A model generated the notes under the pieces. That model had not been told where the DNA came from. It ran no database searches and saw only the letters and a program-made list of their open reading frames with translations. Of a stretch of 41,142 nt of DNA, positions 1 through 41,142 are shown in pieces; the stretch's first letter is position 1; the number at the start of each line of letters is the position of its first letter. The stretch is from Actinomycetota bacterium. GTDB lineage: Bacteria > Actinomycetota > Thermoleophilia > Solirubrobacterales > Solirubrobacteraceae. A program made the translations under genes and the position numbers. The stretch lies in NCBI GenBank assembly GCA_005798685.1, contig SYIT01000012.1:1-41142 (forward strand), in the 5' to 3' direction.

Positions 1-1
1 G

Positions 2-166
2 CGCGAGTGCCTGGAGATGCTGGGCTGCTATGGCGGGGGAAAGGTGAACAAGCTCGCAGAGATCGTCGCGGCGACCGTCCTGTGCGGGGATATCTCGCTT
101 CAGGCGGCGATCGTCGCCGACGAGTGGGTCACCGCCCACGATGAGCTGGGCCGCAACCGGCCCTGA
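2..166 (+). CDS. hmgA: Hydroxymethylglutaryl-CoA reductase, class I, C-terminal fragment
   Basis: Only the last 54 codons are in the window; the gene starts upstream. The enzyme reduces HMG-CoA to mevalonate with NADPH, the committed step of the mevalonate route to isoprenoids. What I see is the typical tail of the class I family: a stretch reading NKLAEIVAATVLCGDISLQA, then VTAHDELGRNR, which matches the family's LVK(S/A)H....NR end and keeps the histidine that acts as catalytic acid. The reading frame ends with TGA at 164-166. Mevalonate-pathway genes are patchy in Actinomycetota, so neighbours upstream of this window could tell whether a full pathway is present. The identification rests on a short C-terminal motif only. 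Confidence 0.75.
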   Translation, partial: RECLEMLGCYGGGKVNKLAEIVAATVLCGDISLQAAIVADEWVTAHDELGRNRP

Positions 167-339
167 CGACCGGCAATTAGTAGCACGACGCCGATAAAAC
201 GCGGCGGCGGAGCGGTTCGCATCTTGACTTGCTGCGCGACATGCGCAGCACCTCGCTGCTGGTGTGCGAGCTGTCGGCAGGCGTAGTAGCAGTCGAACCA
301 ATCAGCTCCTGCTCGCGCCCGACATGTTATTTTCAGTTC

Positions 340-1749
340 ATGTCTTGGCGGCTACTTGGTTCTTGGCGGCTACTTGGTTCTTGGCGCATGCTCGGCATCG
401 TGGCGACGGCCGTCGCGCTGGTGATGCTGGTGGGCTCGCTGGCCGTCGCGAATGCGCGCAGTACCGCTCCAGACCGGACGGCGGTTTGGCAAGCAGCGAT
501 GGCCGGAAGTCAGTTCGCGCGACCGTACGATCAAACAAGCGAACAGACCCGCTCGCCGAATAGGACGGTCCGCCAGTTGTTCAAGCTTTCGAGCGATTCA
601 CGATCAATTCGCGTGCGTTTCAGCAACTACTTCGGCAAAACTCCATTGACTATTAAGCAGGCATGGGCTGGCAACCCGGTAGCCAGCAGTACGGCGCGCC
701 TCGTGAGTGGCTCTAACGTGCGCATGACGTTTGGCCGCAGGGGATCGATAAAGATCCCGCCGGGCGAGCAGGCTTGGAGTGACCCGGTCGACATCCGCGT
801 GCGGGCCGGCGATCAAGTGGCGTTGAGCATCTACGCACCCGGCAGTCCGGTCTCGGGAAAGAACAACATCTTCCCTTACGCTTACGACGTTGCTGGAATG
901 TACATCAGCACTCTCGGCGACCATGCCCGTGACTCCGGAGCTGGTGCGTTCCCGGCACTGGACGTAATTCCAGAGCCAAAGACATACTCAGCCGCAGCGT
1001 ATTTCCCCGGCCAAGTGTGGTGGACCGATGTTGTAGCCGCGCGCACCAATTCGATCGGCACCGTAGTCGCTGTGGGCGATTCGATCACCGACGGATTTTA
1101 CGCAGTTGGTCCGCCTGGGCAGCGGTGGACCGACGTCTTGGCGACGCGCCTCAACGCATTACCGGCAGCGAAACGCCTGTCGGTTTCGAATGCGGCGATC
1201 TCCGGCAACACCGTGTCCATCCAGCCAAATCCGTATGAACCGAGTCCGCCCTTCTGTTGCGGTCTTCCCGCTGTGAAGCGGCTGTGGCGCGACGCGCTGT
1301 CGGTGCCTGGAGTGGCCGCAATCGTCCTACTCGAAGGCTCAAATGACATCGCGGGAAGTACCCCGGGACAATGCTGCGATGTCCCGCCGAGTCCGCCGGG
1401 ACAGGTCAAGGCGGCCATGCGCGACATCGTCAAGCGCGCTCACGCACGCAGCATTCCGGTGATTGGGGCGACGCTTATCCCGATGGACATGCCACTGGAA
1501 AGTGTGCAGGAGAAGAACCGACAGACGGTCAATGCTTGGATTCGTGGCAGCGGTGCCTTTGACGGGGTCATTGACTTTGACGCGATGGTCCGAGATCCCA
1601 AAGCGCCGTGGCAGATCTACGAAGCGTGGAAGGCGCCGGCGTGGCAGGGCAACAGCTACCACACGAATGCGATGGGGCAGACGGTGATGGGACAGGGGAT
1701 AAATCTTGAGGTCTTCAAGGCTGTGCGCCCCGCAGGGATGACTCGATGA
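340..1749 (+). CDS. Secreted SGNH/GDSL-family hydrolase
   Basis: Predicted secreted esterase or lipase-like hydrolase of the SGNH fold, 469 aa from the ATG at 340. An in-frame TTG at 229 exists but would put a non-signal-like stretch in front of the signal peptide. The N-terminus is three copies of SWR(L/M)LG followed by a hydrophobic helix (IVATAVALVMLVGSLAVANA), so export is likely. The catalytic blocks are GDSITDG with nucleophile Ser248, a block II glycine in SNAAISGNTV, GSNDI with Asn335, and His441 in NSYHTNAMG. The residue three before the histidine, normally Asp, is Asn438. The first 200 residues look like an all-beta accessory region I cannot name. The substrate is unknown; acetylated polysaccharides or lipids are typical for the family. 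No Shine-Dalgarno is visible. A second in-frame ATG at 388 is an alternative start. Confidence 0.8.
   Translation: MSWRLLGSWRLLGSWRMLGIVATAVALVMLVGSLAVANARSTAPDRTAVWQAAMAGSQFARPYDQTSEQTRSPNRTVRQLFKLSSDSRSIRVRFSNYFGKTPLTIKQAWAGNPVASSTARLVSGSNVRMTFGRRGSIKIPPGEQAWSDPVDIRVRAGDQVALSIYAPGSPVSGKNNIFPYAYDVAGMYISTLGDHARDSGAGAFPALDVIPEPKTYSAAAYFPGQVWWTDVVAARTNSIGTVVAVGDSITDGFYAVGPPGQRWTDVLATRLNALPAAKRLSVSNAAISGNTVSIQPNPYEPSPPFCCGLPAVKRLWRDALSVPGVAAIVLLEGSNDIAGSTPGQCCDVPPSPPGQVKAAMRDIVKRAHARSIPVIGATLIPMDMPLESVQEKNRQTVNAWIRGSGAFDGVIDFDAMVRDPKAPWQIYEAWKAPAWQGNSYHTNAMGQTVMGQGINLEVFKAVRPAGMTR
343..386 (+). repeat. 18-bp tandem repeat in the signal-peptide region
   Basis: The 18-nt unit TCTTGGCGGCTACTTGGT occurs at 343-360 and again, identically, at 361-378, followed by the first 8 nt of a third copy at 379-386. 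It is in frame with the GDSL hydrolase and encodes SWRLLG twice, then SWRMLG, lengthening the basic n-region of the signal peptide. The unit is a multiple of three, so copy-number change would keep the frame. Confidence 0.9.
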
Positions 1750-1830
1750 GAGGTCAAAGCGCCTTGGGACGGGCCTTCTGGGCCTGACGGCAGCGCGTCA
1801 AGTTCTTCTAGCTGATTGCGTTTCGCCCGA

Positions 1831-1904
1831 AGCCGGAGAGGGGATTCGAACCCCTGACCCCCTGTTTACAAGACAGGTGCTCTGACCAGCTGAGCTACTC
1901 CGGC
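1831..1904 (-). tRNA. tRNA-Thr (anticodon TGT)
   Basis: The minus strand folds as a complete cloverleaf. The 7-bp acceptor stem is GCCGGAG (1904-1898) paired with CTCCGGC (1838-1832), with T as discriminator base at 1831. The D arm follows as TAGCTCAGCTGGTCAGAGCA. The anticodon arm is CCTGT/ACAGG around the loop CTTGTAA, giving anticodon TGT, which reads ACA. The T arm contains GGTTCGAATCC. No CCA is encoded. It lies between the GDSL hydrolase and a small membrane gene. I see no duplicated tRNA 3' end nearby that would mark an integrated element. Confidence 0.95.
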
Positions 1905-1924
1905 GCGAGCGGTGAGTCTACGCG

Positions 1925-2104
1925 TCAGTCGCGTTCGACCGGCGGCATCACGGCGCCGATGATCCAGAACAGCGGGAAGAAGATGCCGATGATGAACATG
2001 ATCCAGTGGCCCTTGCGCAGGCTTGTAATGCCGAGGACGACAAGCAGGACGAAATAGATGACTGCGAGGAGGCCCCAAACTGGGCCGCTGACGGCGAGGA
2101 TCAT
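1925..2104 (-). CDS. Small two-helix membrane protein (hypothetical)
   Basis: A 59-aa protein with two hydrophobic segments: residues about 8-26 (GLLAVIYFVLLVVLGITSL) and about 32-50 (IMFIIGIFFPLFWIIGAVM), joined by the short basic turn RKGHW. The tail is PPVERD. The ATG at 2104 is preceded by GGAG at a normal distance on the minus strand, which supports this start over longer in-frame ones. It sits 38 nt downstream of the next minus-strand gene and may be co-transcribed with it. I do not recognise a function; it resembles the many small integral membrane proteins with a PLDc_N-like hairpin. Confidence 0.7.
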   Translation of the reverse strand: MILAVSGPVWGLLAVIYFVLLVVLGITSLRKGHWIMFIIGIFFPLFWIIGAVMPPVERD

Positions 2105-2142
2105 TACTGGCTCTCCATTGGCTGGGTACCGATCGACGGATC

Positions 2143-2601
2143 CTACCCGACGGACGGGCGGTTTAGCGCGCGCTCGGTCTCGCCGAGCACGAAACCGAAC
2201 AGCAGGTGGCGCCAAGTCGCCTGCGCGAAGGCGGCGCGGCTGCCGCTCAGCTTCGGCAGTTCATCGCGCGCAGGGTGAAAACGCTCGCTTAGCCCTACTG
2301 CAGGCCACGAAGCCAGATGCTCGGCCATTCCGGCGGCCGGCCCCTTAAGGAGGGGCGGCAGCGGGACGTGGGGCGCAACGTTGGCGTAAACAGCGCCAAA
2401 GAGGGCACCGTTTAGAAGGTGCATCGCTGCACCGATCGGCCTCCAGGCCGGCCCGCGAGTTGCAGCCTTGCCGAGCAGCTCTGTGTCGTCGTAGCGGATG
2501 CCGAAGATCCGCATGTCGATTGGCTGCTGAATCGCCCAAATGCCGCTGGCAATCGCTCCAGCCAGCGCGCCGCGTAAAGTTCGGTTCCGGTCAAAATCCA
2601 T
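2143..2601 (-). CDS. Conserved-looking hypothetical protein with hydrophobic segments
   Basis: A 152-aa protein from the ATG at 2601 (MDFDRNRTLRGALAG). Residues about 8-26 (LRGALAGAIASGIWAIQQP) and about 68-88 (AMHLLNGALFGAVYANVAP) look like membrane-associated helices, and a third weaker one is near the C-terminus (RHLLFGFVLGETERAL). No catalytic motif is evident. It is divergent from the PlsC-GpsA gene, with only 59 nt between the two starts, so they share a promoter region. A start 11 codons upstream at 2634 would overlap that shared region and is less likely. Confidence 0.6.
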   Translation of the reverse strand: MDFDRNRTLRGALAGAIASGIWAIQQPIDMRIFGIRYDDTELLGKAATRGPAWRPIGAAMHLLNGALFGAVYANVAPHVPLPPLLKGPAAGMAEHLASWPAVGLSERFHPARDELPKLSGSRAAFAQATWRHLLFGFVLGETERALNRPSVG

Positions 2602-2660
2602 TGCCCTGAAGGTATCCAGATGCGGTGTAACCAAATGCGCCGGGATTGGTAAAGGCAGGT

Positions 2661-4319
2661 ATGGAACGGGAGAAACTGCTTGAAAATGCTGGCGGCCACG
2701 GCGTAAACCGCGTCGTATTCCGCGTCGTGCGCACCTTCTTCCTGCCGTTCTTTCGCACCTACTTCCGCCTCAGCACGCTCGGCCGCGAACACGTGCCAAA
2801 GAGCGGCGCGACGATCTACGCCTGCAACCACCGCTCGTTCCTTGACCCGTTTGTAATCAGCGCGCTTGGACGCAGGCCGCTCTACTTCGTCGCCAAACGC
2901 GAACTCTTCGAGAAGAACCGTCTCCAAACGTGGTTCCTCAACAGCCTTGGCGCCTTTCCGATCGATCGCGGGCATGGCGATAACGACTCGATGGAGACGG
3001 CGCTGCGAATCCTTGCGCGCGGCGACGGCGTGATGATCTTCATGGAGGGAACGCGCGTGCGGCCCGGTCCGCTGGGCCACCCGCGCAGCGGTGTCGGGCG
3101 GCTCGCGCTGCAGAGCGGAGCCCCGGTCGTGCCGGTAGCCGTCATCGGCACCGAGAACGTTCGCCGCAAGTGGCGGATCTACCCAAGGAAGATCACCGTC
3201 CGCGCCGGCGCGCCGCTGACCTTCCCTCAGGTTGACGAACCCTCGCACGAACTCGCCAAGTCGGTCGCTGACCGGGTCTGGCCCTGCGTCGAGATGCAAT
3301 GGGAGTGGCTCGGCGGCGCGGTTCCGCTGCGGCGCGTTGGAGTGGTCGGCGCCGGCGGCTGGGGGACAAGCCTCGCCGTCGCCCTCGCCCGCGCCGGAGT
3401 TGCAGTTGAGCTCGGAACCCAGGGCGCCGAGCAGGCGGCTGAGATCGCTGCCGCGCGCGTCAACGAGCGCTACTTGCCGGGCGTTGAGCTGGAGGCCGCG
3501 ATCACCGTAACCGAGGCCTCCGCAATGGATCTCGAACACGCCGACGCCGTCTTTCTCGCCGTTCCCACCCGCGAGCTGCCTGCTGTCACCGGTGCAATGG
3601 CGCCTCGCCTCGGCGCGGCAACCGGTGTCGTCGTAACGTCGAAGGGGCTGGTGCCGCCCTCGGGTGAGCTGCCAACGCCCTATTGCGCGGCACGGATTGG
3701 CGACCGCCCGGTCGCTTGCCTCGGCGGCCCCGGCCACTCCGCTGATGCTCTCGAGCACGGCGCTGCGCTCGTCGTTGCGGGCAGCGACAAGGAATTCCTC
3801 GCGCAGCTGCGCCGCGCCTTCGCCGACGCCCGCTTCGATGTGACCCTGACCGCAGACACGACCGGCGTGGAGCTGGCTGGAGTGGCGACAAACGCAGCCG
3901 TCCTTGCCGCCACGACCGCCAGCGTCGCCGGCCCAAACGCGGCAGGGGCCGCAGCAGGCAAGGTCTTCTCCGAGGTTGCCGCCTACGCGGCGGCGCTCGG
4001 CGGCGAAGCCGAAAGCTGGACCGGCCTCGCAGGGGTGGGAGACCTCGTCGCCTCGGTTGTCGCCGCAGGCGGCCGCAACCGCCGCGCCGGCGAAATGCTT
4101 GCGGCCGGCGCTTCGGCGCAGGAGATCCGGCCGGAGATCGGCCAGGTCGCCGAAGCGCTCGACTCGCTGCCGCTGCTGGCCGAGTCGCTCGCCGCCGCCG
4201 ATCTGCGCGCTCCCGCGATCGACGCTCTGGCCAAGGTGGTTGAGGGGCACATTGACGCCGCAAGCTTTGCCGAGTCCGTAATCCAACCGCGCCGCGTGGT
4301 CGGCGCACGCGTCGTCTAG
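2661..4319 (+). CDS. Fused 1-acylglycerol-3-phosphate acyltransferase / glycerol-3-phosphate dehydrogenase (PlsC-GpsA)
   Basis: A 552-aa fusion. Residues about 15-215 are a PlsC-type acyltransferase with the HX4D motif (NHRSFLDPF, His57), the substrate motif FMEGTR near residue 129 and a following GAPVVPVAV block. Residues about 225-552 are GpsA-like: Rossmann GAGGWGTSLA, NERYLPG, TSKGL, GGPGHSADAL, GLAGVGDLVASV and GRNRRAGEM. GpsA makes glycerol 3-phosphate from dihydroxyacetone phosphate, and PlsC acylates the lysophosphatidate formed later, so the fusion joins two phospholipid-backbone steps. The lysine of the usual G-A-L/V-K-N segment is Thr410 here (codon 3888-3890), so dehydrogenase activity is uncertain. 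The ATG at 2661 is preceded by AAAGGCAGG; a TTG at 2646 is possible but unsupported. Confidence 0.85.
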   Translation: MEREKLLENAGGHGVNRVVFRVVRTFFLPFFRTYFRLSTLGREHVPKSGATIYACNHRSFLDPFVISALGRRPLYFVAKRELFEKNRLQTWFLNSLGAFPIDRGHGDNDSMETALRILARGDGVMIFMEGTRVRPGPLGHPRSGVGRLALQSGAPVVPVAVIGTENVRRKWRIYPRKITVRAGAPLTFPQVDEPSHELAKSVADRVWPCVEMQWEWLGGAVPLRRVGVVGAGGWGTSLAVALARAGVAVELGTQGAEQAAEIAAARVNERYLPGVELEAAITVTEASAMDLEHADAVFLAVPTRELPAVTGAMAPRLGAATGVVVTSKGLVPPSGELPTPYCAARIGDRPVACLGGPGHSADALEHGAALVVAGSDKEFLAQLRRAFADARFDVTLTADTTGVELAGVATNAAVLAATTASVAGPNAAGAAAGKVFSEVAAYAAALGGEAESWTGLAGVGDLVASVVAAGGRNRRAGEMLAAGASAQEIRPEIGQVAEALDSLPLLAESLAAADLRAPAIDALAKVVEGHIDAASFAESVIQPRRVVGARVV

Positions 4320-4329
4320 GACGCGCGGG

Positions 4330-4335
4330 TACGCT
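4330..4335 (+). promoter_or_regulatory. Putative -10 element TACGCT of a leaderless sigma-factor mRNA
   Basis: TACGCT ends 7 nt before the GTG start at 4343. There is no Shine-Dalgarno, so transcription would begin at or next to the start codon. I see no convincing -35. Confidence 0.5.
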
Positions 4336-4342
4336 CTGATGC

Positions 4343-4867
4343 GTGGACAAGGAGGAACTGGACCGGCGTTTCAGCGACTGCTACCGCGATCACCTTCGCG
4401 ACGTCTACTCCTACTCGTATTACCGCGTCGGCAACCACCACGACGCCGAGGACCTGACCGAGCAGACCTTCCTGCAGGCCTACCGTCATTTCGAACGTGC
4501 GCTGGCAGAATCGGAAGGAAGGCCGCTGCGGCCGTGGCTGATTCGCATCGCCCACAACCTCGCCGCCAATCTCTACCGCGACCGCTCGCGCAAGCCGCAG
4601 ACGAATATCGACGCGATCGCCGAGCCCGGCGCGCTGCACACGACCGAGCAGCTGGTCGAGGGGCGCGACGAACTGCGGCGGATTCTCGATTCGGTGCAGG
4701 AGCTGCCGGACGATCGCCGCGAAGCGCTGATCATGCGCTTTGCGCTTGGAATGAACAACAAGGAGATCGGCTGCGCGCTGGGTCGCAGCGAAGGGGCAAC
4801 GAAGGTGCTGCTGCACCGCGCGATCAAGCAGCTCGAAACTCTCGTTGGAGAACCGCAGGAGGCCTAG
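4343..4867 (+). CDS. ECF-type RNA polymerase sigma factor
   Basis: A 174-aa sigma-70 family protein with only regions 2 and 4, the hallmark of ECF (group 4) sigma factors. Region 2 (about residues 10-90) includes YYRVGNHHDAEDLTEQTFLQ and RPWLIRIAHNLAANLYRD. Region 4 (about residues 115-165) has LPDDRREALIMRF, then a helix-turn-helix MNNKEIGCALGRSEGATKV. The start is GTG at 4343, just after a TACGCT element and without a ribosome-binding site. It is followed by a small one-helix membrane protein whose AGGAGG ribosome-binding site overlaps the end of this gene, and then a rhomboid protease. The layout suggests signal-dependent release of the sigma factor. The regulon is unknown. Confidence 0.9.
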   Translation: MDKEELDRRFSDCYRDHLRDVYSYSYYRVGNHHDAEDLTEQTFLQAYRHFERALAESEGRPLRPWLIRIAHNLAANLYRDRSRKPQTNIDAIAEPGALHTTEQLVEGRDELRRILDSVQELPDDRREALIMRFALGMNNKEIGCALGRSEGATKVLLHRAIKQLETLVGEPQEA

Positions 4868-4871
4868 AGCG

Positions 4872-5225
4872 ATGAGCAGCCAGCCAAACCGGATCGACCT
4901 TGAAGCGCTGCTCGCTCAGGCGCTGGCGCCGGTAGACCCGCCTGATTACTTGATGAGCGACCTTGAAGACCGACTGAACCGAATCTCGGGGATCGCCGCC
5001 GACGAGCTTGACGCATGGGAGGCCGGCGCCTTCCATGACCCCCGTACCTGGGTGAGGCCGGCGGCGGCGCTGGCTGTTGGCACGGCCGCGGCCGGTGCGG
5101 CAGCGGTGCTTGGCGTGCGCCGCAAGCGCAGCCGTCAGCAGACCGCAGCGACCGGGCCGGTCGTCTTCGCACGCAAGGCGCTTGACACGATCGGCAACGA
5201 AGTAACGCGGCGCCTCGGCAGCTAG
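4872..5225 (+). CDS. Small single-pass membrane protein, candidate anti-sigma factor
   Basis: 117 aa from the ATG at 4872, preceded by a perfect AGGAGG at 4857-4862 that lies inside the end of the sigma gene. Residues 1-62 are acidic and soluble (DYLMSDLEDRLNRISGI). Residues about 65-83 are an Ala/Gly-rich helix (PAAALAVGTAAAGAAAVLGV) followed at once by RRKRSR. The C-terminal part (PVVFARKALDTIGNEVTRRL) is short and amphipathic. The position directly after an ECF sigma gene is the classic place for an anti-sigma factor, but I see no zinc-binding HxxxCxxC anti-sigma motif, so this role is inferred from context. The basic residues after the helix predict C-terminus inside. Small, flexible residues in the helix are typical of intramembrane-protease substrates. 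Confidence 0.65.
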   Translation: MSSQPNRIDLEALLAQALAPVDPPDYLMSDLEDRLNRISGIAADELDAWEAGAFHDPRTWVRPAAALAVGTAAAGAAAVLGVRRKRSRQQTAATGPVVFARKALDTIGNEVTRRLGS

Positions 5226-5285
5226 CCTCAAGCCATAGGCTAAGTAGCTAATTACTGTCGCCCGGCGCGACCACGGACGATCGCG

Positions 5286-6125
5286 ATCACTTCCACCACA
5301 ACCACCTGCTATCGCCACTCCTCGCGTGAGACCGCCGTCTCGTGCTCGGGCTGCGGCAAGCCGATCTGCACCGACTGCATGACGCCAAGCCCGGTTGGGA
5401 TGCGCTGCCCTGACTGCGCGACCCAGAGCGGCAAGGCGGTGCGCCTGCCGGCGCTCAGCGGTCAGTCGGACAAGCCGGTCGTAACGCTTACGCTGATCGG
5501 CCTCTGCCTGCTCGGTTATCTGCTTTCCGGCGGTTTTCCATTCGGCACAGGGCAGAACCAGATCTTTTACGAGGGCGCGCTGGCGGCAGCCCCGATCGGT
5601 GCCGGCGGGCAGTACTGGCGGCTCGTAAGCTCCGGCTTCCTTCACGCCGGGCTGATGCACCTTGCCTTCAACATGATTCTGCTTTGGTTCATCGGCTCGC
5701 AGATGGAGCCGCAGCTCGGTCGCGCCCGCTTCCTGACGCTCTACGTCGTCTCGCTGCTCGGCGGCTCGTTCGGCGCGCTGATGCTGTCGCCCAACGCTTT
5801 GACGGTCGGCGCCTCGGGTGCAATCTTTGGCCTGATGGGCGCAGCCTCAGCGATCATCTACGCCCGCGGCGGCAATCCGCTCCAGAGCGGCATCGGAATC
5901 TTGCTGGTCTTCAACCTCGTCTTTAGTTTTGTGCTCTCAAACGTTTCGATCGGTGGTCACCTCGGCGGGCTCGCGGCCGGGGCACTCGCCGGTGGTGCCT
6001 TCGTGATGGCCGAGAAGCGTGGACAACCGGCGCTCGGCTGGGCGGCCTGCGCGGGAATCGCAGTGGTCGCAGTGGTTGGTTCTCTGGTGCTGGCTACGGC
6101 CTCGGTCTCGGTCTTCATCGGCTAG
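5286..6125 (+). CDS. Rhomboid-family intramembrane serine protease with N-terminal zinc finger
   Basis: Rhomboid protease that cleaves transmembrane helices. The catalytic dyad is visible as GASGAIFG (Ser177) and GGHLGG (His225), with the HAGLMHLAFNM motif before them and about six to seven hydrophobic helices. In the same frame upstream of the first ATG (5379) lies CYRHSSRETAVSCSGCGK and PICTDCMTP, then MRCPDC, a B-box-like cysteine-rich finger common in actinobacterial rhomboids. No ATG, GTG or TTG precedes that finger in frame: the frame opens at a TAA (5241-5243). I therefore place the start at the ATC at 5286 (ITSTTTTCYRH). If only standard starts are accepted, the gene begins at 5379 and loses half of the finger. 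The stop overlaps the convergent gene by 4 nt. Confidence 0.85.
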   Translation: MTSTTTTCYRHSSRETAVSCSGCGKPICTDCMTPSPVGMRCPDCATQSGKAVRLPALSGQSDKPVVTLTLIGLCLLGYLLSGGFPFGTGQNQIFYEGALAAAPIGAGGQYWRLVSSGFLHAGLMHLAFNMILLWFIGSQMEPQLGRARFLTLYVVSLLGGSFGALMLSPNALTVGASGAIFGLMGAASAIIYARGGNPLQSGIGILLVFNLVFSFVLSNVSIGGHLGGLAAGALAGGAFVMAEKRGQPALGWAACAGIAVVAVVGSLVLATASVSVFIG

Positions 6126-7012
6126 ATCAGCAGGTCGAGCGCCGGGCCTGGTGCCTCGGGAACAACGTCGGGGTGGAGCACGTGGGCGATGATCTCAAGC
6201 CCATCAACGAGCCTTGGGCCGGGGCGCGAGAAGGTCGCTGAACCGTCGATCGCGACGATCCGCTGCGCGCCGGTTGCGACGAGCTGCTGGCGGTGCTGCT
6301 CGGCCGCTTCCAGCGCGCCTGCTGCATCAATCCCGCACGGCATCACAAAGACCACCCGCGGCTCGGCTTCGATCACGGCATCCCAGCTGCTCTGCGGCGA
6401 GGGCTCGCCCGGCAAGCCGAGCAGATCAACACCGCCGGCGATCTCGATCAGCTGCGGCGTCCAGTGGCCGCCGATGAAAACAGGGTCGAGCCACTCGATT
6501 GCGACTGCGCCGATCATCGGCTGGTCCGCGACGGCCGCTTCGATCGCGTCAACGCGGGCGCGCTGGCTGGCGATCAGCGTTAGCGCTTCACGCTCACTAC
6601 CGGTTGCTTGCGCGACGGTGCGGATGTCAACCATCGTTTCGCCAAAGGTGTTTGGGTCGAGCGCGATCACCTTCGGCTTGCTTTCGATCCGCTCGGCGAC
6701 GCTGACGACGTCGTCGTAGCTGACGGCGCAGACGGGGCAAAGCGCCTGCGTAACAATCAGGTCAGGCTCCAGCTCAGCGAGCAGTTGCTCGTCGAGCTGG
6801 TAGATCGCTTCGCCCTTGCCGGTGATCTCGCGAACCGCGGCGTCGATCTCGGCTGCCGAGAGGCCCGGTTCCAGCAGATCGCGCGTTACCGCCGCAGCGT
6901 CGGCGGCCTCCGGCGGCCAATCGCACTCGTGCGTCACGCCGACGACTTGGTCGCCAAGGCCAAGCGCGAAGCAGATTTCGGTGGCGTGGGGGACGAGGCT
7001 TACAATCCGCAC
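6122..7012 (-). CDS. Cobalamin-binding-type periplasmic-fold protein (BtuF-like)
   Basis: A 296-aa type III periplasmic-binding fold protein. The opening IVSLVPHATEICFALGLG and GVTHECDWPPEA, and the later TQALCPVCAVSYDDV, match the family annotated as cobalamin-binding protein, related to BtuF and other helical-backbone metal receptors. Unlike BtuF, it has no signal peptide: the first beta strand begins at residue 2. Either it acts in the cytoplasm or export is by another route. No ABC permease or ATPase gene and no cobalamin riboswitch is nearby. The start is GTG at 7012, preceded on the minus strand by TACGAT and 6 nt, so the mRNA may be leaderless. It is divergent from the pterin dehydratase gene. 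Confidence 0.8.
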   Translation of the reverse strand: MRIVSLVPHATEICFALGLGDQVVGVTHECDWPPEAADAAAVTRDLLEPGLSAAEIDAAVREITGKGEAIYQLDEQLLAELEPDLIVTQALCPVCAVSYDDVVSVAERIESKPKVIALDPNTFGETMVDIRTVAQATGSEREALTLIASQRARVDAIEAAVADQPMIGAVAIEWLDPVFIGGHWTPQLIEIAGGVDLLGLPGEPSPQSSWDAVIEAEPRVVFVMPCGIDAAGALEAAEQHRQQLVATGAQRIVAIDGSATFSRPGPRLVDGLEIIAHVLHPDVVPEAPGPALDLLI

Positions 7013-7018
7013 CCGTCA

Positions 7019-7024
7019 ATCGTA
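7019..7024 (-). promoter_or_regulatory. Putative -10 element TACGAT, leaderless start of the cobalamin-binding-type gene
   Basis: On the minus strand TACGAT is separated by 6 nt (TGACGG) from the GTG at 7012. There is no clear Shine-Dalgarno, and this fits the pattern seen at several other genes here. Confidence 0.45.
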
Positions 7025-7036
7025 CGGAAATGGCTC

Positions 7037-7042
7037 TACACT
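7037..7042 (+). promoter_or_regulatory. Putative -10 element TACACT, leaderless start of the pterin dehydratase
   Basis: TACACT is separated by 6 nt from the ATG at 7049, with no Shine-Dalgarno. It lies back to back with the opposite-strand element at 7019-7024, so two leaderless promoters share about 36 bp. Confidence 0.5.
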
Positions 7043-7048
7043 CGCGCC

Positions 7049-7327
7049 ATGGATCGACTAGAGAACGATGTGATCGAAACAGCAATCGCCGACGGCGAGT
7101 GGCGCAACGAGGACGGCGGAATCGTCCGCGACTACTCGCTGCCTAACTTTGAGTCGGCAATCCAGTTCGTCCACAGCGTCGCCGGTGTAGCCGAGGTAGC
7201 TAACCATCACCCCGACATCTTGATCCACAGCTGGAACCAAGTGCGCATTACTTGCACGACCCATTCTGAGGGCGGCGTCACCGACGCTGACCTCGCTTTG
7301 GCCAAGCAGATCGACGAACTGGCCTAA
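7049..7327 (+). CDS. 4a-hydroxytetrahydrobiopterin dehydratase (pterin-4a-carbinolamine dehydratase)
   Basis: A 92-aa protein of the PCD/DCoH family, which dehydrates 4a-hydroxytetrahydropterin after aromatic amino acid hydroxylation. The signature is clear: VAEVANHHPDILIHSWNQV (the double histidine and following proline of the active site), then TTHSEGGVTDADLALAKQID. The length is normal for the family. The ATG at 7049 is chosen because it starts the alignable domain and sits just behind a TACACT element. No aromatic hydroxylase gene is in the window, so the physiological partner is not visible. PCD-like proteins are also found without hydroxylases, where other roles have been suggested. Confidence 0.9.
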   Translation: MDRLENDVIETAIADGEWRNEDGGIVRDYSLPNFESAIQFVHSVAGVAEVANHHPDILIHSWNQVRITCTTHSEGGVTDADLALAKQIDELA

Positions 7328-7421
7328 CTTTGCTTTTTCGGCCCCGCGGCCGGTAGAGTTCGAGTTGATCATTAGTGCCTGACGACCTTCCGCGAAGTAC
7401 CTCCCCACAGGCCCCGACGCG

Positions 7422-8723
7422 ATGACCGCGCTGCTAATTGTTGCGATCTTCGTGCTGATAGCGGCCAACGGCTTCTTCGTTGCCGCCGAGTTCGCGCTCG
7501 TGCGCGCCAGCAGCGGCCGCCTGCAGGCTGAGGCCGAGGAGGGCGTTCGAGGCGCCGCGCGAGCCGCGGCGCAGCGGGAAGACCTTAGCCAGTACCTATC
7601 GGCCTGTCAGTTTGGAATAACGCTCGCTTCGCTCGGAATCGGCTTCCTCGGCGAACCGGCGATCGCAACGCTGCTTGAGCCGCTGCTCGGCGGCCCACTC
7701 GCGCACGGCGCAGCGGTCGCCGCTTCGGTTGCAATCGCCTACATCCTCGTCACCTCGCTACACGTGACCGCCGGTGAGCAGATCCCGAAGATGTTCGCGA
7801 TCGTCAAGGCAGAGCGTGTTGCGCGAGCTTGCGCCAATCCGCTGAATATCTTCGAGGTCGTGATGCGCCCATTCATCGCCTTGCTCAACGGCGCTTCAAA
7901 CGCAGTGCTGCGTCTAATACGGATCGATCCGCAAGCCAGCCTTGACGAAGGTGGAACGCCCGATGACCTCAAACTGTTGATCTCGCAGGCCCAGATCGGC
8001 GGCAAGCTCGACCCTGGTGAGGCGACGATGCTCGCTGGCGTCTTCCACCTCCATGAGCAGCAGGCCCGTCAGGTGATGACGCCGATCCCTGCCGTTGTGG
8101 TGGTCGATGTAACCGACAATGTCGAGACGGCGCTGCGCAGCTGCATTAGCTCCGGCCACACAAGGCTGGTCGTAACCGAGGATCGCAGCGCCGAGCACGT
8201 CCGCGGCACCGTTCACGCCAACTCGCTGATTGAGCTCTACCTCGAAGCGGGCGCCGAAGCTTCGATCGAGCCGCTCGTCCGTGACGCCGTTATCGTGCCC
8301 GAGACGAAGCCGCTCGACGACCTACTCGCCGACCTTCAGCGCGCGCGCTCATCACTGGCTGTGGTGATCGATGAGTATGGCCGTACCGCCGGCCTTGTAA
8401 CGGTTGAGGACATCGTCGAAGAGGTCGTCGGCGAGATCGATGATGAAACGGACCCGACGGCGCGCTCTGTTCGCAAGCTTGCAAGCGGCGGCTGGTCCGT
8501 TAGCGGCCACGTCCCAATCTCAGACCTGCCCGACTTCGGCATCAACCTGCCGGCCGACAGCGACGCTTACAACTCGGTCGGCGGACTCGTTTTTCACAAA
8601 CTTGGAAAGATGCCGGAGCGTGGTGACACAGTTACCGTTGAGGGCTATCGCCTGCGAGTTGAGTCGGTGCGCGAGAACCGCATCACCGCGGTGCGTATCA
8701 GGCCGGTCGTCGAGCAGTCCTGA
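7422..8723 (+). CDS. CNNM/CorC-type membrane protein (hemolysin family, DUF21-CBS-CorC)
   Basis: 433 aa with the full family order: DUF21/CNNM transmembrane domain (about 1-190, starting LLIVAIFVLIAANGFFVAAE), a CBS pair (about 205-335, starting RQVMTPIPAVVVV and containing IDEYGRTAGLVTVEDIVEEV), and a C-terminal CorC/HlyC domain (about 350-428). Such proteins are linked to magnesium or cobalt efflux and homeostasis, although bacterial members are often called hemolysin-like for historical reasons. No paralogue follows, although many actinobacteria carry two in tandem. The 94 nt upstream contain TAGAGT near 7352 and the ATG has only a weak AGG before it. A hairpin at 8761-8785 follows the gene. 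Confidence 0.88.
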   Translation: MTALLIVAIFVLIAANGFFVAAEFALVRASSGRLQAEAEEGVRGAARAAAQREDLSQYLSACQFGITLASLGIGFLGEPAIATLLEPLLGGPLAHGAAVAASVAIAYILVTSLHVTAGEQIPKMFAIVKAERVARACANPLNIFEVVMRPFIALLNGASNAVLRLIRIDPQASLDEGGTPDDLKLLISQAQIGGKLDPGEATMLAGVFHLHEQQARQVMTPIPAVVVVDVTDNVETALRSCISSGHTRLVVTEDRSAEHVRGTVHANSLIELYLEAGAEASIEPLVRDAVIVPETKPLDDLLADLQRARSSLAVVIDEYGRTAGLVTVEDIVEEVVGEIDDETDPTARSVRKLASGGWSVSGHVPISDLPDFGINLPADSDAYNSVGGLVFHKLGKMPERGDTVTVEGYRLRVESVRENRITAVRIRPVVEQS

Positions 8724-8760
8724 GCCGATCAAAGGATCAGTTTTGGCCCCTCAACCAAGA

Positions 8761-8785
8761 CCGGCCCGCTGGGGGAGCGGACCGG
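8761..8785 (+). terminator. Strong GC hairpin after the CNNM gene (terminator or attenuator candidate)
   Basis: A 10-bp stem with one C-A mismatch, CCGGCCCGCT (8761-8770) against AGCGGACCGG (8776-8785), closes a GGGGG loop. There is no T-run after it, so it is not a classical intrinsic terminator. It ends 12 nt before a very strong ribosome-binding site (8797-8806), so it may instead be a leader structure of the micro-ORF. Confidence 0.5.
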
Positions 8786-8812
8786 CCGGTCAATCTGGGA
8801 GGAGGAACATCC

Positions 8813-8890
8813 ATGAAGAATGTTCTAGACCTCATGGTGCAGGAAAATCCTGAACGGTCGCTAAAGAATTTGTGCCGTAGTTGTTACTGA
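8813..8890 (+). CDS. 25-codon ORF ending C-R-S-C-Y with an exceptional ribosome-binding site
   Basis: The sequence GGGAGGAGGA at 8797-8806 is the best Shine-Dalgarno I find in the window, 6 nt before the ATG at 8813. The peptide begins MKNVLDLMVQENPERSL and ends KNLCRSCY, followed by TGA. The leader-like part is charged and helical, and the C-terminus has two cysteines spaced CxxC and a terminal tyrosine. This shape recalls ribosomally made, modified peptide precursors or small CxxC peptides, but no maturase gene is nearby. A cysteine-attenuation leader peptide is an alternative, but no plus-strand gene follows until 11514. It lies between two convergent genes. Function unknown. Confidence 0.5.
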   Translation: MKNVLDLMVQENPERSLKNLCRSCY

Positions 8891-8932
8891 TTCCCCGCCG
8901 GTGTTTACGCCTGCCGAGGCGCGCAGCCGGGC

Positions 8933-10563
8933 CTAGCCCGTGACGCCGGGCTTGATCGGTGGGCACTTCGTGATCGATTGGGGAGAGACGGGTCTGCTGA
9001 CTCTGGTCGAACACTTCTGCGGCACGTAGATGATGATCGTGCCGCGCAAGGTCATCGTGTACCAGCGCCCTGCATAGGCGGGCTGAACCATCCATGCCAG
9101 GTCGGTCGGGCCGTTGGTTGCGGACTGGGCGACAGTCTTCCCTGTCGCCTCGTTGACCCAGAGGACGCTTTCGGTCCAAGTTCCAGTCTGCACCTGCGAC
9201 GGGAAGTTAGAGCTGAGGTACTGCGATGAAAGCACACGGTTGCTCGACGGCCCGGACGCCGTGAAGTAGTCGGAGGTTCGCCAGTCAGGGCGACTCCACT
9301 TGACCTTCATCTTCCCGGAGGATTGGTTGAGATGGACTGCGAAGACGCCACCCATGAGCATGTCCTGCATGAAGATCAAGTTCTTCTGGGGGTCGGTCGA
9401 GAAGCTTGCCGGCGCGTTGCTGGACTTACCGGCGGGAATAGTCATTCCCCATGGGCAGATGCGGTGAATATTGGCGGCGTCGCTCATCTTCGCTGCAACG
9501 GCACAGACCGGTACTCCCGGCGCTTTAACCGGAGGCGAGGCGTTGTTGTTGAAGATCACCCACTTTCCCACCGGAACCGGTGCATCACCCGTGGTCTGCC
9601 CAGCCAGGAGGTACGGCGGCTGCCAGCTGGTGTCTTCATTAAGGGTCTTCGTTTTCGGGTTCCAAGTAACTCGGACTCCACGGGTTGCGCCCGCGAGGTA
9701 CATATCTGTGTTGCCGCCGTTCGCGACTAGCGTCGGTCGCGCGGCGACCGGTTGGCTTAGCTTGATAGCTGTGATGTTCGCCAGCGTCACCGAACTAACC
9801 GCCACGACCGTGGTGTCCGGCTGCGGTCCATAATCTGTCGTGCACATTGACATCGCTTGGTTGCCCTGAATCGTGCAACCAGTCGAGCGATTTTGACTCT
9901 TCAGCAGGATTGTCCCTGTCGAGTCGGGGGCTATGGCGAAGCCATCGAAGTTCGCATCGATCGCCTCGCCGTCGAGGATCGGCTGCTCGGCGGAGGCGAC
10001 GATCTTGCCTGTCGTCGGGTTCAGCTTGTAGATCGTGGGGCCGACTACAACAACGACCCAGCCACCCTTCACGACGGCGCCGCTAGGGGCAGCGATCCAT
10101 TGCCCTGGCGCGATCGGGAGTGAGGTGCGCCAGATCTGGGCACCTGTGGCCGGATCAAAACGCGCAACGTAAGGGCCTGCGGTGTAGGAGGGGATCGGCG
10201 TTCCTGGAGAACCGCCAATAAGGAAGGCGGCATTTGGGCCGCCTTGGATGATCATTTGGATCTGCCCCGGGTATACCGTCGGTGACAGGTACTGCGCTAC
10301 TTGGAACTTGTTATTGCTGATGTTCGCGCCACCAGCGAATGTGGCGCATGGCTGCAGGCCACTGTGGACCGCGTCGACCACCTCGGGCGCGCCGATCGCT
10401 GGCGCGTAGTTGGTGAAGTTGTTGGCCGGGTCGGCGGCGTAAGACTTCATGCAGGCAACTTCCTGCTTGATTAGGGACTGCTTGCTTGCGGCGTCGGACT
10501 GCACCGGCGCAATCGCGGCGACGACCAAGGCAGCAGCGGCCAGGGGGCAAGCACTCTGTTCAT
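8933..10563 (-). CDS. Secreted PQQ-like beta-propeller protein, frameshifted in the signal peptide
   Basis: The body (stop at 8933-8935) has the blade repeats of PQQ/quinoprotein-type propellers: ARFDPATGAQIWRTSLPI, YKLNPTTGKIVAS and LWVNEATGKTVAQS. It is rich in Thr, Asn, Gln and Ser, and has several cysteines, as expected for an exported protein. The open frame only reaches a TTG at 10528. Upstream, the ATG at 10563 has a strong GGGAGG before it but is one base out of frame. Adding one base in the G5 tract at 10543-10547 (C5 on the coding strand) joins them and gives MNRVLAPLAAAALVVAAI, a textbook signal peptide. So this is a gene with a one-base deletion, a sequence error or a slippery tract. 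The enzyme role is unknown; there is no visible dehydrogenase active site. Confidence 0.75.
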
Positions 10564-10606
10564 GTGCCTTGCCTCCCGCTCGCCATCAGAAGCGGAGCGC
10601 CTCGGC

Positions 10607-11401
10607 TTAGTAGTCATAAAAGCCGCGGCCGCTCTTACGTCCGAGCGCGCCTTCGGCGATGAGTGCCTGAACACGCGCTGGGGCGGGAGAGCCAATCTCA
10701 TCGCCGATAGCGGCCGAGACGTCAAGGCCAACGAAGTCGAGCAGCGCCAGCGGCCCCATCGGGTGGCCGGCCCCGAGTTTCATAGCTTCATCAACGTCTG
10801 CCGGGTCCATTCCGGTCTGGTCGAGGAAATCGACGGCCGAGAAGAGGTAAGGGAAGAGCAGGCGGTTAACAACGAAGCCGGGCAGGTCTGGAACCGGTAC
10901 GGCCGTCTTGCCGAGCGCCTCGCAGAGCGCCGCGGCGCGCTCACGCGTGGCCTCGGTCGCCTCATCCGGAAAGGCCAGCTCGATCAGCGCCATCCGCGGA
11001 ACAGGGTTGAAGACGTGGAGGCCAACGAAACGCTCCGGTGATCCACTGGCGCGGGCAAGCTCGCCGACCGAAAGCGAAGAGGTTGTCGTTGCCCACAGCG
11101 CGTCATCGGACGAAACGGAAGCGATCGTCGCGAATACCTCGCCCTTGATTGCCGGGTCCTCAGCGACCGCTTCAACGAAGACGGTTGCGCCGGCCGTGTC
11201 GGCAGGGTCGGTGGTGACGGTCACGGAGCCCGGCCCGGCTTCGTCGCCCATCTTGCCTACCTGCTTTTCGATTGACGCGCGGGCGCGATCGGCCGATTCC
11301 TCGCTGCGTGCGAGCAGCGTTACGTCACCGGTTTTCGTGGCAACTGCGGCCAGCCCACAGGCAATGGCGCCGCTGCCGATAACTGCGATCTGTTCAGGCA
11401 T
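10607..11401 (-). CDS. 3-hydroxyacyl-CoA dehydrogenase
   Basis: 264 aa, oxidises 3-hydroxyacyl-CoA to 3-ketoacyl-CoA with NAD, or the reverse in butanoyl-CoA synthesis. The N-terminal Rossmann motif is IAVIGSGAIACGLAAVA, the central part has EAVAEDPAIKGEVFA and TTTSSLSVGELA, and the active-site region is GLHVFNPVPRM (catalytic His and Asn-Pro). The C-terminal domain has LPGFVVNRLLFPYLFSAV and ends GRKSGRGFYDY, as is typical. The ATG at 11401 starts right at the Rossmann fold; TAGGGT lies 7 nt upstream with no ribosome-binding site. It is divergent from a thiolase with 112 nt between them, and the two would act in consecutive steps of fatty acid degradation. Confidence 0.92.
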   Translation of the reverse strand: MPEQIAVIGSGAIACGLAAVATKTGDVTLLARSEESADRARASIEKQVGKMGDEAGPGSVTVTTDPADTAGATVFVEAVAEDPAIKGEVFATIASVSSDDALWATTTSSLSVGELARASGSPERFVGLHVFNPVPRMALIELAFPDEATEATRERAAALCEALGKTAVPVPDLPGFVVNRLLFPYLFSAVDFLDQTGMDPADVDEAMKLGAGHPMGPLALLDFVGLDVSAAIGDEIGSPAPARVQALIAEGALGRKSGRGFYDY

Positions 11402-11408
11402 CGGCGGA

Positions 11409-11414
11409 ACCCTA
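11409..11414 (-). promoter_or_regulatory. Putative -10 element TAGGGT, leaderless start of the hydroxyacyl-CoA dehydrogenase
   Basis: On the minus strand TAGGGT is followed by 7 nt and the ATG at 11401. No Shine-Dalgarno is present. Confidence 0.4.
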
Positions 11415-11513
11415 CCGATCGGCCTGCCTGCGCACCAACTGGCCGATCGGCCAGCCAAGTCGGTACGCTTGCCGCTGTCCCGCAAATCTGAACTCGAAAG
11501 GTCTTATTCCGTT

Positions 11514-12683
11514 ATGCCGCTACAGGGCCGTGAAGTAGTCATCGTTGAAGCCGTTCGCACCCCGATCGGGCGCGGCCACAAGGAGAAGGGCTACTACAAG
11601 GACACGCACCCTGCAGCGCTGCTGGCTCGCAGCTACGGCGAGCTGATGGACCGCACGGGAATGGACCCGCACGAGGTTGACACCGTGATCGCAGGCTGCG
11701 TTCAGCAGCTCGGCGAGCAGGCTCTCAACATCGGCCGCAACGCTTGGCTCCAGGAAGGGCTGCCGATCGAAACTTCAGCGACGACGATCGACACGCAGTG
11801 CGGCTCAGCTCAGCAGGCCGTCGGATACGGCGCCGCGCTGATCGCAACCGGCGTCCATGACGTCGTCATCGGCTCCGGCGTTGAGCACATGGGCCACCTG
11901 CCGTTCTCGGCGGGAAGGGAGACGCAGGACAAGTACGGCCACGCCTTCACGCCTGAGCTGATGGCTAAGCACAACATCGTCGGCCAGGGCCTCGGCGCCG
12001 AGATGATCGCCGACCAGTGGGAGATTCCCCGCTCCGAGCTCGACGAGCTGGCGGTTCGCTCGCACGCGCTCGCCAACAAGGCGACCGAGAACGGAAGCTT
12101 TGCTCGCGAGATGGTCAAGATCGAGATTGACGGAAACGTTCTGACAGTCGACCAAGGGATTCGCCCCGACACCAACATCGAAAGGCTTAGCGAGCTGAAG
12201 CCAGTCTTCAAGCCTGATGGCAAAGTGACTGCCGCCAACGCTTCGCAGATCTCAGACGGCGCCGCCGCGGTGCTGATGATGACGCGCGAGAAGGCCGCTG
12301 AGCTAGGCCTAACGCCGCGCGCGATCATCGTTGATGAGACCAGCGTCGGCTGCGACCCGGTGAAGATGCTTGAGGGCCCGATTCCGGCAACGGCGAAGAT
12401 CCTCGAGCGCAACAACATGACGATCAACGACATTGACTTCTTTGAGGTCAACGAAGCCTTCGCTCCCGTTGTTGCCGCCTGGGCACGCGAGCACAACCCA
12501 GACATGGACCGCGTCAACGCGCGCGGCGGAGCGATGGCGCTCGGCCACCCGCTCGGTTCAACCGGCGCGCGCCTGCTGACGACGCTGCTTCACGAGCTTG
12601 AGGACGAGGACAAGGAGTACGGCCTCGTCACGATGTGCTGCGGCGGCGGAATCGGCACCGGCACGCTGATCAAGCGCGTTTAG
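11514..12683 (+). CDS. Acetyl-CoA C-acyltransferase (thiolase II family)
   Basis: 389 aa, forms or cleaves 3-ketoacyl-CoA. All three catalytic positions are visible: nucleophile Cys96 in IDTQCGSAQQAV, His345 in GGAMALGHPLGSTGAR and Cys376 in MCCGGGIGTG, with NEAFA also present. The start is the ATG at 11514 (MPLQGREVVIVEAVRTPIG); the frame stays open far upstream, but that part lies across the divergent gene and has no thiolase similarity. A GAAAGG at 11496-11501 may be the ribosome-binding site, and TACGCT at 11464-11469 is a possible -10. It pairs with the divergent 3-hydroxyacyl-CoA dehydrogenase for beta-oxidation. The last 4 nt overlap the convergent thioesterase. Confidence 0.93.
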   Translation: MPLQGREVVIVEAVRTPIGRGHKEKGYYKDTHPAALLARSYGELMDRTGMDPHEVDTVIAGCVQQLGEQALNIGRNAWLQEGLPIETSATTIDTQCGSAQQAVGYGAALIATGVHDVVIGSGVEHMGHLPFSAGRETQDKYGHAFTPELMAKHNIVGQGLGAEMIADQWEIPRSELDELAVRSHALANKATENGSFAREMVKIEIDGNVLTVDQGIRPDTNIERLSELKPVFKPDGKVTAANASQISDGAAAVLMMTREKAAELGLTPRAIIVDETSVGCDPVKMLEGPIPATAKILERNNMTINDIDFFEVNEAFAPVVAAWAREHNPDMDRVNARGGAMALGHPLGSTGARLLTTLLHELEDEDKEYGLVTMCCGGGIGTGTLIKRV

Positions 12684-13135
12684 AGCTCAGGTTCAGCTTC
12701 GCCGCCGCTGGCGCGTAGCGCCTCGGCGATCGACTCAGATATTGGGGTCGACTTGTCGGCGACATAGTCGTAGCCGACAAGTGCTCCCCAGCCTTCAGCC
12801 AGAGTGCGGCCGTCGCTATCAGAGGTCATTAGGAACTCGGTGCGGAAGCTGGAGCGCTTCAGCGCGCGCGGACGGATGAAGGTCCGCACCTCTTCGTCGA
12901 AGAGACCCGGCGAGCGGTAGTTGATGTGCGCTTCGGCGAAGATCAGCCCAACCTTGTGCTCGGCCTCGACCGGGCTGTGCGAAGCGACCAGAGACTGAAT
13001 GAAGGCGATCCGCGCGCTCTCAAAGAAGCCGAGGAAGGCGACGTTGTTGAGGTGGCGCATCGCGTCGAGGTCGCCGAAGCGAATTCGATCAACGTACGAG
13101 AACGGCCAGCCTTCACGTTCTGTCGCTACTGCCAT
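12680..13135 (-). CDS. Acyl-CoA thioesterase, 4-hydroxybenzoyl-CoA thioesterase-like hotdog fold
   Basis: A 151-aa single hotdog domain that would hydrolyse an acyl-CoA. The signature is VDRIRFGDLDAMRHLNNVAF, equivalent to the family's DxDxxGHVNN, with the catalytic aspartate and the asparagine pair kept. FAEAHINYRSPGLFDEEV forms the central strands. The start ATG at 13135 overlaps the end of the upstream enolase-superfamily gene by 10 nt, so the two are translationally coupled and probably act together. The stop overlaps the thiolase stop by 4 nt on the other strand. Substrate unknown; the coupling to an enolase-type enzyme could suggest menaquinone-like chemistry (DHNA-CoA hydrolysis), but this is only inference. 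Confidence 0.85.
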   Translation of the reverse strand: MAVATEREGWPFSYVDRIRFGDLDAMRHLNNVAFLGFFESARIAFIQSLVASHSPVEAEHKVGLIFAEAHINYRSPGLFDEEVRTFIRPRALKRSSFRTEFLMTSDSDGRTLAEGWGALVGYDYVADKSTPISESIAEALRASGGEAEPEL

Positions 13136-14178
13136 TGGAAACCGACCTCGCTAATAGCGACCGGCAGCGGGCTTGGGGGCAAGCCGGCGGCGACAACCGG
13201 CTCGTTGTAACCTCTTGGGGCGACGTCGTTGGGGCCGTCCGGGTGGAAGCAGGAGGCAAGGTACTGAATCTGCCCGCGACCGACACCAAGCTCAAACTGG
13301 CCGCCGCCATACATTGCGATGCCGCGCTGCTCGCAGACGTCATAGGCGCGGAAGAGCTCGCTCAGAGGGCCAAAACGCGAGGGCTTGATGTTGACCATCG
13401 TCGGTTGGAAGGGGAGCGCGTCAATGTCGGCGACCGAGTTGATGTTTGCGTCCCAAGTAATCCGCTCGCGGGCGTCGGTGAGCACGGCGTCGATCTCAGC
13501 GGTCAGCTTTGGATCCTCGATCCAAGTGTTTGGAAGCTCTGCGAGAACACGCGCGTAGAAGAGCGGGTCGTCTGGCGTGTCAACTTCCGTTCCTTCGTAA
13601 AGCCCTTTGAAGTCGAGTACTGCAGCGCAGCCACTGTCAGCGACGGCCCGCAGTGTTGCTTCGTCCCACTCGGGAGTTGGGTCGAGCTTGAACTCCAAGT
13701 TCGGGTATAGAGAGAGCCGCTGTTCGAGCGGCGCCAAAATCGCCGGAGCTTCGCCGAGTCGCAGCGAACAGACGAAGCGAAGCGGCCTTGGCGTCAAACC
13801 AAGGCGCTGGTGGAGCGACTGTCCGGCTTGACGCAGGGTCAGGTCGAGTGCGGCCGACTCAAATCCCCAAATTCTGTAGTTGTGGGAGATCTCGCGGACG
13901 GGGGGCTGTGGAAAAAGATCGAGCCCTTCGAGCGCTTGGCAGAAGCTCCCCAGCGTCCACTCGCCGGCCAGTGGTAGCGGCGCGCCCCAAGCCTGCAGCG
14001 CTACGTGGTCTTCGTTGTCGTAGGTGACGTCCTCGCCGCTGCCAGTCTCGCCCGCGCCACTGAAGCTGATTGTCGTCGTCATCCGCAGAAAGCCGGATGA
14101 AACGTCCGCCTGCTGCCCGCTCAGCTCGTGACTGTCGATCGTCAGCGGCAGCTCAGCAAGACGGTCGAAGCTTGCCAT
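13126..14178 (-). CDS. Enolase-superfamily protein (muconate-lactonizing/o-succinylbenzoate synthase-like)
   Basis: 350 aa with the barrel-fold metal and base residues of the superfamily in order: a Lys in LEFKLDPTP, Asp in VLDFKG, Glu in NTWIEDP, Asp in ITWDANIN, and the second base Lys in MVNIKPSRFG. The C-terminal part GIAMYGGGQFELGVGRGQIQ is a normal barrel end. Members abstract a proton next to a carboxylate; examples are o-succinylbenzoate synthase (MenC), muconate cycloisomerase and dipeptide epimerase. The first 110 residues do not look like a standard capping domain, so the exact reaction cannot be named. ATG 14178 shares one base with the stop of xseB; a GTG at 14181 is an alternative. 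It overlaps the thioesterase gene downstream. Confidence 0.75.
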   Translation of the reverse strand: MASFDRLAELPLTIDSHELSGQQADVSSGFLRMTTTISFSGAGETGSGEDVTYDNEDHVALQAWGAPLPLAGEWTLGSFCQALEGLDLFPQPPVREISHNYRIWGFESAALDLTLRQAGQSLHQRLGLTPRPLRFVCSLRLGEAPAILAPLEQRLSLYPNLEFKLDPTPEWDEATLRAVADSGCAAVLDFKGLYEGTEVDTPDDPLFYARVLAELPNTWIEDPKLTAEIDAVLTDARERITWDANINSVADIDALPFQPTMVNIKPSRFGPLSELFRAYDVCEQRGIAMYGGGQFELGVGRGQIQYLASCFHPDGPNDVAPRGYNEPVVAAGLPPSPLPVAISEVGFQWQ

Positions 14179-14411
14179 CACGGAGCTTCTGGGCTTTGCG
14201 CTTCAAGCCGCGCAATCAACTCGTCCAGCTTGATCTCGTCGAGCCCTTGGCTGACCGCTTCCAGCTCACCGGCGCAATACTCGACCAGCGCGCGCCCTTC
14301 CTTGACCAGCTCCAGCGTTTCGCGCAGCCCTGCCTCGCCGGAATCGAGCCTGCGGATTATCTCCTCAAGGCGGGCGGTCGCAAGCTCGTAGCTCTGTTCA
14401 GGCTCAGTCAT
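14178..14411 (-). CDS. xseB: Exodeoxyribonuclease VII small subunit
   Basis: A 77-aa helical protein with the family signature SYELATARLEEIIRRLDSGE, then LRETLELVKEGRALVEYC and a final LDELIARLEAQ. XseB subunits coat the long arm of XseA in the ExoVII complex, which degrades single-stranded DNA from both ends. The ATG at 14411 lies inside the last codons of xseA (8-nt overlap), which fits tight stoichiometric coupling. A slightly longer in-frame start at 14435 would bury more of xseA and has no ribosome-binding site. Confidence 0.93.
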   Translation of the reverse strand: MTEPEQSYELATARLEEIIRRLDSGEAGLRETLELVKEGRALVEYCAGELEAVSQGLDEIKLDELIARLEAQSPEAP

Positions 14412-15723
14412 CGATGCCCGTGATCTTCGCATCAACTGCGTTGTCTGCGAACTGAAGACGAAGATCTTCCGCCGCGCGGGCCTGCGCAGCGCTTGTGATC
14501 ACGTTCCCCTTGCCATCGTCAACCATCGCGTAACCGCGCTCAAGCACTCCCTTCGGATCATGCGCGGAGAGCGCGATCGAGAGGCCTTCGAGCGTGCGCA
14601 GGCGGGCGAGCTTGTCGGGGCCTGCACCGGCGAGCGCCTTGCGCGCCAGCACCTCAGCGACAGTCGCTGAACGTTCGCGTTCAAGCACAAGGCGTCGCTG
14701 GCCGGCGGCGCGCAGCTCACGCGCATCCTGGTGAAGTTCACGCCGCTGGTCCGCGATCTGCGTTCCCGGCACGCGCGCCAGCGCCGCTAAGGCGCGTGCG
14801 CGGCCGACTACGGCGCCCTGCGCGTTGCGCGAGAGCGCGCCGATTAAGGCGCGCAGCGCGGCGCGCTCGCCGTTGATGTCGAGCGGCACTGCGGCCTCGG
14901 CGGCGTGGGTTGGCGTTGAGCAGCTCTCGGCCGCGACGTCGTCAATCAGCGTTTGGTCGGTGTGGTGGCCAACGCTGGCGATCACCGGCACGCGCAGCAG
15001 CGCGACGGTGCGGCAGAGCGTTTCGTCGCAGAAGGCAAAAAGGTCGGCCAGCGAGCCGCCGCCGCGGGCGACGATGATCGTCTCGACCTGCTGAATCCCG
15101 GAAAGATCAGTTAGCGCCTGCGTTATCGCAGAAGCTGCCCTGCGGTCCTGCACCGGCGCGAAGCCCCAGACCAGAGTGCCTGCCCAGCCGCGACGCTCGA
15201 GCCCGGCGAGAACGTCATCACGCGCCTTCCCTGTTTCGCTAGTGATCACGCCGATCGTGTGCGGCAGATGCGGCCGCGCCAGGAGCTTCTGTGGTTCAAA
15301 GAGTCCCTCGCCCTGAAGTTGGCGCCGCAGCACCGCCAGCTGCGCTAGCAGATCTCCTTCACCGGCTGCGCGAAGCGCCGTCACCTCAAATGAGAAGGAG
15401 GGAGAGGAGGTCTTGCTGCCGGGGTAGTAGTCGGGGCCGCCGGCAACGACGATCTGGGCGCCGTCTGAGAGCGAAGAGCCAACCTCACCGAGGGCTTCGA
15501 ACTTGTTCGTCCACATTGCGCAGGGCACAGCGCCGCGCGCGTCGCGCAGCTCAAAGTAGACGCGCGCCTTTGACCTCCTCAGCGTCCAGATCTCACCAAA
15601 CAGTTGAAGCCTTGCGCGGCCGCGCAGCTCCTCGCGCAACATCTCGGCGTAGGCGCCAACTGGGAACGGCCCCTTCAGCGCGCTGCCCTCGATTCCGGCT
15701 GGGATCTCGGGGCTCTCGTCCAT
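14404..15723 (-). CDS. xseA: Exodeoxyribonuclease VII large subunit
   Basis: 439 aa with the N-terminal OB fold (about 20-115: LQLFGEIWTLRRSKARVYF and FSFEVTALRAAGEGD), the catalytic domain (about 145-300: HTIGVITSETGKARDDV, IIVARGGGSLADLFAF, VIASVGHHTDQTLIDDV and CSTPTHAAEAAVP) and the C-terminal coiled-coil region that binds XseB (about 310-430), ending in DPKGVLERGYAMV. These motifs are diagnostic. It degrades single-stranded DNA into oligonucleotides and helps repair and recombination. It is in an overlapping minus-strand gene run with a 94-aa protein upstream (13 nt gap) and xseB downstream. Confidence 0.96.
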   Translation of the reverse strand: MDESPEIPAGIEGSALKGPFPVGAYAEMLREELRGRARLQLFGEIWTLRRSKARVYFELRDARGAVPCAMWTNKFEALGEVGSSLSDGAQIVVAGGPDYYPGSKTSSPSFSFEVTALRAAGEGDLLAQLAVLRRQLQGEGLFEPQKLLARPHLPHTIGVITSETGKARDDVLAGLERRGWAGTLVWGFAPVQDRRAASAITQALTDLSGIQQVETIIVARGGGSLADLFAFCDETLCRTVALLRVPVIASVGHHTDQTLIDDVAAESCSTPTHAAEAAVPLDINGERAALRALIGALSRNAQGAVVGRARALAALARVPGTQIADQRRELHQDARELRAAGQRRLVLERERSATVAEVLARKALAGAGPDKLARLRTLEGLSIALSAHDPKGVLERGYAMVDDGKGNVITSAAQARAAEDLRLQFADNAVDAKITGIDD

Positions 15724-15736
15724 CGCCCCGGGCCGG

Positions 15737-16021
15737 CTAGCGCAGCTTCGGGTCGATTACGCTGGCCAGCGGCTCGAGCCCTTCGCTCTGCTGCCCGCGG
15801 ATCTCGCCGTCGTAGCCGAGCTCGTCGAGACGGGCGATCTGCAGCTGGCCTTCGAGCCGCGCGGGGTGCCCAGCGGGAAGATCCTCAATCAAGCGACGAA
15901 TCCGGTTGCGTAGTTGGAGCGAAAAGTGCGGCGTTGAGGCATGAACGAGCTTGCGAACGTCATCAACGCTGATGTCGAGTGCCTGGCTTGGGTTGTTGGA
16001 GGGCGTCTGGGATTCACTCAT
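15737..16021 (-). CDS. Small hypothetical protein
   Basis: 94 aa, soluble and charged: an N-terminal polar tail (SESQTPSNNPSQ), then a helical part with VDDVRKLVHASTPHFSLQL and RNRIRRLIEDLPAGHPARLEG, ending in ASVIDPKLR. No domain that I recognise. Its ATG at 16021 overlaps the stop of the upstream secreted-protein gene by 4 nt, and xseA starts 13 nt after it, so it is part of the same transcript. The HPARLEG block followed by QLQIARLDELGYDGEI suggests a compact helical domain that may bind nucleic acid or protein, but that is speculation. Confidence 0.7.
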   Translation of the reverse strand: MSESQTPSNNPSQALDISVDDVRKLVHASTPHFSLQLRNRIRRLIEDLPAGHPARLEGQLQIARLDELGYDGEIRGQQSEGLEPLASVIDPKLR

Positions 16022-17196
16022 CGGGCTGCTGCCTCTTTCGTTACCGGAGCAATCTCCAGCAAGCTATCGATCGTAGCCTGCGCGCGGTCGGTTACGGCCG
16101 TCGGGTCGCCAATTATCCAAGCGTGGTTGTAAACGCCGCGCACCGGGTCGGATGAGTAACCGGGGCGGATGTCGCGCAGATAGTTGGCAACATCGGGCGG
16201 CAGGCTGCCGTCGCGGCCAACCAGCAGCAGCGGGCCATAACTGCCACTGGCCGAAAGCGGCGCGGCTCCACCGGCCGTCAACGGAGCGGCGACGTTGGTG
16301 AAGACGAGGCCATGACCGGGGTCTACGATTCCCCAGCCAAAGTTACCGTCACGGAAGCGTGCAAATGCGATCGCGTTGGCGCTGGCTGGCCTTGCGCCGA
16401 CCCTCGTAACTTGACCGAGCGCCGCTAGCTCGCGGGCAACATTTTCGGAGATCACCGAGCTCGGCCCGAGGATGTAGATCTTCGGCTTGCCGTGAGCCTT
16501 TACCGCTGCCGCCGTCGCAGCGGGGAGCTTGTCGCGGCCGCTGAAGAGAATGCTGTCCCCCGACTTTGCTGCCCACGAAGCGGCCGGCATCGCCATCTCC
16601 GGCGATTCGGACGAGGCGATCACGACGGCTGTGCTCCAGCGCCCCGCGATGCGTGCCTGGTAGGCGTCGATGCGCGCCGCCAGCGTAAAGGGGTCGTCGC
16701 CACCGATTGAAAGCGACTTCAGCGATGTCGGCGATCCTGCCGCGCCGAGGCGTACTACCTGCGGCCCGTCCTTTCCGGCGCCGCTTGGCGAAAGCGCGCT
16801 GAGAGCTGACTGCGTGGCGGCGGGAAGCTCAGCGCCTTCGGTCAGCAGCATCGGCGCGTGAAGCGGCGCCGCCATCAGTACTGCGCCGGCGATCGTCGCC
16901 TGCCAGCTGCCGGAGTCGGCGAGAACTACCGAAAGTGGGCGCTGGCTCGGCCGCGAGCCCGGGTAGACGGCGCGCGCGGCCGAGGCCGCAACCGAAGCCG
17001 GCGAGCTTGCCCAGACGCGGGTCGTGTTTTTCGTTGCGGCGCTGGGAATAGCAGCGACGGTTTCGCCGGGCGCTGCCTGCGCGCCCGATGAACCGTTGGT
17101 GCCTGCGTCGCCTGCGCGCCCGCAGCCTGCGGGCATCGCGATCATCAGAGCAAAACTGCCGATTGCGAAGCAACGGCGTAACGAGTTGGGCAGCAT
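16018..17196 (-). CDS. Secreted cell-wall-binding-repeat-2-like protein
   Basis: 392 aa. The N-terminus is a signal sequence (CFAIGSFALMIAMPAGCGRA) whose cysteine could be lipidated, although the proline at -3 is unusual for a lipobox. The body has CWB2-like repeats: SVVLADSGSWQATIAGAVLM, then PMLLTEGAELPAATQSAL, and later STAVVIASSESPEMAMPA with DSILFSGRDKLPAATAAA and KIYILGPSSVISENV. CWB2 repeats in Firmicutes and Actinobacteria anchor proteins to anionic wall polymers. The ATG at 17196 follows TAGGCT by 7 nt, without a ribosome-binding site. It is downstream of pspA-pspAA, which fits an envelope role. Confidence 0.75.
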   Translation of the reverse strand: MLPNSLRRCFAIGSFALMIAMPAGCGRAGDAGTNGSSGAQAAPGETVAAIPSAATKNTTRVWASSPASVAASAARAVYPGSRPSQRPLSVVLADSGSWQATIAGAVLMAAPLHAPMLLTEGAELPAATQSALSALSPSGAGKDGPQVVRLGAAGSPTSLKSLSIGGDDPFTLAARIDAYQARIAGRWSTAVVIASSESPEMAMPAASWAAKSGDSILFSGRDKLPAATAAAVKAHGKPKIYILGPSSVISENVARELAALGQVTRVGARPASANAIAFARFRDGNFGWGIVDPGHGLVFTNVAAPLTAGGAAPLSASGSYGPLLLVGRDGSLPPDVANYLRDIRPGYSSDPVRGVYNHAWIIGDPTAVTDRAQATIDSLLEIAPVTKEAAAR

Positions 17197-17203
17197 TGGC
17201 GCG

Positions 17204-17209
17204 AGCCTA
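17204..17209 (-). promoter_or_regulatory. Putative -10 element TAGGCT, leaderless start of the CWB2-like gene
   Basis: On the minus strand TAGGCT is followed by 7 nt and the ATG at 17196. It lies in the 32-nt gap behind pspAA, so this gene can have its own promoter. Confidence 0.5.
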
Positions 17210-17228
17210 GCGGCGAGCTATCGCCGAC

Positions 17229-17507
17229 TCAGTCTGGAATTAGGCCCTCGCCTGTGAACTCCTCGCCGGCCTCTTCGAAGCTGAGGTCGTCGGGGGGAAT
17301 AATAACGTCGGAGACAGAAAGGTCATCGTCAGCGATGACGGTGCCCTCAGAGCGAACTAGAGCCAGCAACGCGTCAAAGTTCTGCTGAAAGCCTTCGTGG
17401 TCTCCGGCTTCGACGGCCGCAACGGCGGCGTTGTCGAGCTCATTGACGCGGGCAAGCGCGTCGTCATCGAGCCGGTACTGGTTTTCTGAAGCGATTCGGA
17501 TAATCAT
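17229..17507 (-). CDS. PspA-associated protein PspAA
   Basis: 92 aa with the family's opening MIIRIASENQYRLDDDALAR and central ELDNAAVAAVEAGDHEGFQQ, then a hydrophobic-acidic linker SDVIIPPDDLSFEEAGEEF and the terminal GEGLIPD. PspAA proteins are found next to PspA in actinobacteria and are thought to take part in the membrane-stress response. The ATG at 17507 overlaps the pspA stop by 4 nt, so the two are translationally coupled. Length and acidic character fit the family. Confidence 0.88.
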   Translation of the reverse strand: MIIRIASENQYRLDDDALARVNELDNAAVAAVEAGDHEGFQQNFDALLALVRSEGTVIADDDLSVSDVIIPPDDLSFEEAGEEFTGEGLIPD

Positions 17508-18259
17508 TTCGCTGGCTCCTCTCCTGCTTCAAGTTCTGCCGGCGGCGTTCCAGCGTCAAGCTCGGCCTTCATCCGCGCCATGTCGTCTTCGACGGCGCTG
17601 GCGCTCGAGAGCTCGGCGAGCTGACGATCGATGTCGTCGTTACCGTCACCGAGTGTCGTCAGGTCGTCGAAGGTGCCGGCAGCCTCCAGCTCTTCCACGG
17701 CTGAGGCGCGAGCCTTCATGTCCTCCGTCTTGTCGACGGCGCGCTGCATCGCGAGGCCAACGTCGGCCATCTCCTCGCCTACGCCAGTCGCTGCCTCGGA
17801 GATTCGGACCTGCGCTTCGGCCGCTGAGTACTGGGCCTTGATTGTCTCCTTCTTCGTGCGGAAGGCTTCGATCTTCGCGCGCAGTTTTGCTTCCGAGTCG
17901 GTCAGCTTCTGCTGCTGGCCCTCGAGCTCGGCGATCTGCGAGTCGAACGACTGCAGCTCGGTCTGGGCGATGTTCTTGCGCTCCAACGCCTCGCGCGCCA
18001 GCTCCTCATTGCCTTGGGCGAGCGCTTGGCGGGCCTGAGTGTCGAGCTTCACAACCGACTGCTCAAGCTTCTCCGACTGCATCTGCAGGCGCTTTTTGGC
18101 CGTTACGACTTCAGCGATTCCCTGCTTCACCTTCTGCAGCGACTCAAGCTGCTTCTGGTAGCTGTAGTCGAGCGTTTCGCCCGGATCTTCAGCGCGGTCC
18201 AAAACCTTTGAAACCTTCGCTTTTATGACGGTTGACATGCGCCCACTTAGACCAGCCAC
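17504..18259 (-). CDS. pspA: Phage shock protein A / IM30 family (ESCRT-III-like membrane-stress protein)
   Basis: 251 aa. PspA polymerises on the inner membrane to limit leakage. The protein is almost all helix with long coiled coils: the start MSTVIKAKVSKVLDRAEDPG after a short extension, then LDYSYQKQLESLQKVKQGIA, a heptad-rich middle from about 50 to 165 and AAEAQVRISEAATGVGEEMA. The C-terminal tail is acidic and Pro/Glu-rich. The GTG at 18259 is supported by AAGGAG just upstream; the ATG seven codons later has no such site. It is followed by pspAA. The intergenic region to the divergent M23 gene holds the c-di-AMP riboswitch on the other strand. Confidence 0.93.
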   Translation of the reverse strand: MAGLSGRMSTVIKAKVSKVLDRAEDPGETLDYSYQKQLESLQKVKQGIAEVVTAKKRLQMQSEKLEQSVVKLDTQARQALAQGNEELAREALERKNIAQTELQSFDSQIAELEGQQQKLTDSEAKLRAKIEAFRTKKETIKAQYSAAEAQVRISEAATGVGEEMADVGLAMQRAVDKTEDMKARASAVEELEAAGTFDDLTTLGDGNDDIDRQLAELSSASAVEDDMARMKAELDAGTPPAELEAGEEPAK

Positions 18260-18330
18260 TTGTGCTCCTTAAGGTCGACTTAACAAGATTCTTCCCAAGC
18301 CTAGCGGCAGGGCGTTGCTAAGCTGCGATC

Positions 18331-18465
18331 AGGCCGAGTTCCTCACCGATATGAGTGAGGAAGCGGGGGACCCAACGGAGGCTTTGGCCTTCAGGGGCGA
18401 ATACCGGGCATTGCCGCCTGGTTAGCGTTTTTTTGCGCGAGCCCGTCAGCTCACCTCGCAGGCCT
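18331..18465 (+). promoter_or_regulatory. c-di-AMP riboswitch (ydaO-yuaA type)
   Basis: The closing helix AGGCC (18331-18335) pairs with GGCCT (18461-18465). Between them are the conserved blocks of this class: AAGCGGGGGACCCAA (18361-18375), GGGGCGAATACCGGGC (18394-18409) and GAGCCCGTCAGCTCACCTCG (18439-18458), and a hairpin CCTCACCGATATGAGTGAGG at 18341-18360. It ends 17 nt before the M23 peptidase start. Riboswitches of this class usually turn off their gene when c-di-AMP is high and often control cell-wall hydrolases in actinobacteria, which matches the gene downstream. A run of seven T at 18427-18434 region lies in a loop and is not a terminator by itself. Confidence 0.9.
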
Positions 18466-18482
18466 GATTGCAGTGATTGCCA

Positions 18483-19703
18483 ATGAGCAAGTCGACCAAT
18501 AGCTTCCGCGCTCTGATGCGCCCCCGCCTTTCCCTGCTCGCTCTCGTGGCGATCCTTCCTGCCGTCCTTTGGGCGGTCGTTCCGGTCGGCTCGCTCGGTG
18601 CCTCCAGCGACGCCAAGCTCAGCGACCTCAAGAACAAGATCGAGAAGACGCAGTCGCAGGTTGATTCGAAGAAGGGAACCGAAGGCGTTCTCACCTCAGA
18701 GGTTGCCAAGTGGCAGTCGAAGATCAACGCCCTTCAAGCCAAAATCAACAAGCTGCAGAGCCGCCAAGATGAAATTCAGGTTGGCCTCAATCGCGAAACC
18801 AAAGAGCTGACCGAGATTCAAGATGAGCTGCGCAAGCAGCGCCGCCGACAGGTCGTGATGAAGGCCCGGCTCGAAGAGGGTCGCCGCGTGCTCGGCCAAC
18901 GCCTGTTTGAGCTCTACCGCGCCGACGCGCCGACGCTGATCTCGGTCGTGCTTGATTCGAAAGGCTTCGCCGAGCTGCTTGAGCGCAGCGAATTTCTCCA
19001 GCGGATCGGCGAGCAGGACAGGCGCGTGATCACGCTTGTTCGCGAGGCACGAGTCGAAGCGACCGTCAGCGCCAACCGCCTTGGCACGCTCGAAGGCCGC
19101 CAGCAGAAAGTTACCGCGCGAATCAAAGTAAAGCGCGATGCTGTCGCTTCAATCAAGCGCGAACTCGTGTCCACGCGCGGTGGCTTCGACCAAAGCAAGG
19201 AGCGCAAAGCGACGCTGCTGGCCAGCGTCAAGAGCGACCGCCGCAAGCTTGAGGGCGCGCTTTCAGAAATGATTGAAACGCAGGCCAAGATTGAGGGCGT
19301 GCTGGTAAACGGCGGACCGATCCGCCAAGGTTCAGGTTCGATGGTTTGGCCGGTCAACGGGCCGATCACATCGCCCTTCTGCGAGCGCCGCGCGTGGGAA
19401 TCCTGCCACCCTGGAATCGACATTGGCGTTCCAGCAGGAACGCCAATCCGCGCTGCCGACAGCGGTACAGTCCGAGTCGCCTCGATGAACGGCGGCTACG
19501 GCAACTACACCTGCGTCGCGCACAGCGCATCGCTCTCCAGCTGCTACGCCCACCAATCGCGCTACGCCGTGAGCGTCGGCCAAAATGTCAGCAAGGGTCA
19601 GGTAATCGGCTACATCGGCTGCACGGGGTTCTGCTTCGGTGACCACCTCCACTTCGAGGTGCGAATCAACGGTCAAGTGACCAACCCGATGAACTACCTC
19701 TAG
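18483..19703 (+). CDS. Secreted M23-family peptidoglycan endopeptidase with coiled coil (NlpD/EnvC-like)
   Basis: 406 aa. Signal sequence in residues about 15-40 (LSLLALVAILPAVLWAVVPV), a long coiled coil (about 42-260, DLKNKIEKTQSQVDSKK onward), and a C-terminal M23 domain (about 285-406). Zinc and catalytic residues are visible in CHPGIDIGVPAGTP (His and Asp) and DHLHFEVRINGQ (HxH). The domain carries six cysteines in three close groups (SPFC/ESC, NYTC/SSC, IGC/GFC), more than usual. It cuts peptide cross-links of the wall, or activates other wall hydrolases. ATG 18483 lies 17 nt after the c-di-AMP riboswitch with no good ribosome-binding site; a TTG at 18477 is an alternative. The stop codon is part of a putative -10 for lgt. 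Confidence 0.92.
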   Translation: MSKSTNSFRALMRPRLSLLALVAILPAVLWAVVPVGSLGASSDAKLSDLKNKIEKTQSQVDSKKGTEGVLTSEVAKWQSKINALQAKINKLQSRQDEIQVGLNRETKELTEIQDELRKQRRRQVVMKARLEEGRRVLGQRLFELYRADAPTLISVVLDSKGFAELLERSEFLQRIGEQDRRVITLVREARVEATVSANRLGTLEGRQQKVTARIKVKRDAVASIKRELVSTRGGFDQSKERKATLLASVKSDRRKLEGALSEMIETQAKIEGVLVNGGPIRQGSGSMVWPVNGPITSPFCERRAWESCHPGIDIGVPAGTPIRAADSGTVRVASMNGGYGNYTCVAHSASLSSCYAHQSRYAVSVGQNVSKGQVIGYIGCTGFCFGDHLHFEVRINGQVTNPMNYL

Positions 19704-19706
19704 CCT
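19701..19706 (+). promoter_or_regulatory. Putative -10 element TAGCCT that includes the M23 stop codon
   Basis: TAGCCT begins with the TAG stop of the M23 gene and is followed by 7 nt and the ATG of lgt at 19714. The spacing matches the other leaderless candidates here. Confidence 0.45.
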
Positions 19707-19713
19707 TTCTCCA

Positions 19714-20505
19714 ATGCAGCCGGAGATCGACCTTTTCGGGCTGCCGGTAAAGACCTTCGGGCTGATGTTCGCGCTCGCCTTCCTTGCCGGCGGCGCCGTG
19801 CTCCACCGTCGCCTGCTGGAGCGCGGGCTGCCCGGCGACTGGGCCTATGAGGCGATCTTCGCGGCGCTCGCCGGCGGCCTCGTTGGCGCGCGGCTGATCT
19901 GGATTGTCGAGAATCTCGACTCGGTCGATGGCGACGTGCTCGGCAGCATCTTTTCCGGCTCTGGGTTGGTCTGGTACGGAGGGGCGGCCGGCGGCGCTTT
20001 GGCGGTGATCGTCTGGGCGCGTTGGCGCGGCTGCCTTGAGATGGCGACCTTCGACCTCGCTGCGGTGCCGCTCGCACTCGGCTACGCGATCGGCCGAATC
20101 GGCTGCCAGCTCTCCGGTGACGGCGATTACGGCAAAGCCTGGGATGGACCGTGGGCGATGGGCTACCCAGACGGCACTGTGCCGACGGCGCCGGGCGTGA
20201 CCGTCCACCCAACGCCGATCTACGAGACGCTGGTGATGGGCCTGATCGCTTGGCTGCTGTGGAACCTGCGTGACCGCGTGCGGCCAGGAGTCTTGTTCGC
20301 GCTTTGGCTGCTGCTCGCCGGGCTGGAACGCTTGCTGGTTGAGTTCTTCCGCCGCAACGAGATCGCGGCGCTCGGCCTGACCCTGCCGCAGTTGCAGAGC
20401 CTTGCGATGATCATCGGCGCGCTGATCTGGCTGGCAGTCGTCTTCCGGCGCCATGGTTCGGTCACATTGCCTAGGCAGAGTGGAATGATGCGCGCCAATG
20501 GCTGA
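19714..20505 (+). CDS. lgt: Prolipoprotein diacylglyceryl transferase
   Basis: 263 aa, transfers diacylglycerol from phosphatidylglycerol to the lipobox cysteine of prolipoproteins in the cytoplasmic membrane. About seven membrane helices. The family signature is present as AIGRIGCQLSGDGDYGKAWD, with GSGLVWYGGAAGG before it and HPTPIYETLVMGL and RLLVEFFRRNE after it. The usual histidine of the fourth motif (GGLSFHGG in many Lgt) is a Tyr here (VWYGG), as in a number of actinobacteria. It overlaps lysA by 8 nt. At least two proteins in the window (the lipoprotein at 27128 and perhaps the CWB2-like one) would be substrates. Confidence 0.92.
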   Translation: MQPEIDLFGLPVKTFGLMFALAFLAGGAVLHRRLLERGLPGDWAYEAIFAALAGGLVGARLIWIVENLDSVDGDVLGSIFSGSGLVWYGGAAGGALAVIVWARWRGCLEMATFDLAAVPLALGYAIGRIGCQLSGDGDYGKAWDGPWAMGYPDGTVPTAPGVTVHPTPIYETLVMGLIAWLLWNLRDRVRPGVLFALWLLLAGLERLLVEFFRRNEIAALGLTLPQLQSLAMIIGALIWLAVVFRRHGSVTLPRQSGMMRANG

Positions 20506-21757
20506 AACAGAACTGTTGGAGAACGTCTACCCAATCGGGAGCAGACTCAACGAGCTCGGAAGGCTCGAGGTCGGTGGCTGCGACGTTGTAGAGCTGGCGG
20601 CCGAGTTTGGCACTCCCGCCTACATTGTCGCCGAAGACGACTTGCGCGCCCGCGCCCGCGGCCTCCAGTCCGCCTTTGGCGCTGCGAGCGATGACTTTGA
20701 GCTCATATTTGCTTCGAAGGCCTTTCCCTGCGCAGCGATCTGTGCGCTCTTTGCCGAGGAAGGCTTTGGCTGCGACGTCGCCTCAGCCGGTGAGATGGCA
20801 ATCGCGCTTTCCGGCGGAGTTCCCGCCGCGAAGATTCAGATGCACGGCAACGCAAAGAGCGAGCTCGATCTTCAGCGCGCCGTCGAGCTTGGGGTAGGCG
20901 CGATAGTGGTTGACAACCTTCGTGACCTTGACCGGCTCGAGCGGCTCGTCGAGAGCCCGGCGAAGCAAAGGGTTTATTTGCGGGTCGCGCCCGGAATTAA
21001 TCCCGACACGCATCCGGCGATCTCAACCGGCGGGCCGAACACGAAGTTCGGCTTCGATCTTGAGCACGCGCCGGCTGCGATCGCCCGCGCTCAGCAGATC
21101 GGCTCGCTCAATCTCGCCGGCCTGCACTTCCACATCGGCTCGCAGATCTTCGATCTTTCCCCATTCGAAGGCGCGCTACAGAGCCTCGCCAGCCTCGGCG
21201 ACTTCAAGGCCTACAACCTTGGCGGCGGACTCGCCGCTGCCTACACGGCGCAGGATCAGCCGCCGAGCTACGCCGAATACGCGGCGGTCAAGGCGGGTGC
21301 GCTGGAGAGCGTTTTCGGGCCTGGCCACCGCCTGCTTGACGAGCCAGGCCGCGCACTGGTAGCCAACGGCTGCGTCACGCTTTACAGCGTTGAGTCGGTC
21401 AAGCGGAATGTTGATACCTACGTCGCCGTTGACGGTGGCATGTCCGACAATTTGCGGCCGATGCTTTATGGCGCTCGCTACGAGGCAGAGATTGCCGACC
21501 GTTTCGGCGGTGGCACCGCCTGCCATCTGGTTGGAAAACATTGCGAATCGGGCGACATTCTGATCCGTGGCGCCGATCTAAATCAGCCGGCTGCAGGAGA
21601 TCTGGTCGTTGTTCCGGCCACGGGGGCGTACGGTCATGCAATGGCCAACAACTACAACGGCGCTTTGAGGCCACCTGTGATCTTTGCGAGCAATGGCGAC
21701 GCGCGCGTCGTCGTGCGCCGCGAGAGCGACGACGACCTCTTGGTCCGTGATGTCTGA
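20498..21757 (+). CDS. lysA: Diaminopimelate decarboxylase
   Basis: 419 aa, PLP-dependent enzyme making L-lysine from meso-diaminopimelate. PLP lysine is Lys74 in FASKAFPC. Further signatures are FHIGSQIFDLSPFEGAL (His and Ser binding the phosphate), the glycine loop NLGGGLAAAY, LDEPGRALV, and the substrate-binding CESGDILIRGADL with the active-site Cys. ATGAYGHAMANNYN closes the active site as in the family. The start ATG at 20498 overlaps the end of lgt, and the stop overlaps hom by 8 nt. It belongs to an lgt-lysA-hom-thrC-thrB run for the aspartate-family amino acids. Confidence 0.96.
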   Translation: MAETELLENVYPIGSRLNELGRLEVGGCDVVELAAEFGTPAYIVAEDDLRARARGLQSAFGAASDDFELIFASKAFPCAAICALFAEEGFGCDVASAGEMAIALSGGVPAAKIQMHGNAKSELDLQRAVELGVGAIVVDNLRDLDRLERLVESPAKQRVYLRVAPGINPDTHPAISTGGPNTKFGFDLEHAPAAIARAQQIGSLNLAGLHFHIGSQIFDLSPFEGALQSLASLGDFKAYNLGGGLAAAYTAQDQPPSYAEYAAVKAGALESVFGPGHRLLDEPGRALVANGCVTLYSVESVKRNVDTYVAVDGGMSDNLRPMLYGARYEAEIADRFGGGTACHLVGKHCESGDILIRGADLNQPAAGDLVVVPATGAYGHAMANNYNGALRPPVIFASNGDARVVVRRESDDDLLVRDV

Positions 21758-22979
21758 GCAGCAGCTGAAGATTGGCTTGCTGGGCCGCGGGACGGTAGGA
21801 GCGGCCTTCGCTGAGCTGGTCGAAGAGCGCGCCGACGAGGTCGCTGGGCTGACCGGTCGACGCCCCGTGATCAGCGGTGTACTGACGCGCAGCGAAGGTG
21901 ATGCCTCGGCGATTATCGCCGAGGCCGACCTGATCGTCGAAGTGATCGGTGGAACCGAGCCGGCGCGCGAATACGTGCTCGCGGCGCTGAACGCCGGGTT
22001 GCCGGTAGTCAGCGCCAACAAGCAGCTGCTTAGTCGCCACGGCCCTGAGCTCTGGGCCGCAGCCACGGCGGGCGGAGCGCAGATCCGCTTCGAGGCCGCT
22101 GTCGCTGCGATCGTTCCTGTCGTTCGCGTTCTTTCCGAATCACTGAGCGGGGCGCAGATCGACCGCATCCACGGAATCGTCAACGGCACGACCAACTTCA
22201 TCCTCTCCGAGATGGCCTCGACCGGAGCCAGCTACGAAGCTGCGCTGGCGCAGGCGCAGCAACTTGGCTTCGCCGAAGCCGACCCCAGCGAGGACGTCGG
22301 CGGCGCTGACGCTGCCGCCAAAATGGCGCTGCTCGCACAGCTCGCCTTCGGTGGCTGGGTAGCGCTCGAGGAGGTCGTTTTCGAAGGGATTGAGCAGCTG
22401 ACGACGGAGGACATCGCCTACGCCAAAGAGTTCGGCCTGGCGCTGAAACTGCTCGGCACCGCAGAACGCGTCGGTGACGCGATCTCGGTTCGCGTCCATC
22501 CTGCCTTCCTGTACGCAGCCCATCCGCTGGCGAGCATCAACGGCTCGTTCAACGCCGTCACGATCGAGTCACCGGCAATCACTGAGATCACGCTCTCCGG
22601 CCCCGGCGCAGGCGGCCCGCAGACGGCCAGCGCCGTGCTCGGCGACGTCGTCAGCGTGCTGAGCGGCGTGCCAGCAGTAGAGCCTCCCCGGCGCGAGGCG
22701 AAGCTCACCGACGCTGTTTGGTCGGCTTTCTATCTGCACCTTGAGGTTGCCGACAGGCCGGGCGTGCTGGCGCAGGTCGCGCAGCTGCTCGGCGAGCATG
22801 GCGTCTCGGTCAAGAGCGTTGCGCAGTCCGGCCTCGGCGACAACGCTCGCCTGGTGATGGTCACGCACTCGATTCTCGAAGCCGATTTCTACAGCGCCTG
22901 CGATCAGATTGCGGAATTGGAGTTCATCCGTGCTGCGCCCCGCGCAATCCGTGTAATCGACGAGCAGTTCATCGGCTGA
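21750..22979 (+). CDS. hom: Homoserine dehydrogenase
   Basis: 409 aa, reduces aspartate semialdehyde to homoserine. N-terminal Rossmann motif [28 protein letters not shown], then the catalytic region [35 protein letters not shown] with the conserved Asp and Lys, and a C-terminal ACT domain (about 325-400, [17 protein letters not shown]) that normally gives feedback control by threonine. The ATG at 21750 overlaps the lysA stop by 8 nt; the frame is open further upstream but that stretch is lysA sequence in another frame. The stop TGA shares its A with the thrC start. Confidence 0.96.
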
Positions 22980-24013
22980 TGGAAGGCCTGATCGAGCGCT
23001 ACCGCGAGCGCCTGCCGTTCGCTGCGGACGATCCGATTGTCAGCCTCGATGAAGGCTCAACGCCGCTGCTTTACGCTTGCGAGCTAAGCGAACGACTCGG
23101 CGTCGAGGCTTGGCTGAAGATCGAGGGGGCCAACCCAACCGGCTCGTTCAAAGATCGCGGTATGACCTGCGCAGTTTCGGGCGCGCTGCGTGACGGCTCG
23201 ACCGCCGTCGTCTGCGCCTCAACCGGCAACACGGCAGCAAGCGCGGCCGCCTACGCCGCGCGCGCCCGAATGACCTGTGCCGTGATCGTCCCCGACGGCA
23301 AGATCGCCCGCGGCAAGTTGGCTCAGGCAGTAATTCATGGTGCCCGCGTGATCGGGCTGCGCGGCAACTTTGACGAGGCTCTGCGGCTTGTGCGTGAGCT
23401 TTCCGCCAACCATCCAATCGCGCTGGTCAATAGCGTCAACCCATTGCGAATCGAAGGCCAAAAGACCGCCGCCTTTGAGCTGATTGAGGCGCTTGGCCCT
23501 GAGCGGCCGCTCGATGCGCTTTCAATCCCTGTTGGCAACGCTGGCAACATAACCGCCTATTGGAAGGGCTTCACGGAATCTGCTGATGTGCTCGAACGGA
23601 TGCCGCGGATGCTTGGCTTTCAGGCTGCCGGTGCTGCGCCGCTCGTTCTCGGCCACCCGGTTGAGCAGCCGGAGACGCTTGCGAGCGCGATTCGGATTGG
23701 CGACCCGGCGCGCGGCGACGAGGCGCTCAGCGCCGTCGCTGATTCTGGCGGCGTGATCAACTCCGTGACCGACGAGCAGATTCTTGAGGCCTACAGCTTC
23801 CTTGGCTCCCACGACGGCGTCTTCTGCGAACCATCGAGCGCGGCGTCGGTTGCTGGGCTGATCGTCCACGGCGTGCCAGAAGGGGTCGAGCGGATCGTCT
23901 GCGTTCTGACCGGGCATGGTCTGAAGGATCCTGAAACGGCGATCGAAGTTGGCGGCGGAATAATCGCCTGCGAACCGGAGCTGGCGGCGGTCGAGGCCGC
24001 CGTCTGGGGCTGA
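22979..24013 (+). CDS. thrC: Threonine synthase
   Basis: 344 aa, fold type II PLP enzyme converting O-phosphohomoserine to threonine. The PLP lysine is Lys58 in [10 protein letters not shown]. Further marks: [16 protein letters not shown] (phosphate loop region), [31 protein letters not shown] and [11 protein letters not shown], the last before the C-terminal [10 protein letters not shown]. Length is in the range of the short actinobacterial form. The start overlaps the hom stop by one base and thrB begins 2 nt after its stop, so the four genes are one operon. Confidence 0.96.
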
Positions 24014-24015
24014 CG

Positions 24016-24867
24016 ATGGAGCGGCGCCGGCTTGTAACCGTCCCGGCCTCATCTGCCAACCTTGGCCCCGGCTTTGACGCCTTCGCCGTAGCGCTTTCAT
24101 GGGCGATGGAACTTGAGGTGGCGGAGACCGGCAGCTTCTCGGTTGAGACCGATCTCGCGATCGCGCGCGATCGCCGCAACCTCGTTGTCCGCGGCTTTGA
24201 GCGGCTCCATCCGCCCGACGACTTCAGCTTCACGATCCGTTCCGAGATTCCGCTGAGCGGTGGCCTTGGAACCAGCGCCGCCGCCTACCTCGCGGGATTG
24301 ATCGCCGCCGATCATCTCTTTGAGCTAGACGCCGACCTGTTCTCGCTTGGTGCCGAGCTAGATGAGCACCCCGACAACATCGCTGCTGCGCTCCAAGGCG
24401 GCTTCGTCATAACGACCGGTGGCGAGATCACGCGCTTCGATCCGCCGGACGGGCTCGAAGCTGTGCTCGTCGTGCCGAACGAGGCGGTCGCCACGCGTGA
24501 GGCCCGCGCGGCGCTGCCCGAGCAGGTGCCGATCGCTGATGCCGTCTTCAACGTCGCCCACGGCGCCTTGCTGACGCTCGGGCTCGCGCAAGGCGACTTT
24601 GAGCTAATCGCTCGCGGCCTCGATGATCGCCTCCACCAGACCTACCGCGGCCCGCTATACCCGCGCTCCTTTGACCTGATCGCGCGGGCGAAGGAGTTTG
24701 GCGCGCTCGGCGCGACGCTCTCCGGCGCCGGGCCAACGGTGCTGGCCTGGACGACCTTCGATACAACTGGGGGAGTAGCCGAAGCGCTCAGCGCCGAGGC
24801 TGGCGAGTGGGCGCAGGTGAGCCGCGTTCGCTTCGAACCGAGCGGAGCTGACGTTCGCGAGCTTTAG
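24016..24867 (+). CDS. thrB: Homoserine kinase
   Basis: 283 aa, GHMP-family kinase that phosphorylates homoserine for ThrC. The N-terminal PASSANLGPGFDAFAVAL and the ATP-binding loop IPLSGGLGTSAAAYLAGL (Pro-x3-Gly-Leu-Gly-Ser/Thr-Ser) are diagnostic, with ELDEHPDNIAAALQGGFV and the C-terminal LSGAGPTVLAW also typical. It completes hom-thrC-thrB. Its TAG stop overlaps the stop of the convergent parA gene by 4 nt. Confidence 0.95.
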   Translation: MERRRLVTVPASSANLGPGFDAFAVALSWAMELEVAETGSFSVETDLAIARDRRNLVVRGFERLHPPDDFSFTIRSEIPLSGGLGTSAAAYLAGLIAADHLFELDADLFSLGAELDEHPDNIAAALQGGFVITTGGEITRFDPPDGLEAVLVVPNEAVATREARAALPEQVPIADAVFNVAHGALLTLGLAQGDFELIARGLDDRLHQTYRGPLYPRSFDLIARAKEFGALGATLSGAGPTVLAWTTFDTTGGVAEALSAEAGEWAQVSRVRFEPSGADVREL

Positions 24868-25655
24868 GCGCCGGCTTCGGCCGGTATCAGCGAAGCGATT
24901 TGCGCGCTCTGCTCGTGAAGGCCGAGTCGCTTGAGTAATTCGGCGGCGACGAGCAGGTAGTCGGCGCCAAGGTCGGGACGATGCTCGAAGATTGGTGTTG
25001 CCCGCTCGGCCGATTCGGCATAGGCGATCGATTGGCGCACGGTCTGGTCAAGTAACCGGTCACCGACGTGCTCGCGCAGCGCTTCGAAGGCTTCGCGCGA
25101 GTGAACGGTGCGCATGTCGGCGATGTTGAAGAGAACGCCAAGCCATTGGAGCTGAGGGTTGAGGCTGTCGCGCGCCAGCTCGATCACCTCGAGCGCCTGC
25201 TCGACGCCGTGCAGCGCGAAGTACTGCGCCTCACTGCTGAGCAGCGCTTGGTCGGCTGCGACGAGCGCGTTGACGGTCAGGAGCCCCAGCGCTGGCGGGC
25301 AGTCGATGAAGATCACGTCGTAGCGGTCACCGACCTCGGCGAGCGCGCCGCGCAGGGTTAGCTCGCGGCCCATCTTGCCGGCCAGCGTGATCTCGGCCTC
25401 AGCCAAGCTCAGGTTGGCGGGAATCACATCGTCAACTATCGCGGCGCTGGCAGTGGCGCGGCCGGAGAGCACATCGCCGATCGTTGGCTCAGCCTCGGGG
25501 TCGATGTCGAAGTAGTCGGAGAGGTTGCCTTGGGGGTCTAAATCAACGGCCAGCACGCGCAGGCCGGTCTGTCGGAATGCGCCGACGAGGTGACGGACCG
25601 TCGTTGTCTTGCCTGTCCCGCCCTTCTGGCTCAGGACCGAGATCGTAATCGCCAT
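24864..25655 (-). CDS. ParA/Soj-family partition ATPase, solo (no parB beside it)
   Basis: 263 aa with a deviant Walker A QKGGTGKTTTVRHL, the following LAVDLDPQGNLSDYF (Walker A'), and YDVIFIDCPPALGLLTVNA (Walker B). These are the marks of ParA/MinD-type dimerising ATPases that move chromosomes, plasmids or other cargo on the nucleoid. ParB is not next to it; instead an FHA protein lies just upstream on the same strand, so cargo may be protein rather than DNA. The ATG at 25655 follows TAGACT by 8 nt and no ribosome-binding site is visible. Its stop overlaps thrB. Confidence 0.9.
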   Translation of the reverse strand: MAITISVLSQKGGTGKTTTVRHLVGAFRQTGLRVLAVDLDPQGNLSDYFDIDPEAEPTIGDVLSGRATASAAIVDDVIPANLSLAEAEITLAGKMGRELTLRGALAEVGDRYDVIFIDCPPALGLLTVNALVAADQALLSSEAQYFALHGVEQALEVIELARDSLNPQLQWLGVLFNIADMRTVHSREAFEALREHVGDRLLDQTVRQSIAYAESAERATPIFEHRPDLGADYLLVAAELLKRLGLHEQSAQIASLIPAEAGA

Positions 25656-25663
25656 TTGCGGCG

Positions 25664-25669
25664 AGTCTA
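25664..25669 (-). promoter_or_regulatory. Putative -10 element TAGACT that includes the FHA gene stop codon
   Basis: On the minus strand TAGACT starts with the TAG stop of the FHA gene (25669-25667) and is followed by 8 nt and the ATG of the ParA gene at 25655. It allows parA to be transcribed from inside the upstream gene's end. Confidence 0.45.
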
Positions 25670-26128
25670 GACAGGCAGCGAGCTGGGCGGTTCGGCGCCC
25701 TCGGCTGCGACGTCGGTTGTGACGCTGACGAAGTTCATCTGGTAGCGACCGATGAGGAAGCTGTCGCCGTCGACAAGGGTGTGACGGTCGATCCGCTCGG
25801 CGGCAACAAAGATTCCGTTGAGGCTGCTGTCGTCAACCAGTTTCAGATCATCGCCTTCGCGAATGATCAGCGCGTGGCGACGCGAGACGGTCGGATCATC
25901 GAAGCGGATGTCGGCGGCCGTACTGCGACCGATTCGCGTCCAGTCGCCGATCAAAGCGACTACGCGAACAAGATCGCCTTCGCTAAAGACCAGATAGTCA
26001 CCGGCCTGCGTCAGCGAGCCGCGCGCGACGTCGACCAGTTCGGCCTGTGAATCTAGCTGCGGCTCCCGCGCCGAGGGCGCAGGCGAATGCGATGCGGTCG
26101 TGCGGTCAAGTCGATCCTCTGCGCTCAT
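25667..26128 (-). CDS. FHA domain protein
   Basis: 153 aa. The FHA fold binds phosphothreonine, usually placed there by Ser/Thr kinases. Key motif: TRIGRSTAADIRFDDPTVSRRHALI (Gly-Arg, Ser, Arg-His, in two stretches), then LKLVDDSSLNGIFVAAERI with the conserved SxNG. Residues 1-35 are a Ser/Pro/Ala-rich tail that may be a target site. ATG 26128 is chosen; a GTG one codon upstream is possible. Directly downstream is ParA. Upstream is a 30-bp palindrome that also faces the opposite gene. Confidence 0.9.
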   Translation of the reverse strand: MSAEDRLDRTTASHSPAPSAREPQLDSQAELVDVARGSLTQAGDYLVFSEGDLVRVVALIGDWTRIGRSTAADIRFDDPTVSRRHALIIREGDDLKLVDDSSLNGIFVAAERIDRHTLVDGDSFLIGRYQMNFVSVTTDVAAEGAEPPSSLPV

Positions 26129-26177
26129 CACAAGCCGTCCAATCGTTGAAGCTGAATCGCGACTGACGTTAATCCTA

Positions 26178-26207
26178 CGCTTGCTGTCAATACATTGACA
26201 GCAAGCG
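26178..26207. promoter_or_regulatory. Perfect 14-bp inverted repeat (30-bp palindrome) in a divergent promoter region
   Basis: CGCTTGCTGTCAAT (26178-26191) is the exact reverse complement of ATTGACAGCAAGCG (26194-26207), with AC between. Each arm contains TTGACA, the consensus -35, pointing outward to the FHA gene on one side and the zinc-ribbon gene on the other. A CTTAAT lies 17 bp after the plus-strand TTGACA (26218-26223). This is the layout of an operator for a dimeric repressor that would cover both -35 elements. The regulator is not in the window. Confidence 0.8.
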
Positions 26208-26242
26208 GCAGGAGAACCTTAATTGCCAACGAATTAGGCAAG

Positions 26243-26512
26243 ATGTTGAGTTGGAATCGCTTACTTGGAGAGCCGGAATTGGAGATCAGGCTGCTGCGAA
26301 AAGGGCACGCCACACGGCTTGCAGCCGAGCTTCATTGCGCCGACTGTGGCCGCATTCCGCTGACAGGCGAGCAGGTCTATGAGTTCGAAGGCGGGACGAT
26401 CTGCACACTCTGCAGCAGCAAACATCAAGATCAGCCGCGAGTGGTCGCTCCAGTTCATCACGTCGAGCACGGCATCAGCGTTCGCAGATCAAAGCTGCCG
26501 CGCGCCGCGTAG
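26243..26512 (+). CDS. Small zinc-ribbon-like protein (hypothetical)
   Basis: 89 aa from the ATG at 26243. Two CxxC pairs, HCADCGRIPLTGEQV and TICTLCSSKH, form a likely zinc ribbon separated by about 24 residues, followed by a short basic tail. The frame continues upstream with an ATT at 26222 six bases after AGGAGA (26210-26215), an alternative non-standard start. If the promoter in the palindrome is used, the transcript would start near 26231 and the ATG at 26243 with a nearby AGG fits better. Function unknown; it resembles short zinc-ribbon regulators or chaperone-type proteins. Confidence 0.6.
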   Translation: MLSWNRLLGEPELEIRLLRKGHATRLAAELHCADCGRIPLTGEQVYEFEGGTICTLCSSKHQDQPRVVAPVHHVEHGISVRRSKLPRAA

Positions 26513-26563
26513 CGTTAGTCGCGCGCCTTTCCGCTTCGCTGCCTCGGTAGACTGCGCCGAGAA

Positions 26564-27088
26564 ATGCAGCCCTGCACGATTTCGCAGAAGATTGACCGGC
26601 CGGTGAACGTCGTCTTCGACTACCTCTCCGATCTGGCGAACTACTCCGAGTTCACCGACCATTTTCTGACCGACTGGCGGATGACGCGCGAGGAGACCTA
26701 CGGGCTGGGGGCGGGTGGGCGCTTCCGCGAGGAGATTCGCTTCGACCGCTTTGGATGGGGCGACATGGCGATCGTTGAGTACGTTGCCCCTCGGCTGATC
26801 GTGCTCGTCGGCTGCGGCGGCAAGTACAACCGCATCCGCAGCTTGACGGCCTTCGAGCTGAGCGACGACGGCGATGACGGCAGCGAGGTCAGATTGACCG
26901 TTGAGACACGCCCCGTCTTCCCCAGCGACAAGGTCGTCGGCGCGCTGGGTCAAGACCGCGCCCGTCGTCGCGGCTGGCGCAAGTCGCTCAAACGGCTTTC
27001 ACGGATTCTCGAAGAGGGCAAAGAGCGTGGGCCGCGGGCGACGATCGCCGGCGGTGCTCGCAAGCCCGCAACAGGGCTGCGCGACTAG
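26564..27088 (+). CDS. SRPBCC (START/Bet v1-like) family protein
   Basis: 174 aa. The start TISQKIDRPVNVVFDYLSDL and NYSEFTDHFLTDWRMT are the first strand and helix of a polyketide-cyclase/dehydrase or COQ10-type SRPBCC fold, followed by RFREEIRFDRFGWGDMAIVE and a C-terminal helix rich in basic residues. Such proteins bind hydrophobic ligands or act as small cyclases. The last 40 residues (KSLKRLSRILEEGKERGPR onward) are longer and more basic than a normal domain, so the protein may touch membrane or nucleic acid. TAGACT at 26548-26553 lies 10 nt before the ATG. Confidence 0.8.
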   Translation: MQPCTISQKIDRPVNVVFDYLSDLANYSEFTDHFLTDWRMTREETYGLGAGGRFREEIRFDRFGWGDMAIVEYVAPRLIVLVGCGGKYNRIRSLTAFELSDDGDDGSEVRLTVETRPVFPSDKVVGALGQDRARRRGWRKSLKRLSRILEEGKERGPRATIAGGARKPATGLRD

Positions 27089-27127
27089 GTCTTGCTGGCG
27101 CTTAATCGAATACAGTTTGAGTCCGTA

Positions 27128-27691
27128 ATGTTCCGCCGCCTCTTCGCCCTAACCCTTCTCGCCGCCGCACTAACTGGCCTCGCCGCTTGCGGTGACAAGG
27201 AGGCGACCGTTTCCGTTGGTGAATCGGAGGCGATCTTCGTGACGCTGGGCGATCTCCAGTACCAAGTTCAAATGTCGCGCCAGCTCAATCCTGCCGATGC
27301 TGGTGACAGCGACCTGCTGGCTGGAATCGATCCAACTGAATCATCGTTGGGCGACGAAGACCTCTGGTTCGGCGTCTGGGTACGCGCTTTTAACAGCAGC
27401 GACTCGGTCGCCTCGACTGCCGACGAGTTCAAGATTATTGACACGCGCGGCGAGGAGTTCGAGCCGATGGTCGTCGAGGAGAGCAACAAGCTCGTCTTCC
27501 GTGCGGCGCCGGTTGAGGCCGATGGCGGCCAGTATCCCAACCCCAACAGCGCTGCCGCGAACTTGCCGACGGCCGGTGCGATCCTGATCTTCAAGCTCCC
27601 TTATCCGGTGCTCGACTACCGCCCGCTTGAACTTGAGATTGAAAGCACCGATCTTCCTGGCGAGAAGGCCAGCGTCACACTCGACGTTTAG
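27128..27691 (+). CDS. Secreted lipoprotein, hypothetical
   Basis: 187 aa. The N-terminus FALTLLAAALTGLAACGDKE is a clean type II signal peptide with lipobox LAAC, so Lgt in this window would modify it. The rest is a compact mostly-beta domain: VSVGESEAIFVTLGDLQYQV, then DLWFGVWVRAFNSSDSVAS, EFEPMVVEESNKLVFRAA and AGAILIFKLPYPVLDYRPLE. This pattern is like DUF4352-type ligand or wall-associated immunoglobulin-like domains, but I cannot name a family with certainty. ATG 27128 is used. The stop overlaps the convergent PBP gene by 4 nt. Confidence 0.75.
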   Translation: MFRRLFALTLLAAALTGLAACGDKEATVSVGESEAIFVTLGDLQYQVQMSRQLNPADAGDSDLLAGIDPTESSLGDEDLWFGVWVRAFNSSDSVASTADEFKIIDTRGEEFEPMVVEESNKLVFRAAPVEADGGQYPNPNSAAANLPTAGAILIFKLPYPVLDYRPLELEIESTDLPGEKASVTLDV

Positions 27692-29439
27692 CGCTGCGCG
27701 AGCATCGCGCTCAGTACCCCTCTGGCCGCGGGAGCCGCGGTTCCGCCACCAGTCCCGGCGCCTACGAACATCACGCCGACCGCGCTGCTGGCGACCTTCC
27801 CCTTGCCGGCCGGCGCGAAAGCAATAAACCAGGCGTCGGTGTCTTCCGGGTTCTCGCTCGGCGAACGCAGCTCGGCGGTGCCCGTCTTTCCCGCGACCTT
27901 CACACCGGGAATTGCTGAGGCCGTCCCGGTGCCGCGGCTGACGACACCGATCATGTAACGCTCAAGAATCTCTGCCGTCGACCGCTTGATCGCTCGCGCG
28001 CCGCTTGAAGGCTTCGCTTTCGCGGCGGTCGCTTGGCTGAGCGTTGGCGTCACCAGGCGACCCTTGCGAGCGATCGTCGTCGCAACCAGCGCCATCTGCA
28101 GCGTGCTGGCCTGAACTTGACCCTGCCCAATCGCCGATGAGCCGACGTTGAGGTCGTCGCCGAGCTCGAGCGGGATAGTGCTCTGCGCCGCGCCGGGGAT
28201 CGGCGAGATGCGGTTGAACCCAAAGCGCTGCGCGGCGGCGACCAACTTCGGCCCACCGAGCTTTGCGCCAAGCGGGGCGAATACCGAGTTGCAGGACTCG
28301 GCAAATGCCTCGGCGAGGCTGCCGCCGCAGACTTCTCCCCCGGCATTCGAGAGGCGGAAGCCGGAGATCTCAATCCCCGACATGAACGGGAAGGTCGATT
28401 TTGTGCTGACGACTCCAGCGTCGAGCGCGCCAGCGGTTGAGATTACTTTGAAGGTTGAGCCGGGAGGCTGAAGCAGCGAAAAGGCTTGGCCGGCGAATGC
28501 TTCAATCGCGCCGTTGCGCGGGTTCAGCGCGACGACGCCGCCTTGGCGGCCGGCCATCGCGTTGATCGCCGCCTGTTCGACGCTTGGGACGATTGTCGTC
28601 CGCACCTTTTCGCCGGGGCTTCCCGGGGAGCGTGCGATCACTCGATTGCCTGCGCTCAGGGTGCCCGACGGCAAGCCCGCCAGTTGCGGTTGAAAGATCA
28701 GCTCCAGCCCCGAGATGCCAACCTGAGCGTCGGGCGGAATCCCGAGAGCGTTGATTTCTGGTGCGCGCTCCGCAGGAATCGAGCCAATCTGGCCGACAAC
28801 TTCGCTCGAGATCGCCGGGATTGATGAGCTTCGCGCCGCTCCTTCAGCGAGTACCTGCCCGTCTTTGGCGAGCAGTGAGCCGCGTTCCTTCATCTCTGTG
28901 CTGCGCGTTAGCTGCTGACCGGGTTTTAGGTCGGGGAAGGCGTTGGCGGGGATCCAAGCGATACGGGTGTTGTCGCCGTCCTCCGTCGTTTGCAGCACGA
29001 CGTTGCCGCTGATCGTGCCGAAGATGCGTGTGCGGATTGTCAACGGAAGCTGCCAGCGGCCGTCACCAATCTCTTTCGGTTCGCCGGCTCTGACCGATCG
29101 TTCGCCTGCCGTCGCGGTAGCGAGCGTCGTGCGGTTCGATTGAGCGAAGTCAAGCAGCGGCGTGCTCTTCTGGGTTTGCGCAGTTAGCTGCGCATACATC
29201 GTCGCCCAATCGGCCTTCGACCAGGCTTGCGCGTAGGCACGAACCTCACTTTCACCGGCGGCGCCCGAGGAGGCTCCAGCGATCGCGCCGAAGAGGAATG
29301 CCAGGCCGGCGAAAAGTGCTGCGGGAATCGCGCATTGACGTAACAAATCGTTTCGTTTCTGCCCGTCGGTGCGCTTCACATTGGAGCGGCTGCTCGAACC
29401 CGGTCGCTTCGGTCGTGATCGACTAGGCTTTTCGCTCAT
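27688..29439 (-). CDS. Class B penicillin-binding protein (PBP2-like transpeptidase)
   Basis: 583 aa. A basic tail (about 1-30), one membrane helix (ALFAGLAFLFGAIAGA), an NTF2-like/MecA-N domain (about 55-170, AYAQAWSKADWATMYAQL), a PBP dimerisation region, and the transpeptidase domain with SxxK in PPGSTFKVI, SxN in AESCNSVF and KTG in AGKTGTAE. It cross-links peptidoglycan outside the membrane. TAAAAT (minus strand) is a -10 candidate just upstream, 18 nt before the ATG. Its end overlaps the lipoprotein gene. Together with the M23 peptidase, Lgt and the CWB2-like protein it makes this an envelope-rich region. Confidence 0.92.
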   Translation of the reverse strand: MSEKPSRSRPKRPGSSSRSNVKRTDGQKRNDLLRQCAIPAALFAGLAFLFGAIAGASSGAAGESEVRAYAQAWSKADWATMYAQLTAQTQKSTPLLDFAQSNRTTLATATAGERSVRAGEPKEIGDGRWQLPLTIRTRIFGTISGNVVLQTTEDGDNTRIAWIPANAFPDLKPGQQLTRSTEMKERGSLLAKDGQVLAEGAARSSSIPAISSEVVGQIGSIPAERAPEINALGIPPDAQVGISGLELIFQPQLAGLPSGTLSAGNRVIARSPGSPGEKVRTTIVPSVEQAAINAMAGRQGGVVALNPRNGAIEAFAGQAFSLLQPPGSTFKVISTAGALDAGVVSTKSTFPFMSGIEISGFRLSNAGGEVCGGSLAEAFAESCNSVFAPLGAKLGGPKLVAAAQRFGFNRISPIPGAAQSTIPLELGDDLNVGSSAIGQGQVQASTLQMALVATTIARKGRLVTPTLSQATAAKAKPSSGARAIKRSTAEILERYMIGVVSRGTGTASAIPGVKVAGKTGTAELRSPSENPEDTDAWFIAFAPAGKGKVASSAVGVMFVGAGTGGGTAAPAARGVLSAMLAQR

Positions 29440-29509
29440 CGTTCGCTCACAGCCGTCATTTTAAGGTAACTAACGAGGCGGTCAGATTAGGGTCGGTCCG
29501 GGAGGCCGC

Positions 29510-29515
29510 TACGCT
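29510..29515 (+). promoter_or_regulatory. Putative -10 element TACGCT, leaderless start of the topoisomerase
   Basis: TACGCT is followed by 8 nt and the ATG at 29524, with no useful Shine-Dalgarno in the right place. Confidence 0.45.
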
Positions 29516-29523
29516 GCGGCGCG

Positions 29524-31806
29524 ATGGGTAAGACATTGATCATCGCCGAGAAGCCGTCCGTGGGGGAGGACCTCGCTCGCGTCCTGCCCGGCCCTTTCAA
29601 GAAGAAAGCCGGCACTGGCGAGAAGCGATCCCGCGCCCTCGAAGGCCCCGATCACATCGTTAGCTGGGCGGTCGGTCACCTCGTTTCGCTCGCCGATCCG
29701 GACCAGTATGACGACAAGTTCAAGAAGTGGCGGATGGCGGATCTACCGATCGTTCCGACCAAGTTCAAACTTGAAGTGCGCGATGAGCGCGCGCAGAAGC
29801 AGATGAAGGTCGTCCGGGAATACCTGCGCAGCGCCGAGGTTGATCTCGTCATCAACGCTTGCGATGCCGGCCGCGAGGGTGAGCTGATCTTCGCCTACCT
29901 CTACGAGAAGTCTGGTTCAAAGAAGCCGGTCGAGCGGCTCTGGCTCTCTTCGATGACGGAATCGGCGATGCGGGAGGCGCTTGAAAATCTGCGCCCCGCA
30001 AGCGAGTTTGCGCTGCTTGAGGAAGCTGCACGCTCGCGCTCTGAGGCCGACTGGATCGTCGGAATGAACGCCACTCGGGCAGCGACGATTCGGCTGCGCT
30101 CATCGTTTGACGGCGCCGTTTCGCTCGGCCGCGTGCAGACGCCGACGCTGGCGATCTTGACCTCTCGCGAAGAGGAGATTCGAGCTTTCGTCCCCGAGGC
30201 CTACTGGCTCGTTGACGCCAAGTTTGAGGCTGTCGGCGACCGCAAGTATGAGGGCCGCTACCACGCCGGCGCCAAGCCACGGATCGAAAAGCAGGCATCG
30301 GCCGACGAGATCGTCGCCGCCGTCAAAGGCCAGCGCGGCAAGATCACAAAGCTCGACAAGACGAAGAGAACTGAAAAGCCACCGATGCTTTACGACCTTA
30401 CATCGCTCCAGCGCGACGCCAATACGCGCTTTGGTTTCTCGGCTAAAAGGACGCTTGGCGCTGCGCAGCGCTGCTACGAGGAACACAAGGCGCTCACCTA
30501 TCCGAGGACGAACTCGCGCTACCTGACGACAGACATGGTCGATGAGATCAAGCCAACCGCCGAACAGGTCGGCCGCGACTCCGAGTACGCGGCCGCCGCC
30601 GAATACGTAACCGGCCTCGACCTGCTGCCGCTGGGGCGCGTAGTCAACGACGAGAAGGTCGGTGACCACCACGCGATCATTCCAACCAACGCCGGTCACA
30701 AGCTCGACAAGATGAGCTCCGATGATCGCCGCATCTACGACCTCGTCGTGCGGCGCTTCCTGGCGATCTTTCACCCCGACGCTGAGTTTGAGAACACGCG
30801 CGTCGAAACGACCGTCGCCGAACACGTCTTCCGAACCCGCGGCAAGGTTCTGATCGTCCCCGGCTGGCGCGGCGTCTACGGCGAGCTGGCCGACGGCGCA
30901 AAGAGCGCGGCCGAAGAGGACGAAGGGCGCGACCAGACGCTGCCGAAGCTTGAGCTCGACGAAGAGATCGATACGACAGAGGTCGAGGCGCTCGAGAAGG
31001 AGACAAAGCCGCCGCGGCGCTACTCCGACGCTTCGCTGCTTGGAGCAATGGAGACGGCCGGCAAGCTAGTTGACGACGACGAGCTGCGCGAAGCGATGAA
31101 GGAGTCGGGGATCGGCACGCCCGCCACGCGCGCCGCGATCATCGAACGCCTGATCGACGTTGGCTACATCGAGCGCGAAGGCCGCGCGCTGGTCCCAACC
31201 GAGAAGGGAATGAATGTGATTCGCCTGCTCGAAGGCCATCCGCTGACGCAGCCCGCCTTGACCGGCGAGTGGGAGCATCGCCTCAGCGAGATTCAAGAGG
31301 GAACCGAAACGCGCAAGAAGTTCATGGCCGACATCAAAGAGTTCGCAGTCGGCACGATCAGCGAGCTCGACACAAAGCTCAAGGACGTCAAGATTCCGCG
31401 CGCCAACCTTGGGCCATGCCCGGTCTGTGGCGCCGACATCATCGAAAACCGCAAGGGCTACTCCTGCTGGGCGCGTGAGGACCCAGGCTGTGGCTTCGTG
31501 ATCTGGAAGGGCAAGGTCGGCAAGCAGCTGCCGGCGGCGATCGCCCGCGAGCTGATCACAACCGGCCGCACTGAAAAGCAGGTCGCAGGTTTTAAGGGCC
31601 GCAGCGGCCGCTCGTTCCGCGCCAAGCTCGCGCTTCAGCAGTCCGAGGAAGGCAAGTGGCGCGTTGAGTTCGACGAGGCCTGGGCAAAGGAGGGCGCGAA
31701 GGCGCCTGCCGCCGAGGACGCAACCGCCGACGCCGACGCGATCGCCGAGGCCGAGGCCGCCAAGGCGGCTAAGACCGGCGGCGACTCCGCCGACGAGGCC
31801 GCTTGA
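29524..31806 (+). CDS. topB: Type IA DNA topoisomerase, TopB (topoisomerase III)-like
   Basis: 760 aa, single-strand-passing topoisomerase. N-terminal Toprim domain IIAEKPSVGEDLARVLPG with INACDAGREGELIFAYL (the acidic metal-binding DxGREGE), then the active-site tyrosine Tyr326 in TYPRTNSRYLT, and SLGRVQTPTL. Near the C-terminus a zinc ribbon (CPVCGADIIENRKGYSC and PGCGF) and an Ala/Glu/Asp-rich tail of low complexity (AEDATADADAIAEAEAA). Similar in layout to the TopB class, which resolves recombination intermediates with RecQ-type helicases. An AddB-like gene starts 52 nt after its stop. The low-complexity tail is unlike most TopB. Confidence 0.9.
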   Translation: MGKTLIIAEKPSVGEDLARVLPGPFKKKAGTGEKRSRALEGPDHIVSWAVGHLVSLADPDQYDDKFKKWRMADLPIVPTKFKLEVRDERAQKQMKVVREYLRSAEVDLVINACDAGREGELIFAYLYEKSGSKKPVERLWLSSMTESAMREALENLRPASEFALLEEAARSRSEADWIVGMNATRAATIRLRSSFDGAVSLGRVQTPTLAILTSREEEIRAFVPEAYWLVDAKFEAVGDRKYEGRYHAGAKPRIEKQASADEIVAAVKGQRGKITKLDKTKRTEKPPMLYDLTSLQRDANTRFGFSAKRTLGAAQRCYEEHKALTYPRTNSRYLTTDMVDEIKPTAEQVGRDSEYAAAAEYVTGLDLLPLGRVVNDEKVGDHHAIIPTNAGHKLDKMSSDDRRIYDLVVRRFLAIFHPDAEFENTRVETTVAEHVFRTRGKVLIVPGWRGVYGELADGAKSAAEEDEGRDQTLPKLELDEEIDTTEVEALEKETKPPRRYSDASLLGAMETAGKLVDDDELREAMKESGIGTPATRAAIIERLIDVGYIEREGRALVPTEKGMNVIRLLEGHPLTQPALTGEWEHRLSEIQEGTETRKKFMADIKEFAVGTISELDTKLKDVKIPRANLGPCPVCGADIIENRKGYSCWAREDPGCGFVIWKGKVGKQLPAAIARELITTGRTEKQVAGFKGRSGRSFRAKLALQQSEEGKWRVEFDEAWAKEGAKAPAAEDATADADAIAEAEAAKAAKTGGDSADEAA

Positions 31807-31858
31807 GCCTGCGCCTCAGGCGCGTCAGTTTTTCCCGGTCGGCGGCGACCATCTTCTA

Positions 31859-34800
31859 GTGCCGCTGAAACTGATCACAGGGCCGGTCAACTCCGGCAAG
31901 GCCGACCTCGTGCTTTTTGAGGTCGGAGCTGCAGCAGATGCGGGGCTCGATCCTGTTCTCGTCGCACCGACGCTTGCTGACGCCGACCTGCTGCGCCGTG
32001 ATCTCGCGCGGCGCGGCGTAACCGACGCCGTCCGCGTAACCAGCTTCCGTGGCCTTTGGGAGCTGATCGCGCGGCGCGCAGGCTTCGACCCGAGGCCCCT
32101 CTCCGCGTTCATCCTGCAGCGGATCGCTCGCGTCGTCGTCGATCAAACCCTCGCCAGCGGCCAACTAACGCTGCTCGCAGCTTCCGCCCAGAGCGACAGC
32201 TTTGCCGCAGCGCTCGCGGGGCTGGCGGACGAGCTCGGTGAGGTGAGAGCTACTCCTGCCCGCTTCGCTGAGGCGATGAACGCTTGGGACGCGAGCCCAG
32301 ACGGCCGCGGCGGCTATGGCGCCGAGCTCGCGATCCTGTTCCGCGCCTACCGCGAGCGGCTTGAGGCGATCGGAGGGCGCGATGAATCCATTTACGTCGC
32401 AGAGCTGCTCGACACGCTCGCGCAGGATCCGAGCCGCTGGCGTGAGACGCCGGTCGCCTTCTACGGCTTCGATGATTTTGAATTGCGCCAGGTCGACACG
32501 ATCAGGATGCTTAGCGAGGCCGCCGATGCGCCGCTAACCGTCTCATTTCCTTATGAGCAGCGCACCGCGTTCGAAGGGCGCGAGCGGATCTTTGGCCAGC
32601 TGATCGAGCTGGCCGATGGCTTGGTGACCAACTGCGAGGCGAGCAAGCAGCACTATTTCGAGCCGAGCGCCGACGCGCTCTACTCGCTTGAGCGCGCACT
32701 CTTTGAGCTGGATCCAGTCGAGATCGACCCTGGCCAAGCTGTGGAGCGCTTTGAAGCTGGCGGCGAGCGGGCTGAGATCGAGCTGGTGGCGGCCCGGGCT
32801 GCTGCGCTGATCGGCGCCGGCGCAGCGCCGGAGCAGATCGCGGTCGCCGTTCGTGACCTAGATCAGTCGGCGCCCTTGATTGAGGAGGTATTCGCCGCTG
32901 CCAACGTCGTGATCGCGATCCGCAAGCGGGTCAAGATTGGGCACACGTCTCTCGTGCGAGGGATTCTTGCGTTGCTCTCCTGCGCGCTCTGCGAGGACCC
33001 CCAGTCGGTGAGGTCGGGCGCTCTTGTCGTCGCGCTGATCGGCTGGCTGAGGACGCCCGGCGCCAGCGACGCGAACTACTCCTGGCAGATCGACCGCTTG
33101 GAACGCGAACGGATGCGCGGCGGCCTAGCCAGCCTGGCCGAGGCCGAGCTGAAGTGGCTCGAAATCACTGGTTTTGAGGCGAACTACGCGCTCCAGTCGC
33201 TCCGCTCAGCCTTCGCTGAGGGTGAGCAGGCCGGTTACAGGCGGGCAGCCGAGCTTGCCCGCCGCGTGCTCGCCAGCAGCACTGGCAGCGGCGAAGGGGA
33301 CGCGCCGATCCTTGACCGCGAACAGCAGCTCAATGCTGAGGCGCTCGGTGATCTGATCGTCGCGTTCGATGAACTCGATTGGCTCGTCGAGAAGCAAGCC
33401 GCCTTCGCGCCGGAGCTTCACCGAATGCTCAACGAGCTTTCCGGTCGTGAGCTTTCCGTCGGCGAGTCGCTGGGCGCGGGAGCTGTCAGCATCGCCTTGC
33501 CGCTCTCGCTGCGCGCGCGCCGCGTCGAGACCTTGATCGTCGCGAGAATGCAGGAGGGTCTCTTCCCCCAGCGGGGAGCGGAAGACCCATTTCTTGACGA
33601 TGCGGCGCGGCGCAGCATCAACCGGGCAGCGCTCGATGCTGGCTTGAGCGCGCTCTGGCCCAGTAGCCCGCCCGATCGGATTGCCGCTGAGCGGCATCTG
33701 CTTCACGCGCTGCTCTCGCGGGCAACGAAGCTGCTGATCTATAGCCATCACGTCCGCACCGACGCCGGCGACGCCGCTAACGCTTCGCTTTTTCTTGATG
33801 ACATTGAGGATCTTTTCGAGCCGCAGCCGGATCTCTTCAAGCGCGCGCTCGGTCAGATCGACTGGCCCGGCGATGACCGACGTCTGGCCCCGAGTGGATA
33901 CCAGTTGGCGCTGGCCGCATTGCCGTCTCTGAGGGCGCCGGAGCAGCCCTATCAGCTCTCCAGTCCGGAGGCGATCGAGGCCCTGAGCGCTCGTGGAGTT
34001 TGGTCGGCGACCTCGCTTGAGCGTTACCTGCGCTGCCGTATGGCGTGGCTGGTCAACAACTTCCTACGACCGAAAGATCTCGAACCGGACGCCGACCAGC
34101 TCGCCTATGGGGGCGCTGTTCACAAGCTGCTCCAAAACCTCTTCGAGCGCCTGCACAAGGACGGCACGCGACTGACCGATGCAACGCTCAGCGATGCGCT
34201 CGAGCTGATCGATCCGATCCTCGCAGGGCTCGAACCATTCTTTGCCGACCCACTGAAGGAACAGATTCAGCGTCGCGGCATCAAGCGAGCCGTCGCGGCA
34301 TACCTTTCAGAGGCGGCAGTCTCTGGCTCAGAGTTCACGCCAAGCGACTTTGAGCTGAGTTTCGGAATGCTCGGCGAAGAGCCAGCCGACCTCGGCGACG
34401 GGCTCGTCCTTAGCGGCAAGATCGATCGCGTCGACGTTCACGGCGATCAGGCAATCATCGTCGACTACAAGACTGGATCGGTTTCGAAGAATTGGCCTGC
34501 GGCCAAATGGATCTCAGAGGGCGTGATCCAGAATGCCCTCTACGCGCTCGTCCACGGCGCACGAAACCCGAAGAGCGACGTTGTGGGCGCGCTCTATCAG
34601 CCGGTTCGCGTCGGTAAACCCGATGATGCACGGCCGCGCGGCGCGCTCATTCACGAAGCCGATCAGGAACGTTCAAGGATTGTTCGAACCGACCGCATCG
34701 GAGAGGATCAGTTTGCCGAGCTGCTGCTTGAAGCGCGGGCACTCGCGGTCGAGGCGGTCGAAGCGATCGGCCGCGGTGAGCTCCAGCCTCAGGACCCGAA

Positions 34801-34864
34801 AGAGTGTTCATACAGCCGCGATGGCGGTTGCGCCTTCCCGGGGATCTGCAGGAGTAAACCGTGA
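31859..34864 (+). CDS. addB: AddB-like helicase/nuclease subunit, PD-(D/E)XK nuclease family
   Basis: 1001 aa from the GTG at 31859. Walker A-like loop ITGPVNSGKADLVLF at the N-terminus, inactive-helicase-type body (FYGFDDFELRQVDTIRML), and a C-terminal nuclease domain with IDRVDVHGDQAIIVDYKTGS, the D...DYKxG of RecB-type nucleases. A cysteine upstream of the nuclease (ERYLRCRMAW) and three at the end (ECSYSRDGGCAFPGICR) may hold the iron-sulfur staple of AddB, though the spacing is looser than usual. It pairs with the AddA-like gene, whose GTG overlaps this stop by 4 nt. The frame is open upstream inside topB; no other start is supported. Confidence 0.85.
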   Translation: MPLKLITGPVNSGKADLVLFEVGAAADAGLDPVLVAPTLADADLLRRDLARRGVTDAVRVTSFRGLWELIARRAGFDPRPLSAFILQRIARVVVDQTLASGQLTLLAASAQSDSFAAALAGLADELGEVRATPARFAEAMNAWDASPDGRGGYGAELAILFRAYRERLEAIGGRDESIYVAELLDTLAQDPSRWRETPVAFYGFDDFELRQVDTIRMLSEAADAPLTVSFPYEQRTAFEGRERIFGQLIELADGLVTNCEASKQHYFEPSADALYSLERALFELDPVEIDPGQAVERFEAGGERAEIELVAARAAALIGAGAAPEQIAVAVRDLDQSAPLIEEVFAAANVVIAIRKRVKIGHTSLVRGILALLSCALCEDPQSVRSGALVVALIGWLRTPGASDANYSWQIDRLERERMRGGLASLAEAELKWLEITGFEANYALQSLRSAFAEGEQAGYRRAAELARRVLASSTGSGEGDAPILDREQQLNAEALGDLIVAFDELDWLVEKQAAFAPELHRMLNELSGRELSVGESLGAGAVSIALPLSLRARRVETLIVARMQEGLFPQRGAEDPFLDDAARRSINRAALDAGLSALWPSSPPDRIAAERHLLHALLSRATKLLIYSHHVRTDAGDAANASLFLDDIEDLFEPQPDLFKRALGQIDWPGDDRRLAPSGYQLALAALPSLRAPEQPYQLSSPEAIEALSARGVWSATSLERYLRCRMAWLVNNFLRPKDLEPDADQLAYGGAVHKLLQNLFERLHKDGTRLTDATLSDALELIDPILAGLEPFFADPLKEQIQRRGIKRAVAAYLSEAAVSGSEFTPSDFELSFGMLGEEPADLGDGLVLSGKIDRVDVHGDQAIIVDYKTGSVSKNWPAAKWISEGVIQNALYALVHGARNPKSDVVGALYQPVRVGKPDDARPRGALIHEADQERSRIVRTDRIGEDQFAELLLEARALAVEAVEAIGRGELQPQDPKECSYSRDGGCAFPGICRSKP

Positions 34865-37800
34865 GCGCTGGCGAGCAGTCGGCACAGCTTCACGACGGCG
34901 AGCGCATGCTCGGCCCCCACGGCGAGCTGAACCCTGAGCAGGTAGCCGCGACGCTGGGGCGGGAGCGGCCGCTGCTGCTTGAAGCCAGTGCCGGCGCCGG
35001 CAAGACGCTCGTGCTCGTCGAGCGGTTCGTCCGCGATGTCCTTGAGGGCGACAGCGACGGCCATCTGCTGGGGTGCGATCAGATCCTTGCGATCACCTTC
35101 ACCCGCAAAGCGGCAGCCGAACTGCGAGAGCGTATTCGCCGCCGCTTCGCTGAACTTGCGCCCGGCAATCAAACGGCGCGAGAGGCCGTCGCCGCGCTCG
35201 ACGGGGCTTGGATCTCGACGATCGATGGCTTCTGCGCTCGGTTGCTAAGACGCCATGCGTTGCTCGTCGGTGTAGACCCATCGTTCGTTGTCATAGATGA
35301 GGTCGATCTGATCGGTTATCGCAACGCTGCATTTGGCGAGGCGGCGGAACGAGTGCTCAGCGGCGACCGCGCGGACCAAGCGCTCGAATTGTTCGCGGCC
35401 GACTGGTACGACAAACTAAAGACGGAAATCACGCGCATCTACGATCAGATGCGCAGCGCAGGAAACAGTTCCCCGCGGCTGGGCAAAGTCGAGGATGGCA
35501 GCGACTGCGAAGGCTGGGTGACGCTGCTCGATGATCTGCTCGTCGCCTATGGCGATCAGTTCGTAGCACTCAAGCGCGCCGACGGTGGCTGCGACTTCGC
35601 CGACGTTGTCTTCGCGGCGCGGGATCTTCTCGTTGACCACCCAGCGGTCGCTGCGAGCTACCGGGAATCCTTCAAGCGGATCCTGATTGACGAGTTTCAG
35701 GACACGAACGGCCTTCAGCTCGAGCTCTTTGAAGCGCTTGGAATATCGGCTCGCTTTCAGGTGGGCGACCCACTGCAGGCGATTTATGGCTGGCGCCACG
35801 CCGACCTCCAGCTCTTCATCGATGCAGCTCTGGCACACGAGCTGGACGGCCGCCGCCTGCGCCAGACCCACAACTACCGCTCCCGCCCTGAGATCTTGCA
35901 GGTAATCAACGCTGCATTCTCGGAGGTTCACGTTGCCAGCGGCGTCGAATGGACTGCGATCGCCGGTGGTAGCGACGACGACCCGGCAGGCGATCCTCCT
36001 TACGTCGAACTGCTGTTCACCGATTCGGTTGCTTGGAAAGGCGATGATCTCGCCGGCGACAGAGCCGAGGCGCGCCTGGTCGCCAGTCGCATCAAGCGAC
36101 TGATCGACAGCGGTGAAGCCGGCCAGGGTGAGGTCGTCGTTCTAATGGAAAGTCGCTCGGCGATGTCGACCTACCGCGAAGAGCTGTTGCGGCTCGGGCT
36201 CGATGCCGTTTCCGATGGGGGCGAGAACTGGTGGCAGCGGATCGAAGTTGTTGATCTCCTTGCCCATCTTCGCCTGCTCGCCAACCGCGCAGATGAAGGA
36301 AGCCTCCTCGCCGCGCTCCGCTCGCCGCTCTGCGCGATCGGGCTCGACGCGCTGGCGTTGATCGGAGGCGAGAAGGCGCGCGATCAGGTCCGAAGCATGG
36401 ACCAGGCTTTCGAGAACTGCGCTGCGCTCGAGCGCGAACCGGGATCGCCGGCCGCGGCGATCGGCTCAGCCGATCATCAGAAGTTGGTCGCCTACCGCCA
36501 GCTGCTTCGTGACTGGGCCCCGCTGGCTTGCGAGCTGTCGGTTGGCGATCTGCTCGAGCAGGTGATCGACTCCAGCAGCTACGCCGCGATCCTTCTGGCT
36601 GGAGAGGACGGCGAGCAGAAGCTGGCGAATGTGCGCCAGCTCGCGGCGATGGCGCACGCTTGGGATCTGCGCCACGGCTCTAGTTTGAGGGCTTTCCTGG
36701 CTTGGGTTGATGAGGCCTCCGGCCCGTTGTCGCAGGAGACCGATGCTCCGGTCGGCGGGGCAATCGACACAGACGGTAAGCCAGATCCGAACGGCCCGAT
36801 CCGTTTGATGACGATTCATGCCTCGAAGGGCCTTGAATATCCGGTCGTTGTCGTCCCCAGGCTTGGCGGTGGGGTAAGGCGCGACGATGCGATGATCCGC
36901 GTTGAGGGTGATCAAGTTTCATGTTCGCTGAAGGCTGCAGGCAGCGATGGAAGCCCCGCCGCGATCGGACCGTACGAGGAGATGAAGGCGGCCGCGGAGT
37001 TGAAGGGACATTACGAGCGCAGGCGAAAAATTCATGTAGCGATGACACGCGCCGAGCGGCGGCTGATCCTCTCCGGCACGGGGAAGACTTCCGGTCCATG
37101 GAACGTCGATGAAACAGCTACTCGCTCCGGCTGCCTGAGCTGGATGATTCCGGGGCTGCTCGGCACCAACGCGGTGGAGATCCTCGAGCAAGGGGGTGAG
37201 CAGGTAATCAAGGTTGAGGGCGACGGTGCCGCCGGGCTGCTGCAACTTGTCGTCAGCGTGCCGGAACGGGCAGGCGAGCTATTTGTCGAGCCGCCGCGCT
37301 CGGAGACCGAGGCCTCCGATGGCCAAGAGATCCAGCTTCCGAAGCTGCCGGACGCCGCTGCGCCATCGATTCCAGTGCCGGCGACGATCAGCTATTCGCA
37401 GCTTTCGCGACTCGCGGAATGTTCCTACCGCTGGTATCTGGAGCGCGTTATCGGGTTGCCTGCTCGCGAGGAGGACATCTCCAAAGATGATTCAAGGGGA
37501 GCTCGGGCCCGCGGCACCTTGACCCACCAATTGCTCGAGATGCTGACCTTCGAGAAGCCAGAGAGAATCCCCAGCGACGACGAGATCAAGGCAGCTGCGC
37601 GGACCGTCGACGGCGCTCGCAGCGATCGTGACGCGATCGGCGACCAGCGCGAGATGCTCGAAGCGTTCGTAGCGAGTTCGCTCTGGGCCGAGCTTACCGA
37701 GGCAAAGAAGATTGAGCGCGAGAGCAACTTCTCGATTGAGATTGTTGCTGACGACAACACTCTGCCGGTCCTCACTGGAGCGATCGATGTGATCGCGCAG

Positions 37801-38187
37801 CTCGATTCGGCAGCGACGCTCGTAGTTGACTACAAGACCGACAGCGTCGGGACAGATGAGGATCTCAGCGTGAAGGTTGAAGAGCGCTATCACCTGCAGC
37901 GAGACGCTTACGCACTGGCAGCGCTTCGACGTGGAGCCACTGAGGTTGAGGTCGTCTACTACTTCCTCGCGCGACCTGACGAGCGGATCAGCGCGACATT
38001 CACGCCGGCTCAGGAAGTCGCTCTTGAGCAGCGCCTGCGCGAAGCTGCGATGCAGCTGACCGGGTCGGAATTCCCTGTTAGCGGTGCTCCACATCGTGGT
38101 CTATGTCGCGGCTGTCCTGGGCGGCCTGTCGGCAGCGCCCCGGGTCTCTGCTCCCACAGCGACGCTGAGACCAGCCGCGCGCGCTAA
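34861..38187 (+). CDS. addA: AddA-like UvrD/REP-family helicase with C-terminal nuclease
   Basis: 1108 aa, the motor subunit of a double-strand-break end-processing complex (AddAB or, in mycobacteria, AdnAB). Superfamily 1 motifs: Walker A LLEASAGAGKTLVLVERF, motif Ia ITFTRKAAAELRERI, DEFQDTNGLQLELFE, QVGDPLQAIYGWRHAD, motif V MTIHASKGLEYPVVVVP and motif VI HVAMTRAERRLILSG. At the C-terminus is a RecB-type nuclease (GAIDVIAQLDSAATLVVDYKTDS in two pieces) with one cysteine at ECSYRWYLE and a CRGCPGRP...GLC cluster at the end, a likely Fe-S staple. GTG 34861 is supported by AGGAG just upstream and the overlap with addB. Confidence 0.92.
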   Translation: MSAGEQSAQLHDGERMLGPHGELNPEQVAATLGRERPLLLEASAGAGKTLVLVERFVRDVLEGDSDGHLLGCDQILAITFTRKAAAELRERIRRRFAELAPGNQTAREAVAALDGAWISTIDGFCARLLRRHALLVGVDPSFVVIDEVDLIGYRNAAFGEAAERVLSGDRADQALELFAADWYDKLKTEITRIYDQMRSAGNSSPRLGKVEDGSDCEGWVTLLDDLLVAYGDQFVALKRADGGCDFADVVFAARDLLVDHPAVAASYRESFKRILIDEFQDTNGLQLELFEALGISARFQVGDPLQAIYGWRHADLQLFIDAALAHELDGRRLRQTHNYRSRPEILQVINAAFSEVHVASGVEWTAIAGGSDDDPAGDPPYVELLFTDSVAWKGDDLAGDRAEARLVASRIKRLIDSGEAGQGEVVVLMESRSAMSTYREELLRLGLDAVSDGGENWWQRIEVVDLLAHLRLLANRADEGSLLAALRSPLCAIGLDALALIGGEKARDQVRSMDQAFENCAALEREPGSPAAAIGSADHQKLVAYRQLLRDWAPLACELSVGDLLEQVIDSSSYAAILLAGEDGEQKLANVRQLAAMAHAWDLRHGSSLRAFLAWVDEASGPLSQETDAPVGGAIDTDGKPDPNGPIRLMTIHASKGLEYPVVVVPRLGGGVRRDDAMIRVEGDQVSCSLKAAGSDGSPAAIGPYEEMKAAAELKGHYERRRKIHVAMTRAERRLILSGTGKTSGPWNVDETATRSGCLSWMIPGLLGTNAVEILEQGGEQVIKVEGDGAAGLLQLVVSVPERAGELFVEPPRSETEASDGQEIQLPKLPDAAAPSIPVPATISYSQLSRLAECSYRWYLERVIGLPAREEDISKDDSRGARARGTLTHQLLEMLTFEKPERIPSDDEIKAAARTVDGARSDRDAIGDQREMLEAFVASSLWAELTEAKKIERESNFSIEIVADDNTLPVLTGAIDVIAQLDSAATLVVDYKTDSVGTDEDLSVKVEERYHLQRDAYALAALRRGATEVEVVYYFLARPDERISATFTPAQEVALEQRLREAAMQLTGSEFPVSGAPHRGLCRGCPGRPVGSAPGLCSHSDAETSRAR

Positions 38188-38240
38188 GCGGTGGGCGCCG
38201 AAACGGCGCAACGGCAGCCCTGAAACTACCGTTCTGCCAC

Positions 38241-38246
38241 TAGAAT
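38241..38246 (+). promoter_or_regulatory. Candidate -10 element TAGAAT upstream of gltB
   Basis: TAGAAT lies in the 115-nt gap between the AddA-like gene and gltB, 56 nt before the ATG at 38303. The upstream CTGAAA (38220-38225) is a possible but poorly spaced -35 (15 nt). Besides this I see no structured leader there. Confidence 0.4.
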
Positions 38247-38302
38247 CATCAGTTAGCTCCGGGGGCTGGCGTGCAGCCCGCTGCCCGCAGCGCAACAGAG
38301 CA

Positions 38303-40933
38303 ATGACGATGATCAAACGCCCAGGGCCTCAGGGCCTCTACAACCCCGCTTATGAGCACGATGCCTGTGGCGTGGCGATGGTCGCCAAGCTTGACAACGT
38401 CCCGTCGCACCGGGTAATCGAGCAGGCGCTCGAGGCGCTCGACAATCTTGAGCACCGTGGCGCCGAGGGCGCCGACGTTACGAGCGGCGACGGCGCCGGC
38501 ATCCTTGTTCAGATCCCTGACGCATTCCTGCGCGGTGTGCTCGAGTTCGAGCTGCCCGAGGCCGGCTTCTACGCCGTTGGCGTCTGCTTCCTGCCGCACG
38601 ACCTGGAGCGTCGCCGCAAGCTGCAGCAGCTCGTCGAACTCAACACACGCGTTGAGGGTCAGATCTTCCTTGGCTGGCGCGACGTCCCAGTCAACGAGGA
38701 CTTCGTCGGCGTGACCGCCGGCCGCTCGAGGCCGCACATCAGCCAAGCGATTATCGCTGCCGGCCCCGGCTTCGACCGCGATCAGGACGCCTTCGAGCGC
38801 AAGTGCTACGTGATTCGCCGGATCGTCGAACTGGCCGCTGGCCCCGACTTCTACTCACCGAGCTTCTCCTCTCGCACTTGCGTCTACAAGGGCATGCTGA
38901 TGTCGAGCCAGGTCGCCGAGTTCTACCCCGACCTCAGCGACGAGCGCTTTGCTTCGGCGCTGGCGCTTGTTCACTCGCGCTTCTCGACCAACACCTTCCC
39001 TAGCTGGGAGCTGGCACACCCGTTCCGTGTGATCGCCCACAACGGTGAGATCAACACCCTGATGGGCAACATCAACTGGATGAAGGCGCGTGAAAGCTCG
39101 CTCGCCAGTGAGCTGTTCGGCCCCGACCTGCAGAAGCTGATGCCGATCGTCCGCCCCGGCGGCTCGGACTCAGCGACCTTCGACAACGTGCTCGAGCTGC
39201 TGATGCTTGCCGGCCGCTCGCTGCCGCACTCGGCGATGATGATGATCCCTGAAGCCTACCGCGACCGCTCCGACCTCTCGCCGGCGCTGAAGGGCTTCTA
39301 CGCCTTCCATTCCTGCCTGATGGAGCCGTGGGACGGCCCCGCTTCGGTCTGCTTCACTGATGGCCGAGTCGTAGGAGCGACGCTCGACCGCAACGGGCTG
39401 CGCCCCGGTCGCTGGGTCGAAACGAAAGACGGCCTCGTAGTACTCGGCTCGGAGTCAGGGATGCTGGCGATCGACCCGGCCAACGTTAAGCGCCTTGGCC
39501 GGCTTCAGCCGGGCAAGATCTTCCTCGTTGACCTCGAGCAGGGCCGGATCATTGAAGACGAGGAGGTCAAGCAGGAGGTTTCCAGCGCGCGGCCGTACGA
39601 GCAATGGTTCAACGACAACTGCGTCCACTTCGATGACCTAGAGACCGCCCACGTGACGATGACTGGGGTGCTGCCCAGCCACATCCGCCGCCAAGCCTTC
39701 GGCTACAGCGAAGAGGATCTGAAGGTGCTGATCGTGCCGATGGCGCAGACCGGCCAGGAACCGATCGGTTCGATGGGCAACGACGCTGCGCTGGCCTTGA
39801 TGTCGGACTGCGCGCCGCCACTCTTCTCCTACTTCAAGCAGCTCTTCGCGCAGGTCACAAACCCGCCGATCGACCCAATCCGCGAATCGATTGTGATGTC
39901 GCTCGCCACGTCTGTCGGTGCTGAAGCAAACCTGCTCGGCGAATCACCGGAGGCCGCGCATCAACTGGTGATGAATCAGCCGATTCTGCGCAATCAGGAG
40001 CTTGAGACGCTACGCAACGTCGAACGCGACATCTTCCGCGCCCACACGCTTGACATTACTTGGCCTGTTAGCGAAGGCCCTGACGGCCTCAGCACGCGGC
40101 TGGCGAACCTCTGCGATGAGGCCCATGACGCGATCACAGCCGGCGCCTCGGTGCTGATTCTCTCCGATCGCCGAGTAGGGCCTGAGCGGACGGCAATCCC
40201 GTCACTGCTGGCCGTAGCCGCCGTCCACCACCACCTTGTAAGGATTGGCAACCGCCTGCAGGCTGGGATCGTGCTTGAGAGCGGCGAGCCGCGCGAGGTG
40301 CATCACTTCGCGCCGCTGATCGGTTATGGCGTCAGCGCAATCAACCCGTACCTGCGGCTCGATAGCACCGCCGAGCTGGCCGCCGACGGCCAGATCGAAG
40401 GCGTTAGCGACCCAGGCGAGGCGGAGCGCAACATCGTCAAGGCGCTCGGCAAGGGGCTGCTCAAGACGATCTCGAAGATGGGGATCTCGACGATTCAGTC
40501 CTACTGCGGTGCACAGATCTTTGAGGCCGTTGGCCTAGAGCAGCAGCTGGTTGACCGCCACTTTACCGGCACCGCTTCGCGGATCGGCGGCATCGGCCTT
40601 GACGTGCTCGGCGTGGAAGCATTGACGCGCCACGCTCGCGCTTGGCCGCTCTCCGGCGAGCGCGACGATGACCTCCTGCCGGTCGGCGGAATCTACGCTT
40701 GGCGCCGTGACGGCGAGCAGCACATGTGGAACCCTGACTCGATCGCCGCGCTTCAGCAGGCCGTGCGGATAACCCCAGAAGAGGGCGACGCGCAGAGCCA
40801 ATACGACGAGTACGCGCGCCTCTGCAACGAGCAGGCGACGAGGCGCGCAACGCTGCGCGGGCTGCTCAAGTTCACGACCGACGTGACGCCGGTTCCGCTC
40901 GACGAGGTTGAGCCTGCGAAGGAGATCGTCTAG
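38303..40933 (+). CDS. gltB: Glutamate synthase large subunit, N-terminal part ending at an in-frame TAG
   Basis: 876 aa before the stop. GltB transfers ammonia from glutamine to 2-oxoglutarate, together with GltD. The mature nucleophile is Cys22 in EHDACGVAMVAKLD, so a 21-residue propeptide is removed. The glutaminase domain spans about 22-430 (RFSTNTFPSWELAHPFRV and AHNGEINTLMGNINWM), followed by the central domain (about 470-770: SSARPYEQWFNDNC, IDPIRESIVMSLAT and GASVLILSDRR). The FMN-binding synthase part begins near 830 (GGIGLDVLGVEALTRHARAW), but TAG at 40931-40933 interrupts [18 protein letters not shown], where homologues usually have Lys. Normal GltB is about 1500 aa, so the product would lack the FMN and Fe-S sites. 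Confidence 0.93.
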   Translation: MTMIKRPGPQGLYNPAYEHDACGVAMVAKLDNVPSHRVIEQALEALDNLEHRGAEGADVTSGDGAGILVQIPDAFLRGVLEFELPEAGFYAVGVCFLPHDLERRRKLQQLVELNTRVEGQIFLGWRDVPVNEDFVGVTAGRSRPHISQAIIAAGPGFDRDQDAFERKCYVIRRIVELAAGPDFYSPSFSSRTCVYKGMLMSSQVAEFYPDLSDERFASALALVHSRFSTNTFPSWELAHPFRVIAHNGEINTLMGNINWMKARESSLASELFGPDLQKLMPIVRPGGSDSATFDNVLELLMLAGRSLPHSAMMMIPEAYRDRSDLSPALKGFYAFHSCLMEPWDGPASVCFTDGRVVGATLDRNGLRPGRWVETKDGLVVLGSESGMLAIDPANVKRLGRLQPGKIFLVDLEQGRIIEDEEVKQEVSSARPYEQWFNDNCVHFDDLETAHVTMTGVLPSHIRRQAFGYSEEDLKVLIVPMAQTGQEPIGSMGNDAALALMSDCAPPLFSYFKQLFAQVTNPPIDPIRESIVMSLATSVGAEANLLGESPEAAHQLVMNQPILRNQELETLRNVERDIFRAHTLDITWPVSEGPDGLSTRLANLCDEAHDAITAGASVLILSDRRVGPERTAIPSLLAVAAVHHHLVRIGNRLQAGIVLESGEPREVHHFAPLIGYGVSAINPYLRLDSTAELAADGQIEGVSDPGEAERNIVKALGKGLLKTISKMGISTIQSYCGAQIFEAVGLEQQLVDRHFTGTASRIGGIGLDVLGVEALTRHARAWPLSGERDDDLLPVGGIYAWRRDGEQHMWNPDSIAALQQAVRITPEEGDAQSQYDEYARLCNEQATRRATLRGLLKFTTDVTPVPLDEVEPAKEIV

Positions 40934-41142
40934 CGCTTTGCGACCGGCGCGATGTCGCTCGGGTCGATCTCAACCGAATCGCACGAGACGCTGGCAATCG
41001 CAATGAACCGCCTCGGCGGCCGCTCGAATACCGGCGAAGGGGGAGAGGACCCGCGCCGCTTCGAGCCCGACATCAACGGCGACCTGCGCCGCTCCTCTAT
41101 TAAGCAGGTCGCTTCAGGCCGTTTTGGCGTGACGATCCACTA
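40934..41142 (+). pseudogene. gltB: Continuation of gltB in the same frame after the TAG, cut by the window end
   Basis: The same reading frame goes on at once with [18 protein letters not shown], then [19 protein letters not shown] and [20 protein letters not shown], the standard GltB FMN-domain sequence, without further stops up to 41142. No frameshift is involved. No strong start codon context for separate translation is visible (an ATG at 40952 is 21 nt after the stop but has no Shine-Dalgarno). Type given as pseudogene because the gene is interrupted; a sequence error or readthrough is also possible. Confidence 0.85.

What the first reader, a model, noticed from the sequence alone, without database searches (positions are those of the whole stretch)
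2661..4319. PlsC-GpsA fusion whose GpsA half lacks the catalytic lysine
Two steps of glycerophospholipid backbone synthesis are joined in one chain. In the GpsA half the Rossmann loop, NERYLPG, TSKGL and GRNRR segments are kept, but the lysine of the usual G-A-L/V-K-N segment is Thr410. The TCTS-like stretch after GDL is also changed (ASVVAA). The dehydrogenase may be dead, may have moved its general base, or may have become a regulatory or ligand-binding domain for the acyltransferase.
Basis: partly seen in the sequence, partly recalled or inferred. Interest (0 to 1): 0.55.

Follow-up and report, generated by a model that had tools for sequence, protein, structure and literature searches.

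The report
Acyltransferase fused to lysine-less dehydrogenase
A bacterial enzyme that joins two steps of membrane-lipid building has, in one branch of a little-known actinobacterial genus, lost a key catalytic lysine from its dehydrogenase half; a separate intact copy is kept and the altered half stays under strong selection, which points to a half that binds or regulates rather than makes product.

Summary
The ORF at 2661-4319 joins a PlsC-type acyltransferase to a GpsA-type glycerol-3-phosphate dehydrogenase, and Thr410 sits where solved GpsA structures have the G-A-L/V-K-N lysine. It is no error: 9 of 17 genomes of the genus read Thr (three Thr codons), 1 Val, 5 Lys, 2 not seen. The TCTS remark is weaker: Thr became Ser, also in Lys-keeping sisters. 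The fusion is order-wide; 83 of 121 sampled genomes could be read at this site. All nine Thr genomes have a separate Lys-bearing GpsA. Lys is missing in 8 of 31 genomes with a separate GpsA and 1 of 52 without, needing at least four changes on the tree. The Thr-bearing half is constrained like the intact paralogue (omega 0.058 against 0.050). Human K204A data (kcat 300-fold lower, Km not raised) suggest a half that binds but turns over poorly. Best reading, unproven: a retained, poorly catalytic or non-catalytic ligand-binding module of the acyltransferase. Also notable: PlsY was not found in 111 of 121 genomes of the order, so the fused acyltransferase may be its missing G3P acyltransferase.

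The parts
2661..4319 (+). PlsC-GpsA fusion gene, 552 aa (in-frame upstream TTG at 2646 also possible)
2781..3143 (+). acyltransferase domain (residues 41-161)
   Evidence: Pfam PF01553 E 1.7e-27
2829..2846 (+). HX4D motif, His57 to Asp62
   Evidence: sequence; His57 and Asp62 in 92 of 92 fusion ORFs
3333..4280 (+). GpsA half (about residues 225-540)
3642..3644 (+). Lys328 of SKG, counterpart of human K120, kept
   Evidence: human number by motif (inference)
3888..3890 (+). Thr410 (ACA) in place of the catalytic Lys (human K204 counterpart)
4041..4043 (+). Asp461 of GDL (human D260 counterpart), kept
4053..4055 (+). Ser465, Thr in most other fusions (human T264 counterpart)
4074..4079 (+). Arg472-Asn473 (human R269-N270 counterparts), kept
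4143..4145 (+). Gln495 (human Q295 counterpart by motif), kept

Best explanation
The gene is a member of an order-wide PlsC-GpsA fusion family. In one branch of the window's genus the oxyanion-stabilising lysine of the GpsA half was lost (now Thr, or Val in the sister species), while a separate intact GpsA went on making glycerol-3-phosphate. The altered half was kept as a folded module that most likely still binds NAD(P)H and DHAP or G3P through Lys328, Asp461, Arg472, Asn473 and Gln495 but turns over poorly or not at all, and serves the acyltransferase as a tethered ligand-binding, regulatory or structural domain. Shown: the substitution, its spread, the intact paralogue, the purifying selection. 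Inferred: ligand binding, slow turnover, effect on the acyltransferase.
For: Thr410 in 9 of 17 genus genomes with three Thr codons. Omega of the Thr-bearing GpsA half 0.058 (six species) against 0.050 for the same species' stand-alone GpsA and 0.043 for Lys-keeping fused halves. Of 59 GpsA-half positions at least 97% conserved in 76 Lys-keeping fusions, 54 are kept in all Thr rows and 410 is the only one changed in all of them. All nine Thr genomes have a separate GpsA with Lys. Lys missing in 8 of 31 genomes with a separate GpsA, 1 of 52 without (Fisher p 0.0013, not corrected for kinship); at least four changes on the tree. Human GPDH K204A: about 300-fold lower kcat, Km 0.023 against 0.052 mM (PMC12874384, passages).
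Against: No ligand binding or regulation is shown. The structure prediction failed (mean pLDDT 41.6). In G093 the neighbouring Asn411, also a network residue, is Lys, so that sub-site is drifting there. In other lineages the GpsA half eroded, was cut short or is absent while the acyltransferase half stayed, so the half is dispensable to the acyltransferase in those lineages. The low omega rests on near-saturated synonymous sites. K328 and D461, the stronger catalytic pair, are kept, which is also what a slow but working enzyme would show.
Confidence: 0.5

Rival explanations
1. Slow but living dehydrogenase: with K120-, D260- and R269-type residues kept, the half still makes G3P at a reduced rate, handed to the tethered acyltransferase, and that rate is what selection maintains.
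For: K204A in human GPDH costs 3.1 kcal/mol and about 300-fold in kcat from 240 per second, not all activity. Lys328, Asp461, Arg472, Asn473 and Gln495 are kept. Low omega.
Against: The genome has a Lys-bearing GpsA. Thr stands for Lys in nine species without return. In one of them Asn411 changed too.
Confidence: 0.22
2. Early neutral decay: freed by the stand-alone GpsA, the fused dehydrogenase is on its way to the erosion seen in sister lineages and has no present function.
For: Erosion or truncation in G002, G085, G006, G024, G034, G018, G037, G052 and G066; acyltransferase-only copies nested in the fused clade; loss of Lys mostly where a separate GpsA exists.
Against: Omega of the altered half equals that of the intact paralogue; 54 of 59 conserved positions untouched; Thr itself conserved over synonymous change.
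Confidence: 0.18
3. A different lysine has taken over the role (K377, conserved in the Thr group only; or Lys411 in G093).
For: K377 is Lys in 8 of 8 Thr rows that cover it and in none of the five Lys-keeping genus members.
Against: No Lys within 20 residues of 410 in the window protein; K377 aligns with a non-Lys, variable position of 3k96. G093's Lys411 is in one species.
Confidence: 0.05
4. The GpsA half has changed substrate or chemistry (another oxidoreductase).
For: Human K204A loses preference for DHAP over small aldehydes; further Thr-group changes at conserved positions 233 and 324.
Against: The phosphate-binding and main acid residues are unchanged; no independent sign of a new substrate.
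Confidence: 0.05

Closest known systems
GpsA, NAD(P)-dependent glycerol-3-phosphate dehydrogenase (chains 3k96, 1z82; human GPD1 6e8y)
   Same: Both Pfam domains, Rossmann loop, SKG Lys, GDL Asp, RNRR; E 1.3e-32 to 3k96
   Different: K of GAxKN is Thr; TCTS Thr is Ser; fused behind an acyltransferase
PlsC, 1-acyl-G3P acyltransferase (5kym)
   Same: HX4D and EGTR motifs, E 7.8e-11 to 5kym
   Different: Carries a C-terminal GpsA; below the TIGR00530 cut-off (87.2 against 102.95 bits)
PlsM (Rv2182c), mycobacterial PlsC-family enzyme that acylates G3P
   Same: PlsC-family enzyme in an actinobacterium without PlsY (PMC10593935, passages)
   Different: Not fused; mycobacteria also lack PlsX, whereas PlsX was found in 33 of 33 genomes of this order
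6iuy, a longer chain that contains a GPDH
   Same: GPDH with an extra N-terminal part (match at chain residues 317-538 of 624)
   Different: The extra part was not examined here; recalled to be a phosphatase, not an acyltransferase

Membership tests
GpsA (NAD(P)H-dependent G3P dehydrogenase) | Both Pfam domains over cut-off | tested here: met
   PF01210 85.9 bits (cut-off 23.1), PF07479 72.7 bits (cut-off 25)
GpsA (NAD(P)H-dependent G3P dehydrogenase) | Catalytic Lys of GAxKN | tested here: not met
   Thr410
GpsA (NAD(P)H-dependent G3P dehydrogenase) | Second Lys (SKG), Asp of GDL, RN of RNRR, Gln of the loop | tested here: met
   K328, D461, R472, N473, Q495
GpsA (NAD(P)H-dependent G3P dehydrogenase) | NCBIfam curated score cut-off | tested here: not met
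   best model 178.7 bits against 257
GpsA (NAD(P)H-dependent G3P dehydrogenase) | Reduces DHAP | not testable with these tools
   needs an enzyme assay
PlsC / glycerolipid acyltransferase | Acyltransferase domain with HX4D and EGTR | tested here: met
   His57, Asp62, Glu129 in 92 of 92 fusion ORFs
PlsC / glycerolipid acyltransferase | Acceptor is 1-acyl-G3P rather than G3P | not testable with these tools
   sequence does not settle it; below TIGR00530 cut-off
Pseudoenzyme (selected, catalytically impaired) | Purifying selection on the altered domain | tested here: met
   omega 0.058 against 0.050 in the intact paralogue
Pseudoenzyme (selected, catalytically impaired) | Catalysis lost | not testable with these tools
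   only inferred from human K204A

The most novel reading that the evidence does not exclude
The order (Solirubrobacterales by the titles of its nearest records) has mostly lost PlsY but kept PlsX; the fused PlsC-like enzyme has taken over acylation of G3P itself, so the fusion began as a two-step machine (DHAP to G3P to lysophosphatidic acid). In the window's branch its dehydrogenase half has been converted, chiefly by one residue, into a G3P- or NAD(P)H-sensing or substrate-holding domain that sets the rate of the first acylation.
Probability: 0.2. Interest if true: 0.72.

Novelty: new variant of a known kind. Interest (0 to 1): 0.5.

Why it matters
It is a natural test of what the second active-site lysine of G3P dehydrogenase is for: the same fused protein exists with Lys, Thr and Val in species of one genus, next to lineages where it is the only GpsA found and keeps the Lys. 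It also points to an unfilled step: an order of actinobacteria with PlsX but mostly without PlsY or PlsB, where the fused acyltransferase is a candidate for the first acylation of membrane lipid synthesis.

Tried and rejected
Sequencing or assembly error: rejected, nine genomes and three Thr codons. A single-genome oddity: rejected. TCTS change as a sign of death: rejected, Ser is shared with Lys-keeping sisters and Thr is kept in most fusions. Lysine moved nearby in sequence: no Lys within 20 residues. Structure prediction of the fusion on a five-row alignment gave mean pLDDT 41.6 and was not used; no fold search was run on it. NG86 ratios for the Lys-keeping group were high for both halves, which I put down to saturated synonymous sites; I lean on the codon-model values, themselves rough. 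For the pair G002 and G085 the eroded GpsA-derived stretch had dN/dS 0.141 and the acyltransferase half 0.219; G002 against G006 gave 0.385 and 0.125: too few changes to decide. Literature: three searches for a PlsC-GpsA or acyltransferase-GPDH fusion, one for GpsA pseudoenzymes and one for Solirubrobacterales lipid genes listed nothing on it; only listings were read for these, and the library lacks most subscription journals.

Rows dropped before counts: and later, duplicate loci L033-L036 and L140-L152, all but 30 chosen fused rows, and L153 did not enter, the extra genus genomes, so that only the 121-genome order sample was counted. The count of 77 Lys in 91 rows includes L116, a fusion split over two ORFs. 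The set of genomes with a separate GpsA used was read by hand.

Full report
What is there. The frame 2661-4316 plus stop encodes 552 aa. Pfam places an acyltransferase at 41-161 and the two GpsA domains at 226-378 and 399-535. Printed alignments to the solved GpsA chains 3k96, 1z82, 1txg and 1evy put Thr410 opposite the lysine of the L/V-K-N segment. The other Lys (328), Asp461, Arg472-Asn473 and Gln495 are kept; the Thr of the TCTS stretch is Ser465. Assignment to human residue numbers (K120, K204, D260, T264, R269, N270, Q295) rests on motif order and spacing, not on a printed alignment with the human chain.

How widespread. In the genus (17 genomes), position 410 is Thr in 9, Val in 1 (G127), Lys in 5, and not seen in 2. 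Three of the nine Thr reads are partial genes. The nine Thr codons are ACA (one), ACC (seven) and ACG (one). In the order, 121 genomes were sampled; a fused GpsA half readable at 410 was found in 83 of them, 74 with Lys and 9 without. The remaining 38 had truncated, partial, acyltransferase-only or no matching gene. Outside the order no listed match covered both halves: 116 genomes of other orders of the class and 180 of other classes. Both match lists were cut short, but the best E-values there (none better than 1e-42, against 1e-107 or better for full-length fusions) speak against one.

The intact paralogue. The window's own genome has a separate GpsA with GAAKN (L002) and a separate PlsC-like gene (L003). 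The separate GpsA genes of the order form a clade sister to the fused ones, both apart from GpsA of other orders (SH-aLRT 96 for each clade and 100 for their union), so fused and separate forms are an old pair. All nine Thr genomes carry a separate Lys-bearing copy (partial in G121). In families f3 and f4 the fusion is the only GpsA found, and Lys is present in every readable case. Overall Lys is missing in 8 of 31 genomes with a separate GpsA and 1 of 52 without; the exception, G034, is 84% complete and yielded no other GpsA. Fisher p is 0.0013, but the tree needs only four changes, so kinship inflates this. Draft genomes may also hide a separate copy.

Decay or use. Elsewhere in the order the fused GpsA half is badly eroded (G002, G085, G006, G024), shortened (G034, G018, G037, G052, G066) or absent, with acyltransferase-only copies nested among fused ones. 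The window's branch differs. Codon-model omega is 0.058 for its GpsA half (six species, 319 codons), 0.040 for its acyltransferase half, 0.043 and 0.086 for the same halves of five Lys-keeping sisters, and 0.050 for the stand-alone GpsA of the same six species (313 codons). Of 59 near-invariant positions 54 are untouched and only 410 is changed in all. Against this, 198 of 286 positions are invariant in the group anyway, so keeping the few active-site residues is expected under general constraint and is no proof of ligand binding; and Asn411 has become Lys in G093.

Mechanism. In human GPDH, K120 and K204 both stabilise the oxyanion; K204A lowers kcat about 300-fold and does not raise Km (0.023 against 0.052 mM), and K120A costs more (5.3 against 3.1 kcal/mol) (PMC12874384, passages read). 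Ala is not Thr, and the human enzyme is distant, so this is an analogy. It predicts a half that binds but turns over slowly. Hence the best explanation: a retained ligand-binding or structural module of the acyltransferase, with a slow enzyme and early decay as the serious rivals. Val in the sister G127 (tree groups it with the Thr branch) allows one loss of Lys followed by divergence, or two losses.

Wider setting. PlsY (PF02660) matched 10 of 121 genomes of the order, all at E-values between about 1e-25 and 1e-30, against 111 of 116 genomes of other orders in the class sample, most far stronger. PlsX was found in 33 of 33 genomes of the order in that class sample, PlsB-type GPAT_C in 1 of 33. 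Six gene clusters of other orders were fetched: in five, chosen because a PlsC-like hit lay near GpsA, a GRPNVGKS P-loop (recalled as typical of the GTPase Der) lies between or beside them; the sixth, L192, fetched around a PlsY-GpsA pair, showed none. In several genomes PlsY sits next to GpsA (coordinates). A deletion that removed the genes between PlsC and GpsA could have made the fusion; this is inference. A PlsC-family enzyme that acylates G3P is known in mycobacteria (PMC10593935, passages). Whether the fused enzyme fills the PlsY gap is open; several lineages that lost the GpsA half also show no PlsY (for example G030, G036, G048 and G054), so the GpsA half would not be essential to that role.

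Noticed in passing
order-wide: PlsY was not found in 111 of 121 genomes of the order although PlsX was found in 33 of 33 of those checked and PlsB-type GPAT_C in only 1 of 33: the G3P acyltransferase of this order is unassigned.
   Followed up: partly
L111, L112, L113, L110, L107, L108, L114, L115, L117: In other lineages the fused GpsA half is heavily eroded or truncated while the acyltransferase half persists.
   Followed up: partly
window 4343-4867; L201, L202: A short ORF that looks like a sigma-70-family factor follows the fusion in the window, and similar ORFs lie next to it in other families of the order: conserved gene order of unknown meaning, named by eye.
   Followed up: no
L035, L036: Two public records holding close fusions are titled Bifidobacterium breve MAGs, which does not fit their 87-88% identity to this protein; probably misnamed bins.
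   Followed up: no
L005 and L035: Thr410 is followed by Lys411 instead of the conserved Asn: a lysine one residue further on, in one species.
   Followed up: partly
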